Assembly: GCA_022844015.1 (NCBI GenBank)
Contig: JALHMO010000003.1
Location: forward strand, 1-64,000
Reading direction: 5' to 3'
DNA: 64,000 nucleotides
Source: Reyranella sp.
GTDB lineage: Bacteria; Pseudomonadota; Alphaproteobacteria; Reyranellales; Reyranellaceae
Shown: piece after piece, positions 1-64,000 of the stretch
Layout of the letters: each line of letters starts with the position of its first letter
Position numbering within the stretch: the stretch's first letter is position 1
The notes under the pieces: generated by a model
The model's input: the letters and a program-made list of their open reading frames with translations, nothing else
What the model was told of the DNA's origin: nothing
The model's database searches: none
Made by a program: the position numbers and the translations under genes

Positions 1-140
1 TCCTGCACGCCCGACACGGTCGGGGCGGTCGGAGCCGCGGCAATCGCCGCCGGCGCCGAGAACAGGGGGGCGATGAGCGCCGGCGCGGTCAGCGCCGTCG
101 TCAGCGCCAGGGCTGAAAGTATGGTCCTGGTCTTCGTCAT
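1..140 (-). CDS. Exported protein, N-terminal part only
   Basis: Only the first 46 codons are in the window; the rest lies beyond the left edge. The ATG is preceded by a strong Shine-Dalgarno AAGGAGG five bases upstream, which supports this start. The N-terminus (MTKTR followed by about 30 residues rich in Ala and Leu) looks like a signal peptide, so the product should be periplasmic or secreted; the next residues are Ala/Pro/Thr rich. It is divergent from the response regulator and kinase pair that starts at 363. Small periplasmic proteins (for example PepSY-domain proteins) often sit beside such pairs, but nothing visible here identifies the family. Confidence 0.6.
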   Translation of the reverse strand, partial: MTKTRTILSALALTTALTAPALIAPLFSAPAAIAAAPTAPTVSGVQ

Positions 141-362
141 CTCATCCTCCTTGAAGGGGCTTGGCAGGAGGGAATATGGGACTGGGCCCATGGCGCCCGG
201 ATGGCCGCCGCATTGAATGTTTGTATAGTTGGGGAACGTTGCTTTTGCCGGGAAAACCGCGCAAACGGCGCGGTGTTCGGCCCCTTTGCCCCGATATGGA
301 CGGCGTCTTTGCGGCGTTTTCCCGGCCTGGCAAGGGAGCGATGGTCAGCAGCGGGTGGCGAC

Positions 363-1037
363 GTGAAGATCCTCCTCGTCGAAGACGACAAGCAGACGTC
401 CGACTACATCAGCAAGGGCTTGCGTGAGCACGGCCACGTCGTCGATCGCGCCGACAACGGGCGCGACGGCCTCTATCTCGCGACGGGCGAGAAGTACGAC
501 GTCATCATCGTAGACCGCATGCTGCCGGCGATGGACGGGCTGTCGCTGGTCAAAGCGGCGCGCGCCTCGCAGGTCCGCACGCCGGTGCTGTTCCTCACGA
601 CCATGGGCGGCATCGACGATCGCGTGAACGGCTTCGAGGCCGGCGGCGACGACTATCTCGTGAAGCCCTTCGCCTTCGCCGAGTTGCTGGCGCGGGTCGG
701 CGCGCTCGCGCGCCGGCCGCCGATCGTGGCGACGACCTCCCTCAGTGTCGGCGACCTGCAGGTCGATCTGCTGACCCGCACGGTGATGCGGGCCGGCAAG
801 CGACTCGACCTGCTGGCGCAGGAGTTCAAGATCCTGGAATACCTGATGCGCCACGCCGGCGAGGTGGTGACGCGCACCATGCTGCTGGAGAAGGTCTGGG
901 ACTTCCATTTCGATCCCAAGACCAACATCGTCGAGACCCACATCAGCCGCCTGCGCTCGAAGATCGACAAGGGCTTCGACAAGCCCCTGCTGCACACCGT
1001 CCGGGGAGCAGGCTATGTCATCCGCGCCCAGGACTAG
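363..1037 (+). CDS. OmpR/PhoB-family response regulator
   Basis: Cytoplasmic DNA-binding regulator of a two-component system, 224 residues. Residues 1-115 form a receiver domain: acidic pair D8/D9, phospho-acceptor D51 (IIVDRMLP), and the conserved Lys in DDYLVKPF. Residues about 125-222 form a winged-helix effector domain ending in the usual HTVRGAGYVI. I chose the GTG at 363 because family homology begins there (VKILLVEDD); the frame is open upstream to 201, but that part does not look like a receiver domain. The gene overlaps the kinase start by 23 bases, so the two are translationally coupled. The 222-base space to the divergent exported protein should hold both promoters. The subfamily resembles metal or envelope-stress regulators (CusR/QseB-like), but the signal is unknown. 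Confidence 0.93.
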   Translation: MKILLVEDDKQTSDYISKGLREHGHVVDRADNGRDGLYLATGEKYDVIIVDRMLPAMDGLSLVKAARASQVRTPVLFLTTMGGIDDRVNGFEAGGDDYLVKPFAFAELLARVGALARRPPIVATTSLSVGDLQVDLLTRTVMRAGKRLDLLAQEFKILEYLMRHAGEVVTRTMLLEKVWDFHFDPKTNIVETHISRLRSKIDKGFDKPLLHTVRGAGYVIRAQD

Positions 1038-2445
1038 CCACGGTCAGGCTGGCCAAGGTCAGGCCGTCGAGCCGGCCACGACCTTCGGGCAGACCATCTC
1101 GCGCATCCTGCGCTCGGCCAGCTTCCGGCTGACCCTGTTCTACGCCGTGCTGTTCATGGCGTCGGCCGGCACGCTGTTCGCCGCGGTCTACTGGATCGCC
1201 ACGGCGGCGATGCAGGACGACATGGCGGCGGTTCTGCGCTCCGAGGCCTATCAGCTGGCCGACGTCCATCGCCGCACCGGGCCCAAGGGACTTACCGACC
1301 AGATCACGCGGCGCATCAGCTTTCGCACGCGCGGGCCGATCTTCTACCTGCTTCAGGCGCCGGGCGGCCGCGTCGTGGTCGGCAACCTGCCGGGCATGCC
1401 GCCGGTCAACGGCGCGATCGACTTCGTGCCCCAGAGCGATGCGCCGGAGGCCGATGGGGAGCGGGCCAAGCTCACCGGCTTCGGCCTCACCCTGCCCGAC
1501 GGCGCCTTCCTCCTGGTCGCCCAGGACGCCAACCGCCTCACCGACATGCAGCACGCCATCATCACGGCGTTCGCCTGGGCGAGCGGGCTTACCCTGCTGC
1601 TCGCGATCGCCGGCGGCGCCCTGATCGGCTCCAGCTTCCTCGGCCGCATCGATGCGATCACCCGCACCAGCCGGACGATCATGGAAGGTGATCTCTCGGC
1701 GCGCATACCGGCGCGCGGCACCAACGACGAGATCGACCAGCTGGTCGCCAGCCTCAATGCCATGCTGTCCCGCATCCAGCAGCTGATGGACGGCTTGCGC
1801 CAGGTCTCGAGCGACATCGCCCATGACCTGCGCACGCCCCTGGGACGCCTGCGTCAGCACCTGGAGGACGCACGCGAGCGCGCCACGACGACGCGCGAGT
1901 ACGAAGCTGCAACCGATTCGGCGATCGTCGAGGCCGACGCGCTGCTTGAAACCTTCTCCGCGCTGCTGCGCATCGCCCAGATCGAGGCCGGGGCACAGCG
2001 CAGCGCCTTCACCCAGGTCGATCTCTCGGCGCTGGCGCGCAGCATCGCCGAGGCCTACCGACCGGCCGCGGAGGATGCCGACCACCGGCTCGATTGCAGG
2101 ATCGACGACGGCATCGTCGTGACCGGCGACCGTCAGCTGCTCGCCCAGATGATCTCGAACCTGGTCGAGAACGCGCTCAATCACACCCCTGCCCGCTCGA
2201 CCGTGTCGCTGGCGCTGGCCAAGGCGGCTTCAGGGTTCACGCTGGAAATTGCCGACAACGGCCCCGGCATTCCACCCGACGAGCACGACAAGGTGTTCGA
2301 CCGCTTCTACCGCCTCGACCGCAGCCGCTCGACCGCCGGCAGCGGCCTCGGCCTTCCCCTGGTGAAGGCCATCGCCGGCCTGCACGGCCTCACCATCCGC
2401 CTCGAGGACCGAAAGCCAGGGCTCGGCGTGGTGATCGGCGCGTGA
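1015..2445 (+). CDS. Sensor histidine kinase (HAMP, HisKA, HATPase)
   Basis: Inner-membrane sensor kinase, 476 residues, partner of the response regulator it overlaps. Transmembrane helices lie at about 39-62 and 179-203 and enclose a periplasmic sensor loop of roughly 115 residues. A HAMP linker follows (about 204-258). The dimerisation/phosphotransfer motif HDLRTPLGRL places the phospho-accepting histidine at H270. The ATPase domain shows an N box (NLVENALNH), G1 box (DNGPGIP) and G2 box (GSGLGLPLV). The ATG at 1015 has GGGGAG upstream. The short periplasmic loop and the coupled OmpR-type partner resemble heavy-metal or antimicrobial-peptide sensors; the ligand cannot be read from the sequence. 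Confidence 0.93.
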   Translation: MSSAPRTSHGQAGQGQAVEPATTFGQTISRILRSASFRLTLFYAVLFMASAGTLFAAVYWIATAAMQDDMAAVLRSEAYQLADVHRRTGPKGLTDQITRRISFRTRGPIFYLLQAPGGRVVVGNLPGMPPVNGAIDFVPQSDAPEADGERAKLTGFGLTLPDGAFLLVAQDANRLTDMQHAIITAFAWASGLTLLLAIAGGALIGSSFLGRIDAITRTSRTIMEGDLSARIPARGTNDEIDQLVASLNAMLSRIQQLMDGLRQVSSDIAHDLRTPLGRLRQHLEDARERATTTREYEAATDSAIVEADALLETFSALLRIAQIEAGAQRSAFTQVDLSALARSIAEAYRPAAEDADHRLDCRIDDGIVVTGDRQLLAQMISNLVENALNHTPARSTVSLALAKAASGFTLEIADNGPGIPPDEHDKVFDRFYRLDRSRSTAGSGLGLPLVKAIAGLHGLTIRLEDRKPGLGVVIGA

Positions 2446-2455
2446 CGCCTCTTTT

Positions 2456-2478
2456 CCTCCCCAGCGAAGCTGGGGAGG
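2456..2478. repeat. Short palindrome after the sensor kinase
   Basis: Perfect 10-base arms CCTCCCCAGC / GCTGGGGAGG around a GAA loop, 10 bases past the kinase stop codon. There is no T tract downstream, so it is not a classical terminator, though it could help stop transcription. The same CCCCAGC core recurs at 59336 and 59682, which makes it a dispersed element rather than a local signal. Confidence 0.6.
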
Positions 2479-2515
2479 AGGGTGATCAGCGTGATCGCTT
2501 CTTGCGCGCTGGAAG

Positions 2516-2761
2516 TCAGCAGGCCCTGACGCGGGCGATCTCGTCGCGCAGCTCGTCGACCTCGGCGGCGAGGTTCTCGTACTGACGCGCCTGTGCCACG
2601 GACACGATCGACAGGTGCAGGACGGTCGACTGCAGATAAGCGATCAGCGCCGCCTGGTAGCCGGTGTCCAATTGCGACAGGGCCTGAAGATGGCGCTTCG
2701 CCTCGATGGCGCGCCGTGCCGCGTCCGCCAGCTCGCGCGATAGGGTGGTGTCGTCGATCAT
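2516..2761 (-). CDS. Small hypothetical helical protein
   Basis: I do not recognise a family. The 81-residue product is predicted helical throughout, with heptad-like spacing of Leu/Ile/Ala and many charged residues (for example LAAEVDELRDEIARVRAC at the C-terminus), so a small coiled-coil or bundle protein is plausible. There is no signal peptide or membrane helix. It is a single gene convergent with the upstream kinase, and codon use matches the neighbours. It may be real; its size and lack of recognisable homology keep confidence moderate. Confidence 0.45.
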   Translation of the reverse strand: MIDDTTLSRELADAARRAIEAKRHLQALSQLDTGYQAALIAYLQSTVLHLSIVSVAQARQYENLAAEVDELRDEIARVRAC

Positions 2762-2964
2762 GCCGCTCTCCGCTGCGTAGGCCTGTGGGCCGCTTGCGAA
2801 GTCAACTCGTGGGAGCGGCCGATGTTGCGCCTGCGAAGCCCGGGTGAACGGATTTCAATAGGCGGTAGTTCGTTCCCCCTTCGGGCGCACAAGCGCTGGC
2901 TGCGGCGGTTCAAACGCGGGTCGCGGCAGTTGTCGTGGGCGTGCACAGACGCCACACTGCCGGC

Positions 2965-4038
2965 ATGAAGAAGACCACGCGCCCGTTATTCGCTTATGTC
3001 GGCAGCTACACGACGCCGGAACGGCGTGGCCATGGCAATGGCATCAACGTCTATCGGGTCGATCGCACCAGCGGTGCGTTCACCCATGTTCAGCACCATG
3101 GCGACCTCGAGAATCCATCTTTTCTCGCCATCAATGCCGACGGGACGCGGCTCTACTCGGTGCACGGCGATCGCACCGAAGCCAATTCGTTCGTCATCGA
3201 GCCCATGACCGGCCACATCTCGCCGCTCAATCGTCAGCCGACGGGTGGCTACAACCCCGTTCACCTCGCCTTCGACGCGACCGGCCGATACCTCGCGGTG
3301 TGCAACTACGGCACCGATTCGCTGGCCGTGCTGCCGATCGCCGACGACGGCAGCCTCCTGCCCTATCGCACGCTGACGACCGTAACCGGCACGCTCGGCC
3401 CGCATCGCGTGCAACAGCATTGCATGTGCGTGCATCACATCCCGCTCGATCGCCAGGGACGCTTCTTCTACGTGCCCTGCAAGGGCTCCGACGTCGTCAT
3501 CGCCTACCGGCTCGACACCAGGAAAAAGATCCTGGTCGAGTCGTCTCGCGTGAAAGCCCGTCCTGGCGCCGCCCCGCGCCATATCGACTTCCATCCGCGC
3601 AAGGCCTTGGCCTACGTGATCAACGAGCTCGATTCGACGCTCACCACCTATCGCCAGAATCGCGAGACCGGCGCCCTGTTGCCCTTGCAGACCATCCCCT
3701 CGACGCCCTCCGAGTTCACCGGTTACAGCACCGGCGCCGAGATCTGGGTCGATCGTGCGGGCCGCAACGTCTATGTCTCCAATCGCGGCCATGACAGCAT
3801 CGGCGTGTTCGGCATCGATCCCGGCAAGGGGACCCTGACGCCGCGCCAGTGGGTGCCGACCCATGGCAGCACACCGCGTTTCTTCGCCTTCGATCCCGAT
3901 CAGCGCTTCCTCTATGTCGCCAACCAGGATGGCCGCTCGATCGTCGGCTACCGGGTGGGTCGCGATGGCCGGCTGACGCCGACCCGTCTCAGGGTCAAGG
4001 TCGGCAGCCCGGCCTGCATCGTGTTCAGCAACACTTAA
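2965..4038 (+). CDS. Lactonase-family seven-bladed beta-propeller protein
   Basis: Belongs to the Lactonase/YbhE family (6-phosphogluconolactonase-like beta-propeller), 357 residues from the ATG at 2965; an in-frame ATG ten codons earlier is possible, but homology starts with LFAYVGSYTTPE. Repeated propeller strands carry the usual pattern of a small residue, Asp-x-x-Gly and Tyr/Val (for example YLAVCNYGTDSLAVLPIADDG, cut here to show type: YLAVCNYG, FYVPCKGSD, VYVSNRGHDSIG, FLYVANQDGRSI). There is no clear signal peptide. YbhE hydrolyses 6-phosphogluconolactone, but many homologues have other lactone or sugar-acid substrates, and the neighbouring genes give no sugar context. Single gene. Confidence 0.8.
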   Translation: MKKTTRPLFAYVGSYTTPERRGHGNGINVYRVDRTSGAFTHVQHHGDLENPSFLAINADGTRLYSVHGDRTEANSFVIEPMTGHISPLNRQPTGGYNPVHLAFDATGRYLAVCNYGTDSLAVLPIADDGSLLPYRTLTTVTGTLGPHRVQQHCMCVHHIPLDRQGRFFYVPCKGSDVVIAYRLDTRKKILVESSRVKARPGAAPRHIDFHPRKALAYVINELDSTLTTYRQNRETGALLPLQTIPSTPSEFTGYSTGAEIWVDRAGRNVYVSNRGHDSIGVFGIDPGKGTLTPRQWVPTHGSTPRFFAFDPDQRFLYVANQDGRSIVGYRVGRDGRLTPTRLRVKVGSPACIVFSNT

Positions 4039-4108
4039 CCTTGCTCGGAGGCGACACGTTTCCCATTCTCCCCCGTCATCTCAGGGCGTTGTGCATGACA
4101 TAAAAGCC

Positions 4109-4226
4109 GTCATCCCGACCGGAGCCGCGCGTAGCGCGGCGCAGTGGAGGGACCTCTCTTACTGCAGCTTCGGCAAGAAAGGTCCCTCGACTGCGCCGCG
4201 CTACGCGCGGCTTCACTCGGGATGAC
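4109..4226. repeat. Long palindromic repeat, family B
   Basis: An imperfect palindrome opening with GTCATCCCGA and closing with TCGGGATGAC. The arms also pair through the GCGTAGCGCGGCGCAGT and ACTGCGCCGCGCTACGC segments and the GGGACC / GGTCCC steps around a central loop. A related copy is at 55602-55723. It fills most of the 258-base space before the PLP enzyme. I take it to be a non-coding dispersed element; an upstream in-frame ATG for the next gene falls inside it and should be ignored. Confidence 0.75.
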
Positions 4227-4296
4227 GGGAATTTCTGGGAATATGCGAATGCTCCGCCCGACTACGGCGGAAGCCAATGAATTTCAGGAGCCCTTC

Positions 4297-5586
4297 GTGA
4301 GCAACAAGACCTACGGCTTCGAGACGCTGTCGATCCACGCCGGTGCCGCCCCCGACGCCACGACCGGCGCACGCGCCTTGCCGATCTACCAGACCACGGC
4401 CTACACCTTCGATGACGCCGACCACGCGGCCGCGCTGTTCAACCTGCAGACCGTGGGTTTCATCTACTCGCGGCTCACCAACCCGACCAACGCCGCGCTC
4501 GAGACCAGGCTGGCGACCCTCGAGGGCGGGCGCGGCTGCACCGTCACCTCGTCCGGCCATGCGGCACAGGTGCTGGCGCTGTTTCCGCTGATGTCGCCGG
4601 GCGCCGAGATCGTCGCTTCCTCGCGCCTCTACGGCGGCTCGCTGCAGCAGATGCGCAACACCTATCCCAAGTTCGGCTGGAAGGCCAAGATCGTCGACGC
4701 CGACCAACCGGACAATTTCAGGCGCGCGGCGAACGAGAGGACGCGGTGCTTCTTCATCGAGAGCCTGGCAAACCCCGGTGGCGTGGTGAGCGACCTCGAG
4801 GCGATCACCCGCATCGCCGAGTCGGTCGGCGTGCCGCTGCTGGTCGACAACACGCTGGCCACGCCCTACCTCTGCAAGCCGATCGACTACGGCGCGACCC
4901 TGATCGTCCATTCGACCACCAAGTTCCTCAGCGGCACCGGCACCTCGATGGGCGGCGCCGTGGTCGATTCGGGCAAGTTCGACTGGACGCGTGGCGGAAG
5001 GTTCCCGAGCCTCGCCGGACCCGAGCCTGCCTATCACGGGCTGAACTTCTTCGAGACCTTCGGCGACATGGCCTACACCTTCCACAGCCACGCCGTCGGC
5101 CTGCGCGATCTCGGCCCCAGCCAGGCGCCGTTCAACTCCTGGATCACCATGCTCGGCATGGAGACGCTCGGCCTGCGCATGGAGCGCCACTGCGCCAACG
5201 CGCTCGCCGTGGCGCGCTTCCTCGAGACCCATCCGGCGGTGGCCTGGGTCAGTTACGCCGGCCTGCCTTCGAACAGATACTTCACGCTGGCGCAGAAATA
5301 TCTGCCCAAGGGCGCAGGCTCGGTGTTCACGTTCGGAGTCAAGGGCGGCTACGATGTGGGGGTGAAGGTGGTCGACAACGTCGACCTGTTCTCGCATCTC
5401 GCCAACATCGGCGACGCCAAGAGCCTGATCATCCATCCCGCCTCGACCACCCATCGCCAGCTTACCGACGAGCAGCGCGTCGCGGCCGGTGCCGGCCCCG
5501 ACGTGCTGCGCCTGTCGATCGGCATCGAGACGGTGGACGACATCATCCGCGATCTGGCGCAAGCTCTCGACAAGGCGACGACGTGA
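4297..5586 (+). CDS. O-acetylhomoserine sulfhydrylase-type PLP enzyme
   Basis: Cys/Met-metabolism PLP-dependent enzyme, 429 residues, closest in length and motifs to O-acetylhomoserine aminocarboxypropyltransferase (MetY), which makes homocysteine from O-acetylhomoserine and sulfide. Residues ALPIYQTTAYTFDD near the N-terminus and SRLTNPTNAALE are typical, and the PLP lysine is K209 in VHSTTKFLSG. The GTG at 4297 is chosen because AGGAG lies seven bases upstream and homology (KTYGFETLSIHAG) starts right after it. The in-frame extension upstream runs through a repeat. Two Rieske oxygenases follow 64 bases later on the same strand, perhaps co-transcribed, though the functional link is unclear. 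Confidence 0.88.
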   Translation: MSNKTYGFETLSIHAGAAPDATTGARALPIYQTTAYTFDDADHAAALFNLQTVGFIYSRLTNPTNAALETRLATLEGGRGCTVTSSGHAAQVLALFPLMSPGAEIVASSRLYGGSLQQMRNTYPKFGWKAKIVDADQPDNFRRAANERTRCFFIESLANPGGVVSDLEAITRIAESVGVPLLVDNTLATPYLCKPIDYGATLIVHSTTKFLSGTGTSMGGAVVDSGKFDWTRGGRFPSLAGPEPAYHGLNFFETFGDMAYTFHSHAVGLRDLGPSQAPFNSWITMLGMETLGLRMERHCANALAVARFLETHPAVAWVSYAGLPSNRYFTLAQKYLPKGAGSVFTFGVKGGYDVGVKVVDNVDLFSHLANIGDAKSLIIHPASTTHRQLTDEQRVAAGAGPDVLRLSIGIETVDDIIRDLAQALDKATT

Positions 5587-5650
5587 CGGTGCAAGCCGTC
5601 GGCAAGGCAACGAATTCGATGGTGCAGGCTCTCGACGAGGCGATGGTGCG

Positions 5651-6985
5651 ATGCTGAGCAAATCCGATAACGACCTTCTCACCCTGACCGGGCCCGGCGC
5701 CCCGATGGGCGACCTGCTGCGCCGCTTCTGGATGCCGGCCCTGCTCTCGGCCGAGCTGCCCGAGCGCGACGGGCCGCCCAGGAAGATCAAGATCCTGGGC
5801 GAGGATCTCCTGGCCTTTCGCGCCACAGACGGCCGAGTCGGCATCGTCGAGCCGCATTGCCCGCATCGCGGCGCCAATCTTTACTACGGCCGCAACGAGG
5901 AATGCGGCATCCGCTGCGCCTTCCACGGCTGGAAGTTCGACGTCGACGGCACCTGCGTCGACCTGCCGACCTCGCCGCCCGAATCGACCTACAAGGACAC
6001 GATCAGGCTCCTCGCCTACCCGACACGCGAATGGGGCGACATGATCTGGGTCTACATGGGCCCGCGCGATCACATGCCCGAGCTGCCGCAGCTCGAGCTC
6101 GGCCTGCTGCCGGCGGGACACCGCTACGTCACCAAGAAATGGCAGGACTGCAACTGGGTGCAGAGCGTCGAGGGGGCGCTCGACACGGCGCACTTCTCGT
6201 TCCTGCATGCCGTGCTGGCCAAGGACGAGTCCGTGGCGCGCGCCGCGCTGGCCAAGGCTGCGATCGCCGACCAGTCGAAGCCCGACGATCGCATCCGCTG
6301 GATCCACAACGACCCACGGCCGAAATTCACCATCCACGGCCACGATGCCGGCCTGCTGATCGGCGCGGCCCGCAAGACCGACGGCGCCGACCTCTACTGG
6401 CGCATCTCGCAATTCCTGATGCCCAACCACGCCTACACGCCGACGGCTTTCCCGGGCGAGATCTACTATGGCCAGTGCTGGGTGCCGGTCGACGACGTGT
6501 CGTGCTGGATCTACACCTACTGCTGGAATCCCGACCGGCCCTTCACCAACTCCGAGCGCGCCAAGTTCGACGGCGGCTTCAACGTCCATGCCGAGGTCGA
6601 TGCCGACTACATGCCGCTGCGCAATCCGCGCAACGACTACCGGCTCGACCGGCAGGCACAGAAGACGGTGAGCTTCACCGGCATCGAGGGCGTCAGCGAG
6701 CAGGACGCCGCCATCCAGGACAGCATGGGCCCCATCCAGAACCGCACGCGCGAGCATCTCGGGCCGACCGATGTCGCCATCGTCGAGTTCCGCAAGCTTC
6801 TGATGAGCAGCGCGCGCGCCCTGGGCAAGGGCGAGACGCCGAAGGCGGCGGGCAAGGCAGGCAGGTATGCCGTGCGCGCCGGTGGCTGGGTCGCCGGTCC
6901 GGACAAGGACCTGGTCGCGGTCATGACCGAGCGCTTCGGCCACCGCGACGGCTATGTCGGCAACCACTACGGGCTGGGTGACTGA
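5651..6985 (+). CDS. Rieske non-heme iron oxygenase (phthalate-dioxygenase/LigXa type), copy 1
   Basis: Aromatic ring-hydroxylating or O-demethylating oxygenase component, 444 residues. The Rieske 2Fe-2S ligands are C70, H72, C89 and H92 (CPHRG and CAFHGW). The mononuclear iron site is D178-x2-H181-x4-H186 (DTAHFSFLH). The layout, with a single alpha-type subunit, no beta subunit and homohexamer-style C-terminal features, fits the phthalate 4,5-dioxygenase/LigXa group, whose members often demethylate or hydroxylate lignin-derived aromatics. Start ATG at 5651. The next gene starts inside its stop codon (TGATG) and encodes a close paralogue. No dedicated reductase or ferredoxin gene is adjacent, so electrons must come from elsewhere. 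Substrate unknown. Confidence 0.88.
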   Translation: MLSKSDNDLLTLTGPGAPMGDLLRRFWMPALLSAELPERDGPPRKIKILGEDLLAFRATDGRVGIVEPHCPHRGANLYYGRNEECGIRCAFHGWKFDVDGTCVDLPTSPPESTYKDTIRLLAYPTREWGDMIWVYMGPRDHMPELPQLELGLLPAGHRYVTKKWQDCNWVQSVEGALDTAHFSFLHAVLAKDESVARAALAKAAIADQSKPDDRIRWIHNDPRPKFTIHGHDAGLLIGAARKTDGADLYWRISQFLMPNHAYTPTAFPGEIYYGQCWVPVDDVSCWIYTYCWNPDRPFTNSERAKFDGGFNVHAEVDADYMPLRNPRNDYRLDRQAQKTVSFTGIEGVSEQDAAIQDSMGPIQNRTREHLGPTDVAIVEFRKLLMSSARALGKGETPKAAGKAGRYAVRAGGWVAGPDKDLVAVMTERFGHRDGYVGNHYGLGD

Positions 6986-8322
6986 TGCTGAGCAAGGCTG
7001 ACAACGAGTTCCTGACCCGCGGCGGGCCCGGCACGCCGATGGGCGACCTGCTGCGCCGCTTCTGGATGCCGGCCCTGCTTTCGGACGAGCTGCCCGAGCG
7101 CGACGGGCCGCCGAAGAAGATCAGGATCCTGGGCGAGGACCTCCTGGCATTCCGTGCGACCGACGGCCGGGTCGGCATTGTCGAGCCGCACTGCCCGCAT
7201 CGCGGCGCCAATCTCTACCATGGCCGTAACGAGGAGTGCGGCATCCGCTGCGCCTTCCACGGCTGGAAGTTCGACGTCGACGGCACCTGCGTCGATCTGC
7301 CGACATCACCGCCGGAGTCGACCTACAAGGACACGATCAGGCTCCTCGCCTATCCGACGCGCGAATGGGGCGACATGATCTGGGTTTACATGGGCCCGCG
7401 CGAGCGCATGCCCGAGCTGCCCCAGCTCGAGCTGGGGCTGGTGCCGGTGGCACAGCGCTACGTCTCGAAGAAGTGGCAGGACTGCAACTGGGTACAGAGC
7501 CTCGAGGGCGCGATCGACACCGCCCACTTTTCCTTCCTGCACAAGGTGCCGACCAGGGACGAGAAGACCAGGCTCGAGATCTTCCGCAGCACCTCGGCCA
7601 TCGGTGCCGGACAGGAGCTGCAGGACCGTATCCGCTGGGTGATGGACGACCCGCGCCCGAAATTCGCGATCTCCGGCCACGATACCGGGCTTGTCATCGG
7701 CGCGGCGCGCAAGACGGATTCCGAGGACAAGTACTGGCGCATCTCGCAGTTCCTGATGCCCAACCACGCGCTCGTCCCGGTCGCCTTTCCGGGCGATGTC
7801 TATCACGGGCAGTGCTGGGTGCCGGTCGATGACGTGAACTGCTGGATTTACACCTACAGCTGGCTGCCCGACCGGCCGTTCACCAACTCCGAGCGCGAGA
7901 AGTACGCGCGCGGCCTCAGCCTGCACGCCGAGGTCGATGCCGACTACGTGCCGGTGCGCAACATCCGCAACGACTACATGCTCGACCGCGCCAAGCAGAA
8001 GACGGAGAGCTTCACCGGGATCATGGGCGTGAGCGAGCAGGATGCGGCGATCCAGGACAGCCAGGGGCCGATCCAGGACCGCACGCGCGAGCATCTCGGC
8101 CCGACCGATCTCGGCATCGTCGAGTTCCGCAAGTTGGTGATGGGCGCTGCGCGGGCTCTGCAAAAAGGCGAGGAGCCGAAGGCGACGCGGAGCGCCCGGC
8201 GCTACGCCGTGCGCGCCGGCGGCTGGATGGCGCCGCCCGAGCGCGATCTCGATCAGGTCATGACCGAGCGTTTCGGCCACCGGCACGGCTATGTCGGAAA
8301 CGAGCACGGGCTGGGGGATTGA
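6985..8322 (+). CDS. Rieske non-heme iron oxygenase, copy 2
   Basis: Tandem paralogue of the preceding gene, 445 residues, starting one base inside its stop codon, so translation is coupled. It keeps the same Rieske ligands (C70, H72, C89, H92) and the DTAHFSFLH iron-binding motif. The first 180 residues are nearly identical between the copies. They diverge mostly at residues 187-215 (VPTRDEKTRLEIF here against VLAKDESVARAAL in copy 1), a loop just after the iron ligands that often lines the substrate pocket. I infer duplication followed by a change of substrate range, or a heteromeric enzyme. A GST follows 61 bases downstream on the same strand. Confidence 0.88.
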   Translation: MLSKADNEFLTRGGPGTPMGDLLRRFWMPALLSDELPERDGPPKKIRILGEDLLAFRATDGRVGIVEPHCPHRGANLYHGRNEECGIRCAFHGWKFDVDGTCVDLPTSPPESTYKDTIRLLAYPTREWGDMIWVYMGPRERMPELPQLELGLVPVAQRYVSKKWQDCNWVQSLEGAIDTAHFSFLHKVPTRDEKTRLEIFRSTSAIGAGQELQDRIRWVMDDPRPKFAISGHDTGLVIGAARKTDSEDKYWRISQFLMPNHALVPVAFPGDVYHGQCWVPVDDVNCWIYTYSWLPDRPFTNSEREKYARGLSLHAEVDADYVPVRNIRNDYMLDRAKQKTESFTGIMGVSEQDAAIQDSQGPIQDRTREHLGPTDLGIVEFRKLVMGAARALQKGEEPKATRSARRYAVRAGGWMAPPERDLDQVMTERFGHRHGYVGNEHGLGD

Positions 8323-8383
8323 GTTAGACCGTCGCGCGGCGCTGCATTATCGTCCGACGCCGTAACGGCGGGGGAGACATTCC

Positions 8384-8986
8384 GTGACGATCAAGATCTA
8401 TGGGCCATCGGCCTCTCGGGCATCGCGTGCATTGTGGATCGTGCACGAGCTCGGCATCCCGTTCGAGCACGTTGCCGTCGAGATGAAGGACCTGAAGAGC
8501 GCCGAGTATCTCAAGGTCAATCCCAACGGCAAGGTGCCGACCCTGGTCGACGGCGATTTCAAGCTGTTCGAATCCATGGCCATCAACCTCTATCTCGCCG
8601 AGAAGCACGGCAAGGACGGCTTCTTCCCGGCGAGTGCCGAGGACCGCGCGCTGTGCACCCAGTGGAGCTTCTGGGGCATGACCGAGATCGAGAAGTCCCT
8701 GCTCACCGTCCTGATCGACATGTTCATGACGCCGCCCGACAAGAAGAAGCCGGAGGCGGTGGCCGAGGCGCTGAAGGCGCTTCCCAAGCCGTTCGGCGTG
8801 CTGAACGGCGCGCTCGAGGGGCGAGACTACCTGTTGGGCTCGACCTTCACCGTGGGCGACCTGAACCTGGCGTCGATCTGCAGCTGGGCCAAGCCCATCA
8901 GGTACGATTTCAGCCCCTTCCCCAACGTCCAGGCCTGGCTCGACCGCTGCCTCGCCCGCCCGGCCTACAAGGCGGCGAGGAAGTGA
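8384..8986 (+). CDS. Glutathione S-transferase family protein
   Basis: Soluble GST, 200 residues. The N-terminal thioredoxin-fold domain (about 1-80) has the Ser-rich catalytic region GPSASRASRALW, the cis-Pro element GKVPTLVDGD and the glutathione-binding FESMAINLYLAEK. The C-terminal helical domain ends with the YLLGSTFTVGDLNLASI stretch typical of the family. The GTG start at 8384 has GGGGGAGA upstream. It is placed after two Rieske oxygenases, so a role in detoxifying or isomerising their products is possible, as in aromatic catabolic operons, but that rests only on position. Confidence 0.87.
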   Translation: MTIKIYGPSASRASRALWIVHELGIPFEHVAVEMKDLKSAEYLKVNPNGKVPTLVDGDFKLFESMAINLYLAEKHGKDGFFPASAEDRALCTQWSFWGMTEIEKSLLTVLIDMFMTPPDKKKPEAVAEALKALPKPFGVLNGALEGRDYLLGSTFTVGDLNLASICSWAKPIRYDFSPFPNVQAWLDRCLARPAYKAARK

Positions 8987-8991
8987 GCTTC

Positions 8992-9036
8992 CTCCTATGA
9001 AGATCGGGGCGGTACCCGCCCCGATCTTCATAGGAG
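8992..9036. repeat. Perfect 21-bp inverted repeat with 3-base loop
   Basis: Arms 8992-9012 and 9016-9036 are exact reverse complements (outer end CTCCTATGAAGATCG, inner end GGGGCGG), with only TAC between them. It begins 6 bases after the GST stop codon. There is no T run, so it is not a standard terminator. Such long perfect palindromes with a tiny loop resemble the other dispersed palindromes of this window. Confidence 0.8.
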
Positions 9037-9070
9037 TTCCCCACCGGCCCGAGGGCCGAGCCGCCGTGTC

Positions 9071-9100
9071 AAGAAACTGGCGGCAAGCCGCCAGTTTCTT
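9071..9100. terminator. Bidirectional hairpin between convergent genes
   Basis: Perfect 14-base arms AAGAAACTGGCGGC / GCCGCCAGTTTCTT with a two-base AA loop, lying between the convergent GST and MFS genes. The arm ends give TTTCTT on one strand and TTTCTT on the other, so it could end transcription from both sides. Confidence 0.6.
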
Positions 9101-9123
9101 ACTAGGAAGACTGCTGAGGCCCC

Positions 9124-10407
9124 CTACTCCGCCGGCTGCGCCGCCGCCGAGATGGCGCGCTGTGCCTCTGCACGCTCGCCGCCGGGCAGCAGCAGCGCGA
9201 CCAGCGTGATCAGCAGGGCGACGCCGGCCAGGCCGTAGAACAGCAGATCGAGCTCGCCCGTCTCCTTGCGCACCCAGGCGATCAGCAGGATGGCGATCGG
9301 GCCGGTGCCCAGCGCGACCACGAACTTCGCGCCGAAGCCCAGCCCGTGGTAGCGGCTTGGAGTGTAGCGCGCGATCAGGATGTTCTCGATCGGGCCGGTC
9401 GCCGAGCTCAGCACGGCCGAGGCTATGGCGCCCAGGATGGCGAGATAGCCGTTGCCCAGGGCCAGCGCGATCATGGCGAGGATCTGCAAGGCCGAGGCGA
9501 CGAGATAGGTCGCCTTGAGCGGAAAGCGATCGATGATCGTGCGGCCCATGGCGTACTGCGCAAAGCCCGAGACGACGTAGATCATCGACGTGGCGAGCCC
9601 GACCCACAGCACGGCCTGGGTCACCACGCCCCATGACGCCAGCCCGGCGCGCAGGTTTTCGATGTCGCCGGCCAGCCGGGTCTCGAACACCAGGGCGGCG
9701 CCGAACATCACGGCGGTCCAGATGATCCCCTCGAGCGCCATGGTGACGGAGAGGACGGAAAAGACCCGCCAGAACTCGCTTCGGCCTGCTTGCGCACCGG
9801 CGGTCGCCGGCATCGGCCGGTCCCCGACCCGCCCGCGCCGGATCTCCCAGAGCAGCCCGGCGCCAACGATCAGGCAGACGATTCCGGGCACGATGAAGGC
9901 CGCCCGCCACGAGGCCAGCGTGATCAGCACGCCGGGCACGATGCCGTAGAGGGCCAGGCCGGCGCTGCCCCACAGGCCGTTGACACCCATGGCATGGCCC
10001 TGCCTGCGCGCGGTGCGGATGATCCAGCCGATGCCGGCGGAGTGGTAGATGGCGCCGAACACGCCCAGGCCGCACAGCGCCACCGACAGCATCAGCGTGT
10101 CACCCGTGGGCACCAGGCCGCACAGGATCGACGAGACGCCGAGGCCGAAGAACATGATCACCATGGTCAGCGGTGCGCCGATACGGTCCGACAGCCAGCC
10201 GGCCGGCAGGGACATGATACCGAGCAGAACGGTGGCGGGCGCGTAAAGCTCGAGCAGGTTCTCCGCCGGAATGTCCCAGGCGACAGCCAGGGTCAGCACG
10301 ATGACGGCATAGAACGCCGTCATCATGTGCATCAGCGCATGGCCGATCGAGGAAAACACAAGGACACGCCGGCCCATGGCCGGGTCGGCGGAAGCGACGC
10401 TCGTCAT
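9124..10407 (-). CDS. MFS transporter
   Basis: Twelve-helix major facilitator permease, 427 residues from the ATG at 10407 (residues upstream in the open frame are not hydrophobic and overlap tRNA-Pro). The cytoplasmic loop after helix 2 has the signature GWLSDRIGAPL, and a second copy appears after helix 8 (YAMGRTIIDRFPLKA), as expected for the two six-helix halves. The substrate cannot be deduced. It is convergent with the GST and starts about 100 bases from tRNA-Pro on the opposite strand. Confidence 0.85.
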   Translation of the reverse strand: MTSVASADPAMGRRVLVFSSIGHALMHMMTAFYAVIVLTLAVAWDIPAENLLELYAPATVLLGIMSLPAGWLSDRIGAPLTMVIMFFGLGVSSILCGLVPTGDTLMLSVALCGLGVFGAIYHSAGIGWIIRTARRQGHAMGVNGLWGSAGLALYGIVPGVLITLASWRAAFIVPGIVCLIVGAGLLWEIRRGRVGDRPMPATAGAQAGRSEFWRVFSVLSVTMALEGIIWTAVMFGAALVFETRLAGDIENLRAGLASWGVVTQAVLWVGLATSMIYVVSGFAQYAMGRTIIDRFPLKATYLVASALQILAMIALALGNGYLAILGAIASAVLSSATGPIENILIARYTPSRYHGLGFGAKFVVALGTGPIAILLIAWVRKETGELDLLFYGLAGVALLITLVALLLPGGERAEAQRAISAAAQPAE

Positions 10408-10511
10408 GGTGCCTGTATCTTCCTTGCCCGTTCCCTGTGCAAGGCGGCTTGCGGCATCGCTGCCATTCGCGCTAAAGCCGCTCTGCCGGGGCGGCATGCC
10501 GTGGCACCGGT

Positions 10512-10588
10512 CGGGGCGTAGCGCAGTCTGGTAGCGCATCAGTCTGGGGGACTGGGGGTCGTCGGTTCAAATCCGGCCGCCCCGACCA
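10512..10588 (+). tRNA. tRNA-Pro (GGG)
   Basis: Full cloverleaf of 77 bases: acceptor CGGGGCG pairs with CGCCCCG, D arm GCGC...GCGC, anticodon stem TCAGT/ACTGG with loop CTGGGGG and anticodon GGG at 10546-10548, T arm with GGTTCAAATCC, and an encoded CCA end (10586-10588). The toxin-antitoxin pair and a broken permease lie directly downstream, as is common for small insertions beside tRNA genes. Confidence 0.95.
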
Positions 10589-10716
10589 ACTAACTCGATC
10601 GATTGCCGCGCCTGTTGGGCGACGGGTCCGACGAGAGGCGGTCGGACATGAGCCGTGTACTTCGACCGAACTGGGTTGAAGATTTCGCTGCGGCTCCAGC
10701 CGACTTGTGAGTCGGC

Positions 10717-11034
10717 TCAGCCGATCTCGACGACGGACTGCCCGCCGGACAGCTGCTTCACCACGGCCGCGAACCGCTCCCGAAACACCGACAACAGAAC
10801 ATGGTTCGGAACGTTGCCGGTGGAAACGATCAGGATTGGCGGCGGCGGCGCGAGGTTCAGGAAGTCCGAGTCCTTGGTGACGATCACCGCACTCTTGGCG
10901 ATGGCATAGGCGGCGATGGCTTCGTCCTGCGCGGAAGGTGTCAGGACGAACGCCACATGGTCCGCGTCGTGGCCCTGCGACGCAATCCAGCGCGCCAGCG
11001 AAGGCGGCAACTGCGCGTCCACGAGAAAACGCAT
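10717..11034 (-). CDS. DUF5615 PIN-like toxin of a DUF433/DUF5615 pair
   Basis: 105-residue protein of the DUF5615 (Mut7-C/PIN-like) family, a predicted RNase toxin. It starts with the typical MRFLVDAQLPPSLARWI, where D6 is an expected metal ligand, and continues through GHDADHV, the middle acidic residues and VTKDSDFLNL, in which Asp residues would complete the PIN-like active site. It begins three bases after the DUF433 stop codon, so antitoxin and toxin form one operon. Function is known from the family by association with DUF433; toxicity has not been shown here. Confidence 0.82.
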   Translation of the reverse strand: MRFLVDAQLPPSLARWIASQGHDADHVAFVLTPSAQDEAIAAYAIAKSAVIVTKDSDFLNLAPPPPILIVSTGNVPNHVLLSVFRERFAAVVKQLSGGQSVVEIG

Positions 11035-11037
11035 CGA

Positions 11038-11271
11038 CTAATCCGGCGCGAAGGCAAGTCTCTGATCGGTCGCCTTCGCGGCGTAGGCAATCGCCGCCTG
11101 TATATCCTCTCGCTCCAGATACGGAAAATCGGCGAGGATCTGCTCGGCAGTCATCCCCCCCGCGAGCATGCTCAGGACATCGCTGACGCGGATCCGCATT
11201 CCCCTGATCGTCGGCTTGCCGAAGCAGATCTTGGGGTCGACGGTCACCCGGGGAAAAATTTCCGCGCTCAC
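11038..11271 (-). CDS. DUF433 antitoxin-like protein
   Basis: DUF433 domain protein with a wHTH-like fold, the usual partner of DUF5615 proteins. The domain covers VTVDPKICFGKPTIRG (near-invariant family motif), MRIRVSDVLSMLAGG and the helix TAEQILADFPYLEREDI. I chose the GTG at 11271 because it gives 77 residues, the normal family size; the frame is open up to an ATG at 11415, but that extension has no family character, and neither start has a clear Shine-Dalgarno. As first gene of the pair it probably represses the operon. Confidence 0.75.
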   Translation of the reverse strand: MSAEIFPRVTVDPKICFGKPTIRGMRIRVSDVLSMLAGGMTAEQILADFPYLEREDIQAAIAYAAKATDQRLAFAPD

Positions 11272-11435
11272 GTTGTCAGAATAGCGCTTGCTGGGCCTTG
11301 CCACCACCCACGCTTTGACGTTCCCGGCTCCACCATCAGCGTTCGTCGCGTCCAGCCTGGGCAGGAAGCCGGCCCATCCGAAGCTGGCCGGTGCGCAAGC
11401 GAACCGAGCGCACACCTCTGCTAGGGTCCCCTCGA

Positions 11436-11898
11436 ATGAACCCGGGGGAGACGCTTGTCGTCGCCATGGCGGCGGGGCAGGTCGGCGGGCTGCTGCCGCA
11501 CGTCGCCGTGCCGTCGGCCATGCCGGCGTTCCTCATTCCCGAGTGGGGGCTGAGCTATCCCGAGGCGGGCTTGATGGCGAGCGCCTATGCCATAGGCTAC
11601 ATGCTCGCGGCTCTCGTCCTGACCACGCTGACCGACCGCATCGACGCCCGCAGGATACTGGTCATCGGATCGCTGCTGCATGCGGCCGGCACGGTGTGCT
11701 TCGGCCTGTTCGCCCAGGGGCATGCTGTCGGCGATGCTCTTCTGGGGCCTCACCGGGCTGGGCTTCGCCGACGCTTACATGCCGGGACTGAAGGCGTTCA
11801 CCGACCGGCTCGGCCCGGGCGACGGATCGCGCAGCGTAAGGATCTACACCGCGGCCTTCTCGTTCGGGATCGGCAGATGGCCGATCCAGCCGGGATGA
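11436..11898 (+). pseudogene. Truncated, frameshifted MFS transporter
   Basis: Remains of an MFS permease. From ATG 11436 the frame encodes three to four transmembrane helices with the loop motif TLTDRIDARRI, ending at CFGLFAQG. At the GGGG run 11717-11720 the frame breaks: removing one G restores reading into a second frame that continues MLSAMLFWGLTGLGF, the loop DAYMPGLKAFTDRL and AAFSFGIG, then stops at 11898. In total about 150 of the normal 400 residues are left, so besides the frameshift the C-terminal two thirds are deleted. A sequencing error could explain the frameshift but not the truncation. Confidence 0.75.
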
Positions 11899-11962
11899 CG
11901 CTACTGCTTCGGGGCGTCCGCCTGGACGCCCCGACCCTGCCGATCGCGACCCGAGGCGGCGG

Positions 11963-14221
11963 TCAGTCCGCCGCGCGCGGCAGCGGCTCGGGCTCGAGCG
12001 CCGCCAGGACCTTGGGAGGCGACATCGGCAGGCTGTGGAAGCGCATGCCGAGCGCCCCATGGAGGGCATTGGCGACCGCCGCCATGACGGGAACCAGCGG
12101 CACCTCGCCGACGCCGCGCACGCCCTGGGGATGCTTGGGATTGGGGATCTCGATCATCACGGCATCGAGCATCGGCAGGTCCGACGTGACGGGCATGCGA
12201 TAGTCGAGGAAGCCCGCGTTATCGAGCTTGCCGTTCTTGTCGTAGATGTACTCCTCGCTCAGCGCCCAGCCGATTCCCTGGGCGACGCCGCCCTGCAGCT
12301 GGCCCTCGACGTAGTCGGGATGGATCGCGCGGCCGACATCCTGGAAGGCTGTGTAGCGCACGACCCAGACACGTCCCGTGGCAGGGTCGACCTCGACGTC
12401 GCAGATATGGGTGCCGAAGCCACCTTCCGCGCCGATCGTGTTGCTCGCCGCGGCCTCGCCGATCGGCCCGCCGGTCTCGCTCGCGCGTGCCGCGAGCTGG
12501 GCCAGCGACAGCGGATCGAACTTGCCGGCGTTGTCGCCAGCCGGCTTGGCCTCGCCGTTGTCCCAGGTGACGGCGTCGGGATCGATCTTCCAGATCTTGG
12601 CCGCGCGGCGACGCAGGTCGGTAATGACCTTCTCCGCGGCCTGCGTGACCACCATGGCAGAGGCGAACGTGACGCGGCTGCCGCCCGTCAGGTTCGAGAA
12701 GCCGACACTGTTGGTGTCGCCGATCAGCACCGTCACCTTGCTGTGGTCGATGCCCAGAATCTCGGCTGCGATGTTGGCGGTCGAGGCGCGCGAGCCGCCG
12801 ATGTCGGGATGGCCGGTCATCACCACGACCGTGCCGTCCTCGTTGATGCGCATGGTGGCGCTCGACTCGCCACCGGCGTTGAACCAGTAGCCGCTCGCCA
12901 CGCCACGGCCCTGGTTGGGCTTGAGCGGCGCCTTGTAGTGCGGATGCGCGAGCGCCTGCTTCACCGTCTCCTGGTAGCCCATGACCGGGTAGACCGGGCC
13001 ATGGACCGCCTTGGTGCCCTGCTTGGCGGCGTTCTTGAGGCGCAGCTCGAGCGGATCCATCTTGAGCTTCTCGGCCAACTCGTCCAGCACGCACTCGACG
13101 GCATAGGCGCCGATCGGCGCGCCCGGGGCACGGTAGGCCGCGACCTTCGAGCGGTTGGAGACCACGTCGTAGCCCTTGGTGTAGGCGTTGGGGATGTCGT
13201 AGGGCCCGAAGGCACACCCGGCGGCGCCGCGGATCGGCGAGCCCGGGAAGGCGCCGGCCTGCAGCCAATAAATTCCCTGGCCGGCAACGATCGTGCCGTC
13301 CTTCTTGGCGCCGATCTTGACCGTGCTCACCGAGCCCGAGGTCGGGCCGGACGCGCGGAAAACCTCCTCGCGCGACATCACCATCTTGACCGGCCGGCCC
13401 GACTTGCGCGCCAGGATCAGCGCCAGCGGCTCCAGGTAGACGATCGTCTTGCCGCCGAAGCCGCCGCCGATCTCGGCCGGGATGGCGCGGATGTCGCTCT
13501 GCGCCATCCCGGTCATCAAGGAGCACATGGCGCGGACCATGAACTGGCCCTGGCTCGAGCTCCAGATGGTGGCCTTGCCGTCGACGACGCTGACCAGGCA
13601 GGCATGCGGCTCGATGTAGCCCTGGTGCACGGCCTCGGTCTTGAAGCGGCGCTCGACGATCACGTCGGCTTCCTTGAAGCCCGCCTCGACGTCGCCCTTC
13701 TTGTGCTCGAGCGTGCCTGCGATGTTAGAGGGCTTGCCCTCGAACTTGATGTGGTCGTGCAGCGGGGTCGCACCGGGCTTCATCGCGTCCTCGACGTCGA
13801 TCGCCCACGGCAGGACCTCGTAGTCGACCTTGATGAGCCCGAGGGCCTCGGCCGCGATCGCCTGGGTGGTCGCGGCGACGGCGGCCACGGGATGGCCGTG
13901 GAACAGCGCCCTCTCGCGCGCCATCACGTTGCGGCACATCCAGCGCATGTCCTGGATGCCCAGCATCACCGGCCCCTTGTCGATCGGGAAGTCGACGATG
14001 TCCTTGGCCGTCACGACAGCCTTGACGCCCGGGAACGCCTCGGCCGCCGAGGTGTCGATCGACTTGATGCGGGCATGCGGATGGGGGCTGCGCAGCACCT
14101 TGCCCCAGATCATGTCGGGCATGGTGGTGTCGGCGGCATAGGCCGCCCGTCCCGTGACCTTGTCCGCGCCATCGGGTCTGGGTGTACGCTTGCCAATCCA
14201 CTTGTTGTCGGTGTCGGTCAT
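11963..14221 (-). CDS. Xanthine dehydrogenase-family molybdopterin-binding subunit
   Basis: Large molybdenum subunit, 752 residues, of the xanthine dehydrogenase/aldehyde oxidase/CO dehydrogenase superfamily. It has the a/b hammerhead domain (about 15-130, DKVTGRAAYAAD), the first Mo-pterin domain with EIGGGFGGK, the AYRAPGAP motif seen in hydroxybenzoyl-CoA reductase and aldehyde oxidase types, and a C-terminal GVGEVPLVPV holding the catalytic Glu near residue 705. There is no signal peptide. Normally the FAD and 2Fe-2S subunits are encoded next to it; none is present here, so partners must lie elsewhere or the gene is an orphan. It lacks the AYRCSFR motif of form I CO dehydrogenase. Substrate unknown. 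Confidence 0.86.
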   Translation of the reverse strand: MTDTDNKWIGKRTPRPDGADKVTGRAAYAADTTMPDMIWGKVLRSPHPHARIKSIDTSAAEAFPGVKAVVTAKDIVDFPIDKGPVMLGIQDMRWMCRNVMARERALFHGHPVAAVAATTQAIAAEALGLIKVDYEVLPWAIDVEDAMKPGATPLHDHIKFEGKPSNIAGTLEHKKGDVEAGFKEADVIVERRFKTEAVHQGYIEPHACLVSVVDGKATIWSSSQGQFMVRAMCSLMTGMAQSDIRAIPAEIGGGFGGKTIVYLEPLALILARKSGRPVKMVMSREEVFRASGPTSGSVSTVKIGAKKDGTIVAGQGIYWLQAGAFPGSPIRGAAGCAFGPYDIPNAYTKGYDVVSNRSKVAAYRAPGAPIGAYAVECVLDELAEKLKMDPLELRLKNAAKQGTKAVHGPVYPVMGYQETVKQALAHPHYKAPLKPNQGRGVASGYWFNAGGESSATMRINEDGTVVVMTGHPDIGGSRASTANIAAEILGIDHSKVTVLIGDTNSVGFSNLTGGSRVTFASAMVVTQAAEKVITDLRRRAAKIWKIDPDAVTWDNGEAKPAGDNAGKFDPLSLAQLAARASETGGPIGEAAASNTIGAEGGFGTHICDVEVDPATGRVWVVRYTAFQDVGRAIHPDYVEGQLQGGVAQGIGWALSEEYIYDKNGKLDNAGFLDYRMPVTSDLPMLDAVMIEIPNPKHPQGVRGVGEVPLVPVMAAVANALHGALGMRFHSLPMSPPKVLAALEPEPLPRAAD

Positions 14222-14368
14222 GGCTGTTCGTCCTGTTCGTGCGGTGAGCGATTCGGTATGACCCGATGATCAGAACGAGTCGGGAGCGCGAGATCAAGCC
14301 CTGCGTGCATGATCTCTGCGCATCCTGGTATCCTGACAATGACTGGACGACGCGGCGTGCTCTTGTGC

Positions 14369-14443
14369 TGGGGGGCGCGCCACTCCCGTGGCCGATCATC
14401 TTTTGCGCCAAGCAAAGACGCGCCACTGGAGTGGCGCCCCCAT
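14369..14443. repeat. Palindromic repeat, family D copy 1
   Basis: Imperfect inverted repeat with outer arms GGGGGCGCGCCAC / and GTGGCGCCCCC and an internal GCGCCACTGGAGTGGCG palindrome. It shares the CGCGCCACT...AGTGGCGCG core with copies at 33944-34062 and 59535-59614. With the following family A copy it occupies the 444-base space between the molybdenum subunit and the small gene at 14666; I see no gene there. Confidence 0.55.
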
Positions 14444-14474
14444 AGGCGCTGACTTTGGCCGGTCCGGCAAAGTC

Positions 14475-14638
14475 TCCTTATCCTGAGGAGGTCGCGTAGC
14501 GACCGTCTCGAAGGATGGGCGACACACGAGATCGGTGGAAAACCGGCGTCGTAGCCCGATTCGCAGCCGACCAAAGGGCGAAGGTTACTTCGCCCTAATC
14601 GAGACGCGGCCCTCCCGGCCGCTCCTCAGGGTGAGGTC
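14475..14638. repeat. MITE-like palindromic repeat, family A copy 1
   Basis: Begins TTATCCTGAGGAGG and ends CTCCTCAGGGTGAGG. Inner paired segments are CGTCTCGAAGGATGGGC on one side and a decayed TCGAGACGCGG on the other. The CCTGAGGAG...CTCGAAGGATGG and GAGACG...CTCCTCAGG..GAGG word order is shared with copies at 43160, 49761, 54057 and 63340. Confidence 0.75.
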
Positions 14639-14665
14639 TTCGGTCGGCGCGCCTCGGCGTGTGAA

Positions 14666-14971
14666 CTACCGAGCGTCCGCAATCCCTCGCCCTGATGCTG
14701 TCAACTTGCAGACCAGCCAGTCCGGTTTGAGCGGGTTGTTGAACCACGGCTCGGCCCAGCCTACCTTCAGGCAGCGCCTCACTAGGGCAGAATCGACTTC
14801 TTGCCCGTCAAGATCGAACAGCGGGAGCTTGCCGCCTGGTTGGGTGAGCCCCCGCCGCAGGTAGAGCAACTCGGACAGAGTCGGAGGCGTGATCTCCAAC
14901 TCGTTGTCGTTCAATGCCTCGAGATGAAATAGGTGCGTCCAGTCAGGAACGCGATCCAAATCTGCGAACAC
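14666..14971 (-). CDS. Hypothetical protein
   Basis: I do not recognise a family. The 101-residue product starts MFADLDRVPDWTHLFHLEAL, is slightly acidic, has no signal peptide or membrane helix, and contains a regular pattern of Trp and Leu (EPWFNNPLKPDWLVCKL near the C-terminus) that suggests a folded globular domain rather than a chance frame. It stands alone between a repeat cluster and the MerR gene on the same strand. Confidence 0.5.
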   Translation of the reverse strand: MFADLDRVPDWTHLFHLEALNDNELEITPPTLSELLYLRRGLTQPGGKLPLFDLDGQEVDSALVRRCLKVGWAEPWFNNPLKPDWLVCKLTASGRGIADAR

Positions 14972-15125
14972 GGCGGCGTCCCCCTCTGACGTTGCCGTTG
15001 AGAAAAAAATTAAAGCAAATCAGGTGGTTACAGATCCTTCTTCGCGTTCTCCACCCGACCACGTGGGTAACCGAACTCCTGGCAAGGCCGACTCACCGCC
15101 CCCCGGCGGCTTGTCAGGCCGTGCG

Positions 15126-15662
15126 TCAGTTGTTCGCCTTGAGCGTGCTGCGCAACTGGGTCAGCGCCTGCTCGAGGTCCTCGAGCACGGCTTCGATTTC
15201 GCGCCGCTTATGAAGATCGAGCATGGTCGCCCGCGGCGTGCTGGTCGCCGGCTGCGGTCCGGTGCGCGGCAGCGGCTGCCGCTGGTTGCCTTGAGCCATC
15301 GCCTCGGCCCGCGCCGATACGATCCGCAGGCTTTCCAGCGCACTTTCGGCGGCCAGATCGAGCCGCTGCTGCTGAGGCGGCAGCCGCCCGCGGCCTTCCT
15401 TGAGCAGTCGCTGGACACCCTTGATGGTGTAGCCATCCTCGTACAGCAGGGATCGGATCCGGCGCAGGAGATCGATATCCTCCGGCCGGTAGTAACGCCG
15501 GCCGCCGCCGCGCTTCAGCGGACGGACCTGGCTGAACTTGCTTTCCCAAAAGCGTAGCACGTGCTGAGGCACGTCGAGCTCGGTGGCGACCTCGCTTATG
15601 GTGCGAAACGCCTGCGCCGATTTCTCGACCCGCCTTTCCGTGGCCTGAACCGAAACGGCCAT
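15126..15662 (-). CDS. MerR-family transcriptional regulator
   Basis: 178-residue regulator with an N-terminal MerR winged helix-turn-helix at about 20-90: [23 protein letters not shown], the wing [15 protein letters not shown] and a start of the dimerisation helix ([16 protein letters not shown]). The C-terminal part is a Gln/Pro-rich linker and a short helix with no effector-binding domain, as in the MerR protein that conserved alphaproteobacterial operons carry just downstream of ihfA. It starts 18 bases after the ihfA stop and is probably in one operon with it. Target genes unknown. Confidence 0.88.
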
Positions 15663-15680
15663 GACCTACCCCCCGATAGA

Positions 15681-15995
15681 CTACTGTCCCTTACTCTCGT
15701 CGGGCGCTCCATTGATCAGAGATTTGAGAACGTTCGACGCTCGAAAGACGAGTACCCGCCGGGGTAGGATCGGGACCTCCTGCCCGGTCTTTGGATTGCG
15801 GCCGACACGCTGGCCTTTGTCGCGAACCGTGAAGCTTCCAAATGACGAGACCTTCACCGATTCGCCGCGCGCCAAGGCTTCGACAACCTCTGACAAGATT
15901 GTCTCGACCAGGTCGCTCGATTCATTGCGAGACAGGCCCACTTCCTGGAACACCGACTCGCTCAGATCAGCACGCGTAATCGTCCGGGCTTCCAT
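15681..15995 (-). CDS. ihfA: Integration host factor subunit alpha
   Basis: Nucleoid-associated DNA-bending protein, 104 residues, which works as a heterodimer with IhfB. The HU/IHF fold is complete: helices 1-2 ([21 protein letters not shown]), the [22 protein letters not shown] signature and the beta-arm with the conserved intercalating Pro ([17 protein letters not shown]). Length and the order fabH - ihfA - merR fit the alphaproteobacterial locus. It is transcribed in the same direction as plsX and fabH, with a 131-base gap after fabH that may hold its own promoter. Confidence 0.95.
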
Positions 15996-16126
15996 CCGGT
16001 ACCCTCTTTCCCCCTTAGTTAATCCTTACTCTAAGGTGGGAAAGCGGTCAATATCAGGAGGATAGACGCTGGCCTTTAATTGGCGTCTGTTCGCCTTCCG
16101 TTGCCTTTCGCGCGTCTTGACGCCGT

Positions 16127-17098
16127 CTACCAGCGGACCAGCGAGGCCCCCCAGGCCAATCCTCCGCCAATTCCCTCGAGCAGCAGCAGGTCGCCGCGCT
16201 TGATCCGGCCGTCCTTGACGGCGACGTCGAGGGCGAGAGGGATCGAGGCGGCCGAGGTATTGGCGTGATGGTCGACCGTGACGACGACGCGCTCGGGCGG
16301 CAGGCCAAGCTTGCGGCCGGTGCCGTCGATGATCCGCTTGTTGGCCTGGTGAGGCACCAGCCAGTCGATGTCCGTGGCCTGAAGACCCGCCTTCGCCAGC
16401 ACCTCGCCGACCACCGCCGCCATGTTGACCACGGCATGCTTGAAAACTTCCTTGCCCTCCATGCGCAGGAAGCCGGTGGTCTTGGTCGAAGACGGGCCGC
16501 CATCGACATACAGGATGTCGTGCTGTCGGCCGTCGGAGTGGAGCGCGTTGGCGAGAATGCCGCGATCGGCCGAGGTGCCTTTGCCCTGCTCGGCCTTGAG
16601 CACGATTGCGCCGGCGCCATCCCCGAAGAGCACGCAGGTGCCGCGGTCGTTCCAGTCGAGGATGCGCGAGAAGGTCTCTGCGCCGATCACCAACGCCGTC
16701 GAGGCAACGCCGTTCTTGAGCAGGCTGTCGGCCACCGACACGCCATAGACGAAGCCGGCGCATACCGCCTGGACATCGAAGGCCGCCCCCCTGGTCATGC
16801 CGAGAGCCGCCTGCACGCGCGTCGCGGTGGCGGGAAACGTCTCGTCGGGCGTGGCCGTGGCAAGCACGATCAGATCGAGATCGGCGACGCCGATCCCGGC
16901 ATGGTCGAGCGCGCGCTGCGACGCCTTGATCGCGAGATGGGAGGTGAACTCGCCCTCGGCGGCGATATGGCGCTGGCGGATGCCGGTGCGCTGGCGGATC
17001 CATTCGTCCGACGTCTCCAGGGTCCTGGCAAGCTCGTCGTTGGTGACGACCCTTTCCGGCAGGTAGGCGCCGCACCCCTGAACGACCGAACGAATCAC
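16127..17098 (-). CDS. fabH: Beta-ketoacyl-ACP synthase III
   Basis: Starts fatty-acid synthesis by condensing acetyl-CoA with malonyl-ACP; cytoplasmic. 323 residues with the complete catalytic triad C113 (VQAVCAGF), H250 (VPHQANKRI) and N280 ([10 protein letters not shown]). The C-terminal [13 protein letters not shown] is the normal FabH end. The ATG overlaps the plsX stop by four bases (ATGA), so plsX-fabH are translationally coupled as in most alphaproteobacteria. Confidence 0.97.
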
Positions 17099-18171
17099 GC
17101 AGCCCCTCCGCTTGCCTGCAGCGCCGACGTCGCTGGCGCCTCGGCCGACCGCACCTGCTGCAGCTTGCCCAATCCCTCGATCAGCTTGCTCTTGTACTCG
17201 TAGCGCACCAGGTCGACGGCGACGCCGATGGCGTAAGCGAAGCCCAGCTCATCCGTGCCGCCATGGCTCTTCACGCACACACCGTCGAGGCCAAGGAAGA
17301 CGGCGCCGTTGCGCCGTCGCGGATCAACGCGCTTGCTCAGCTTCACCCAGGCACCTGACGCAAACAGGTATCCGATCTTGGCGAAGGTCGATGTCCGGAA
17401 GGCGTCGCGCACGAACTGGGTGTAGAGCTTCGCGGTACCTTCGATCGTCTTCAACGCAACATTGCCGGTGAAGCCGTCGGCCACTACCACATCCGTCGTA
17501 CCAGCACCGATATCATTTCCTTCAACGAAGCCGTGGAAGTCGACCGGCGAGCCCTCTAGCCGCAGCATCGCGGCGGCCTGGCGCAGTTCCTCGTGCCCCT
17601 TGAGTTCCTCCGATCCGACATTGAGCAAGCCGACCTTCGGACGGTCAAGGCCGAGCAGGACCTGTGCGAACACGCTGCCCATGACGGCGAACTCGGCAAG
17701 ATTGTCCGCATCGCAATCGAGATTGGCGCCGAGGTCGAGCATCACCGTCTCGCCGCGTGCTGTCGGCAGCAACGACGCCAGCGCCGGCCGGTGGGCGCCT
17801 TCCAGCATCCGCATCGCGACCATCGAGATCGCCAGGAAGGCGCCTGTGTTGCCGGCCGACACTACAGTGTCGGCGCGACCCTGGGCTGCGGCTTCGACCG
17901 CGAGCCACATGCTAGACTTGCGACGACGGCGCAGCGCGAACGACGGCTTGTCGTCGGCCAGCACGGCGTCTTCCGCCGGGACGATCTCCAGCACCGACGC
18001 CAGGCCCTTGCGCTTGTCGACCAGTGGCGTCAGTCGCGCTTGATCCCCGAACAACAGGAAGGTCGTGCCCGGATAGCGTTCGCGGGCGATATCGGCGCCG
18101 GCCACCACGACGTCGGGGGCGTGGTCACCACCCATGCCGTCGAGCGCCAGGACGATCTTGTCCCCGCTCAC
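17095..18171 (-). CDS. plsX: Phosphate acyltransferase PlsX
   Basis: Makes acyl-phosphate from acyl-ACP for the PlsY step of phospholipid synthesis; peripheral membrane enzyme. 358 residues, beginning with [15 protein letters not shown] and with the characteristic [25 protein letters not shown] and [16 protein letters not shown] segments. It lies in the conserved order YceD - rpmF - plsX - fabH and overlaps fabH by four bases. Confidence 0.96.
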
Positions 18172-18222
18172 TACGTCTTCCCGCTTGTCGGGTGCCAGCG
18201 CATCGCCGGCAGCGTGCCTGGA

Positions 18223-18417
18223 CTACTTCTCGGCCGACGCGCTGTCGGCCAGGACCGGCATATCCTCGCGATAGTATCCGCAATGCGAGCAGACCGAGTG
18301 CGGCCGCTTGAGCTCGCCGCAATTCTTGCACTCGACATGGGCCATCGAGGGAATGGCGTGATGAGCCCGACGCATGTTGCGGCGGGACTTCGAAACCTTC
18401 TTCTTGGGAACTGCCAT
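18223..18417 (-). CDS. rpmF: 50S ribosomal protein L32
   Basis: Ribosomal large-subunit protein of 64 residues starting [19 protein letters not shown]. It is the zinc-binding form: C-x2-C (CKNCGE) and C-x2-C (CSHCGYY). The ATG at 18417 is used because mature L32 begins AVPKKK; an ATG four codons upstream is in frame but not expected. It sits 51 bases upstream of plsX and 114 bases after the YceD gene on the same strand, the usual neighbours. Confidence 0.97.
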
Positions 18418-18531
18418 GACGATCTCCACGACGGAGCGGCCCCGATGCCAGCCCCGGAAAACACTGCAGCCGCGCTCTGGCGGCGCGGCGGGCCGGCTTC
18501 TCTAGCCAAAACCCACCATCACCGCAAGAAT

Positions 18532-19116
18532 TTAGCGCCCGCGGCCGGGTTTGTCTCTGAGTGCCGCAAGGCCGGCAAAGGGATGGCGGCGCTGGTCCGG
18601 CGGGCCGCGGCGGCCATGATTGCGCGGTTTGGGCAGCACATCCTCGAGCCTGGCACCCGGCCGGCGGGGATACGGGTCGGCGGCGAGCGACAGCTGCTCG
18701 GCGATGATCTCGCCGACGTCGAGCAGGTTTCCCGTCAATGGTTCCGGCGCGTCGGCCTGTGCGCTCAGCACCGCCTCGCCATTCTCGGGGTCGCGGTCGT
18801 CGGCAAGATCCTTCTTGAAGACGATGCGGAAAGCGTCGTCGAGATCCTGGTTCACGGGGTCGAGCGAGAGAACGCAGGCCTGCACGATCCGCCCACGCAG
18901 GCGCCCCTCGACGACGATCTGGCCGCCCAGCCGATGGTCGACGGTGACCCGGGCCGACAAGGCCGGCAGGCCGAGGAACCCGAAACGCTTGGCCAGTGCC
19001 GCCCGCTCGCTGTCGCTGGCGACGATCTCGAGGGCCGCGCCGCCCGACCCCATCCGATCCAGGTCGACGATTCTTTCGATTTCTGATTTTGGTTCTTTTT
19101 CAGGTGCTTGAGACAT
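18532..19116 (-). CDS. YceD/DUF177-family protein
   Basis: 194-residue DUF177 protein. The family is implicated in 23S rRNA/ribosome assembly and is nearly always encoded next to rpmF, as here. The diagnostic segment LRGRIVQACVLSLDPVNQDLDD is present (conserved Cys in the QACVLSL core), followed by the acidic middle and LLDVGEIIAEQLSLAADPYPR, the most conserved DUF177 block. The C-terminus is basic and Pro/Arg rich. The CBP3-type gene is encoded directly upstream on the same strand. Confidence 0.9.
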   Translation of the reverse strand: MSQAPEKEPKSEIERIVDLDRMGSGGAALEIVASDSERAALAKRFGFLGLPALSARVTVDHRLGGQIVVEGRLRGRIVQACVLSLDPVNQDLDDAFRIVFKKDLADDRDPENGEAVLSAQADAPEPLTGNLLDVGEIIAEQLSLAADPYPRRPGARLEDVLPKPRNHGRRGPPDQRRHPFAGLAALRDKPGRGR

Positions 19117-19125
19117 TTTTATGAT

Positions 19126-19620
19126 CTACTTGACCAAGAGATTGCGCGGTGTTTCAGCGAGCCATGCAGCATGCTGCCGCACGTGGTCGGCCAGCCGTTC
19201 CACGGCCCGATCGTCGACCGGTGGCCTACCGCCATAGGCGTTGCGGCGCAAGACCTCGGGCAACTGCCCGGGGGTTCCCGCGAGCGCCTCGCGATAGGCG
19301 AGCGCCCGCCCGTGGAGGCCTTCCGCCATGATCTTGATGCGCCTCCCGACGCCCAGGTCCTGGACGCCGATCTCGCGCAAGGTGAGATCGAGGTGGCGGA
19401 ACATGGCGTCGAAAAACGCCTGCGCCAAGACGTCGCCGTCGGGTTCCCGGCGCAGGCGGTCGATCGTCAAGGCGGCATGCAAGGCGAGCGAATCGAAGCG
19501 TCCATCGAGGGTGTCGGGGATGCCGCAGGCCTCGAACAGAACCGGGGCACGGGCCCGTTCGGCGGTTCGGGCGTACAGCGCGGCGGCAAAGGCGTCCTCG
19601 GGCTTGCGGCGGCGGAACAC
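19126..19620 (-). CDS. Ubiquinol-cytochrome c chaperone (CBP3-type)
   Basis: 164-residue protein of the ubiquinol-cytochrome c chaperone/CBP3 family, which helps assemble the cytochrome bc1 complex. Typical segments are TIDRLRREPDGDVLAQAFFDAMFRHLD (cut: LRREPDGDVLAQAFFDAMF), LREIGVQDLGVGRRIKIMAE and the C-terminal HVRQHAAWLAE. The GTG at 19620 is preferred because AGGAGG lies nine bases upstream and homology starts there. It precedes the YceD gene on the same strand, an order common in alphaproteobacteria, and diverges from bamE. Confidence 0.85.
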   Translation of the reverse strand: MFRRRKPEDAFAAALYARTAERARAPVLFEACGIPDTLDGRFDSLALHAALTIDRLRREPDGDVLAQAFFDAMFRHLDLTLREIGVQDLGVGRRIKIMAEGLHGRALAYREALAGTPGQLPEVLRRNAYGGRPPVDDRAVERLADHVRQHAAWLAETPRNLLVK

Positions 19621-19713
19621 GGACCTCGACCTCCTGCGGCGCGGTTGACCTGCCGCGCCCGTCGCGACATCTTCCGCCCGGCCCTTCTCTCCGACGAAAC
19701 CAAGAACCAGTCC

Positions 19714-20202
19714 ATGCGTCGCGCCGTCCCGCTTGCCCTCGCCCCCCTTGCGCTCGCCCTCGTCGCCATCACCGGGTGCAACGACGTCTCCATCATCCGC
19801 GGCTTCTCGCCGTCGCCCGGCACGGTCGACAAGCTCGAGGTCAACAGCCAGAGCCGCGAGGACGTTCAACGCCTGATCGGATCGCCGTCGGCGGTCGCGA
19901 CGTTCAACCCGAACGTCTGGTACTACATCAGCGAGAAGCAGGAATACTGGGGTCCCTACCGGCCTTGGATCAGCGAGCAGAACGTCATCCAGATCACGTT
20001 CAACGAGTCCGGCCGGATCTCGTCGCTCAGGTACTACGACCTGGAGGACGCCCAGAACATCACCATGGTCGCGCGGATCACGCCGACGTCGGGCAAGGAG
20101 CTTACCGTCCTCGAGCAGCTCCTGGGCAACGTCGGCAAGTTCACCGGACCGGCCAAGCAGACCGGCGGCAACCCCGGCGCACCGACCGGCGGCGGCGGCT
20201 GA
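19714..20202 (+). CDS. bamE: Outer membrane assembly factor BamE
   Basis: Lipoprotein subunit of the BAM complex that inserts beta-barrel proteins, 162 residues from ATG 19714. Residues 1-21 are a lipoprotein signal peptide with lipobox ITGC and lipidated C22. The SmpA/OmlA domain follows: GTVDKLEVNSQSREDVQRL, IGSPSA and the WYYISEKQEYWG region typical of alphaproteobacterial BamE. The C-terminus has a Gly/Pro-rich tail. Divergent from the CBP3-type chaperone gene; followed by a strong terminator at 20232. Confidence 0.93.
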   Translation: MRRAVPLALAPLALALVAITGCNDVSIIRGFSPSPGTVDKLEVNSQSREDVQRLIGSPSAVATFNPNVWYYISEKQEYWGPYRPWISEQNVIQITFNESGRISSLRYYDLEDAQNITMVARITPTSGKELTVLEQLLGNVGKFTGPAKQTGGNPGAPTGGGG

Positions 20203-20231
20203 CGACGGGTCCTTTCCTGGATTGACAAACG

Positions 20232-20261
20232 AAAAGCCCCGGCCTTGCGGCCGGGGCTTTT
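20232..20261. terminator. Rho-independent terminator between bamE and hppA
   Basis: Perfect 13-base arms AAAAGCCCCGGCC / GGCCGGGGCTTTT with loop TTGC. The A run on one side and the T run on the other make it usable from both strands, fitting its place between convergent bamE and hppA. Confidence 0.9.
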
Positions 20262-20283
20262 GCCTTGGCAGGCGCCAACCAGC

Positions 20284-22389
<2,106 letters not shown>

Positions 22390-22561
22390 ATTGAGTTAAC
22401 CTGTTGTTTTTACGGCGATCTCCGCCCGGCGCGTGCTGAAGTACGGTTTCTCCCCGGCGCTGGGCGGGCCGGAAAATGGCAGAACGCTTCCCGGTTCGCA
22501 ACCCGCGTCGGGAAAAACCCCGTTGCCTCAAGGGCTTGGCTTCCGGCCTGCGACCTCGGCT

Positions 22562-23797
22562 CTACGTCCGCGACGGGCGCAACAGGCGATAGGCGCTGAT
22601 CACGGCGAGCGCGACGACAACCAGCGCCAGGGCAAAGTAGTTGAGCATCGCCCAGCCCTCGAGCTCGAGCACGACGCTGGCCATCAGGCTCGCCACGGTG
22701 GTCGTCCCGAAGACCATGAAATCGTTGAACGCCTGCGCCTTGCCGCGTTCCGCCGGCCGATAGGTCGTGGTGAGCAGCGTCGTTGCGCCGACGAACATGA
22801 AGTTCCACCCGACCCCGTTCAGGCCGAGCGCAATGCGGAAATGCCAGACCGTCTCGCCCATCAGGGCGACGACGACGCCAGCCACCAGCAGGGCGATGCC
22901 CGCGGTCATTGTATTGAAGAGCCCGAAGCGCTGGATCAGGTGGCCGGTGAAGAAGGCCGGCACGAACATGCCCATGACGTGGACGAAGATCGTGATCGGT
23001 GCCTCTCCCTTGTCGAGGCCGCACATGACGATGGCGAGCGGCGATGCCGCCATCACGAAAGACATGACGCCGAAGGCGATCATGCCGCCGGCGGCGGCCA
23101 CCAGGTACGCCGGCTGGCTCACGATCGTGAGCAGCGGCCGCTGCGGGCCACTGACATCCTCCGCCTTGACCGCCGGGAACTCGATGAAGCCCAGCACCAC
23201 GAACACGACGGCATGGACCACGATGACGGCGCAGAAGCTCGCCTGGAAGGTCGGCAGCCACAAGTCAGGGGTGATGCGGGCGAGACCCGGTCCGAGGATA
23301 CCGGCGATGACGCCGCCGGCGGTCACGTAGGAAATCGCCTGGGCGCGGAAGTGCCCGGGCGCCAGCTCGACGGCAGCAAAGCGGTAGAGCTGCATGTTGG
23401 CGATGCCGTAGCCCATCATCAGGCCGCCCAGGCACATGATCGGGAAGCTGGCGAGCCCGAGGCCGATTGCTGCGCACGATGCGCCGGCCATGCCCATCAC
23501 CGAGCCCGAGCGAAAGCCGAGCTTGCGGCCCCGTCGCATCATCAGCAGCGAGGCCGGAAAGACCGACAGCATGACCCCGAGATGCTGCATGGTGACCGGA
23601 AGGTTGGCCCACATGCGCATGTCGGGAGAGACGATGGTCAGCACCGCCAGCGCCGACGAGGCGAACATCAGCGTGTTGCTGCTCTGGGTCAGCGCCTGGC
23701 AGATCGCCAGCAAGGCGATGTTGCGCAGCGCACGACGCGGCATGGCCCCTCCGGTAGACGCTGCCGCCGTTCTCTCTACCTTGTTCGACCCATCCAT
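22562..23797 (-). CDS. MFS transporter
   Basis: 411-residue major facilitator permease with about 12 hydrophobic helices. Loop 2-3 contains LLMMRRGRKLGFRSGS, a variant of the family signature, and GGLMMGYGIANMQLYR and FVGATTLLTTTYRPAERGKAQ are seen in the YbfB/uncharacterised MFS group. Start ATG at 23797 is at the divergent promoter region with the kinase gene. The substrate is unknown; a 172-base space separates it from hppA on the same strand. Confidence 0.84.
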   Translation of the reverse strand: MDGSNKVERTAAASTGGAMPRRALRNIALLAICQALTQSSNTLMFASSALAVLTIVSPDMRMWANLPVTMQHLGVMLSVFPASLLMMRRGRKLGFRSGSVMGMAGASCAAIGLGLASFPIMCLGGLMMGYGIANMQLYRFAAVELAPGHFRAQAISYVTAGGVIAGILGPGLARITPDLWLPTFQASFCAVIVVHAVVFVVLGFIEFPAVKAEDVSGPQRPLLTIVSQPAYLVAAAGGMIAFGVMSFVMAASPLAIVMCGLDKGEAPITIFVHVMGMFVPAFFTGHLIQRFGLFNTMTAGIALLVAGVVVALMGETVWHFRIALGLNGVGWNFMFVGATTLLTTTYRPAERGKAQAFNDFMVFGTTTVASLMASVVLELEGWAMLNYFALALVVVALAVISAYRLLRPSRT

Positions 23798-23979
23798 TGG
23801 GGGCGCACCATAATCGCCGTCCTTTCCCGCCCCAAGCGATTAGAAGTAGGGCCGGCGCAGCCCAGATCTGCTATTTCCGAGCGACTCGATGTAATATTGG
23901 CCCGGTGAACCGGCCATGGACAGGCGGGCGGCCGGGTTTCAAGATCGCTCTCCACCTCCCCGAGGCTTGCACGGCAGCA

Positions 23980-26199
23980 ATGACCGACGACGCGCCGACT
24001 GCGAAACGACCAGAAGTCGATCGCACCGAACATCACGCGGCCCTGGCGGCCGGCGTGATGATCGGACGGTATCGCATCGAGTCGGTGCTGGGCCTCGGCG
24101 GATTCGGCATCACCTATCGCTGCTACGACACCCATCTTCGCCGCGATGTCGCGGTCAAGGAATACCTGCCGACCGGCATCGCCATCCGCCACGAGAGCTC
24201 GACCGTGCTGCCGCGGTCGACCGAGATGTCGACCGACTTCGTGTGGGGGCGAAATCGCTTCCTCGACGAGGCGCGCACGATCGCGAAGCTGGGGCACGTG
24301 CCGGCGGTCGTCCGGGTGCACGATTTCCTCGAGGCGTTCGGCACGGCTTACGTCGTGATGGAGCTGCTCTCGGGCGAGACGATGTCGCAACGCCTGAAGA
24401 GCGAGCCACAGCTTTCGCAAGCCGCCATCGATCGCATCCTGCCGCCGCTGCTCGACGGCCTCGAGCAGATCCACACCGCAGGCTTCCTGCATCGCGACAT
24501 CAAGCCGGCCAACATCATCCTCGGGCCGGGCGATGCCGCGACCTTGATCGACTTCGGCGCGTCGCGAGTAGCCATCGCCGACCGCTCGCAGGCGCTCACC
24601 GCCGTGTTCACGCCGGGCTATGCCGCGCCGGAGCAATCGACCTCGGGCAAGCAAGGTCCGTGGACCGACATATACGGGCTGGCGGCGACGCTCTTCACTG
24701 CGGTGACCGGCAAGGTTCCGCCGAGCGTCATGGAGCGGGTGTTCGAGGGCGCCACGGTGTTTCCGCCGGAAGCCGTCGTGCACGGCTACTCGACCGGCCT
24801 GCTGTCGGGCATCGATGCCGGCCTGCGCCTGCCGATCGAAGCCAGGCCGCAAAGCATCGCGGCATGGCGCGAGATCCTCTTCAGCAGGCAAGAGCCTGCC
24901 GCCGATGTGGCTCCCGCGGCGACACCTTCAGGCGCATCGCCGACTGCACCCGCTATCGCCTCCCCCAATCGCCCTAGATACGGGTTGCTTGCGGGCGCCC
25001 TCGTCGGTGCGCTGGGGGTCGGCTATGCGTTGTTCGCCCTCACGGCGCGCGACGAGCGGGCTGCGACTGCATCGACGCCGCCATCAGCGACCGCGTCGAC
25101 GGCGGCGAACGGTTCGACTGCCTACAGCCCGGCCTCGACGCCACAGCCTGCGCCGGTGCAGTCCGCGACCGCCTCGCCACCCGCTCCCCCTTTGCCCACG
25201 CCGGCCACGACACCGTCCACGACCTCGCTGCCACCCTCCGCACCGTCGCCTGCGGCGACGACGGATGCACCGACCCCTCCGCCGGGCGCAACGCCGGCAC
25301 CGGCTTCCACGGCCACGCCACCTCCTTTGCCGGCTGCCACCGCGACTCCTGGAGCAGGCCCTCTGCCCGCCACGACGGCATCGCCGCCATCGCCCGCCTC
25401 GGCTGTCGCGGCCACGTCACCGGCTCAGTCGACCGCGGCGCCGACACCGGCACCAGCCTCGGCCCCTCCGCCCGCCCCGGTCGTACCGCCGCCCCTGCCG
25501 ACCGCGACACCGACACCGGCACCATCCGCCGCAGCCGCACCACCGGCTCCGCCGACATCGGCCTCGGCGCCGACGGCAGTCGCTCCCTCCGATCCCGCTC
25601 TGGCTCCTGCTGCAACGCCGACGGCACCGGCGGATCGGACGGCCGCACCGACGCCTGCTGCTCCTCGACCTGCGCCTGTTGCAGCGACTGCCCCCGTCCT
25701 CGATGAGCCGAAGGTGCAGGATGCCGATTCGCGCGCCATCGAGGAGGGTCAAAGTCGCCGGGATCGCCCGGTGCTGGAGGCTGCACGACCGGAAGAGCCG
25801 AAGAAGAGCGAGGAGCAACTGAAGGTGGAAGCCGAGCACGCGGAAGCGACGTTGAAGCTCAGCACGCGCGATCGGCAGAAGATTCAGGTCGCTCTCACCT
25901 CTCTGGGCTTCGATGCCGGCGGCGCCGACGGCGTGTTCGGCCCCCGCACCCGCACCAAGATCGCCGATTGGCAGAGCGCAAACGGCGAGCCGCCGACCGG
26001 CTTCATCAGTGCCGACGACAAGGCGACGCTCTTCACCAAGGCGGCGCCGGCCATTGCACGTTGGGAAGAAGCGCAGCGTCGCGCCTATCTCGAGGAGCAG
26101 CGCCGCCTGGAGGAGCTGCGCAGACAGCCGCCGCCACCCCCGCCGCAGCCCAAGAGAACGTGGCGCTGGCCCTGGGAAGATCGGAACACATATCCGTAG
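23980..26199 (+). CDS. Ser/Thr protein kinase with membrane anchor and peptidoglycan-binding tail
   Basis: 739 residues. The Hanks-type kinase domain (about 25-290) is complete: Gly-rich loop LGLGGFGITYRC, ATP lysine K60 (DVAVKEYL), catalytic D173 (LHRDIKPAN), Mg-binding D191 (LIDFGASR) and the APEQ motif. One transmembrane helix (about 334-354) follows, then about 190 residues of Pro/Ala/Thr repeats, a charged coiled-coil stretch, and a PG_binding_1 domain at about 627-690 (FDAGGADGVFGPRTRTKIADWQ), so the C-terminal part is outside the membrane. I chose ATG 23980; the open frame begins at 23797, but the first 61 codons are not kinase-like. I infer a sensor of cell-wall state. Confidence 0.88.
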   Translation: MTDDAPTAKRPEVDRTEHHAALAAGVMIGRYRIESVLGLGGFGITYRCYDTHLRRDVAVKEYLPTGIAIRHESSTVLPRSTEMSTDFVWGRNRFLDEARTIAKLGHVPAVVRVHDFLEAFGTAYVVMELLSGETMSQRLKSEPQLSQAAIDRILPPLLDGLEQIHTAGFLHRDIKPANIILGPGDAATLIDFGASRVAIADRSQALTAVFTPGYAAPEQSTSGKQGPWTDIYGLAATLFTAVTGKVPPSVMERVFEGATVFPPEAVVHGYSTGLLSGIDAGLRLPIEARPQSIAAWREILFSRQEPAADVAPAATPSGASPTAPAIASPNRPRYGLLAGALVGALGVGYALFALTARDERAATASTPPSATASTAANGSTAYSPASTPQPAPVQSATASPPAPPLPTPATTPSTTSLPPSAPSPAATTDAPTPPPGATPAPASTATPPPLPAATATPGAGPLPATTASPPSPASAVAATSPAQSTAAPTPAPASAPPPAPVVPPPLPTATPTPAPSAAAAPPAPPTSASAPTAVAPSDPALAPAATPTAPADRTAAPTPAAPRPAPVAATAPVLDEPKVQDADSRAIEEGQSRRDRPVLEAARPEEPKKSEEQLKVEAEHAEATLKLSTRDRQKIQVALTSLGFDAGGADGVFGPRTRTKIADWQSANGEPPTGFISADDKATLFTKAAPAIARWEEAQRRAYLEEQRRLEELRRQPPPPPPQPKRTWRWPWEDRNTYP

Positions 26200-26253
26200 A
26201 CACGTTCCGATCAGTTCGATCAGGTCGAAGTGGAGGGTGCTTCGCTTGCCTGG

Positions 26254-27222
26254 CTAGAAATGGACGTAGCCGCGACGCTCGGCGCGGGCCGGTCGTCCCC
26301 CGATGGTCAGCCGTACGCCACGACCTTCGCCCAGGGTGCCGATCTTCGTAACCACCACGTCCGCGGCACTCGCTGCCTGCAGCAATGCCCGGCGCCGGCG
26401 TTTCGGCAGGGCGAACACGAGCTCGTAGTCGTCGCCGCCTCCCAGTATCTCCGGCCACAGACCGGAATCGGCGATGACGGCGCGGCGGGCCGCGGCTGAC
26501 AGTGGCACGCAATCCCGCTCGATGACGACGCCTAGCCCGGACGCATCCCCGATGTGGCCGGCGTCGGCCAGCAGGCCGTCGGAAATATCCGCCGCCGCCG
26601 TGGCGATGCCGACGAGGCGGGGACCGAACGTGGTGCGCGGCTGCGGCTGGCGGAAGCGACGCTCGAGCGCCGGGCTCGCGAGCTGGCCGCGGGCGGCGCG
26701 CAGGCCCAATGCACCGTCGCCGATGGTGCCGCTCACCCACAGCTCGTCGCCGGCGCGCGCTCCGGCTCGGGTCAGCCCCCGCCCGCGCGGCACTTTCCCG
26801 AAGGCCGTAATCGTGATGGTGAGCGGTCCTGGCGAAACCACAGTGTCTCCGCCGCAGAGGACGATGCCGTAGCGACGCTGGTCGGCCGCTAGCCCGCGCG
26901 CGAAGCGGGCGATCCACGCCTCGGTCCACGTCTCGGGCAGCGCCAGCGAGAGCTGGTAGACGAACGGCGTACCGCCTCCGGCGGCGAGATCCGAGAGGCA
27001 TACGCGCAGCGACTTGGCGCCGACAAGCTCGGGCTTCTCGTCGCTCAGGAAGTGGACGCCGGACACCACGGTGTCGGTCTTGACGACGAGATCGTGCCGC
27101 GAGTCGCCCGGGAGAAAGGCGTTGTCGCTCTCGAGGCCGCCGGCGCCGGCAAAGCCCTTGGCCAGCGGTGCAAAATAGCGGGCGATCAGCTCGAACTCGC
27201 CGATGCGCCTGGCACGCGCCAT
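26254..27222 (-). CDS. thiL: Thiamine-monophosphate kinase
   Basis: Last step of thiamine diphosphate synthesis: ATP-dependent phosphorylation of thiamine monophosphate. 322 residues, AIR-synthase-like fold, with the N-terminal GEFELIARYFAPL, DTVVSGVHFLSDEKPE (Mg/substrate site), the KSLRVCLSDLAAGG block, GGDTVVSPGPLTITITAFG and the C-terminal GGDDYELVFALP. It is the last gene of the rib-nusB-thiL run and starts seven bases beyond the nusB stop. Confidence 0.95.
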   Translation of the reverse strand: MARARRIGEFELIARYFAPLAKGFAGAGGLESDNAFLPGDSRHDLVVKTDTVVSGVHFLSDEKPELVGAKSLRVCLSDLAAGGGTPFVYQLSLALPETWTEAWIARFARGLAADQRRYGIVLCGGDTVVSPGPLTITITAFGKVPRGRGLTRAGARAGDELWVSGTIGDGALGLRAARGQLASPALERRFRQPQPRTTFGPRLVGIATAAADISDGLLADAGHIGDASGLGVVIERDCVPLSAAARRAVIADSGLWPEILGGGDDYELVFALPKRRRRALLQAASAADVVVTKIGTLGEGRGVRLTIGGRPARAERRGYVHF

Positions 27223-27229
27223 CGGCCGA

Positions 27230-27697
27230 TCAGCTTGCCAGCTCGGTGGGGCGGGCCGTACGTCCGACCCGATCGAGCACCGAGTTGACGAAGCTGGGCT
27301 CGCCCTGATCGTAGAAGGCGTGGGCTATCTCGACATACTCGTTGATCGCCACCCGGAGCGGCACGTCCTTGCGGTGCAGGAGCTCGTAGGCGCCGGCGAG
27401 CAGGATGGCACGCACCAGGCGATCGATGCGCGCCCATGTCCAGTCCTTGGCCAGCGCCGCCGACACTGTCTGCTCGAGCTCGTCCTTGTTGGCGACGGTG
27501 CCTTCGACCACGTCCTTGAACAGCGGCCGGTCGGCATCGCGCCGCATGCCGCCCTCGCCCGCCTCGCCGGTGCGAACCTTCAGGAACTGCTCGACGATCT
27601 CGCCGGGACCGTGCGCGCCCTCCTGCCACTGATACAGGGCCTGCACCGCCGCAAGCCGCGCGGCCTGTCGGCGGCTCGGCGTCGCCTGCTGGCTCAT
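27230..27697 (-). CDS. nusB: Transcription antitermination factor NusB
   Basis: RNA-binding factor that joins NusE (S10) at boxA in rRNA antitermination complexes, 155 residues. The all-helical NusB domain is complete: RRQAARLAAVQALYQW, DWTWARIDRLVRAILLAGAYEL, VPLRVAINEYVEIA and the FVNSVLDRVGR end. ATG 27697 overlaps the ribH stop by four bases (ATGA). The ribH - nusB - thiL order is conserved in alphaproteobacteria. Confidence 0.95.
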   Translation of the reverse strand: MSQQATPSRRQAARLAAVQALYQWQEGAHGPGEIVEQFLKVRTGEAGEGGMRRDADRPLFKDVVEGTVANKDELEQTVSAALAKDWTWARIDRLVRAILLAGAYELLHRKDVPLRVAINEYVEIAHAFYDQGEPSFVNSVLDRVGRTARPTELAS

Positions 27698-28170
27698 CGC
27701 GGCGGCCAGCGCCGGCGCAGTGCCACCATGGCGAGACAGGCGTGAGCGGAGTCGCCGCCCTTGTCGCCGCGATCGATGAAGGCTCGCGCCTGCGCTTGCT
27801 CGAAATTGTTCACGGTGACGATGCCATAGCCGATGGCGAGCTTGCCTTGAACCGCCAGATCCATCAGGGCACGTGCGCTCTCGCCGCACACATAGTCGTA
27901 GTGCGAGGTTTCGCCGCGGATGACGCAGCCCAGCGCCACAAAGCCGTCGTAGTGGCGTGCCGCCAGGGCAACGGCGCCCGGGATCTCGAAGGCGCCCGGC
28001 ACGACGATGCGCTCGAAGACCGCGCCATTGCGCACGATCTCGCGCTCCGCGCCGGCGATCAGGGCATCGGCGATCTCCGGGTAATAGCGCGATTCCACCA
28101 CCAGGATGCGCGCGCCTGCCACGCCGGCGACCGGCGGCCTGGCCGTCGGCGTCTCCGTTCGTGTCGACAT
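27694..28170 (-). CDS. ribH: 6,7-dimethyl-8-ribityllumazine synthase
   Basis: Penultimate riboflavin step: condenses 5-amino-6-ribitylamino-uracil with dihydroxybutanone phosphate. 158 residues with ILVVESRYYPEIADALI, the VPGAFEIPGAVALAA motif, GCVIRGETSHYDYVC (catalytic His) and GIVTVNNFEQAQAR. Two bases separate it from the ribBA stop and it overlaps nusB by four bases, so the rib genes are one tight operon. Confidence 0.96.
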   Translation of the reverse strand: MSTRTETPTARPPVAGVAGARILVVESRYYPEIADALIAGAEREIVRNGAVFERIVVPGAFEIPGAVALAARHYDGFVALGCVIRGETSHYDYVCGESARALMDLAVQGKLAIGYGIVTVNNFEQAQARAFIDRGDKGGDSAHACLAMVALRRRWPPR

Positions 28171-28172
28171 GG

Positions 28173-29324
28173 CTAGCGTGCCGCGCGGCCGGGAACCGGC
28201 TTCTGGCCGACGATCTTGAGGCCGAAGCCCTCCAGACCGACGACGCTCCGGCGGCTGTTGCTCAGCAGCACCATTTCCTTGACGCCGAGATCGATCAGGA
28301 TCTGGGCGCCGACGCCATAGTCGCGTAGCTCGCCGCCCGACGGCGCGATCGGCTCGCCGGCGCGCCGGCGCTGCTCGGCCAGCATCACTGTCAACGGCTC
28401 GCGGATCAGAACGATGACGCCGCGCCCCTCCTCGGCGATCAGCTTCATCGACGCCTCGATCTCGCCACCGCGGCCGGTGTCGCGCTGGCCCAGCGCGTCG
28501 GTGAAGATGTTGACGGCATGCATGCGCACGGTGACCGGCCCGCCGCTCGCCGGGTCACCCTTCACCAGGGCGATGTGCTGCGCCAGCGTCACCTTGTTCA
28601 CGTAGATGACGCAGCGGAAGTCGCCGCCATAGATGCTCTCGAAGGTGGTCTCCGAGAGCCGCTTGACGATCGAATCGTAGCGCCGCCGGTAGGCGATCAG
28701 GTCGGCGATGGTGCCGATCTTGAGGCCATGGCGCTGGGCGAAGGTGATGAGGTCGTTGCGACGGGCCATCGTGCCGTCGTCGTTCATGATCTCGCAGATC
28801 ACGCCGGCCGGCGTGAGGCCGGCAAGGCGCGCCAGGTCGACCGCGGCCTCGGTGTGGCCGGTGCGCTCCAGCGTGCCGCCATCGCGAGCCACCAGCGGGA
28901 AGACGTGGCCCGGCGAGACGATGTCCTGAGGCCCGCACGACGGGTCGATCGCGACCGACACGGTGCGCGCCCGGTCGGCGGCCGAGATCCCGGTGGTCAC
29001 GCCCTCGCGCGCCTCGATCGACACGGTGAAGGCCGTCTGGTGCCGGGTGCCGTTGTTGCGCGCCATCAGCGCCAGCCCGAGCTGCTCGACCCGCTCGCGG
29101 GTCAACGCCAGGCAGATCAGGCCGCGCGCATGCTTGGCCATGAAGTTGATGGCCTCCGGCGTCGCCCACTGGGCGGGGATCACGAGGTCGCCTTCGTTCT
29201 CGCGATCTTCGTCGTCGACAAGGATGAACATCCGGCCGCGCCGGGCTTCCTCGATGATGTCCTCGGCCGCAGCCTTCACCTCCGAGAAGGTGATCCGCCA
29301 GGCATCCTTTTCGAGCGCGCTCAT
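28173..29324 (-). CDS. ribB: 3,4-dihydroxy-2-butanone-4-phosphate synthase fused to a degenerate GTP cyclohydrolase II domain
   Basis: 383 residues. The N-terminal half (about 10-215) is an intact RibB domain: acidic metal site [27 protein letters not shown], the [11 protein letters not shown] loop and [12 protein letters not shown]...[16 protein letters not shown] (given in parts). The C-terminal half has the RibA fold ([34 protein letters not shown]) but lacks the three zinc cysteines: where active enzymes have HSEC...CDCG this one has [16 protein letters not shown]. So GTP cyclohydrolase II activity is unlikely and a separate RibA should exist elsewhere. It overlaps ribE by four bases. Confidence 0.92.
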
Positions 29325-29923
29325 GATCTTCCGTGCTCCAACAGTCGCTGAACGTATCGCGCGAGCATGTCGACCTCAAGGTTGACGCGCTGGCCGACCT
29401 TGGCCTGTCCCAGGGTCGTGACCGCCTGGGTGTGCGAGATGACGTTGATGCCGAAGCGGTTGCCGTCGACCTCGTTCACCGTGAGCGAGATACCGTCGAC
29501 CGCGATCGAGCCCTTGGCCGCGATGAAGCGCGCCAGCTCGGCCGGCGCCTCGAACACGAAGCGCACGCTGCCGCCTTCCGGCGTCATCGAGACGATGCTG
29601 CCGACGCCGTCGACGTGCCCGTAGACCAGGTGGCCGCCCAACTCGTCGCCCAGCTTGAGCGACAGCTCGAGATTGAGCCGGCTGCCCTGGCGCCAGTCCC
29701 CGAGATGGGTCTTGGCGAGGCTTTCGCCGGAAACCTCGACGGCGAACCAGTCCTTGCCCTTCTCGACCACGGTCAGGCAGCAGCCCGAGCAGGCGATCGA
29801 CGCGCCGATGGCGATCGGCGCCATATCGTGCCTCGTCCGTACCGCGAAGCGGCGATCGCCCTGGTTGCCGCCGGGGGTCATGGCGGTGATCTCGCCGACG
29901 TCGGTGACGATTCCCGTGAACAT
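29321..29923 (-). CDS. ribE: Riboflavin synthase, alpha chain
   Basis: Dismutates two lumazine molecules to riboflavin; 200 residues made of two similar lumazine-binding barrels (1-97 and 98-195). The first begins [12 protein letters not shown] with [11 protein letters not shown]; the second has [15 protein letters not shown] and [16 protein letters not shown]. The ATG at 29923 is the family start; the long frame upstream belongs to ribD in another frame. ATGA overlap with ribBA downstream; eight bases after ribD. Confidence 0.95.
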
Positions 29924-29931
29924 GCGCGTAC

Positions 29932-31014
29932 TTAGGCCCCTCGGGTCCAGGTTTCCAGCGTGTCGCCGCCGACGATACGTGTCGCGACCAAGGTGAACCG
30001 GGTCGCGAAACCCAGCCGCTCGAGCGCCAACGGGCCGACCGCAGAGCGGCTGTCGCCACCCAGCACCAGGCCACCTCGGAAGATGCTGAGGCGATCGACC
30101 TCGCCTGCCCTGAGGAACGCCGCCGCCACCTCGCCTCCGCCTTCGACTATGAGGCGCATGATACCACGGGCGCCGAGCGCGCGGGCGGCGCCCGTGACGT
30201 CGACCCGTCCTGCCGGATCGGAAGCGACCTCGATGAGCTCGACGCCCAGCGCCTGCAGGGCCTCGCGCCTGGCCGCGGGCGCGGCCGGGGTGCACATCAG
30301 CCAGACCGGATGAGCGCGGGCCGTCGACGCCAGCTTCGAGGTCGGCGCGAGGCGTGCCCGCGAATCGAGCACGATCCGTATCGGCGAGTATCGTGCCAGG
30401 CCCGGCAGGCGGCAGGTCAGCTCGGGATCGTCCTGCGCCACGGTGTTGGCGCCGACCAGGATGGCGTCGTGCGTCGCCCGCATGCGGTGCCCCCAGGCCC
30501 GCGCTTGCGGACCGGTGATCCACTGGCTCTCGCCTGACGCCGTGGCGACCCGGCCATCGAGCGACGTGGCGAGCTTGAGATGGATCAGCGGTCTGCCCTC
30601 GCGCACGCGCAGCAGGAAGCCGGCGTTGATCTCGGCCGCCTCCGCCGCCCCCTCGCCGACCTCGACCGCGACGCCGGCGCCGCGCAGCCGGGCGTGGCCC
30701 TGGCCGTTGACCAGTGGATTGGGATCCTCGAGCGCCGAGACGACGCAGGAAACGCCCGCCGCGATCAGGGCGTCGGCGCAGGGCGGCGAGCGGCCGTGAT
30801 GCGAGCAGGGTTCAAGGGTGACGTAGACCGTGGCGCCCTTCGCCAGGTCGCCGGCCTGCCGCAACGCATCGACCTCGGCATGCGGGCGGCCGCCATCCTG
30901 GGTGCGGCCACGGCCGACCACCCGGCCATCGCGCACGATCACGCAGCCGACGGCCGGGTTGGGCCACGTGCGCCCCAACGATCGGCGCGCCAGCGCGAGC
31001 GCCGCGCGCATCAT
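29932..31014 (-). CDS. ribD: Bifunctional riboflavin biosynthesis deaminase/reductase
   Basis: Second and third riboflavin steps, 360 residues. The N-terminal CMP/dCMP-deaminase domain has the zinc site H45-A-E47 and C70...C79 (TLEPCSHHGRSPPC). The C-terminal DHFR-like reductase domain has KLATSLDGRVAT, QARAWGHRMRATHDAILVGANT (in part) and the LIVEGGGEVAAAFL motif. Start at ATG 31014 (a second ATG follows at 31011), four bases after the nrdR stop, so nrdR and ribD are co-transcribed. Confidence 0.95.
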   Translation of the reverse strand: MMRAALALARRSLGRTWPNPAVGCVIVRDGRVVGRGRTQDGGRPHAEVDALRQAGDLAKGATVYVTLEPCSHHGRSPPCADALIAAGVSCVVSALEDPNPLVNGQGHARLRGAGVAVEVGEGAAEAAEINAGFLLRVREGRPLIHLKLATSLDGRVATASGESQWITGPQARAWGHRMRATHDAILVGANTVAQDDPELTCRLPGLARYSPIRIVLDSRARLAPTSKLASTARAHPVWLMCTPAAPAARREALQALGVELIEVASDPAGRVDVTGAARALGARGIMRLIVEGGGEVAAAFLRAGEVDRLSIFRGGLVLGGDSRSAVGPLALERLGFATRFTLVATRIVGGDTLETWTRGA

Positions 31015-31018
31015 CCGG

Positions 31019-31486
31019 TCAGTCCTTGAGGCTGGCCGTCTCGGCGAGATCGGAGATGAACTCCTCGAAGTCCCGGGCCTCGCGGAAATTGCGGTAGACC
31101 GAGGCGAAGCGGACATAGGCGACCGGATCGAGCGCGCGCAGCGCGTCCATCACCAGCTCGCCGATCTGCGTCGAGGGGATCTCGCTCTCGCCGGAGCTTT
31201 CGAGGCGGCGCACGATGCCGTTGACGACACGCTCCACCCGCTCCGGGTCGACCGGCCGCTTGCGGCAGGCGACCGAGATCGAGCGCGCGAGCTTGTCGCG
31301 GTCGAAGGCGACGCGCTGGCCGTTCTTCTTGATCACGGTGAGCTCGCGCAGTTGCACGCGCTCGAACGTGGTGAAGCGCGACCCGCAGGACGGGCAATAG
31401 CGCCGCCGGCGGATCGCCGAGTTGTCATCGGTCGGTCGCGAGTCCTTAACCTGGGTGTCCTCGTGACCGCAGAATGGACAGCGCAT
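31019..31486 (-). CDS. nrdR: Transcriptional repressor NrdR
   Basis: 155-residue nucleotide-sensing repressor of ribonucleotide reductase genes. The zinc ribbon uses C3, C6, C31 and C34 ([16 protein letters not shown]) and is followed by the ATP-cone ([20 protein letters not shown]). Placed between glyA and ribD, the usual alphaproteobacterial neighbourhood; 33 bases after glyA. Confidence 0.97.
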
Positions 31487-31519
31487 GTTCTCCCCCCCCC
31501 GTTTTTGCCTGCGCTCTTG

Positions 31520-32836
31520 TCAGTCGCGGTAGATCGGAAAGCGGGCGCAGAGCGCGTGCACCTTGGTGCGCACTTGGCTCTCCACCTGGGCGTCGCCGTC
31601 CGGCCCGTTGCGGGCGATGCCGTCGAGCACGTCGGCGATCAGATGGCCGATCTGGCGGAACTCGGCGACGCCGAAGCCGCGCGTCGTGCCGGCCGGCGAG
31701 CCCAGCCGCACGCCCGACGTCACGGTGAACTTCTCCGGATCGCCCGGGATGCTGTTCTTGTTCACCGTGATGCCGGCGCGGTCGAGCACTTTTTCCGCCG
31801 CCACGCCGGTCGCCTTCTTGGGCCTGAGGTCGACCAGCATGACGTGGCTGTCGGTGCCGCCGGAGACGATGGCGAGGCCGCGCTCGATCAGCGACGCCGA
31901 GAGCGCGCGCGCGTTGTCGACGACGTTGTGGGCATAGGTCTTGAACTCGGGGCGCAGCGCCTCGCCCAGCGCCACGGCCTTGGCGGCGATGATGTGCATC
32001 AGCGGACCGCCCTGCAGGCCGGGGAACACCGCCGAGTTGATCTTCTTGCCGACCTCGACGTCGTTCGACAGCACCATGCCGCCGCGCGGGCCGCGCAGGG
32101 TCTTGTGTGTCGTCGTCGTCACGACATGGGCGTGCGGCAGCGGGCTCGGATAGACGCCGGCGGCGACCAGGCCAGCGTAGTGCGCCACGTCGACCATGAA
32201 CCAGGCGCCGATCTCGTCGGCCACCTTGCGGAAGCGCGCCCAGTCGATGTGACGGGAATAGGCCGACGCGCCGGCGACGATCAGCCTGGGCTTCTCGCGC
32301 CGCGCCACTTCCTCCATCTGCTCGTAATCGATCAGATGGCTGTCGGGCTTGACGCCGTACGACACCACCTTGAACCATTTGCCCGACTGGTTGGCCGGCG
32401 ATCCGTGCGTGAGATGGCCGCCCTGGTCGAGCGCCATGCCCATGAAGGTGTCGCCGGGCTTCAGCAGCGCCATGAACACGGCCTGGTTGGCCTGCGCGCC
32501 GGAATGCGGCTGCACGTTGGCAAAGCTGCACTCGAACAGCTTGCAGGCGCGATCGATTGCGATCTGCTCGGCCTTATCGACCTCCTCGCAGCCGCCGTAG
32601 TAGCGCCGGCCGGGGTAGCCTTCGGCGTACTTGTTGGTCAGCACCGAGCCGGCGGCCTCGAGCACCGCCCGGGAGACGATGTTCTCCGAGGCAATCAGCT
32701 CGATCTGCTCGCGCTGGCGGTGCAACTCGCCCTTGAGGACGGCGTCGATCGCCGGATCCGACTCGGCAAGGTCGCGCGTGAACATCGGCAACGGCGCGTC
32801 GCTCAACTTGGCAGCAGCTTGACTCATCTTTGGCAA
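31520..32836 (-). CDS. glyA: Serine hydroxymethyltransferase
   Basis: PLP enzyme that interconverts serine and glycine and loads tetrahydrofolate with one-carbon units. 438 residues. The PLP lysine is K245 in [15 protein letters not shown]; the N-terminal [11 protein letters not shown] and [16 protein letters not shown] are classic, and the C-terminus is complete. The start overlaps the rpiB end by 13 bases, so rpiB-glyA-nrdR-ribD and the rib genes may form one long transcript. Confidence 0.97.
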
Positions 32837-33273
32837 CCCTTCGAAAGCTTCTCGACTCGCCGCACGTGGCGACCACCATCCCAGCCGGTTTTCAGAAAGA
32901 CCTGAAGCGCCTCGCGCGCCACCTCGACGCCTATCAGCCGCTGGCCGAACGCAACCACGTTGGCGTCGTTGTGCTCGCGCGCCAGACGTGCAGACGTCGC
33001 GTCGTGGACCACCGCTGCCCGGACGTTGGGATTGCGGTTGGCGGCTATCGAGATGCCGATCCCGGTCCCGCAGACGAGAACGCCGCGCTCTGCCCTGCCC
33101 GACGCGATGGCCTCGGCCATGGCCTTGCCAAAGTCAGGATAGTCGACCGATTCCGTCGAGCCGGTGCCAAGATCGAGCACCTCGTGTCCCGCGGTCTGCA
33201 GGTCGCGCTTGAGAATCTCCTTGAGATCGAAGCCGGCATGATCCGACGCGACCGCGATGGCGCTCTCCGTCAT
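32824..33273 (-). CDS. rpiB: Ribose 5-phosphate isomerase B
   Basis: Interconverts ribose 5-phosphate and ribulose 5-phosphate; 149 residues of the LacA/RpiB fold. Substrate motif [13 protein letters not shown] at the N-terminus, catalytic C68 in [16 protein letters not shown], and [17 protein letters not shown]. First gene of the glyA operon; AAAGGGA lies upstream of its ATG. The space beyond its start is the repeat-rich island region. Confidence 0.95.
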
Positions 33274-33617
33274 CTCGACGGCTGGTCCCTTTCTAGCTGT
33301 TGATCCTCCGTTACCATATCGGGGGTGACGATGTCACCGTTCCCCCAAAATCATGGAGTGCCGACTACAAGGCGTTGAATCGGTTCGGGAAAATGGCGAG
33401 GCCGTGGCTGGCGCCTGCTGCAGGTGGCATCAGCTTCCAGCGTCATCCAATATTGACAACGTCAAAATGCAACCCTCCCCCCGCAATCGGGCCCCGTAAT
33501 CCGGGGGAGCTGAGACAGGGAAAATGCGAACAGTTTCTCCGTAGAGACGGGAGCCGGAGCATGCCATGGCTGGCGGCGAGCGCCGCTCACGCGCCGAAAA
33601 GGTATATCGAGCCCCAA

Positions 33618-33730
33618 TTCTTGCTGTCGCTGCGGTCGCTTGCGGTCGCAGCCTTTCGAATCGAGGGGTTGGAGCGACCGCAAGCGAAGGTCTCTTGCGG
33701 TCGCACTGCCGGTCTTCCGGTCGCATCGGC
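33618..33730. repeat. Word-covarying repeat, copy 1 (word TGCGGTCGC)
   Basis: The 9-base word TGCGGTCGC occurs at 33631 and 33641 (a variant TGCTGTCGC at 33622), then the shared core GCCTTTCGAATCGAGGGG, then the word inverted (GCGACCGCA, 33674), again direct (33696), and a last CCGGTCGCA at 33718. Segments 33674-33684 and 33694-33704 form a perfect 11-base hairpin. The order matches copies 2 and 3, although the word itself differs. Confidence 0.7.
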
Positions 33731-33785
33731 GCGTGCGCGCTCCCGTGCCGCTCGCTTGCGAGCGCCCTCGAAGCATCCGCCTGAA

Positions 33786-33890
33786 AACTTGCGTCATTTG
33801 CGTCACAGCGTCATTGGCCTTTGAAATCAGGACCTTGGCCGTGGCGCAACGGCGTGACGTTACGTCGGCAGGGTGTCGGTTTGCGTCGAT
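33786..33890. repeat. Word-covarying repeat, copy 2 (word TGCGTCA)
   Basis: Direct words TGCGTCA at 33790 and 33799 and GCGTCA at 33808, core GCCTTTGAAATCAGGACC from 33817, an inverted CGTGACG at 33853, then TACGTCG and TGCGTCG direct. It is the most decayed of the three copies, with a weak downstream hairpin. Confidence 0.55.
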
Positions 33891-33943
33891 GCTGGCGATC
33901 ACGGTCGTGTCTTCGAAGCGCGCGGGGCATGAGCTCACTGCCT

Positions 33944-34062
33944 GGGAGCGCGCCACCTGAGGCGGAGTAATCTCCGCCGTGATGGCGCCTCTTGGGATCG
34001 GTGATCGAGAAGATGAGCGCCATCTTGGCGGAGGTTACTCCCGCCACCCGTGGCGCGCTCCC
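33944..34062. repeat. Palindromic repeat, family D copy 2
   Basis: Perfect 13-base outer arms GGGAGCGCGCCAC / GTGGCGCGCTCCC, with partly paired inner arms (GGCGGAGTAATCTCCGCC against GGCGGAGGTTACTCCCGCC). It sits between copies 2 and 3 of the word-covarying repeat. Confidence 0.7.
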
Positions 34063-34113
34063 GGCAATGAGGTCGAAGGGGCAAGTTGGCGCCCGTGAGA
34101 GTCGAGGCCGAAT

Positions 34114-34220
34114 CTTGCGTCCGTTGCGTCCGTGCGTCAGCAGCCTTTGGAATCAAGGAGTTGGCGCTGACGCAAGCGAAAATCGCTGCGTCAGCGGGAA
34201 GGCGGCGTGCGTCAGCGCTG
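34114..34220. repeat. Word-covarying repeat, copy 3 (word TGCGTCAGC)
   Basis: Direct TGCGTC words at 34116, 34125 and 34133, core GCCTTTGGAATCAAGGAG from 34143, inverted GCTGACGCA at 34166, direct TGCGTCAGC at 34187 and TGCGTCAGCGC at 34208. Bases 34165-34173 pair with 34188-34196, and AGCGA pairs with TCGCT inside, giving a 14-pair hairpin with an AAA loop and one bulged A. Confidence 0.7.
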
Positions 34221-34509
34221 TTGAACAGGGTTGGGGCCGCTGGTTCGGTCTGCATCTTGCCGGACGCAGTTTGTCACGACACCGCGCGCGATGGCAGGCG
34301 CGCCAGCCGCGTTGGCTCTCTTCTGCAGCCACGACTTTGTGCACCTGATTGCATGCGTCATTGCACGCGTCGCCCTCCCGGCGGTAGCGCCGCCCTCGTC
34401 CGACTATGTCCACATTCGACGCGAAGGCAAGACGCCCCAGCCGCCCGTCGTCTCTTACCGCAAGTGGCCGGCTGCCCTGACAGGAGCGCCCCCTATGAGG
34501 CGGGCCGCG

Positions 34510-34563
34510 GGAGAGGTGCCGGAGTGGTCGATCGGGACGGTCTCGAAAACCGTTGTGCGTGCA
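34510..34563 (+). pseudogene. Truncated tRNA-Ser (CGA), 5' portion
   Basis: Bases 34510-34563 match a tRNA-Ser: acceptor strand GGAGAGG, D arm GCCGGAGTGGTCGATCGGG, anticodon stem ACGGT/ACCGT with loop CTCGAAA (anticodon CGA, 34544-34546) and the first part of the long variable arm (GTGCGTGCA). The rest of the variable arm, the T arm and the acceptor 3' strand are missing; the next bases belong to a recombinase remnant on the other strand. It cannot give a functional tRNA, so an intact copy should exist elsewhere. Confidence 0.85.
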
Positions 34564-35225
34564 TAGGATGGATTGATCTTCTCGGCCTTGGCGATCTCCT
34601 TTGATCGTCGCGTACCGGCCAGTCTCCAGCATCTTCTGCCATCGGAACGCGCGGGCAATGACCTTGACCCGCGTGCTGTCGACGTGGGCGGCATGGGCGC
34701 GCCGTCTGGTGCCAGGACCAGCTTGCGTCCGCCACGCTTGCGGACGCCGAAGGGCAACTTGATGGTGACCACAATGGACTCTGGTCCAGGAACTAGGCGG
34801 CCCTCCGGAGGTCGCCGAGTTCGTGGACGACTTGCCCAAGCCCCTGCGTCCGCAGCTACAGCTCGAGCCTGTCTGGCTTGAGCTCGATCCGCTGGACCAG
34901 CAGCGGACAATGCGAGCGTGCTCGGCGGGAAACAATTCCTCCCAAGCGGGTCGAGCCGATCGAGGGCCTCGCGGACCTTCGCCTCATGCAACTCGGCTGT
35001 GGCCCCTTCCGCCTGTGCAGCGCGCCACGTCGCCATGACGACCTCCGGCAACTTCTGCAGCGCCCGGAGCTGGTCGATGACGGGGGCCTCTGATACTGGC
35101 AACCGAGACGCGCCGGTTCTAGTCGTGCGCCGCCTGTCGTGCGCTTGCCTCGCCCTTTCGGGGCGGCCTGACGTGGAATCGGTACAGCTTGTGGGCCCCC
35201 AAGGCGTGGGTAAGTGGCCGTTTCG
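34564..35225 (-). pseudogene. Serine recombinase remnant, middle part
   Basis: Decayed piece of a large serine recombinase (resolvase/Recombinase/zinc-ribbon type), readable in several frames on the minus strand. In order: LTHALGAHKLYRFHV, VIDQLRALQKLPEVVMATWR, KVREALDRLDPL, LFPAEHARIV (shifted frame), KLPFGVRKRGGRKLVLAPDG, VKVIARAFRWQKMLETGRYATIK (read in parts) and KEIAKAEKINPSYA. These match the C-terminal half of alphaproteobacterial recombinases. The catalytic N-terminal resolvase domain is absent. It ends exactly where the tRNA-Ser fragment starts. Clearly non-functional. Confidence 0.75.
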
Positions 35226-35262
35226 CAGATGCCCGCAATGCGGGCACTGAGGAGGTGCCGCG

Positions 35263-35789
35263 TCAGATATCAATCTCTGTTTTCCCAGATCTAAGGAAAT
35301 CCAGGAAGCCAATGCCGCGATACCTGAGGGTCTGCTGCACGCTGAGCAGGATGCAGTAGTCGGCCGTTCCCTTCGCTGTGCTGCTGGCCATGGTGTTGCG
35401 CAGGCGGGTGAACGCTCGGACAGCGTGCTCAGCGTTGTTGTTGTTCCAGGGAACACCGTCGTAGTGCAGGAAGGTAAACAGGTTCTCGCGATTTTTGCCA
35501 ATCCTCTTCTGAAGCGCTGCCGCCACCCCGGTGGAGCAGGGCATGGCGGCAACCTCGTCGAAAAAGCGCTCGGCCGCTCGCCTGTGCTTTGCCAGGTGAT
35601 GCTTTTTCAGGCCCCACCTGTCGACGGTCTCAACGATCTCCCGCAGGAGCGAGCCGAATTGCCGGGCAATAGACGCCAGTTCGTCATCGAAGGGTTGCTT
35701 GAGAAGGTCCTCGTTGATGTCTCTCATTAGGTGGATGAGGCACTTTTGCTGGCGACAGGGAATGCCGTCGTACCCACCGTAAAAGTCAC
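35263..35789 (-). pseudogene. IS66-like transposase, C-terminal part of the nuclease-transposase fusion
   Basis: Continuation of the gene that begins at 39286, cut off by the ISAzo13-family insertion. It opens SDFYGGYDGIPCRQQKCLIHLMRD, read directly from the insertion edge (cut: SDFYGGYDGIP, QQKCLIHLMRD), which is the second Asp block of IS66-type DDE transposases, and has the terminal Glu block WNNNNAEHAVRAF. If the insert and one TAA duplicate are removed, the two parts join in frame (2143 + 527 bases = 890 codons). Alone this piece has an in-frame ATG at 35727 but no catalytic core. Confidence 0.85.
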
Positions 35790-35792
35790 TAA

Positions 35793-37143
35793 GGGCTTGT
35801 CACAAAATAAACGCTTCATTGTGAGCAGGCATTGAGAGGCTGCCGTGGAATTATGGTGTAGTTCCAGTCGGGATGAAAAGCATTGTACTTGATCTTGATC
35901 TTTGCGAGCTCGGGTCCTGAGACTTTGTGTCCCTTGGGATATTGATTGACATCGATGGCGGAGACGATGTTGAGGCCTGCGGTCGTCTTGGTGGCGGCGA
36001 TCAGCTGGACGATGACCTTGTGCGTAAGCAAGGGTTTGCCGCGCCAGTTCTGGCTGATGAAGGCGAACATGCGGTGCTCGATGCGGTTCCATTTGCTGGT
36101 GCCGGGTGGGTGATGAGCGACAGTGATGGTCAGTCCGGTCTGATCGGCGAGTTTCTGCAACTCGACCTTCCATAGCCTGACGCGCGCTCCATTGCTGCCG
36201 CCGCAATCGGCGGTGATGAGCAGGCGCGTGGCCGCGGGATATCGCTTTCGGCCCATGCGCCGCCACCAGCGACGGATGCTCTCCACGGCGAAGGCTGCGG
36301 TGTCGTGATTGATGCCGACACTGACCCAGCCTTCGTTGGCGGCGATGTCGTAGACCCCATAGGGGACGGCTCTGCCCTTACCGGGGATGACGAAGTCGTG
36401 GACGCGGACCGCCTCGGGCCGGCCCTTGCGCCGCAGTTCCCGACCGTTGTTCTTGAAATCGCCGACCAGCTCCTTCTTCTTGGTGTCGACCGAGATGGCC
36501 GGCTGCCTGCCACGGCGAAAGCGCCGGATGGCATTGTTGATGTGCTCGAACTGGTCGTCTCGATCGGGATGCTGGCGACCTTCGCGGGTCTTGGCGTTGG
36601 CTTGCAGGCTGAAGCCGAGGTCCTTGAGCAGGCGGCCGACCAGGCTGCGGCTGGCGCGAAATCCTCGCTCGGCAAGAGCCGCCGACAGATGGCGGTGGCT
36701 GCGGCTGACCCACAGCAGGTCGGCCTGCGGATCGCCGCGCGTAGCCGACGCCACCAGACGCAGCAAGGCCTTGCGTAAGCCTGCTTGCTCGACACTTGCC
36801 GCCTTGCGGCCGCCGCCGCTACGACGGATCAGGCCGTGAGGCCATTCCGTCGCCTCTCTGTCGAGGTCCTTGAGGCCTCGTCCGATCGTGCTGCGGGCGA
36901 TGCCCGTAAGCTGCGACACCAAGGCGATGCCGCCGCGCCCGGCGGCGCGCGCCTCGCTGGCCGCGAATAGGCGCAGGCCCTTCTCATCGAGATGGCCAGC
37001 CACGGCCTCATAGCGCATACGAATAGCGTCGGAGTCGATCACTCACACAAGATATCGTATTACTTGCAGGCTTTGTATCTATCGGTTGATTCTTTAAATG
37101 CGTTATTCAACCCGTCTCGATTCGATTATTTCGTGACGGGCCC
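35793..37143 (-). mobile_element. ISAzo13-family insertion sequence, complete
   Basis: 1351 bases. The left end reads GGGCTTGTCACAAAATAA and the right end, on the other strand, GGGCCCGTCACGAAATAA: 15 of 18 bases match as terminal inverted repeats. It is flanked by a direct duplication TAA (35790-35792 and 37144-37146). Removing the element plus one TAA restores the reading frame of the host gene, so both edges are certain to within a base or so. One transposase gene fills the element. Confidence 0.9.
35816..37042 (-). CDS. ISAzo13-family transposase
   Basis: 408-residue DDE transposase of the ISAzo13 (Rhodopirellula-type) family. The N-terminal helix-turn-helix is GIARSTIGRGLKDL. The core shows AISVDTKKKELVG (first Asp), LLITADCGGSNGARVRLWK (second Asp) and HHPPGTSKWNRIEHRMFAFIS (Glu), in the order and spacing of this family. 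The frame is intact and fills the element between its inverted repeats, so the copy may still be active. Confidence 0.93.
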   Translation of the reverse strand: MIDSDAIRMRYEAVAGHLDEKGLRLFAASEARAAGRGGIALVSQLTGIARSTIGRGLKDLDREATEWPHGLIRRSGGGRKAASVEQAGLRKALLRLVASATRGDPQADLLWVSRSHRHLSAALAERGFRASRSLVGRLLKDLGFSLQANAKTREGRQHPDRDDQFEHINNAIRRFRRGRQPAISVDTKKKELVGDFKNNGRELRRKGRPEAVRVHDFVIPGKGRAVPYGVYDIAANEGWVSVGINHDTAAFAVESIRRWWRRMGRKRYPAATRLLITADCGGSNGARVRLWKVELQKLADQTGLTITVAHHPPGTSKWNRIEHRMFAFISQNWRGKPLLTHKVIVQLIAATKTTAGLNIVSAIDVNQYPKGHKVSGPELAKIKIKYNAFHPDWNYTIIPRQPLNACSQ

Positions 37144-37146
37144 TAA

Positions 37147-39286
37147 CCAGCACTCCTTCGAATCCTGTCAGGATGTCCTTCAGTACGGAGGACTCTCGTG
37201 AAGGGGAATAAACATACGCAACCGAGGTTAGGTTGGTGAAGACCCAAACATAGTGGCCACCACCGTAGACCACCCCCTTTGTCTCGTCCGAGTGGACGAG
37301 ATGGCCTCCCGTAATCTGCCGCAAAATGGAACGGTACATCGGCTCATACATCCGCGCGGCCTCAGCTTTCAAATCGTGAACCGTCGTGGCTACCATGTTT
37401 ACCCCGAACACCTGCGCGAGATGCTCGCTGATCTTCTGGTTTGACAGGCGCTGCTCGATGACGAGATAGATTATGTAGGCGCGAAGAGTGGGGCCATACT
37501 TCGTCTTCTGCTGGAAGATCGTCTTCTCGGCACGGCAGATTCCGCACCGATGTCGTCGGTAGCGATATCGGATTATCCACCGCTTGATCCCACCCTTAAC
37601 AAACTTTAGGTCATAAAGAATCTTGACCGTCTCGCCGAAGGACCAGAGCTTCAAAGAACCGCATTTCGGGCAACCTTCCGGCTTGTCATCTACAGCTACC
37701 TCTTGGTTGGCGGAGGTGGTCGCCCTGGAAAGTCGCGTCCTGCGAGTCGATTTGGCGATTGTCTTGTCGGTGCGAATATAGACGCGCGAACGTTGGTAGT
37801 TCCAATAAGCCGCTGCGTTGATCTTCTCGAACTCTGGAAGGGCGCATTGCAGTTTGCCAAATGTCCTCTGGAACGGCACTTCCAGCGAGCCCACGTGGAT
37901 CGTGTCGAGCCCTTGTTCGCTGTTCTCGCCGCTAAGGCCGACCAAGGCCTCGGTCACGATTTGGGCGGCATGGCAATCGTCACTATTGTAGCCGATAAGT
38001 TCCTGCTTGAGGGTGTCGTCGCTCGTCAGTTCCCAGTGGCGCCGGGCAAGGATCGCTGCCTGGCCAGACGAGTGTGGCCATTGCCATTCGAAGCCCAGCC
38101 ACCGGGCGACCTCTTTCAGACCGTTGGTGTGTGTGGGGAAATAGACTCGTCCGTAAATGATCGCGAGAATGTTCACCGCCCGCTCGATCAACCGGTCGAC
38201 GAAGTTGGTATCGCCGTCTTCCGGCGGCCACCGTTCCCTCATCTGTCTAAGAAAGCGGCTCTCGTACGCGCCGTAATGGAAGAGCCGAGGGTCTTCGAAC
38301 TGACGGAGGATGTCGAGACATTGTCGCCACATTCGGCCTTCGTCCTCGGGGCGGTCGGCCCAGAACGACCACTGCACGGGTTCTCCGGTACCATGGTGGC
38401 GAAGGCCTACCAAATAGTAGAAGTTGCGGTCCGGCGCGCCCTCAACATCGATGAAGAGTGAGTCACCGCCGGAAGGGACTACCGGCGTGCCGACAACATG
38501 AATCTTGCCTTTCTTCAGCGCGAGGGCTTTGAGCTTGTGATCGTGCCGGGCTTGCAACTCGGTTCGTCGCGGCGTCGATCTTGGTCGGCTCTTACGCCGC
38601 GGCCTGTAGCCATAAGACAGCTGGGTGATCGTCGTGATGCCTTTGTCTCTAAATTTGGTCCGCTCCTTCGGCGTGATAGCACTGAGCAGGGACAGGTCGT
38701 CCCTTTCGATAGAGATGCTGCGGCAGCGCGACTGGTATTCGCATGCGGGGCAATGCTTGTTCAGAATCGGACTCGATGCGGCTGGCGATTCTGCTAATGC
38801 TACCATGGTGTCTAGGATCTCCCGCGCTTTCGAAAGCAGGGGCACAATGTTGACGCGCTTCAGCCGAGAGTGTTGGCCATGTGCAATGTGTCCGGTGGCT
38901 GGCATTGGACAGCGCGGCCCTTGGGAAACCGCCAAGGCCGCGAAGGCGAGCAGTAGCTCATCGGATTTGTCGATCCGCTCCCAGGGGGAATATAGAATGG
39001 GGATAACATGCGGGTAGCCGCTCGGCCGCTCGGCGCCTCGACGCTGGTGCATGGGTTTGTTGGTACTCCATACGGACGATTCAGCGTCGATGGTCGGTGA
39101 GGAGTCAGCAACGGGGGCAACGCGGTCAACCTCTGCCTTTGCCTTGTATGCATCGGCTACGCTTGCACGCATTGATGACCAGAACTTGTCGCTGGGAATT
39201 TCGCCGGTGTGCACGAGCCATCCCTTTGTGGGACATTGCAAATGGGCAGCGAACGTCGCTGCCGTGATTTCTGGGCTCAACGCCAT
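37147..39286 (-). pseudogene. TM0106-type RecB-like nuclease fused to IS66-like transposase, interrupted
   Basis: N-terminal 714 residues of an about 889-residue protein. Residues 1-190 resemble the TM0106 RecB/Cas4-like family: C18 and the cluster C179-x2-C182-x5-C188 (HCPACEYQSRC) suggest a 4Fe-4S site. Residues about 275-445 form an RNase H-like DEDD exonuclease (FIDVEG with D280/E282, HYGAYESRF, GYNSDDC). A zinc ribbon follows (C539, C542, C581, C584), then an IS66-type DDE core beginning HSDETK (D667) and ending GFEGVLV, where the ISAzo13-family element is inserted. Intact except for that insertion, so recently broken. Confidence 0.83.
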
Positions 39287-39329
39287 CTCCGATCCCTCTT
39301 GAGGTGAGGCTATGGGTGCCTAGTCTAGG

Positions 39330-39447
39330 ATTGCCCGCTTGTTTCAACCATGCGACAGGGAACGTCGCCATAGCTTCGGCGACCGCTGGCCACCCGTTCG
39401 AACGCCCATCCAGGATCGCCTCCACCGTCCTGCGGCGCACCCTTTGG
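39330..39447 (-). pseudogene. Serine recombinase remnant, C-terminal end
   Basis: A short minus-strand stretch reading TVEAILDGRSNGWPAVAEAMATFPVAWLKQAG (given in parts: VEAILDGR, AMATFPVAWL), which matches the last residues of large serine recombinases (VEAILDGR... PFPVEW). It starts at about the point where the other remnant at 34564-35225 stops. The two lie at opposite ends of the transposon region in the same orientation. Short, so moderate confidence. Confidence 0.5.
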
Positions 39448-39468
39448 GTGAGACAGCGAAAAGGCGTG

Positions 39469-41076
39469 TCACCGCCGCCTGACCGTGATCCCCGCGGCCT
39501 CGCGGTCCCAGGTCCGGTCGGAGATGCCACGCTCGCGAAGCTTGTATTTCTGGATCTTGCCGTTCTCGGTCGCCGGCAGGGTGTCGACGAACTCGAGGAA
39601 GCGCGGCACCGCGAAGTAAGGCATCCGGGTCTCGCAGAAGCGGATCACGGCCACCGGGTCGAGCGTGCTGCCCGCCTGCAGGACGACGGCCGCCATGACC
39701 TCGTCCTCGGCGAGCTCGGACCGCACGGGGAAGGCGGCCGCCGTGGCGATCTCGGGATGGCTCAGCAGCACCTGCTCGACCTCGAACGAGGACACGTTCT
39801 CGCCGCGCCGGCGGATGGCGTCCTTGAGGCGGTCGACGAAGCGGAAGTAGCCGTCGGGCTCGCGGATGACCCTGTCGCCACTGTGGAACCAGAGATTGCG
39901 CCACGCCTCCACGGTCTTCTCCGGCGTGCCGAAATAGCCGGTGCCGAACGCGAACGGCGCCTCGGCCCGCAGGATGAGCTCGCCCGGCGTGCCATCCGGC
40001 ACCTCGTTGTCGTCGTCGTCGACCACGCGCGCGGCAAACCCCTCGAAGATTCGTCCCATGGTGCCTGGCTTCTGCTCGCCGAGCGGCGTGCCGATGACGA
40101 AGTTGGTCTCGGTCGAGCCGTAGCCGTCGAGCAGGCCGATGCCGGTGCGCTGGGTGAACTCGGCATGGAAATGCCCGGGTACGCCGGGCGCCAGCGCGAT
40201 GCGCGTCGAATGACGCTGCTCGTCCGGATGCGGATCGCGCGACAGCAGGATCGGCACCATCGCGCCCAGCAGATAGGTCACCGTGGCCTGCCGCTCCGCC
40301 AGCGTGGTCCAGAAGGCCGAGGCGGAGAACCTGCTTTCGAAGCTCGCCGTGGCGCCAGTCAGCATCGCCTGGAAGAAAGTGTTCAGGGCATTGGTGTGAA
40401 AGAGTGGAAGCGTCGTGCAGAGGACGTCGCTCTCGCCGACGCCCAGCAGATGCGCGGTGTTGACGCCCCACCAGAAGAACTGGGCGTGCGGGCAGCACAC
40501 CCCCTTGGACGGCCCGGTAGTGCCCGAGGTGTAGAGGATGGCCAGAGTATCGCTCGGCCGCGCCGGCCCGGCGGCAATCGCCTCGCCCAGGGGCGGCAGC
40601 ACCTGGGCCGGCACGGCGCACGGCATCGCGCCGATGGGCTGGTCGATGATCCAGATTGCCTGAACCGGCAATGTCGCCAGATCGACATGGTCGAGGGCAC
40701 TCAGCAGGGCCGCCTCGATGACCAGCAGCCGGGCGCCGGAATTTTCCAGGATGTGGCGCAGCTGCAGGCCGCGCGAGGCGGTGTTGATCGGCACCAGGAT
40801 GGCGCCGAGCCAGGCCGTGCCGAGGAATATCTCGATGAACTCCGGCCGGTTCTCGCAGATCAGGGCGACGCGGTCGCCCGACCGCACGCCGGCCTCGTGG
40901 AGGCGGCCGGCAGCGCGGGCAGCAAGCTGCGGGGCGTCGGCAAAGCTCCAGCGCTTGCCGCCGGATTGCACGAGCGGCCTGGCGCCGAACTTGTCGGCCT
41001 GGGCCTGCAGCATCGCCGCGACGCTGCGCTCGCCCGGCGCGAAGAAGCGGCCGGCATCGAGGGGTTCGCGCGCCAT
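39469..41076 (-). CDS. Acyl-CoA synthetase (AMP-forming, carnitine/crotonobetaine-CoA ligase-like)
   Basis: ANL-superfamily ligase, 535 residues, that activates a carboxylic acid with ATP and CoA. P-loop-like motif ILYTSGTTGPSKG, DGYGSTETNF, WFHSGDRVIREPDGYFRFVDRLKD and the C-terminal ENGKIQKYKLRERG with the adenylation Lys. It resembles CaiC-type ligases but the acid is not defined. ATG 41076 is used; a GTG at 41082 overlaps the upstream stop as GTGA and is equally possible. Last gene of the leftward catabolic run; I infer that it could activate the hydroxylated indole-acetic acid intermediate. Confidence 0.88.
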   Translation of the reverse strand: MAREPLDAGRFFAPGERSVAAMLQAQADKFGARPLVQSGGKRWSFADAPQLAARAAGRLHEAGVRSGDRVALICENRPEFIEIFLGTAWLGAILVPINTASRGLQLRHILENSGARLLVIEAALLSALDHVDLATLPVQAIWIIDQPIGAMPCAVPAQVLPPLGEAIAAGPARPSDTLAILYTSGTTGPSKGVCCPHAQFFWWGVNTAHLLGVGESDVLCTTLPLFHTNALNTFFQAMLTGATASFESRFSASAFWTTLAERQATVTYLLGAMVPILLSRDPHPDEQRHSTRIALAPGVPGHFHAEFTQRTGIGLLDGYGSTETNFVIGTPLGEQKPGTMGRIFEGFAARVVDDDDNEVPDGTPGELILRAEAPFAFGTGYFGTPEKTVEAWRNLWFHSGDRVIREPDGYFRFVDRLKDAIRRRGENVSSFEVEQVLLSHPEIATAAAFPVRSELAEDEVMAAVVLQAGSTLDPVAVIRFCETRMPYFAVPRFLEFVDTLPATENGKIQKYKLRERGISDRTWDREAAGITVRRR

Positions 41077-41078
41077 GG

Positions 41079-42056
41079 TCACAGCACCGGCGGCCGGACG
41101 AGGCCGAGACCGCGCAGCAGTGTCGTGAACGCCGCCAGCCGCTCGAGGCGATGACTGTCCAGATCGAGCTTGTCGTAGTCGAGAAAACCGCGTCCGGTCT
41201 TCATGCCGATGTTCCCCTCATGCATGTTGCGCTCGACGATCGCCGGCGCGGCGTAGCGTTCGTTGCCCAGGGCCTGGGTAAGATAGCGGCTGGCGTAGTA
41301 GAGGATGTCGCCGCCGCCCCAGTCGATGAACTCGAGCAGGCCGAGCACGGCGAAGCGCAGGCCGAAGCCGTACTTGACTGCCTTGTCGATCTCCTCGGCT
41401 GAGGCCACCCCCTCCTCCACCATGCGCGCCGCCTCGTTCATGGCGAGCGCTTGGATGCGCGGCACGATGTAGCCCGGGGTCGCCGCACAGAGCACGGTGA
41501 CCTTGCCGATCCCGTCGAGCAGAGCGCGCAGCGTCTGGACCACGTCCGTGCTCGTCGCCTTGCCGGCCGACAGCTCGACCAGCGGCATCAGGTAGGGCGG
41601 GTTGAGCCAGTGGGCGTTGAGGAAGCGCTCGCGATGCTCGATCGCCTCGGCGAGGTCGTCGACCAGGATGGTCGAGGTGGTCGAGGCGATGATCGGTCGC
41701 CGCCCGGCGAGACGCGACACCAGCGCGAGCGCCGTCCGCTTCTGCTCGAGCACTTCCGGCACGCCTTCGAAGATGAAGCCGGCGTCCGGCAGAACGGCAC
41801 CGGCCTCGCTCGACGGAACGACGCGCACGAGGGCGGCGATGGCGGGCACCTGGTCGGCGGCGCAGAGTCCGAGGCGCGCCAATGTGCCCAGGGTCGCGGC
41901 GATCTCGCCCTGCGCTTCACGCGCCAGTGACACGAACTGCTCGGCGGGACGTTCCTTCAGGTCGACCAAGGCGACGTCGTGCCCGGCATAGGCAAACACC
42001 ACCGCAAGACCACGGCCCATGCGTCCCGCACCCACCAGGGCGATCGGCTCTCTCAT
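41079..42056 (-). CDS. 3-hydroxyacyl-CoA dehydrogenase family protein
   Basis: 325-residue NAD-dependent dehydrogenase of the HAD/FadB-like family. Rossmann motif VGAGRMGRGLAVVFAYAG at the N-terminus, IIASTTSTILVDDLAEA, HWLNPPYLMPLVEL (catalytic His region) and a C-terminal domain with GYIVPRIQALAMNEA and GFGLRFAVLGLLEF. It probably oxidises a 3-hydroxyacyl-CoA or related hydroxy acid (L-gulonate 3-dehydrogenase/lambda-crystallin relatives are alternatives). ATG 42056 overlaps the upstream stop by four bases. Confidence 0.88.
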   Translation of the reverse strand: MREPIALVGAGRMGRGLAVVFAYAGHDVALVDLKERPAEQFVSLAREAQGEIAATLGTLARLGLCAADQVPAIAALVRVVPSSEAGAVLPDAGFIFEGVPEVLEQKRTALALVSRLAGRRPIIASTTSTILVDDLAEAIEHRERFLNAHWLNPPYLMPLVELSAGKATSTDVVQTLRALLDGIGKVTVLCAATPGYIVPRIQALAMNEAARMVEEGVASAEEIDKAVKYGFGLRFAVLGLLEFIDWGGGDILYYASRYLTQALGNERYAAPAIVERNMHEGNIGMKTGRGFLDYDKLDLDSHRLERLAAFTTLLRGLGLVRPPVL

Positions 42057-43144
42057 GCGAAGCCCTCGCGCAGCAGCTTCTGCAGGCCGGCGCGGTCGAG
42101 GTCGCCGAGGCCGAGGCTCGCCAGGGTACGGCCCGTCCGGGAGAAGTCTTCGCCGCAGATCGCGCCGCCGATCGACAGGAAGGCCTCGACCAGGGGCACC
42201 TCGACGCCGGCGAGCCGCGCCGTCGAGGCAAGCAACGCCAACCCCATGCGCACGTCCTCGATCATGTAGCGATGCTCGCGCAGGACGATGCTCTCGCGCC
42301 AGTCCCCCGACTTGGTCAACCGCTCGTGCGAGCCGCGGCCGTACATCCATTCCGGTCCGGTCGCGGCATAGTGGTCGGCCAGCGGAAAATGCGGGGCGCC
42401 ATAGCCCAGGGCCTCGCGAACCGCCATGCGCTCTCGGTCGAGAGCGTCGGTCACGCGACGGACCGCTGGCTGCGTGCCTTCGTTGTGGATGTCCCACCTC
42501 TCGAAGTGCTCGAGCGGGGCGGCGTTCATGACGATGAGCGGTGGATGGATGATCGGCCCGGCATTCATCAGCGCGCCGGACAGTGCATCGCCGCACGGCC
42601 GGATCGCCTCCGGGAAGGCCCGTGAGAGGACCGCCAACGCCGCATCGGCACGCGACAGCGGAAAGACGCCGGTCGGCAGATGCTTTCCGCGGGCCGAGAT
42701 CTGCACCTCGTACGGCCCGTGCTTGCGTGCGAGCCAGGGCAAGGTGCCGGTCTCGGCAAACGCCAGCCGTGCGCGATTGCCCGACTGCCACGCCGCCTTG
42801 GCGAACACGAATGACCCGAACGTTCCCGGCGGCAGGAATACCACCTGCCCGTCAACCAGATGCGGCGCCAGGCGCTCGGCAATGTCGGGCTGGGCGAAGG
42901 CGGGCGTCGGGCAGACGATCAACTCGGCGTCGCGGACAGCCTCGGAAATGTCGGTCGTGACGAGGGCCGGCGTTGCCGTGTGGCTGCCGCGGAAATCCTT
43001 GACCGTGATGGTGCCGCCGGCGGCGCGGTGGCTGGCAACCGCGGCGGCGTCGCGGCGCCACATGCGCACGGTGTGTCCAGCCAACGCGAAGTCGCCGGCC
43101 GCCGCAAACGATCCGTTGCCGCCGCCTAGGACTGCAATTTCCAA
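42053..43144 (-). CDS. Octopine/nopaline dehydrogenase-like NAD(P)-binding protein
   Basis: 363 residues. The N-terminal Rossmann domain reads LEIAVLGGGNGSFAAAGDFALAG (cut: VLGGGNGSFAAAGDF), and the C-terminal NAD/NADP octopine/nopaline dehydrogenase domain has GALMNAGPIIHPPLIVMNA and HFERWDIHNEG. The start is not obvious: I chose TTG 43144, which has GAGGGG about six bases upstream and lies where homology begins; upstream in-frame codons run into a palindromic repeat. Members act on opines or keto/amino acid conjugates, but a different substrate is likely here given the catabolic neighbours. Confidence 0.78.
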   Translation of the reverse strand: MEIAVLGGGNGSFAAAGDFALAGHTVRMWRRDAAAVASHRAAGGTITVKDFRGSHTATPALVTTDISEAVRDAELIVCPTPAFAQPDIAERLAPHLVDGQVVFLPPGTFGSFVFAKAAWQSGNRARLAFAETGTLPWLARKHGPYEVQISARGKHLPTGVFPLSRADAALAVLSRAFPEAIRPCGDALSGALMNAGPIIHPPLIVMNAAPLEHFERWDIHNEGTQPAVRRVTDALDRERMAVREALGYGAPHFPLADHYAATGPEWMYGRGSHERLTKSGDWRESIVLREHRYMIEDVRMGLALLASTARLAGVEVPLVEAFLSIGGAICGEDFSRTGRTLASLGLGDLDRAGLQKLLREGFA

Positions 43145-43159
43145 GACTGTCCCCTCACT

Positions 43160-43349
43160 GGCGCTAACATTGGTCGAAGGCCCAACAAAATCCTCATCCT
43201 GAGGAGGCCGCGTAGCGGCCGTCTCGAAGGATGGGCCACACAGCGGATCCTTGAAAAAGCGTGTTGCAAGACCCGCTCTGTTGCCGACCCTTCGAGACGC
43301 GGCCCTCCGGGCCACTCCTCAGGGTGAGGTCCCTTTGTAAGTTGGCGCC
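43160..43349. repeat. MITE-like palindromic repeat, family A copy 2
   Basis: Starts GGCGCTAACATTGG and ends GTAAGTTGGCGCC, so the ends are partly complementary. Inside are TCCTCATCCTGAGGAGG, CGTCTCGAAGGATGGGCC, then CCTTCGAGACGCGG and CTCCTCAGGGTGAGG. It lies between the MarR gene and the octopine-dehydrogenase-like gene of the same run and fills the 241-base gap. Confidence 0.8.
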
Positions 43350-43385
43350 TCTGGACAGTCCCCTTCCGCAGCAACCTTGCATCGC

Positions 43386-43925
43386 TCACCCCTTCCCATG
43401 CAGGTCGAGATTGCGCTGCAGTAGCGTCAGATTCTGCAGGAGCTCCGATTTCGCCTCGACGCTGAGCTCGCCCAGGATCGACACCACCCACTCCTCGTGC
43501 CGGCGTGCCATGCGCAGGAACGCCTCGCGGCCCTTGCGCGTCAGCCTCACGATCATGCTGCGGCGGTCGTCGGGATCCTCGTGGCGCGACACCAGCCCTG
43601 CCTCGCCGAGCTTGTCGACCAGCCCGGTTACCGCGCCGTTGGACACGAGAAGCCGCCTCGACAGTTCCGACATGGAGAGGCCGTCGGGAAAGCGCTCGAG
43701 CTGCGCCAGGACGTCGAAACGGGCGAGCGAGGTGCCGAATTCCTTGCGCAGGCGCTGGCCGAGGATGTTCTCCATCTTGCCGGAGCAGCCGAGCAGGCGC
43801 AGCCATACCCTGAGCTCGAGATGTCCCTTTTGCGTTGGCGCCGCTCCGCTCTCGGCGATCCGCGCCTCGCCATTGGAGCGGTAGCGCATCCTGCCATTGG
43901 ACGACCTCGAGACGGGTTCGGTCAT
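43386..43925 (-). CDS. MarR-family transcriptional regulator (first)
   Basis: 179-residue MarR protein, a probable aromatic-acid-responsive repressor. The winged helix is LARFDVLAQLERFPDGLSMSELSRRLLVSNGAVTGLVDKLGEAGLVSRHEDPDDRRSMIVRLT, given here by its parts: helices SMSELSRRLLVSNGAV and TGLVDKLGEAGLV, wing EDPDDRRSMIV. N-terminal 40 residues are an extra tail. It follows the SDR gene by 12 bases in the leftward run. Its paralogue at 62843 ends the rightward group; both may bind the motif found in front of the two transcripts. Confidence 0.9.
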   Translation of the reverse strand: MTEPVSRSSNGRMRYRSNGEARIAESGAAPTQKGHLELRVWLRLLGCSGKMENILGQRLRKEFGTSLARFDVLAQLERFPDGLSMSELSRRLLVSNGAVTGLVDKLGEAGLVSRHEDPDDRRSMIVRLTRKGREAFLRMARRHEEWVVSILGELSVEAKSELLQNLTLLQRNLDLHGKG

Positions 43926-43937
43926 GATCGCGTCCCT

Positions 43938-44669
43938 TCAGATGACCAGGGTACCGACGCTGGCGCCGCCGCAGACATAGAGAACCTGGCCGGTGATGAA
44001 GGACGCCTCGCGGCTGGCGAAGAACTTGACCGCCGCTGCGACATCCTCGGGCTGGCCGAGTCGCCGCATCGGAATGGCCGCCGCCAGGGCTGTCTCGCGC
44101 TCGCTGCCGGCCGGGATGATCTCGTGGAACATGTGCGTGCCCCGGACCGGGCCAGGCGCCACCATGTTGACGGTGATGCCGAACGGCGCAAGCTCGAGTG
44201 CCCAGGTGCGCCCCATGCCGATGATGCCGGCCTTGGTGGCGGAATAGGCTGTGCGACCCGTGGCACCCAGCGCCGCCCGGGAGGAGATCAGCACGACCCG
44301 GCCAAAGCCCTCCTGCTTCATGTGCGGCAGCGTCGCGCCGAGCAGCGTCAGTGCAGCACCGAGATGGAGCTGGGCCAAAGCCGCGATGTCGGCCGCCGTC
44401 GTGCTCTCGACCGCACTGGGCCTGATGACCCCGGCATTGTGCACGAGGTGCGTCACGCGATGCTCGCGGGCGATTGCGGCCGCCGCTGCTTCGGTGGCCC
44501 GGGCATCGAGCAGATCGACCGTCCGCGCCTCGAGTTGCGGATGAGACCATCCCGGCTTCTCCAGCGCGAGCGAGATCACGCGATAGCCGTCCGCCAGCAG
44601 CGCCTTGGCGATGGCGGCGCCGATGCCGCCGCTGGCGCCGGTGACGATCGCGGTGCCGGCGCCGCTCAC
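43938..44669 (-). CDS. SDR-family oxidoreductase
   Basis: 243-residue short-chain dehydrogenase with complete motifs: cofactor-binding TGASGGIG, HNAG, catalytic Ser in LISSRAALG and Y-x3-K (YSATKAG). The GTG at 44669 overlaps the cyclase stop as GTGA. In the proposed indole-acetate pathway it could reduce or oxidise a hydroxy-oxindole or hydroxyacyl intermediate, but the substrate cannot be read from the sequence. Confidence 0.9.
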   Translation of the reverse strand: MSGAGTAIVTGASGGIGAAIAKALLADGYRVISLALEKPGWSHPQLEARTVDLLDARATEAAAAAIAREHRVTHLVHNAGVIRPSAVESTTAADIAALAQLHLGAALTLLGATLPHMKQEGFGRVVLISSRAALGATGRTAYSATKAGIIGMGRTWALELAPFGITVNMVAPGPVRGTHMFHEIIPAGSERETALAAAIPMRRLGQPEDVAAAVKFFASREASFITGQVLYVCGGASVGTLVI

Positions 44670-45481
44670 GCGCGCTTCTCCGCGCGTGGCACCAGGGCAA
44701 GAACGCGCAGTGGGCTGCCCGACCCTCGCCGGATCTTGAGCGGCGCCGCCAGGATCACCGCGCCGGTCGGCGGCAACCGGTCGAGATTGGCCAGGCACTG
44801 CAGCCCGTACCGGCCCTTGCCGTGCATGTAAAAGTGCGCCGGATACGGCGGGTTGAAATGGAACGCCTGCCCCGCGTCGGTGCCGATCGTCTCGGTGCCG
44901 AGGCCGTGCAGGTCGCGCTGCTCGACCAGGAAGCGCACGACCTCGGGACACGGGCCCGGCGTATGCTGGCCGTCCTCGCGCATGTTGACGTAGTCGCGGC
45001 CGCTGCGCTTCGACCAGTCGGTGCGCAGCAGCACCCAGCTGCGCGGCGGGATGCGCCCGTGCAGGATTTCCCAAGCCTCGACGTCGGCGACCGTCAGCTC
45101 GTAGTCGGCATTGGCGGCCGACTGCTGCGAGATGTCGATCACGACGGCCGGCGCGATGAAGTTGGCGACCGGGATGGTGTCGACGGAATTCTCGGGCAGG
45201 TCCTTGCCCGAGATCCAGTGCACTGGCGCGTCGAAGTGCGTGCCGGTGTGCTCGCCCATGGAGATGTTGTTCCAGTACCAGGCGGACCCGCGTTCGTCGT
45301 AGCGCGACACCTCCTCCATGCGGAATGGCGCGCACTGGCCGAGCTCGGGCGGCATCACGATGGTCGGAAAATCGGGCGACAGCGTGTGGGTGAGATCGAC
45401 GACCTCGATCTCGCCGGCCGCGATCGCGCCGGCAAAAGCGAGCAGGTCTGGAGAGGCTATTGCGTTCGCGGTCGTGGTCAT
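44666..45481 (-). CDS. Cyclase-family metal-dependent hydrolase (isatin hydrolase/kynurenine formamidase fold)
   Basis: 271 residues. The family metal motif H-x-G-T-H-x-D is present as H78, H82, D84 (HTGTHFDAP) followed by H88. Members hydrolyse cyclic or formamide bonds; known activities include kynurenine formamidase and isatin hydrolase, both acting on indole-derived compounds. ATG 45481 overlaps the upstream stop by four bases. Between the Rieske dioxygenase and the 2-aminobenzoyl-CoA enzyme genes, opening of the isatin ring to isatinate is the activity I find most likely; kynurenine formamidase is the main alternative, with no other kynurenine genes here. Confidence 0.82.
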   Translation of the reverse strand: MTTTANAIASPDLLAFAGAIAAGEIEVVDLTHTLSPDFPTIVMPPELGQCAPFRMEEVSRYDERGSAWYWNNISMGEHTGTHFDAPVHWISGKDLPENSVDTIPVANFIAPAVVIDISQQSAANADYELTVADVEAWEILHGRIPPRSWVLLRTDWSKRSGRDYVNMREDGQHTPGPCPEVVRFLVEQRDLHGLGTETIGTDAGQAFHFNPPYPAHFYMHGKGRYGLQCLANLDRLPPTGAVILAAPLKIRRGSGSPLRVLALVPRAEKRA

Positions 45482-46719
45482 GAGCCGAGCTCTCGTTCGA
45501 GGGCCTTGGGGTTGACGGCGAGCCGCGCGCGGATGTCCTCGGCGATGTCGCCCACGAAGACGTCTTCCAGTCCCTGCCGCAGCGCCTGCACCACCGCACG
45601 GCCGAGCGCCGACGGGGCGAGCTTGGGTGGCGGCACCGCCTGGTACCATTCGGTCTCGAGCGGGCCGAAGAAGACGTTCACCACCTTGACGCCGCCCGGC
45701 CGCAGCTCCGCGCGCAGCGACTGCGCCGCCGACAGGCAGGCCGCCTCGGTGGCCGAGAAGGCGCCGTAGGCCGGCCAGCTAGCGAGAGCGAACACCGACA
45801 CCAGGTTGACGAAGGCGGCAGCCGAGTTGATGCCGTCGGCGCCGCGTGCGCGAAGCACCGGCCCGAACGCCTGGGCGATCCGCATCAGGCCGAGATAGCG
45901 GACCTCGAGCTCCTCGCGTGCCACCGTAAGGCCCTTGCGCTCGACGATGCCGCCGGTGCGCACGTGCTCGGCGGTGTTGACCAGGATGTCCACGCGCGGC
46001 GCGAACTCGCCGGCGCACTCGTTGACCGAGATCGTGTCGGTGAGATCGAGCACCACGATCTCGACACGCTCGAGCTTGCGCAGCCGCTCCTCGCCGGGGA
46101 ACGGCTTCCACGGGTCGGCGACTCCGACGAACACGATGCTGGCGCCCGCCTGCGACAGCGCCTCGGCCATCGCCTGCCCCACGGCGGTACGCCCATCCGT
46201 GACCAGCACGCGGCGGTACTTCGGATCGCAGGTGAGCTCGCGCCATTGCGGATCGTCGGCCATGTTCGGCGTGTCCCTGGCCGGCAACGCGATCACGATC
46301 GCCTGGCCGGACTTGTCGAGCTTCAATTCCAGACGGGTCCGTTCGCCCTCGCGCAGGTCGCCGTGCAGGTGCGCCACGATCGCAGGGCCGGCATCGAGCA
46401 GCACGGTGCCGATGCGCCAGGGCATGCGTTCGCGGAAATAGACGTCGGTCGAGGTGCGGATGGTCGTCTCGGCGAGCAGGGTGCCGCGATTGTCGACGTC
46501 GCAGAACGGCAGGCTGGCCGACAGGCAGCGCGGGCAGGCATCGCGCGGCGGGTAGACGACGGCGGCGCAGTCGCCGCAGACCTGGAGCTGGAAGCGGCCC
46601 TCGGCCGCCGCCGCCGTGAGGCCGAGCGCCGTGCGGCTGCGTGTGCCCTGCGGCAGCAGCGGGATGCGCGTCTTCTTCAGCGGGTCCTTCCGCTTGGGAC
46701 GGCTCAATGGCTCGGTCAT
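45478..46719 (-). CDS. DUF35 OB-fold protein fused to an SDR domain with altered active site
   Basis: 413 residues. Residues 40-150 form a DUF35 unit: zinc ribbon C48, C51, C62, C65 (VCGDC, ACPRC) and an OB fold (WRIGTVLLDAGPAIVAHL). DUF35 proteins pair with thiolase-like enzymes. Residues 165-400 are SDR-like (DILVNTA, FVNLVS, YGAFSATEAA), but the glycine motif is TDGRTAVG and the catalytic Lys of Y-x3-K is replaced (Y318, S322), so dehydrogenase activity is doubtful. It overlaps the thiolase-like gene by four bases, as expected for complex partners. Confidence 0.85.
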   Translation of the reverse strand: MTEPLSRPKRKDPLKKTRIPLLPQGTRSRTALGLTAAAAEGRFQLQVCGDCAAVVYPPRDACPRCLSASLPFCDVDNRGTLLAETTIRTSTDVYFRERMPWRIGTVLLDAGPAIVAHLHGDLREGERTRLELKLDKSGQAIVIALPARDTPNMADDPQWRELTCDPKYRRVLVTDGRTAVGQAMAEALSQAGASIVFVGVADPWKPFPGEERLRKLERVEIVVLDLTDTISVNECAGEFAPRVDILVNTAEHVRTGGIVERKGLTVAREELEVRYLGLMRIAQAFGPVLRARGADGINSAAAFVNLVSVFALASWPAYGAFSATEAACLSAAQSLRAELRPGGVKVVNVFFGPLETEWYQAVPPPKLAPSALGRAVVQALRQGLEDVFVGDIAEDIRARLAVNPKALERELGS

Positions 46720-47921
46720 GCTTGGCCTCCCGCCAGCAGCGCCGCGCCGCTCGCCAGGCCGCGATCGTAGTTGATCATGCCGAAGCCGGAGGCGAGGCCG
46801 ACCTTGGCGTCCGGAACCGTGGCGCCGAGCGCTTCGCCGGTGAGCTGGCGGACCGTCTCGACCAGCCCGAGGAAGCCGCCGGCCGCCCCGGCCTGGCCGA
46901 CCGAGAGCTGCCCGCCCGAGGTGTTGTGCGGAAAGCTGCCGTCGGCGGTGAGCGTGTGCGAGCGGACGAAGTCCGGCCCCTCGCCCTTGCCGCAGAAGCC
47001 CAGATCCTCCATCTGCATCATGCAGATCACCGGATAGTCGTCATAGGTTTGCACGAAATCGACGTCGTCGGGCGTGACAGCGGCCATCGCATATAGCTCG
47101 CCGATGTCCATCGCCCAGCCGCCGCGATACTGGATCGGGTCGTCGGGAAAGGCGTTGTGCCGCTCGACCGTGGCGAGCAGCCGCGCCGCCGGCAGTCCGA
47201 GCGACCTCGCCACGTCCTCCTTGCAAACCACGAAGGCCTCGGCGCCCGCGCACGGCATGACGCAGTCGAACAGGTGGATCGGATCGGAAATCGGCCGCGC
47301 GCCCAGGTACTCGTCGAGCGTCAGTTTCTTCTTCATCAAGGCGTGCGGGAAGTGCAGCGCGTTGTCCCGCTGGGCCACGCAGATCTTGCCGAAATCCTCG
47401 CGCGTCGCGCCGTACCGCATCATGTAGTTGCGGGTGATCAGCGCGAAGCTCGCGTTGGGGCCACCCGAGCCGTAGGGATAGACGGCGTCCTGGGCGAAGC
47501 GCGAGAAGGTCGACAGCATGCGCCGGAACGAATCGACCTGGTTGGTGTCGCCGGCGACGCAAACCACGAGCTCGGCGTCGCCGCACTGCACGGCGCGCGC
47601 CGCCCGGCGCAAGGCGACGACGCCGCTGGCGCCGCCCAGCGGCACATGGTCGAGCCAGCGCGGGCTCAAGCCCAGATGCTGGGTAAGGCCGATCGCCGTG
47701 TCGGGGCCGACCGTGAAGCTCGACAGCGAGAACCCGTCGATGTCGCTGCTGCGCAGGCCGGCCCGCTGGACGACCTCGCGGACCGCGCGCCCGACCCACC
47801 AGTGCGCCGTGTTGGTCGAGTAGCGGCGATAGGGAATCGAGACGGGCGCGCCAACGACGACACCGTCGTAGGGCATGCGCGGCGACGCTTTTCTCGGACC
47901 TGCCATCACCGTCTGGCTCAT
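46716..47921 (-). CDS. Thiolase-like protein without catalytic Cys (SCP2/Ltp2 type)
   Basis: 401 residues with a thiolase fold. The nucleophile loop reads LGGASGVVAL: Gly97 replaces the catalytic Cys. The Ltp2-like block is QTYDDYPVICMMQMEDLGFC with Y293, and the C-terminal NTSGGQLSVGQAGAAG is normal for SCP2/lipid-transfer-type proteins. Ltp2 with a DUF35 partner is a known retro-aldolase that removes side chains from beta-hydroxyacyl-CoAs of steroids. Here, with a DUF35 protein encoded next to it, I infer C-C cleavage of a hydroxyacyl-CoA, possibly dioxindole-3-acetyl-CoA to isatin and acetyl-CoA. Start ATG 47921, ATGA overlap with the beta subunit. Confidence 0.87.
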   Translation of the reverse strand: MSQTVMAGPRKASPRMPYDGVVVGAPVSIPYRRYSTNTAHWWVGRAVREVVQRAGLRSSDIDGFSLSSFTVGPDTAIGLTQHLGLSPRWLDHVPLGGASGVVALRRAARAVQCGDAELVVCVAGDTNQVDSFRRMLSTFSRFAQDAVYPYGSGGPNASFALITRNYMMRYGATREDFGKICVAQRDNALHFPHALMKKKLTLDEYLGARPISDPIHLFDCVMPCAGAEAFVVCKEDVARSLGLPAARLLATVERHNAFPDDPIQYRGGWAMDIGELYAMAAVTPDDVDFVQTYDDYPVICMMQMEDLGFCGKGEGPDFVRSHTLTADGSFPHNTSGGQLSVGQAGAAGGFLGLVETVRQLTGEALGATVPDAKVGLASGFGMINYDRGLASGAALLAGGQA

Positions 47922-48412
47922 ACGAAAAGCTGGATGCTGCCCAGCGCGGCGTCGCAGTTGACCAGGTCGACGCGCTTGAGGCGGATCCGGATCTGGTCGG
48001 CAACCACCGCGAGGTGATGCGTCGCCCAGGCGGCGTACAGGGTCTGCAAGTCGCCGCGACTCTCGACATAGTGCAGCGGCGTCCAGGTAACGTAGGTCCT
48101 CTCGGCGTCGTTGCGCGCGTCGATCTGTGGCACTTGCAGCACGTGATGGCAGCGACTCCTCGGACTCTGGCTGAACGTGCGATTGCTCTTCAGGCGATCG
48201 ATGCGCAGGCGCAGCAGGAACTTGTCCTCGTACATCAGCGACGTCGTCAGGCGGGGATCGGTCTGGCCCCATTCCACCGGCATCCAGTAGTGGCCGTCCT
48301 CGGTGAACAGGTCGAGCCATGCGTCGAGCTGCTGCTGGTCGAGCAGCCGCGCCTCGCGAATCACGAAATCGATCAGCTGCTGATCGCTCGGCCGAACACA
48401 CTCCATGATCAC
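47918..48412 (-). CDS. Aromatic-ring-hydroxylating dioxygenase, beta subunit
   Basis: Small structural subunit, 164 residues, NTF2-like fold of the ring-hydroxylating dioxygenase beta family. Typical are LLDQQQLDAWLDLFTEDGHYWMP (cut: DAWLDLFTEDGHYWMP), SRCHHVLQV and the Tyr/Trp-rich middle. It overlaps the alpha subunit stop by four bases; a second ATG two codons in is possible. The alpha/beta pair makes an alpha3beta3 oxygenase. Confidence 0.92.
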   Translation of the reverse strand: MIMECVRPSDQQLIDFVIREARLLDQQQLDAWLDLFTEDGHYWMPVEWGQTDPRLTTSLMYEDKFLLRLRIDRLKSNRTFSQSPRSRCHHVLQVPQIDARNDAERTYVTWTPLHYVESRGDLQTLYAAWATHHLAVVADQIRIRLKRVDLVNCDAALGSIQLFV

Positions 48413-49725
48413 AGGCTCAGCGTCATGAACTTTTCCCAGGCGCGGAACTGGTTGCGCATCTGCGATTCCGAGGTGCCGCCGGTCACCATCGTGCGGCCAT
48501 CAGCCTCGCCCGGGTCGTAGAGGCGCTGCAGATTGACCCATTCGTTGCCGTCGGCCAGCAGGCCGTCCTGGGCGCGCTCGTAGACCTCGAGATCGTCGTG
48601 GCCGACGACCGAGGTCGGTGCGTTGACCAGCCGGTTGTACATCACCGTACGCTCGAGCAGCAGGTCGGGCGCGCCGACCAGGCGGAACGTCCAGGATTCG
48701 ACCAGCGTGCGGTTGGCCGAGAGCGGCTTGAACAGGCGCAAGAGCTGGATCGGGCCCTTCATCATGAGGTTGGGAAAATAGATCGTGTTGTGGCGGTTCT
48801 CGCCCAGGATCGCCCTGGCGCGCTCCTCGCCGTAGGCCGCCTTCATCTGGTCGAAGTAGCCCGGCACCGCCGAATAGTCGGAATGAATCGAGTGCGCCAC
48901 GCCGGTATGGCCGTGGCCGTTGTCCCACACCCTCAGGCCCATGCCCTGGAAGAACTCGTAGGAGCTGACGAACGGGGCATAGATCTCGACCGCCATCGGC
49001 TTCTTCGCCCCGGGCGGCGGCGCCTTCCAGGCGTCGGCGGCGATGCCGGCCGACGATTGATGAACGATCATGGGATGGCAGGCATCGGTCTGGTTCTCGA
49101 CCAGGATCTTCCAGTTGCAGTCGTGCATGTAGCGCAGAACGCCGCCGGCCACCTCGAGCCTTCCCTCTGGCGAGCGATCGACCATGTTGTCGATGCTGGT
49201 GAGCGCCTCGCCGAAGAACGCCTCGAAGCCCGGGCCGGCGTCGCTCATCTTGGCGAAGACGAAGCCGCGATAGACGTGGACATGCCGCACCGGCGTGAGG
49301 CCTTGCGCGCCGCGGCTGTCGGCGAACCGTGCCGCATCGTATTCCGCCCTGAGTGGAACGGCAGCCAGGCTGCCGTCCAGGCGGAAGGTCCAGGCGTGAT
49401 AGGGGCAGCGCAAGAACTGGCCGGTGTTGCCGCAGCTCTCGCCGGTCAGCCGTGTCCCCTTGTGCGGGCAGCGATTGTAGAACACCCGCACTTTCCCCGT
49501 GGCGTCGCGCACCATGATTGCCGGCTGGGCGCCGATCGTCGTCGCGTAGTAGTCGCCGCTCTTCGGAACCTGGCTGTCGTGCCCGACATAGATCCAGGTA
49601 TTTGCGAAGAGATGCTCCATCTCGAGCTCGAACAGCTCCCGGTCGACATAGAGATCACGATGGACCTCGGTCTCGCGCACCAGCGCCGAGATGGCCTGCC
49701 GATTGCCGCGGTACTTGCCGATCAT
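48409..49725 (-). CDS. Aromatic-ring-hydroxylating dioxygenase, alpha subunit
   Basis: Catalytic subunit, 438 residues. Rieske cluster C86, H88, C107, H110 (NRCPHKG, RCPYHAW); mononuclear iron site D214, H217, H222 (DACHPMIVH). It belongs to the alpha/beta group that dihydroxylates or mono-oxygenates aromatic acids and indoles. No ferredoxin or reductase gene lies nearby. Given the rest of the run, I infer oxidation of the indole ring of indole-3-acetate to dioxindole-3-acetate; benzoate or anthranilate dioxygenation are alternatives. Confidence 0.92.
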   Translation of the reverse strand: MIGKYRGNRQAISALVRETEVHRDLYVDRELFELEMEHLFANTWIYVGHDSQVPKSGDYYATTIGAQPAIMVRDATGKVRVFYNRCPHKGTRLTGESCGNTGQFLRCPYHAWTFRLDGSLAAVPLRAEYDAARFADSRGAQGLTPVRHVHVYRGFVFAKMSDAGPGFEAFFGEALTSIDNMVDRSPEGRLEVAGGVLRYMHDCNWKILVENQTDACHPMIVHQSSAGIAADAWKAPPPGAKKPMAVEIYAPFVSSYEFFQGMGLRVWDNGHGHTGVAHSIHSDYSAVPGYFDQMKAAYGEERARAILGENRHNTIYFPNLMMKGPIQLLRLFKPLSANRTLVESWTFRLVGAPDLLLERTVMYNRLVNAPTSVVGHDDLEVYERAQDGLLADGNEWVNLQRLYDPGEADGRTMVTGGTSESQMRNQFRAWEKFMTLSL

Positions 49726-49760
49726 GCACCCTCATTCACGACTGGGAGTGCGCTACTCGT

Positions 49761-50150
49761 AGGCGCCAACATTGGTGACACCACCAATGTCCTCATCCTG
49801 AGAGTCTGTGACTTTTTCGATAGTCGTTTTTTGGCGATTGATGAGGTCGCTGCCGCGAACTTTTCTGTCGTCCTGAGCGCAGCGAAGGACCTCATCGCCG
49901 CTTGGTACGAGTGTACTTTGGAACTTCTGGCGATGAGATCCTTCGCTGCGCTCAGGATGACAGGAGAGGGACGACAGAGTTCAATAAAGTCACATCCTCT
50001 GAGGAGGCTGCGGAGCGGCCGTCTCGAAGGATGGGCGACACACGAGATCGTCGGAAATGCGGTGTTGCGGCACCTTCCGTGTTGCCGACCCTTCGAGACG
50101 CGGCCCAGCGGGCCGCTCCTCAGGGTGAGGGTTCTTTCTATGTTGGCGCG
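49761..50150. repeat. Family A repeat copy 3, interrupted by another palindrome
   Basis: Outer ends GGCGCCAACATTGG and ATGTTGGCGCG. The left part reaches CCTCATCCTGAG and is then interrupted by about 190 bases that begin AGTCTGTGAC and end AAGTCACATCCT, after which the family A sequence resumes CTGAGGAGG, CGTCTCGAAGGATGGGC, CCTTCGAGACGCGG and CTCCTCAGGGTGAGG. The insert carries the family C palindrome (49867). It fills the space between iorB and the dioxygenase alpha gene; no gene is seen there. Confidence 0.78.
49867..49961. repeat. Palindromic repeat, family C (nested)
   Basis: Arms TCCTGAGCGCAGCGAAGGA / and TCCTTCGCTGCGCTCAGGA with additional pairing CTCATCGCC / GGCGATGAG, about 32 bases each with few mismatches, around a loop of about 29 bases. 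Nested inside family A copy 3. Confidence 0.8.
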
Positions 50151-50170
50151 CGCCCTGTGAAGACTGCCCC

Positions 50171-51736
50171 TCACAGGAAGCTCTCCACCGTCTTGATCGT
50201 GTCGGCGAAGGCCCGTCCCTCGGCGTCGGCCAGCGCCGACTGGCGCAGCCGGCGAACCCAATCGGCGGCGTCGGCGCGTCCCTCGAGCCGGCGCGCGATG
50301 GCCATCAGCCGCGAGAAGCGGCCCTCGCCGGCATCGTGCGTGTCGGAGTAGCCTTTGACCAGGCGGCGCGCCTCCAGCAGCTCGACGCCGAGCGCGATGT
50401 CGCGCGTCGCCGCCACATTCGCCTGATCCAGCCAGGCCGCGATATGCGCCGCCTCGCGGCGATGGCGCAGCGTGCCGCGGCGGAAGCGCCGCCAGCCTGC
50501 CAGGAGATAGAGTGGCAGGAACCAGCCGATCGTGCCGGTCTGGACGCGCCTGCCCCGGTCGACGAAGCGGCGCAGCGCGCCCTGCACCCGCGGGCTCGAC
50601 TCCAGCCACAGGCCGATCCCGGCCGGCAGCGTGCCGCACACTTCCTCGATGCGCGGATGCATGAACTCGGTCGTGTAGGCGATCTGGCCGGGCCGCAACG
50701 CGATCTCGCTGCGCACGCGCTCGAAGCGGCTGCCCCGCGTCTTGAGATCGGCGACGCGGATCACGTCGTCGTAGGCCATTGCCCGGGCGATCTGCTTGGC
50801 GGCGGCGCAGGTCAACGGAAATGCCGTGCTGGCGGATGCCGCCTGCCGCTCGATCGCGGCGAACGCCTCGACGCGATCGAGATACTCGCGGCCGTAGGCG
50901 ACGTCCTGGAAATCGACGACGCGCGCGAGCCCGGCGGCCACCATGCCATGCGCCGGTTCGGGAAGACCGCGTGCCCGTTCCACCAGGGAGTCGAACGCGG
51001 CATCGCCGATCGGGCCGAGGACAGGCAGCTTCTTCTTCACACTGCCGGCGGACGGCCGCGCGGCCGGTGCCGTCGGCGACCGCCGCTCGGTTTCCGCCGC
51101 GGCGTAGGCGCGATCGAACGCGCGCAGGCTCGCCTCGACGCCGAGCCTCGCCGCCCGGATCGTGCTTTCGTAGGCCGCGCGCGGGTACGGCAAGGCGCCG
51201 GAGGCTGCCAGGGCACCGAACAGCGCGGCCGAAACGACGCTCTCGGTCTGCTCGGCGATCGTCGCCATGTCGAAGGCCAGGAATTGCTTGCTGGCGGCCT
51301 GGGCCGCCTCATAGACCTTGGCCGGATCGCCGGCACCGTCCCCCGGCACGACCTTCTCGCTGACGGCATAGGCGCGGTGCGCCGAGGCAATCAGCGTCGT
51401 TCGATCGGGTGAAACTAGCCCGCGCTGGATCGCCCGGCCGGCCTCCATGAGCTCGGCACCGATCACGATGTCGACCTCGCCCGGCACGGGCATCAGCGAC
51501 AGCACCGGACGCCGGCCCGAGCGATCCGGCGCGATCGTCTCGACATAGTAGATGGTGGCACCGGTGCGCTGGGCGACGCCGGGAACCGAGGTCGCCTGCG
51601 CGACATGGCCCTGGGATTCGACAAGCGCCACGATCCAGTCGACCAGCACGCCGCCGCCCTGCCCGCCCATCGCCAGCACCGCGATGGCGGTCGGCCGCCG
51701 CGTATCGAGGCGCAGAGCGGGCGTCACCGTGTCCAT
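50171..51736 (-). CDS. Indolepyruvate oxidoreductase beta-type subunit with C-terminal DUF6537-like extension
   Basis: 521 residues. Residues 15-200 form the POR gamma/IorB domain (AVLAMGGQGGGVLVDWI, SVPGVAQRTGATIYYVE), which together with IorA oxidatively decarboxylates aryl-keto acids to aryl-CoA. Residues about 240-521 are a long helical extension absent from the 200-residue archaeal IorB and known in larger proteobacterial versions. Four bases separate it from iorA. Its likely substrate here is an indolic or 2-aminophenyl keto acid; see the pathway finding. Confidence 0.85.
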   Translation of the reverse strand: MDTVTPALRLDTRRPTAIAVLAMGGQGGGVLVDWIVALVESQGHVAQATSVPGVAQRTGATIYYVETIAPDRSGRRPVLSLMPVPGEVDIVIGAELMEAGRAIQRGLVSPDRTTLIASAHRAYAVSEKVVPGDGAGDPAKVYEAAQAASKQFLAFDMATIAEQTESVVSAALFGALAASGALPYPRAAYESTIRAARLGVEASLRAFDRAYAAAETERRSPTAPAARPSAGSVKKKLPVLGPIGDAAFDSLVERARGLPEPAHGMVAAGLARVVDFQDVAYGREYLDRVEAFAAIERQAASASTAFPLTCAAAKQIARAMAYDDVIRVADLKTRGSRFERVRSEIALRPGQIAYTTEFMHPRIEEVCGTLPAGIGLWLESSPRVQGALRRFVDRGRRVQTGTIGWFLPLYLLAGWRRFRRGTLRHRREAAHIAAWLDQANVAATRDIALGVELLEARRLVKGYSDTHDAGEGRFSRLMAIARRLEGRADAADWVRRLRQSALADAEGRAFADTIKTVESFL

Positions 51737-51739
51737 CGG

Positions 51740-53890
51740 TCAGGCCAGCCGCAATTGCCGCCGGTCGCGGCGGCGCTGCAGGAAGCCGATGACCGCCGTG
51801 CGCAGCCTCTCGACGGTGCGATCCCATCCGGTCGGATTGACGATGATGTCGGCGCGGTAGAACGACGGACAGAGCACGGCGGCTTCCGCCACCTCGCCGC
51901 AGTTGCCGCAGCCCACGCAGGAATTGTCGATCGCCGCGACGGGATCGTCCTTCAACGGATCGGCGGTGTGCTTGACCGACAACGACGGGCAGCCGGAAAG
52001 GCGGATGCACGCGTGATCGCCCGTGCACACGTCCTCGTCGACGCCGAAGCGCTGGCGCACCAGGCGCTTGCCCGCCTTGGCCGCCTTGGCGAACAGCGGT
52101 CGTTCGCGTCGTTGCCGATTGAGCATGCATTCCGACGAGGCGACGATGACCTTGGGCCCGGCGTCGCGGCTGGTCAGCGCTTCCTTGAGCGTGTCGCGCA
52201 CGCGCCCGACATCGTAGGTATGATCGATGTGGCGCACCCATTCGACGCCCATGCCCTTGACCGCCGTGGTGATTGCATGCTGCGTCGAGCGGCTGCGGTT
52301 GGTGGCGCGCGACGACAGCAGGGCCTGGCCGCCGGTCGCCGACGTATAGTGGTTGTCGACGATCAGCACGACGCCATCGCTCTTGTTGAACACGGCGTTG
52401 CCGATGCCGGAGGTCAGGCCGTTGTGCCAGAAACCGCCGTCGCCCATCACCGAGATGGCACGCTTGCCGGCCTTGACGTTGAAGGCCGAGGCGGAGGCCG
52501 GTCCCAGCCCGTATCCCATGGTGGTCGAGCCGATGTTGAACGGCGGCATGATCGAGAACAGGTGGCAGCCGATATCGGCGGCGACGTGATGCGGCCCCAT
52601 CTCGCGCTCGACCAGCTTCATGGCAGCGAAGATCGGCCGCTCCGGGCACCCGGTGCAGAAGCCCGGCGGCCGCGGCGGCACTGCCTCGGCGAGTCCCTTC
52701 ACATGCTTCTCGTCGAGGGCGGGTGCTGCATTGGACGCCCTCACCTCCGGCGCGAGCACGTCGGGGATCCAGTGCCGCGCGAAGGTTCCGATGGCCTCGG
52801 CCATCACCGCGGCGGTATACTCGCCCGCCATCGGGAACGGGTCCTTGCCGGCCAGCACCGTCGGGACCGCTGCCTGGCGTAGGATCTTGCTCAGCGCCTG
52901 CTCGATGTAGTCGGGCTGGCCTTCCTCGACCAGCAGCACCGCCCGCTTGCCGCGGCAGAACCCGACGACCTCGTCGGGCACCAGCGGATAGGTGACATTG
53001 AGCACGTAGAGCGGGATGCGGCTGGTTCCCCAGACGTCGGCGAGACCCAGCCCCTGCAGGGCGCGCATCACGCCGTTGTACATGCCGCCCTGGAGGATGA
53101 TGCCGACGTCGCCGATGTCGCCCGGCACGAGCTCGTTCATCCGCCGCTCCTGGATGAACCTCACCGCCGCCGGCCAGCGCTTCTCGACCTTCTCCTTCTC
53201 GTGGACATAGGAGGCGGGCGGCAGCACGATGCGGCTGGTGTCGCGGCGCGGCGATTCCAGCGCCTCGACCAGGCTCATGCTGGGACGCTTGTTGTTCTTG
53301 GCCCGGAAGCTGCCGCGGACATGGCAGGCGCGGATCCTGACCTCGAGCATCACCGGCGTGTTGGACGCCTCGGACAGCTCGAAGCCGGTCTCCACCGCCG
53401 AAACGATACTCTCGAGATCGGGCTTGGGATCGAGCAGCCAGATCTGCGACTTCATCGCGAAGGCGTGCGAGCGCTCCTGCATGATCGAGGAGCCTTCGCC
53501 GTAGTCCTCGCCGACGATGATCAGCGCGCCGCCCGTGACGCCACCCGATGCGAGATTGGCCAGAGCATCCGAGGCGACGTTGGTGCCGACGGTCGACTTG
53601 AAGGTCGCCGCGCCGCGAATCGGGTACATGACCGAGGCCGCCAGCGTCGCCGCCGCCGCCGCTTCGTTCGCGCTGGTCTCGAAGTGCACGCCGAGCTCTT
53701 CCAGGATTTCCTGGCCATCAGCCAGCACGTCCATGAGATGCGAGATCGGGGCACCCTGGTAGCCAGCCACGTAGCCGACGCCGGATTGCAGCAGCGCCTT
53801 GGTGATGGCAAGAATGCCCTCGCCCCGGAACTCCTGCCCGTCACCGAGCTTGAGGTCCTCCACTTCCTTGGCAAATGATCGCTCGGCCAT
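51740..53890 (-). CDS. iorA: Indolepyruvate ferredoxin oxidoreductase-type alpha subunit
   Basis: 716-residue TPP and Fe-S subunit. The N-terminal POR domain (LQSGVGYVAGYQGAPISHLMDVL in part) is followed by domain II, the TPP-binding domain with GDGGFWHNGLTSGIGNA and VDNHYTSATGG, and a C-terminal ferredoxin part (CTGDHACIRLSGCP and CVGCGNC...C). It converts aryl-2-oxo acids plus CoA to aryl-CoA, CO2 and reduced ferredoxin. First gene of the leftward run; a motif resembling the putative MarR operator lies about 55 bases upstream (53944). Confidence 0.9.
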   Translation of the reverse strand: MAERSFAKEVEDLKLGDGQEFRGEGILAITKALLQSGVGYVAGYQGAPISHLMDVLADGQEILEELGVHFETSANEAAAAATLAASVMYPIRGAATFKSTVGTNVASDALANLASGGVTGGALIIVGEDYGEGSSIMQERSHAFAMKSQIWLLDPKPDLESIVSAVETGFELSEASNTPVMLEVRIRACHVRGSFRAKNNKRPSMSLVEALESPRRDTSRIVLPPASYVHEKEKVEKRWPAAVRFIQERRMNELVPGDIGDVGIILQGGMYNGVMRALQGLGLADVWGTSRIPLYVLNVTYPLVPDEVVGFCRGKRAVLLVEEGQPDYIEQALSKILRQAAVPTVLAGKDPFPMAGEYTAAVMAEAIGTFARHWIPDVLAPEVRASNAAPALDEKHVKGLAEAVPPRPPGFCTGCPERPIFAAMKLVEREMGPHHVAADIGCHLFSIMPPFNIGSTTMGYGLGPASASAFNVKAGKRAISVMGDGGFWHNGLTSGIGNAVFNKSDGVVLIVDNHYTSATGGQALLSSRATNRSRSTQHAITTAVKGMGVEWVRHIDHTYDVGRVRDTLKEALTSRDAGPKVIVASSECMLNRQRRERPLFAKAAKAGKRLVRQRFGVDEDVCTGDHACIRLSGCPSLSVKHTADPLKDDPVAAIDNSCVGCGNCGEVAEAAVLCPSFYRADIIVNPTGWDRTVERLRTAVIGFLQRRRDRRQLRLA

Positions 53891-53943
53891 GGTCGGTCTC
53901 TCACGATCGCGAATCGACGCTGCCTGATCGCAGGTCGAAGTTA

Positions 53944-53957
53944 TTTAAGAATTGAAG
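53944..53957. promoter_or_regulatory. Weak copy of the putative MarR motif upstream of iorA
   Basis: TTTAAGAATTGAAG matches CTTTAGATTTGAAG of the site at 54270 at 11 of 14 positions. It is 54-67 bases ahead of the iorA start in an AT-rich stretch. The match is weak and may be chance. Confidence 0.3.
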
Positions 53958-54056
53958 CAAATCACTGTCAATCTTGGCTGTGCATCGACGTGCCAACTCC
54001 GGTGGGGCTTTGTATTGCGATCAAGCCAGCAGGCAAGCTTGTGCAACACCAAGAGC

Positions 54057-54166
54057 CTCATCCTGAGGAGCGCCCGAAGGGCGCGTCTCGAAGGATGGCT
54101 GCAAAGACGGTCAGGGTTGCCCATGCTTCGAGACGCCGCGCGGGGCGCGGCTCCTCAGCATGAGGT
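54057..54166. repeat. Family A repeat, short copy 4
   Basis: Compact version: CCTCATCCTGAGGAGCGCC, GCGCGTCTCGAAGGATGG, a short loop, CATGCTTCGAGACGCC and GGCTCCTCAGCATGAGG. It lies in the 500-base divergent space between iorA and the ABC transporter binding-protein gene; apart from it and the promoter-like region at 54249 I see nothing else there. Confidence 0.8.
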
Positions 54167-54248
54167 GGTTTGGTCCGCGGCCACCCGAAGCAGCCGATCT
54201 CTCTCGGGCATTCGCTACGTGTCCCGCCCGCTTCAACATACCGTCTCC

Positions 54249-54277
54249 TTGACTCTCAATTTCAAGAAACTTTAGAT
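54249..54277 (+). promoter_or_regulatory. Candidate sigma-70 promoter for the ABC transporter operon
   Basis: TTGACT (54249-54254) and TTAGAT (54272-54277) separated by 17 bases, in an AT-rich island about 115 bases before the binding-protein start. The -10 box overlaps the putative MarR motif at 54270, which would suit repression. Prediction by eye only. Confidence 0.4.
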
Positions 54278-54282
54278 TTGAA
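54270..54282 (+). promoter_or_regulatory. Putative MarR-type operator
   Basis: CTTTAGATTTGAA, preceded by AAA. It matches CTTCAGGCTTGAA at 59734 at 10 of 13 positions; both have TTCAA a little upstream. The TTCAA...TTGAA half-sites are of the kind bound by MarR dimers. Confidence 0.4.
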
Positions 54283-54390
54283 GTATCTCGGGGCGGGAGT
54301 CGGGTCGGTCGAAGGCGGCGCGCAGTGCGCACCGCGACGGCGTACGCCCCGGGTGTGATCGCGGGGAGATCGACAAGTCAGGAGGTGGGC

Positions 54391-55539
54391 ATGAGGAAAA
54401 TCATCGCGGCGGCGCTGGCTGTCGCCTCGCTCGGCGTCGGCGCGGCGCAGGCCGAGATCACCGTCGGGTTCGTGACCTCGCAAAGCGGACCGGGATCGTC
54501 GATCGGCGTTCTCTACGATCGCGGCATGAAGGCCGCCGTCGAGTACGCCAGCAGCATCGGCACGGAGAAGATCAAGTTCATCCAGCTCGACGACGGGTCG
54601 GATCCGTCGGCGGCGACGCGCAATGCGCGCAAGCTGGTCGAGGAGAACAAGGTCGATCTCCTGATCGGCACGGCGACCGCGCCCTCCACCATTGCCATGG
54701 CGGCGGTCGCCAACGAGCTCAAGGTGCCGATGATCGCGATCTCCCCGATCACCGTCCCGGCGGCCGATTCGGGCGACCGCTGGGTGATCGCCATGCCCCA
54801 GCCGCCCAGCCTGATGGTCAAGGTCGTGGTCGACCGGATGAAGCGGGACGGCATCAAGAACTTCGCCTATATCGGCTTCTCCGACGCCTGGGGCGACCTG
54901 GTCTACAACGGTGCGCAGAAGCCCGCCGAGGCCAACGGCATGAAGATCCTGACCAACGAGCGCTACGCCCGCACCGATACCTCGGTGACCGGCCAGGTGC
55001 TCAAGATCATGGCGACGAAGCCCGACGCGGTGCTGCTGGGCGGCTCGGCGACCCAGGGTGCGCTGCCGCCGCTCACCCTCGCCGAGCGCGGCTACAAGGG
55101 CCCGCTCTACGGCACTCCCGCCCTGCTCAATGCCGACTTCATCCGCGTCGGCGGCAAGGTCGTCGAGGGCGTGCTGGTGTCGGCCGGACCGGTGATCGTG
55201 GCCGAGCAGCTGCCCGACTCGCACTTCAGCAAGAAAATCTCGATGGACTTCCGCGCCGCCTACCAGAAGGCCAACGGCATGCCGACGACCGACGGCTTCT
55301 CGGCCTACTCCTTCGACGCCTGGCTGGTGTTCCTCGACGCCGCGAAGCGGGCGATGGCGACGGCCAAGCCCGGCACGCCGGAGTTCCGCACCGCGCTCAA
55401 GAACGCGATCTTCACGACCAAGGATCTCGTCGGCACGCACGCGATCTACAACTTCAAGCCGGGCGAGAGCTACGGCGTCGACGAGCGCAGCCTCGTGCTG
55501 GTTCGCCTGGCCGACGGCAAGTGGAAGTACGAGCCGTAG
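54391..55539 (+). CDS. Branched-chain-type ABC transporter substrate-binding protein
   Basis: Periplasmic Leu/Ile/Val-binding-protein family member, 382 residues. The signal peptide covers about residues 1-22 (MRKIIAAALAVASLGVGAAQA), then the mature part EITVGFVTSQSGPGSSIG. The ATG at 54391 has AGGAGG seven bases upstream and gives the expected signal peptide. First gene of an importer operon with the permease and ATPase genes that follow. In this setting the ligand is probably an aromatic or indolic acid rather than an amino acid, which I infer from context only. Confidence 0.92.
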   Translation: MRKIIAAALAVASLGVGAAQAEITVGFVTSQSGPGSSIGVLYDRGMKAAVEYASSIGTEKIKFIQLDDGSDPSAATRNARKLVEENKVDLLIGTATAPSTIAMAAVANELKVPMIAISPITVPAADSGDRWVIAMPQPPSLMVKVVVDRMKRDGIKNFAYIGFSDAWGDLVYNGAQKPAEANGMKILTNERYARTDTSVTGQVLKIMATKPDAVLLGGSATQGALPPLTLAERGYKGPLYGTPALLNADFIRVGGKVVEGVLVSAGPVIVAEQLPDSHFSKKISMDFRAAYQKANGMPTTDGFSAYSFDAWLVFLDAAKRAMATAKPGTPEFRTALKNAIFTTKDLVGTHAIYNFKPGESYGVDERSLVLVRLADGKWKYEP

Positions 55540-55601
55540 AGCGGCGAGCCGAGTGGTCGTTTCGATTCTTGTTTCCTCCCCCGTCGTCGGCCAGGGCATT
55601 C

Positions 55602-55723
55602 CGTCAGCCCGAGCGAAGCCGCCCAAGAGGGCGGCGCAGTCGAGGGACCTTTCTTGTCGGCTTCTGCACCAGGAAAGGTCCCTCCGCTACGCCTCGCTGG
55701 GCTCGGCTCCGGTCGGGATGACG
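55602..55723. repeat. Long palindromic repeat, family B copy 2
   Basis: Related to 4109-4226: CGTCAGCCCGAGCGAAGCC on the left and a partly complementary GGGCTCGGCTCCGGTCGGGATGACG on the right (in parts), with inner GAGGGACCTTTC / GAAAGGTCCCTC arms. It lies in the 255-base space between the binding-protein and permease genes, inside the presumed operon. Confidence 0.7.
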
Positions 55724-55794
55724 GTGTTCTTGCGTCATAGGCGAATGCCCTGCCCAGTTACGGGGGCGGAAGACAAGATGGTCAGGCTCTTCAC

Positions 55795-56841
55795 ATGACC
55801 GGCGAGATTGCGGCCATCCTGGCGGTGGATGGCATCGCCAGCGGCGCGATCTATCTCCTCATCGGCCTCGGGCTGGTCCTGATTTTCGCGGTCACGCGCG
55901 TCATCTTCGTGCCGTTCGGAGACATCGCCGCCTTCACGGCCCTCTCCCTCGCCTCGCTGGAGACCGGCACCCGCCCGGGAACGGTTGCCCTCGTCGCCGG
56001 TCTCGCGGTGCTCGCGACCCTGATCGAGTGCACGGCGTTGGTGCGGGCCGGTGCGCTCAGCCGCCTGCCGCGTGCCCTCCTGTTCTATCTCGTATTGCCG
56101 CTCCTGCCCGCCGCTGCGGTGTGGCTGGTCGCGGGCATGGCGCTGTCGATGCCGGTGCGCATCGCGCTTTCCCTGGCGCTGGTCCTGCCCATCGCCCCCC
56201 TGCTCGACCGCATCGTGTTCCGGCCGATTGCCGATGCCTCGGTCCTGCTGCTGTTGACCGTCGCAGTGGCCTTGCATTTCGCCCTCTCGGGAATGGGCCT
56301 GCTGTTCTTCGGGCCAGAAGGCGTGCGCACCAAGCCCCTCGTCGACGCCGTGTTCGAGGTCGCCGGCCTGATCGTCAACGCCCAGACCCTGCTGATCGTC
56401 GTCGCGGCGGTCGTCTTCAGCGGCCTGCTCTTCCTGGTCTTCGAGTACACGCTGCTCGGCAAGGCGCTGCGCGCCACCGCGATCAATCGCACCGGCGCGC
56501 GCCTGGTCGGCATCCGGCCGGCCACGACCGGCACCATCGCCTATCTGCTGGCCTCCCTCCTCGCCGGAATCTCGGGCGTGCTGATCGCGCCAGTGACGAC
56601 GATCTTTTACGATTCGGGTTTCCTGATCGGCCTCAAGGCGTTCGTCGGCGCCATCATCGCAGGAATGACAAGCTATCCCGGCACCGCCCTGGGGTCGCTG
56701 CTGGTCGGCCTGCTCGAGAGCTATTCCTCGTTCTGGAGCAGCGCCTACAAGGAAGTCGTGGTGTTCGGCATCCTGATCCCGGTGCTGCTCTGGCGCTCGC
56801 TCAGCATGGCTGCCACCGACGACGAGGAGACCGAGGAATGA
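55795..56841 (+). CDS. Branched-chain-type ABC transporter permease (LivH-like)
   Basis: Inner-membrane permease, 348 residues, about 8-10 helices. The N-terminus GIASGAIYLLIGLGLVLIFAVTRV and the cytoplasmic coupling segment LLGKALRATAINRTGARLVGI are the family hallmarks. The C-terminal GGA-like loop is AFVGAIIAGMTSYPGTALGS. Some 40-50 extra residues occur in the first third compared with E. coli LivH. ATGA overlap with the next gene. Confidence 0.92.
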   Translation: MTGEIAAILAVDGIASGAIYLLIGLGLVLIFAVTRVIFVPFGDIAAFTALSLASLETGTRPGTVALVAGLAVLATLIECTALVRAGALSRLPRALLFYLVLPLLPAAAVWLVAGMALSMPVRIALSLALVLPIAPLLDRIVFRPIADASVLLLLTVAVALHFALSGMGLLFFGPEGVRTKPLVDAVFEVAGLIVNAQTLLIVVAAVVFSGLLFLVFEYTLLGKALRATAINRTGARLVGIRPATTGTIAYLLASLLAGISGVLIAPVTTIFYDSGFLIGLKAFVGAIIAGMTSYPGTALGSLLVGLLESYSSFWSSAYKEVVVFGILIPVLLWRSLSMAATDDEETEE

Positions 56842-58606
56842 CCGCGGCCCAGCTTCGCCTCGCGGGCCTCGGCGCGATCGTCCTGCTGGCCTTCTTCCCC
56901 GCCATCCTGAGTCCCTTCAGCATCACGCTGCTGAACTTCATCGGCATCTATGCCCTCGCAGTCCTCGGGCTGGTCCTGCTGACCGGCATCGGCGGCATGC
57001 TGTCGTTCGGCCAGGCTGCGTTCGTCGGCATTGCCGCCTACGCCACGGCCTGGGTGACGGTGAAGCAGGGCTACTCGCCGTGGCTCGGCCTGGCGCTCGC
57101 CCTGGTCCTCACGGCAGCGATCGCTGCCATCCTCGGCGGCGTGACACTGAGGCTCGGCGGGCACTTCCTGTCGCTCAGCACCATCGCCTGGGGCCTCGCG
57201 ATCTATTTCCTGTTCGGCAACCTGCCGATGCTGGGCCAGTTCAACGGCATCAGCGACATCCCGCCGATCTCGATCGCCGGCTTCTCGCTCGCCGCGAGCC
57301 AGCGAATTTACTACCTGATTTGGATAATCCTGATCGTGGCCCTCGTGCTCGCCGCGAACCTGCTGGGCTCGCGCCAGGGCCGGGCCATCCGGGCCCTGCG
57401 CGGCGGGCGCATCATGGTCGAGAGCCTCGGCATCGATCCGTTCCGCATCAAGCTCGTGACCTTCGTGCTGGCGGCGCTGCTATCGGCGCTGTCGGGCTGG
57501 CTCTACGCCCACATGAGCCGCTTCGTCAGCCCGGCGCCGTTCGACGTCAATGTCGGCATCCTCTACCTCCTGATGGCGATGGTCGGCGGCATGGGCCATC
57601 TGTCGGGCGCCGTCCTCGGTGCCACCATCGTGACGCTGCTCAGGAACAGCATCCAGGATTACCTGCCGAAGATCGCCTTCAGCGCCTCGGGCCAGGTCGA
57701 GGTCGTGGTCTTCGCCGTGCTGTTCATCCTGCTGCTGCAGCGGGCGCGCGGCGGCCTCGCACCCTTCGCCCTGCGCTACCTGCCGCGCGTGCAGCCGACT
57801 CCGCCGAAGCTGGTCGGCGCGCTCGATCATCGCCGGCAACCGGACCGCGGCACGCCGATCCTCGCCGTCTCGGAGGCGACGCGCCGCTTCGGCGGCCTGG
57901 TGGCGGTCAACAGCGTCAGCTTCGAGGTGGAGGCCGGCGAGATCCTGGGACTGATCGGCCCCAACGGCGCCGGCAAGACCACGATGTTCAACCTGATCAC
58001 CGGCGCCCTGCCGCTCGATCAGGGGCGTATCGCCTTCCTGGGCCGGGACATCACGCACTTGCCGCAACGGCTGATCGCTCGGGCCGGCATCGCCCGCACC
58101 TTCCAGCACGTGAAACTTCGGCCTCATATGACGCTGCTCGACACAGTGCTGCTGGGCACCTACGGGCGTACCTCGTCGGGTTTCCTGGGCGGAGCGCTGC
58201 TGCTCGACCGCGCCGAGGAGCACCGCGCCGAAGCCGAGGCAATGCGGCAGCTGCAGCGCGTCGGGCTCGCCGACCGCGCCTTCGATCTGGCCGGCAATCT
58301 GCCACTCGGCAACCAACGCCTGCTCGAGATCGCCCGCGCGCTCGCCGCCGATCCGGCGCTGCTGGTGCTCGACGAGCCGGCGGCCGGCCTGCGCACGGCC
58401 GAGAAGGCCGAGCTCACGCGCCTGCTCCAGGCGTTGCGCGCAGAAGGCCTCACGATCCTGCTGGTCGAGCACGACATGGACTTCGTCATGGGCCTGGTCG
58501 ATCGCACCGTGGTGATGGATTTTGGCTCCAAGCTCTGCGAGGGCGCGCCCGACGCGGTGCGCGCCGATCCGCGGGTCCAGGAAGCCTATCTCGGCGGGGT
58601 CGTCTG

Positions 58607-58607
<1 letters not shown>
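56838..58607 (+). CDS. ABC transporter permease-ATPase fusion (LivM-LivG-like)
   Basis: 589 residues combining two normally separate subunits. Residues 1-310 are the LivM permease ([41 protein letters not shown]). Residues about 335-589 are the LivG ATPase: Walker [10 protein letters not shown] with K380, a signature region [15 protein letters not shown], Walker [12 protein letters not shown] and the H-loop LVEHDMDFV. The fusion is seen in other proteobacterial aromatic-acid importers. Start overlaps the LivH-like stop (ATGA), and the LivF gene starts inside its stop codon. Confidence 0.93.
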
Positions 58608-59323
<716 letters not shown>

Positions 59324-59335
59324 GCTCTTCCTCCG

Positions 59336-59361
59336 CCCCAGCTTCGCTAGCGAAGCTGGGG
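59336..59361. repeat. Perfect palindrome after the ABC operon
   Basis: Arms CCCCAGCTTCGC / GCGAAGCTGGGG with a TA centre, 13 bases after the LivF-like stop. It could end transcription weakly but has no T run. Same CCCCAGC core as 2456 and 59682. Confidence 0.65.
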
Positions 59362-59408
59362 AGGTGTCGGCGCTTGCCCTGAGCGAAGCCGAAGGGTCTT
59401 ACGCCGAC

Positions 59409-59500
59409 GGAGGGGTCATGAGCCTCAGGACCTCGGAGTCTCACCCGCTCATGATCATGAGCCCGGAACGGCCACCGACTGCGTGGCTCATGACCCCTCC
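59409..59500. repeat. Inverted repeat with 16-bp arms
   Basis: GGAGGGGTCATGAGCC (59409-59424) and its exact complement GGCTCATGACCCCTCC (59485-59500), with a small TCATGATCATGA palindrome in the loop. Part of the gene-free stretch 59324-59802. Confidence 0.7.
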
Positions 59501-59534
59501 GCCCCGTATGACGGGGCACCTCCTATGAAAGTGC

Positions 59535-59614
59535 GCTGGGAGCGCGCCACTCCAGTGGCGCTCATGGGATGTGTAATCACAAGAAGAGCGCCACTGGAGT
59601 GGCGCGCTCCCAGC
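59535..59614. repeat. Family D repeat copy 3, perfect 29-bp arms
   Basis: Arms 59535-59563 and 59586-59614 are exact reverse complements (outer GCTGGGAGCGCGCC, inner CACTCCAGTGGCGCTC), loop of 22 bases. The arm itself contains the small palindrome CCACTCCAGTGG-like core also present in copies 1 and 2. The perfect arms suggest a recent copy. Confidence 0.8.
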
Positions 59615-59681
59615 CATGAGCTTCCCTCTCGCAGCGCCACCATTTTCTTAGCATCGTGGTGCGCGCCGGCGTGCTGGGGGT

Positions 59682-59705
59682 CTCCCCAGCGAAGACGCTG
59701 GGGAG
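59682..59705. repeat. Short palindrome with CCCCAGC core
   Basis: Arms CTCCCCAGCG / CGCTGGGGAG with loop AAGA. Third copy of the small element in this window; about 100 bases upstream of the monooxygenase-reductase gene. Confidence 0.6.
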
Positions 59706-59733
59706 GAGGACGAGAATTACTTCAAACATGAAA

Positions 59734-59746
59734 CTTCAGGCTTGAA
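59734..59746 (+). promoter_or_regulatory. Putative MarR-type operator upstream of the monooxygenase-reductase
   Basis: CTTCAGGCTTGAA preceded by AAA and, at 59721, TTCAAACATGAA, which is itself a near-perfect palindrome. It is 57 bases before the GTG start in the only AT-rich stretch of this intergenic region. Compare 54270. Confidence 0.45.
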
Positions 59747-59802
59747 TTAATTCGCCATCGGAGTCATCTATACCCCGCGCATCAGGCCGCAGGAGACCTC
59801 CT

Positions 59803-62090
<2,288 letters not shown>

Positions 62091-62094
<4 letters not shown>

Positions 62095-62849
62095 TCGTTG
62101 GAACACATGCCCTGGTAACGGGCGGCGGCACGGGCGTCGGGCGCGCTGTCGCGCTGGCGCTGGCCGAGGCCGGCATCGCGGTCACCATTTGCGGCCGCCG
62201 CCCGGCGCAGCTTGAAGCGGTGGTTGCCGAGAACAGGCGGATCAGCGCGATCGCCGCCGACGTCACCCAGGAGGCTGCGATCGCGGCGCTCTACACCGAA
62301 GCGGAAGGCGCGCGCGGGCCTTTCGACATCGTCGTGGCCAACGCGGGCATGGCGGAAAGCAGCCCGGCGCACCGCACCAGCCTCGCCGACTGGCAGCGTA
62401 CCCTTGAGGTCAACCTGACCGGCTCCTTCCTGACGGTGAAGCCCGCCCTGTCCGGCATGATCAAGCGCAAGTCGGGCCGCGTCGTCTTCGTCGCCTCGAC
62501 GGCCGGCCTGAAAGGCTACGCTTACGTCGCGCCCTATGTCGCCTCCAAGCATGGCGTGGTCGGCCTGATGCGCGCGCTCGCCACCGAGGTCGTGAGGTCG
62601 GGCGTGACCGTGAACGCCGTCTGCCCGGGCTTCGTCGAGTCCGACATGCTGGAGGAATCGGTGCAGCGGATCATCCGCACCACCGGCCGCTCCGTCGCCG
62701 AGGCGCGCGCCAGCCTCTCGGCCACCAACCCGCAAGGCCGTTTCATCCAGCCCGACGAGGTGGCGGCGACGGTGCTCTGGCTGTGCAGCGAGGCGGCGGG
62801 CTCGGTCACCGGCCAGGCGATCTCGCTCTCCGGGGGCGAGACATGGTGA
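62091..62849 (+). CDS. SDR-family oxidoreductase
   Basis: 252 residues, complete SDR motifs: [23 protein letters not shown], catalytic Ser in [10 protein letters not shown]-x3-K as YVASKHG and PGFVESDM. It resembles 3-hydroxyacyl-CoA dehydrogenases or ketoreductases of this superfamily. ATGA overlap with the monooxygenase-reductase, so its substrate is probably the ring product of that enzyme or a later beta-oxidation intermediate. Confidence 0.91.
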
Positions 62850-63319
62850 GCGCGCCGCTCCGCACGTCCGCCCTGCCGCAGGACAGCAAGGACCGGCTGC
62901 GGCTGTGGATCCGCCTGCTGCGCGCGTCACGGACCATCGAGGCCGAGTTGCGCGAACGGCTGAAGCAGCAGTTCGACACCACCCTGCCGCGCTTCGATGT
63001 CCTGGCCGCGCTCTATCGCTCCCCCGAGGGGATGCTGATGAGCGACCTGTCGCGCTACCTGCTGGTCTCGAACGGCAACGTCACGGGCATCGTCGACCGG
63101 CTGGTCTCCGAGGGGCTCGTGCTGCGCGCCCGCAGGAATGGCGACCGCCGCACCTCCATCGTTCGGCTCACCCGTGCCGGCAACGAGCAGTTCCGCGCCA
63201 TGGCGGCCGCGCACGAGGGCTGGGTCGACGAGCTTCTGGGCGGTGTTTCCGGCAACGACACGCGGCGCCTGACGGCAATGCTGAAATCGTTCCGCAGCAA
63301 TTGGGAGGGACGCGAATGA
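62843..63319 (+). CDS. MarR-family transcriptional regulator (second)
   Basis: 158-residue MarR protein. DNA-binding elements [17 protein letters not shown] (recognition helices) and [13 protein letters not shown] (wing); preceding [16 protein letters not shown] as in the first MarR at 43386, to which it is clearly similar. ATG 62843 overlaps the SDR stop by seven bases, so it is encoded in the operon it may control. In known aromatic-acid and auxin catabolic loci, MarR proteins sense the acid or its CoA ester. Confidence 0.92.
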
Positions 63320-63339
63320 CACGCCTGGTCCGGCTCAGG

Positions 63340-63578
63340 CCCATAGGCGTTAGATTAGATTGGTCGAAAGCCCAACAAAATCCTCATCCTGAGGAGCGCC
63401 TGCAGGGCGCGTCTCGAAGGATGGGCACCAGACCCGGTGTTTCCGGATCCCTTCGGTCGGCAACAGTGAAGGGCTTTGGGAGGGCTTTTCCGCCGATCTC
63501 CTGTACGGCCCATCCTTCGAGACGCGCCCTGCGGGCGCTCCTCAGGATGAGGTTTTTTCCTACTTTAACGCCTATGGG
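63340..63578. repeat. Family A repeat copy 5, with 13-bp terminal inverted repeats
   Basis: The best-preserved copy. Ends CCCATAGGCGTTA (63340) and TAACGCCTATGGG (63566-63578) are exact complements. Inside: CCTCATCCTGAGGAGCGCC, GCGCGTCTCGAAGGATGGGC, a loop of about 80 bases, GGCCCATCCTTCGAGACGCG and GCGCTCCTCAGGATGAGG. Its right end contains the ATG of the following short frame. Confidence 0.85.
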
Positions 63579-63699
63579 TCTCGACCAGGCCATCGAGGCC
63601 GAAGCCCAGGCCCAGGCGATCTGCATGCAGACCCGCGACTTCGAGCGAGCCTATCGCGCCTTCGTGGACAGGCAGACGCCGGTGTTCGAGGGAGCCTGA
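63574..63699 (+). pseudogene. Enoyl-CoA hydratase C-terminal remnant
   Basis: Forty-one codons ending in the typical crotonase C-terminus: [18 protein letters not shown] and [19 protein letters not shown]. Full enzymes have about 260 residues, so some 220 N-terminal residues are missing. The left edge coincides with the end of a family A repeat. Without the CoA- and oxyanion-binding part it cannot be active. It keeps the operon order one would expect for a beta-oxidation gene ahead of the CoA ligase. Confidence 0.7.
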
Positions 63700-63703
63700 C
63701 GCC

Positions 63704-64000
63704 ATGCTTGGACCGAGCGCCCACACCGACACGTTCGCGCGCGACAGGTTGCCGCCGGCGACCGAGATGCCCGATTTTCTGCTCGACGGTTTCGATTATC
63801 CCGAACGGCTCAACGTCGCCGTCGAGTTGACCGACCGGATGGTCGCCAAGGGCTTCGGCGATCGCACGGCGCTGATCGGCAACGGCCGGCAGCGTACCTA
63901 CAAGGAGCTGACGGACTGGAGCAACCGCCTCGCCCGCGCGCTGGTCGAGAACTACCGGGTCCGGCCGGGCAACCGGATCCTGATCCGCTCGGCCAACAAC
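63704..64000 (+). CDS. Benzoate/2-aminobenzoate-type CoA ligase, N-terminal part
   Basis: The first 99 codons of an ANL-superfamily ligase; the gene runs past the right edge. The opening SAHTDTFARDRLPPATEMPDF and LNVAVELTDRMVAKGFGDRTALIG match the benzoate-CoA ligase family, and the DTFARDRLPP type is common in 2-aminobenzoate-CoA ligases. Such an enzyme would feed anthranilate into the 2-aminobenzoyl-CoA pathway of the monooxygenase-reductase at 59803. The ATP and CoA sites are outside the window. Confidence 0.82.
   Translation, partial: MLGPSAHTDTFARDRLPPATEMPDFLLDGFDYPERLNVAVELTDRMVAKGFGDRTALIGNGRQRTYKELTDWSNRLARALVENYRVRPGNRILIRSANN

Follow-up and report, generated by a model that had tools for sequence, protein, structure and literature searches.

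The window, a stretch of 64,000 nucleotides from a Reyranella sp. contig, carries on its minus strand one gene that has been split in two by an insertion sequence (Table 1). The minus-strand open reading frame (ORF) at 39286-37103 (727 amino acids) matches TIGR03491 (TM0106 RecB-like nuclease) at 171.7 bits, so that this N-terminal part exceeds the model's cut-off of 97.45 bits; it further matches RNase_H_2 (9e-21) and the N-terminal half of the IS66 DDE domain (4.4e-14). The C-terminal half of that domain is matched by the ORF at 35727-35263 (2e-6). The 714 residues before the insert and the 175 after it join in a single frame (junction GVLV/SDFYGG), giving the single polypeptide of about 889 residues with all modules that a sequence-only reading of this DNA had proposed. 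The same reading held that the gene was intact until the ISAzo13-family insertion, and indeed the frame is open except for the insert and intact homologues read through the insertion point without interruption. In the window's genome the fusion gene is single copy.

Table 1 Features of the split fusion gene and its insert (window coordinates)
Feature	Coordinates	Strand	Details
Split fusion gene	39286-35263	minus	One frame, 889 codons, broken by ISAzo13-family insertion
N-terminal 714 codons	37145..39286	minus	Cas4-like domain, DEDD exonuclease, zinc ribbon, first DDE half
Cas4/RecB-like domain	38657..39286	minus	Residues 1-210; TIGR03491, PADLOC Cas4 models, fold of homologue L010, residue census
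RNase_H_2 / DEDD 3'-5' exonuclease domain	37943..38458	minus	Residues 277-448; catalytic acids retained
Zinc-ribbon cysteines	37530..37674	minus	CPKC ... CGIC
IS66-type DDE domain, first half	37145..37504	minus	Residues 595-714; first catalytic Asp; DDE_Tnp_IS66 4.4e-14
C-terminal 175 codons and stop codon	35263..35792	minus	Second Asp and Glu of the DDE triad
ISAzo13-family insertion sequence interrupting the fusion gene	35793-37143	minus	Transposase ORF 35816-37042

The insert has a family transposase (match of 2e-164), short inverted ends (GGGCTTGTCACAAAATAA / GGGCCCGTCACGAAATAA), and a TAA target duplication (35790-35792 and 37144-37146). It is an ordinary member of the ISAzo13 family, unrelated to the fusion protein, and merely interrupts its gene. 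The interrupted copy has the "4Fe-4S-type" cysteines, the DxE..D residues, the zinc-ribbon cysteines, and the DDE triad; its Cas4/RecB-like domain, which is shorter than in relatives, retains four cysteines and has no D/E-x-K nuclease motif.

No clean empty site of the window element was found in its genus, because similarity runs out on one side at the stop codon of a gene for acyl-CoA synthetase and the opposite flank is part of a different conserved region. At window positions 34486-34563, about 54 to 75 bases that are mostly 85 to 100% conserved across the genus resemble the 5' part of tRNA-Ser; ARAGORN calls no tRNA there, and the stretch may be a tRNA broken beside the element. At the left flank, a 31-mer (39341-39371; minus strand, ...GTTGAAAC) resembles the end of a CRISPR repeat and was rejected as one, there being a single copy in the window.

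The fusion arose once and is sparsely distributed across bacteria and archaea

Full-length homologues of the reconstructed protein, for which the sequence-only reading had proposed a search, are carried without interruption by two complete plasmids and at dozens of loci. Searching plasmids with the N-terminal part turned up the uninterrupted fusion in those of Acaryochloris and Calothrix. When genome contigs were scanned with a profile, 34 related loci were recovered, mostly full length, belonging to Cyanobacteria, Planctomycetota, Verrucomicrobiota, Acidobacteriota, Bacteroidota, Ignavibacteriales, Chloroflexota, Nitrospirota, and several proteobacterial groups, together with two Thermoplasmatota bins from the archaea; single taxon assignments among these loci may be wrong because many are metagenome bins. 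We aligned 42 full-length or near-full-length members, including the window copy, which span Cyanobacteria, Planctomycetota, Verrucomicrobiota, Proteobacteria, other phyla, and archaeal Thermoplasmatota bins. The family is rare: 2 of 398 Pseudomonadota carry the fusion (window included), as do 9 of 291 genomes in the order of Calothrix and 2 of 385 in the window's class. It is absent from the 75 other genomes searched in the window's order, and viral and phage collections contained no family member.

All 42 fusions form one clade in a tree of the N-terminal half that took in 12 standalone TM0106 proteins (support, 0.855) and again in a tree of the C-terminal half that took in 5 standalone IS66 proteins (support, 0.996). 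The fusion therefore arose once, and the same colinear arrangement elsewhere shows that its halves were not joined in this genome by deletion, one of the outcomes that would have undone the sequence-only reading. In plasmids, no unfused IS66 protein is more than about 25% identical to the fusions. Each module is under purifying selection, with dN/dS values mostly between 0.1 and 0.35 (two are higher, 0.56 and 0.63).

The family comprises two subfamilies. Three members (L137, L011, and L020) are chimeras between them, so nuclease and transposase halves have changed partners without the fusion being lost. L137 agrees with L130 at 92% over the first 40 residues, 65% over the N-terminal half, and 34% over the C-terminal half; L020 switches between subfamilies in the opposite direction. 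Damaged copies were also seen: a 316-amino-acid N-terminal remnant lies on Bradyrhizobium plasmid pCB82_1 (L004:3659-4609), and a Phycisphaerales copy (L025:4935-7733) has an in-frame stop after approximately residue 604 and is open elsewhere.

The exonuclease and transposase residues are conserved and the Cas4-like nuclease motif is lost

To identify the modules, we used an AlphaFold model of homologue L010 built with 24 sequences (pLDDT, 83.6). Residues 1 to 213 of the model resemble Cas4 (Z, 18.1; rmsd, 3.0; 187 residues; Cas4/Cas1, 7mi4), and residues 286 to 481 resemble the exonuclease domains of family-B polymerases (Z, 14 to 15). Overall, Foldseek ranks the ISCth4 transposase first (E, 1.6e-6); we assign this match to the C-terminal part, since Cas4 and the polymerases account for the rest of the model. 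The modules are thus, as modeled, a Cas4 fold, a 3'-5' exonuclease of the B-family polymerase type, and a DDE transposase. A profile search against PDB sequences gave nothing significant, and PADLOC returned Cas4 models only. The top viral folds for the L010 model in BFVD are giant-virus proteins (Faunusvirus, Megaviridae, CroV, and Yasminevirus), at least two of them named RNase H-like.

The four Cas4 cysteines are invariant (42/42 members), and the DEDD acids of the exonuclease are likewise present in all 42, with DxE and the final Asp invariant and the second motif always acidic. The DDE triad is complete in each of the 41 members that cover the region. At the D/E-x-K nuclease motif, both the acid and the lysine are missing from every member (0/42), while standalone plasmid relatives retain D-T-K at this position. 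The "4Fe-4S-type nuclease-like module" of the sequence-only reading is thus right as to its four cysteines but not as to nuclease residues; similarly, its suggestion that DNA-end processing enzymes were fused to a transposase holds for the DEDD exonuclease, which looks intact, but not for the Cas4/RecB-like domain, whose active site is missing in 42 of 42 members. Because the motif is lost and the cysteines are kept, the Cas4-like domain is probably a DNA-binding module instead of a nuclease. Standalone cyanobacterial TM0106 proteins (L162 to L170) also have altered nuclease motifs (TIEL, NIKL) and are partly degenerate at this site.

Against the IS66 NCBIfam equivalog model (cut-off of at least 180), P0002 scores 194.8, P0001 scores 147.1, and the split window copy scores 105.2 with its N-terminal and 50 with its C-terminal part.

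Fusion genes are single-gene units with changing neighbors and no IS66-type ends

The expectation of terminal inverted repeats around intact copies was not borne out: GTAA..TTAC ends of the IS66 type with an 8-bp duplication were found at none of 37 loci. Published IS66 elements carry 22/20 and 35/26 repeats together with 8-bp duplications (PMC3281130). Ungapped and gapped tests against mismatched flanks placed inverted repeats at or near background, with a mean gapped score within 400 bp of 10.55 versus 9.69 in mismatched flanks, a slight excess that is largely due to L034 and L080. In the same test, an IS66 copy from a Calothrix genome scored 65 and ISAzo13 scored 12; long repeats would therefore have shown, and short ones would have been missed.

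Several candidate ends were rejected. The sole result of a scan for 7- to 9-bp duplications, L022, has a 111-bp inverted repeat whose sequence marks it, in our judgment, as one dispersed in the genome, and we read the 54-bp repeat of L034 in the same way. The short ends ATTTTGT/ACAAAAT of the Calothrix clade found no confirmation in L140. As a separate observation, GTGTCACTATCGGTATT stands twice in tandem immediately upstream of the L080 gene, and similar repeats of the GGAATT type lie downstream of it.

The sequence-only reading had asked whether the protein replaces the classical tnpA-tnpB-tnpC set, and the fusion does occur as a single gene without tnpA or tnpB, neither of which recurs as a conserved neighbor. 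Neighbors vary, no partner gene recurs across loci, and the few flanking families common to loci are recombinase, ParA, PIN-type, and metabolic genes. Within a few kilobases of the fusion loci, no cas-like neighbor cluster recurs, and apart from a simple repeat in L085 we saw no array of exact repeats of the CRISPR kind. Copies inside one genome are only 32 to 50% identical, and no genome checked holds a near-identical pair, in contrast to an IS66 control pair (99.9% identical); this absence is unusual for an active insertion sequence.

Comparisons among close copies bear on the extent of the unit. In three members of the Calothrix clade (L014, L015, and L033; 87 to 97% identical), similarity ends about 12 bp 5' of the ATG and at about the stop codon. 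The left flank is present without the gene on a Calothrix NIES-4101 plasmid, and an internally deleted derivative in Aulosira NIES-50 (L140) retains both ends. In genome G779, one copy starts directly after the stop codon of the neighboring gene, and a paralogous locus elsewhere in that genome has this neighbor but no fusion. The GC content of the gene is about 6 points under that of its flanks. Speaking against movement of the bare gene, some flank differences in G779 and G657 resemble decay or deletions within toxin-antitoxin-rich islands more than transposition, and L018 and L024 have approximately 180 bp in common downstream.

Two side observations concern individual loci. Fusion copies at the G779 loci L203 to L205 adjoin yefM-like antitoxin genes, in a region rich in toxin-antitoxin genes. 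Another insertion splits the fusion gene of Calothrix PCC 7103 (end of L032, start of L087), accompanied by a duplication of about 6 bp; the ends of this insertion are also present next to L033.

Discussion

With the IS66 family (DDE_Tnp_IS66; NF033517), the fusion shares a zinc ribbon followed by an IS66-type DDE domain with the full triad. It differs in its nuclease-type front of approximately 480 N-terminal residues and in having no tnpA or tnpB, no detected GTAA-type repeats or 8-bp duplication, and no identical copies. The ISBst12 subgroup of IS66 also lacks the accessory genes tnpA and tnpB. With TM0106/COG2251 (TIGR03491), the fusion has in common the order of Cas4-like domain and RNase_H_2, the cysteines, and the exonuclease acids; however, it has lost D/E-x-K and is joined to a transposase, whereas its relatives are standalone or followed by AAA. 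COG2251 has been described as a DUF83-like domain plus RNase_H_2, sometimes with AAA (PMC3985635), and a term search of that text found no IS66 fusion. The fusion has the Cas4 fold (in the L010 model) and the four cluster cysteines of Cas4, but not its nuclease residues, and we saw no Cas1/Cas2 or CRISPR array adjoining it; a phylogenomic study of Cas4 (PMC5704561) does not mention transposase or IS66. A literature search, mostly without subscription papers, found no description of a Cas4-like/exonuclease/IS66-transposase architecture, nor a paper joining TM0106 with IS66 or DDE_Tnp_IS66 with RNase_H_2.

The best explanation as a whole, in which we place roughly even confidence, is that the fusion family is ancient, sparsely distributed, single-gene, and horizontally moving. 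A competing explanation, possible and clearly the less probable of the two, is that a co-opted transposase-nuclease serves hosts or plasmids, for example in defense or in processing of incoming DNA, and has spread by ordinary gene transfer with no transposition of its own. Such a role fits the missing terminal repeats, the one divergent copy per genome, the location on plasmids and in toxin-antitoxin-rich islands, and purifying selection on the exonuclease module about equal to that on the DDE module. It fits poorly with the lack of a conserved partner gene, with PADLOC yielding Cas4 models only, with the sizeable minority of copies that are broken or truncated, and with the very patchy occurrence in Pseudomonadota and the order of Calothrix.

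That the gene belongs to an IS66-family insertion sequence of the usual kind, bounded by terminal repeats and 8-bp duplications and differing only in its extra N-terminal domains, seems very improbable. The Pfam and NCBIfam matches to IS66, the complete triad, and the zinc ribbon would be expected of such an element, but its ends are found at none of 37 loci, inverted repeats within 400 bp score near mismatched flanks and far below the same-genome IS66 control, tnpA and tnpB are missing, and identical copies are lacking: the fusion gene does not lie within an ordinary IS66 insertion sequence. That two unrelated genes were joined in this genome by chance or by the assembly can practically be dismissed; nothing except the interruption of the window copy speaks for it, against the colinear open fusion in complete plasmids and dozens of loci and the single origin seen in both halves.

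We therefore return to the reading of the gene as a low-copy, horizontally moving IS66-type DDE transposase or integrase with its own exonuclease and an inactive Cas4-like binding domain, which we consider about as likely to be right as wrong. Under this proposal, a DNA end or a single strand would be held by the Cas4-like domain and trimmed at its 3' end by the DEDD exonuclease, after which the zinc ribbon and DDE domain would cut and join DNA. Movement would involve the gene alone, with neither tnpA/tnpB nor the classical terminal repeats of IS66; the window copy was inactivated by the ISAzo13-family insertion. We infer both the order of the catalytic steps and self-mobility. A bolder version, which we think improbable, is a one-protein analogue of the CRISPR adaptation complex, in which a Cas4-like end holder, an exonuclease trimming 3'-5', and an integrase of the DDE type would capture DNA ends and insert them with no need of fixed terminal repeats, leaving the inserted unit with loosely defined ends.

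If the proposal is correct, the family is a DDE transposase subfamily of single origin, present in bacteria and archaea, that brings along an exonuclease for end processing and a Cas4 fold put to new use. The family is relevant to the question of how integrases acquired Cas4-like domains and exonucleases as partners, as in CRISPR adaptation. Proteins annotated as "TM0106 family RecB-like putative nuclease" also include, unrecognized under that name, a transposase with an inactive nuclease motif. The intact copies on cyanobacterial plasmids offer a testable protein for transposition without classical inverted repeats.
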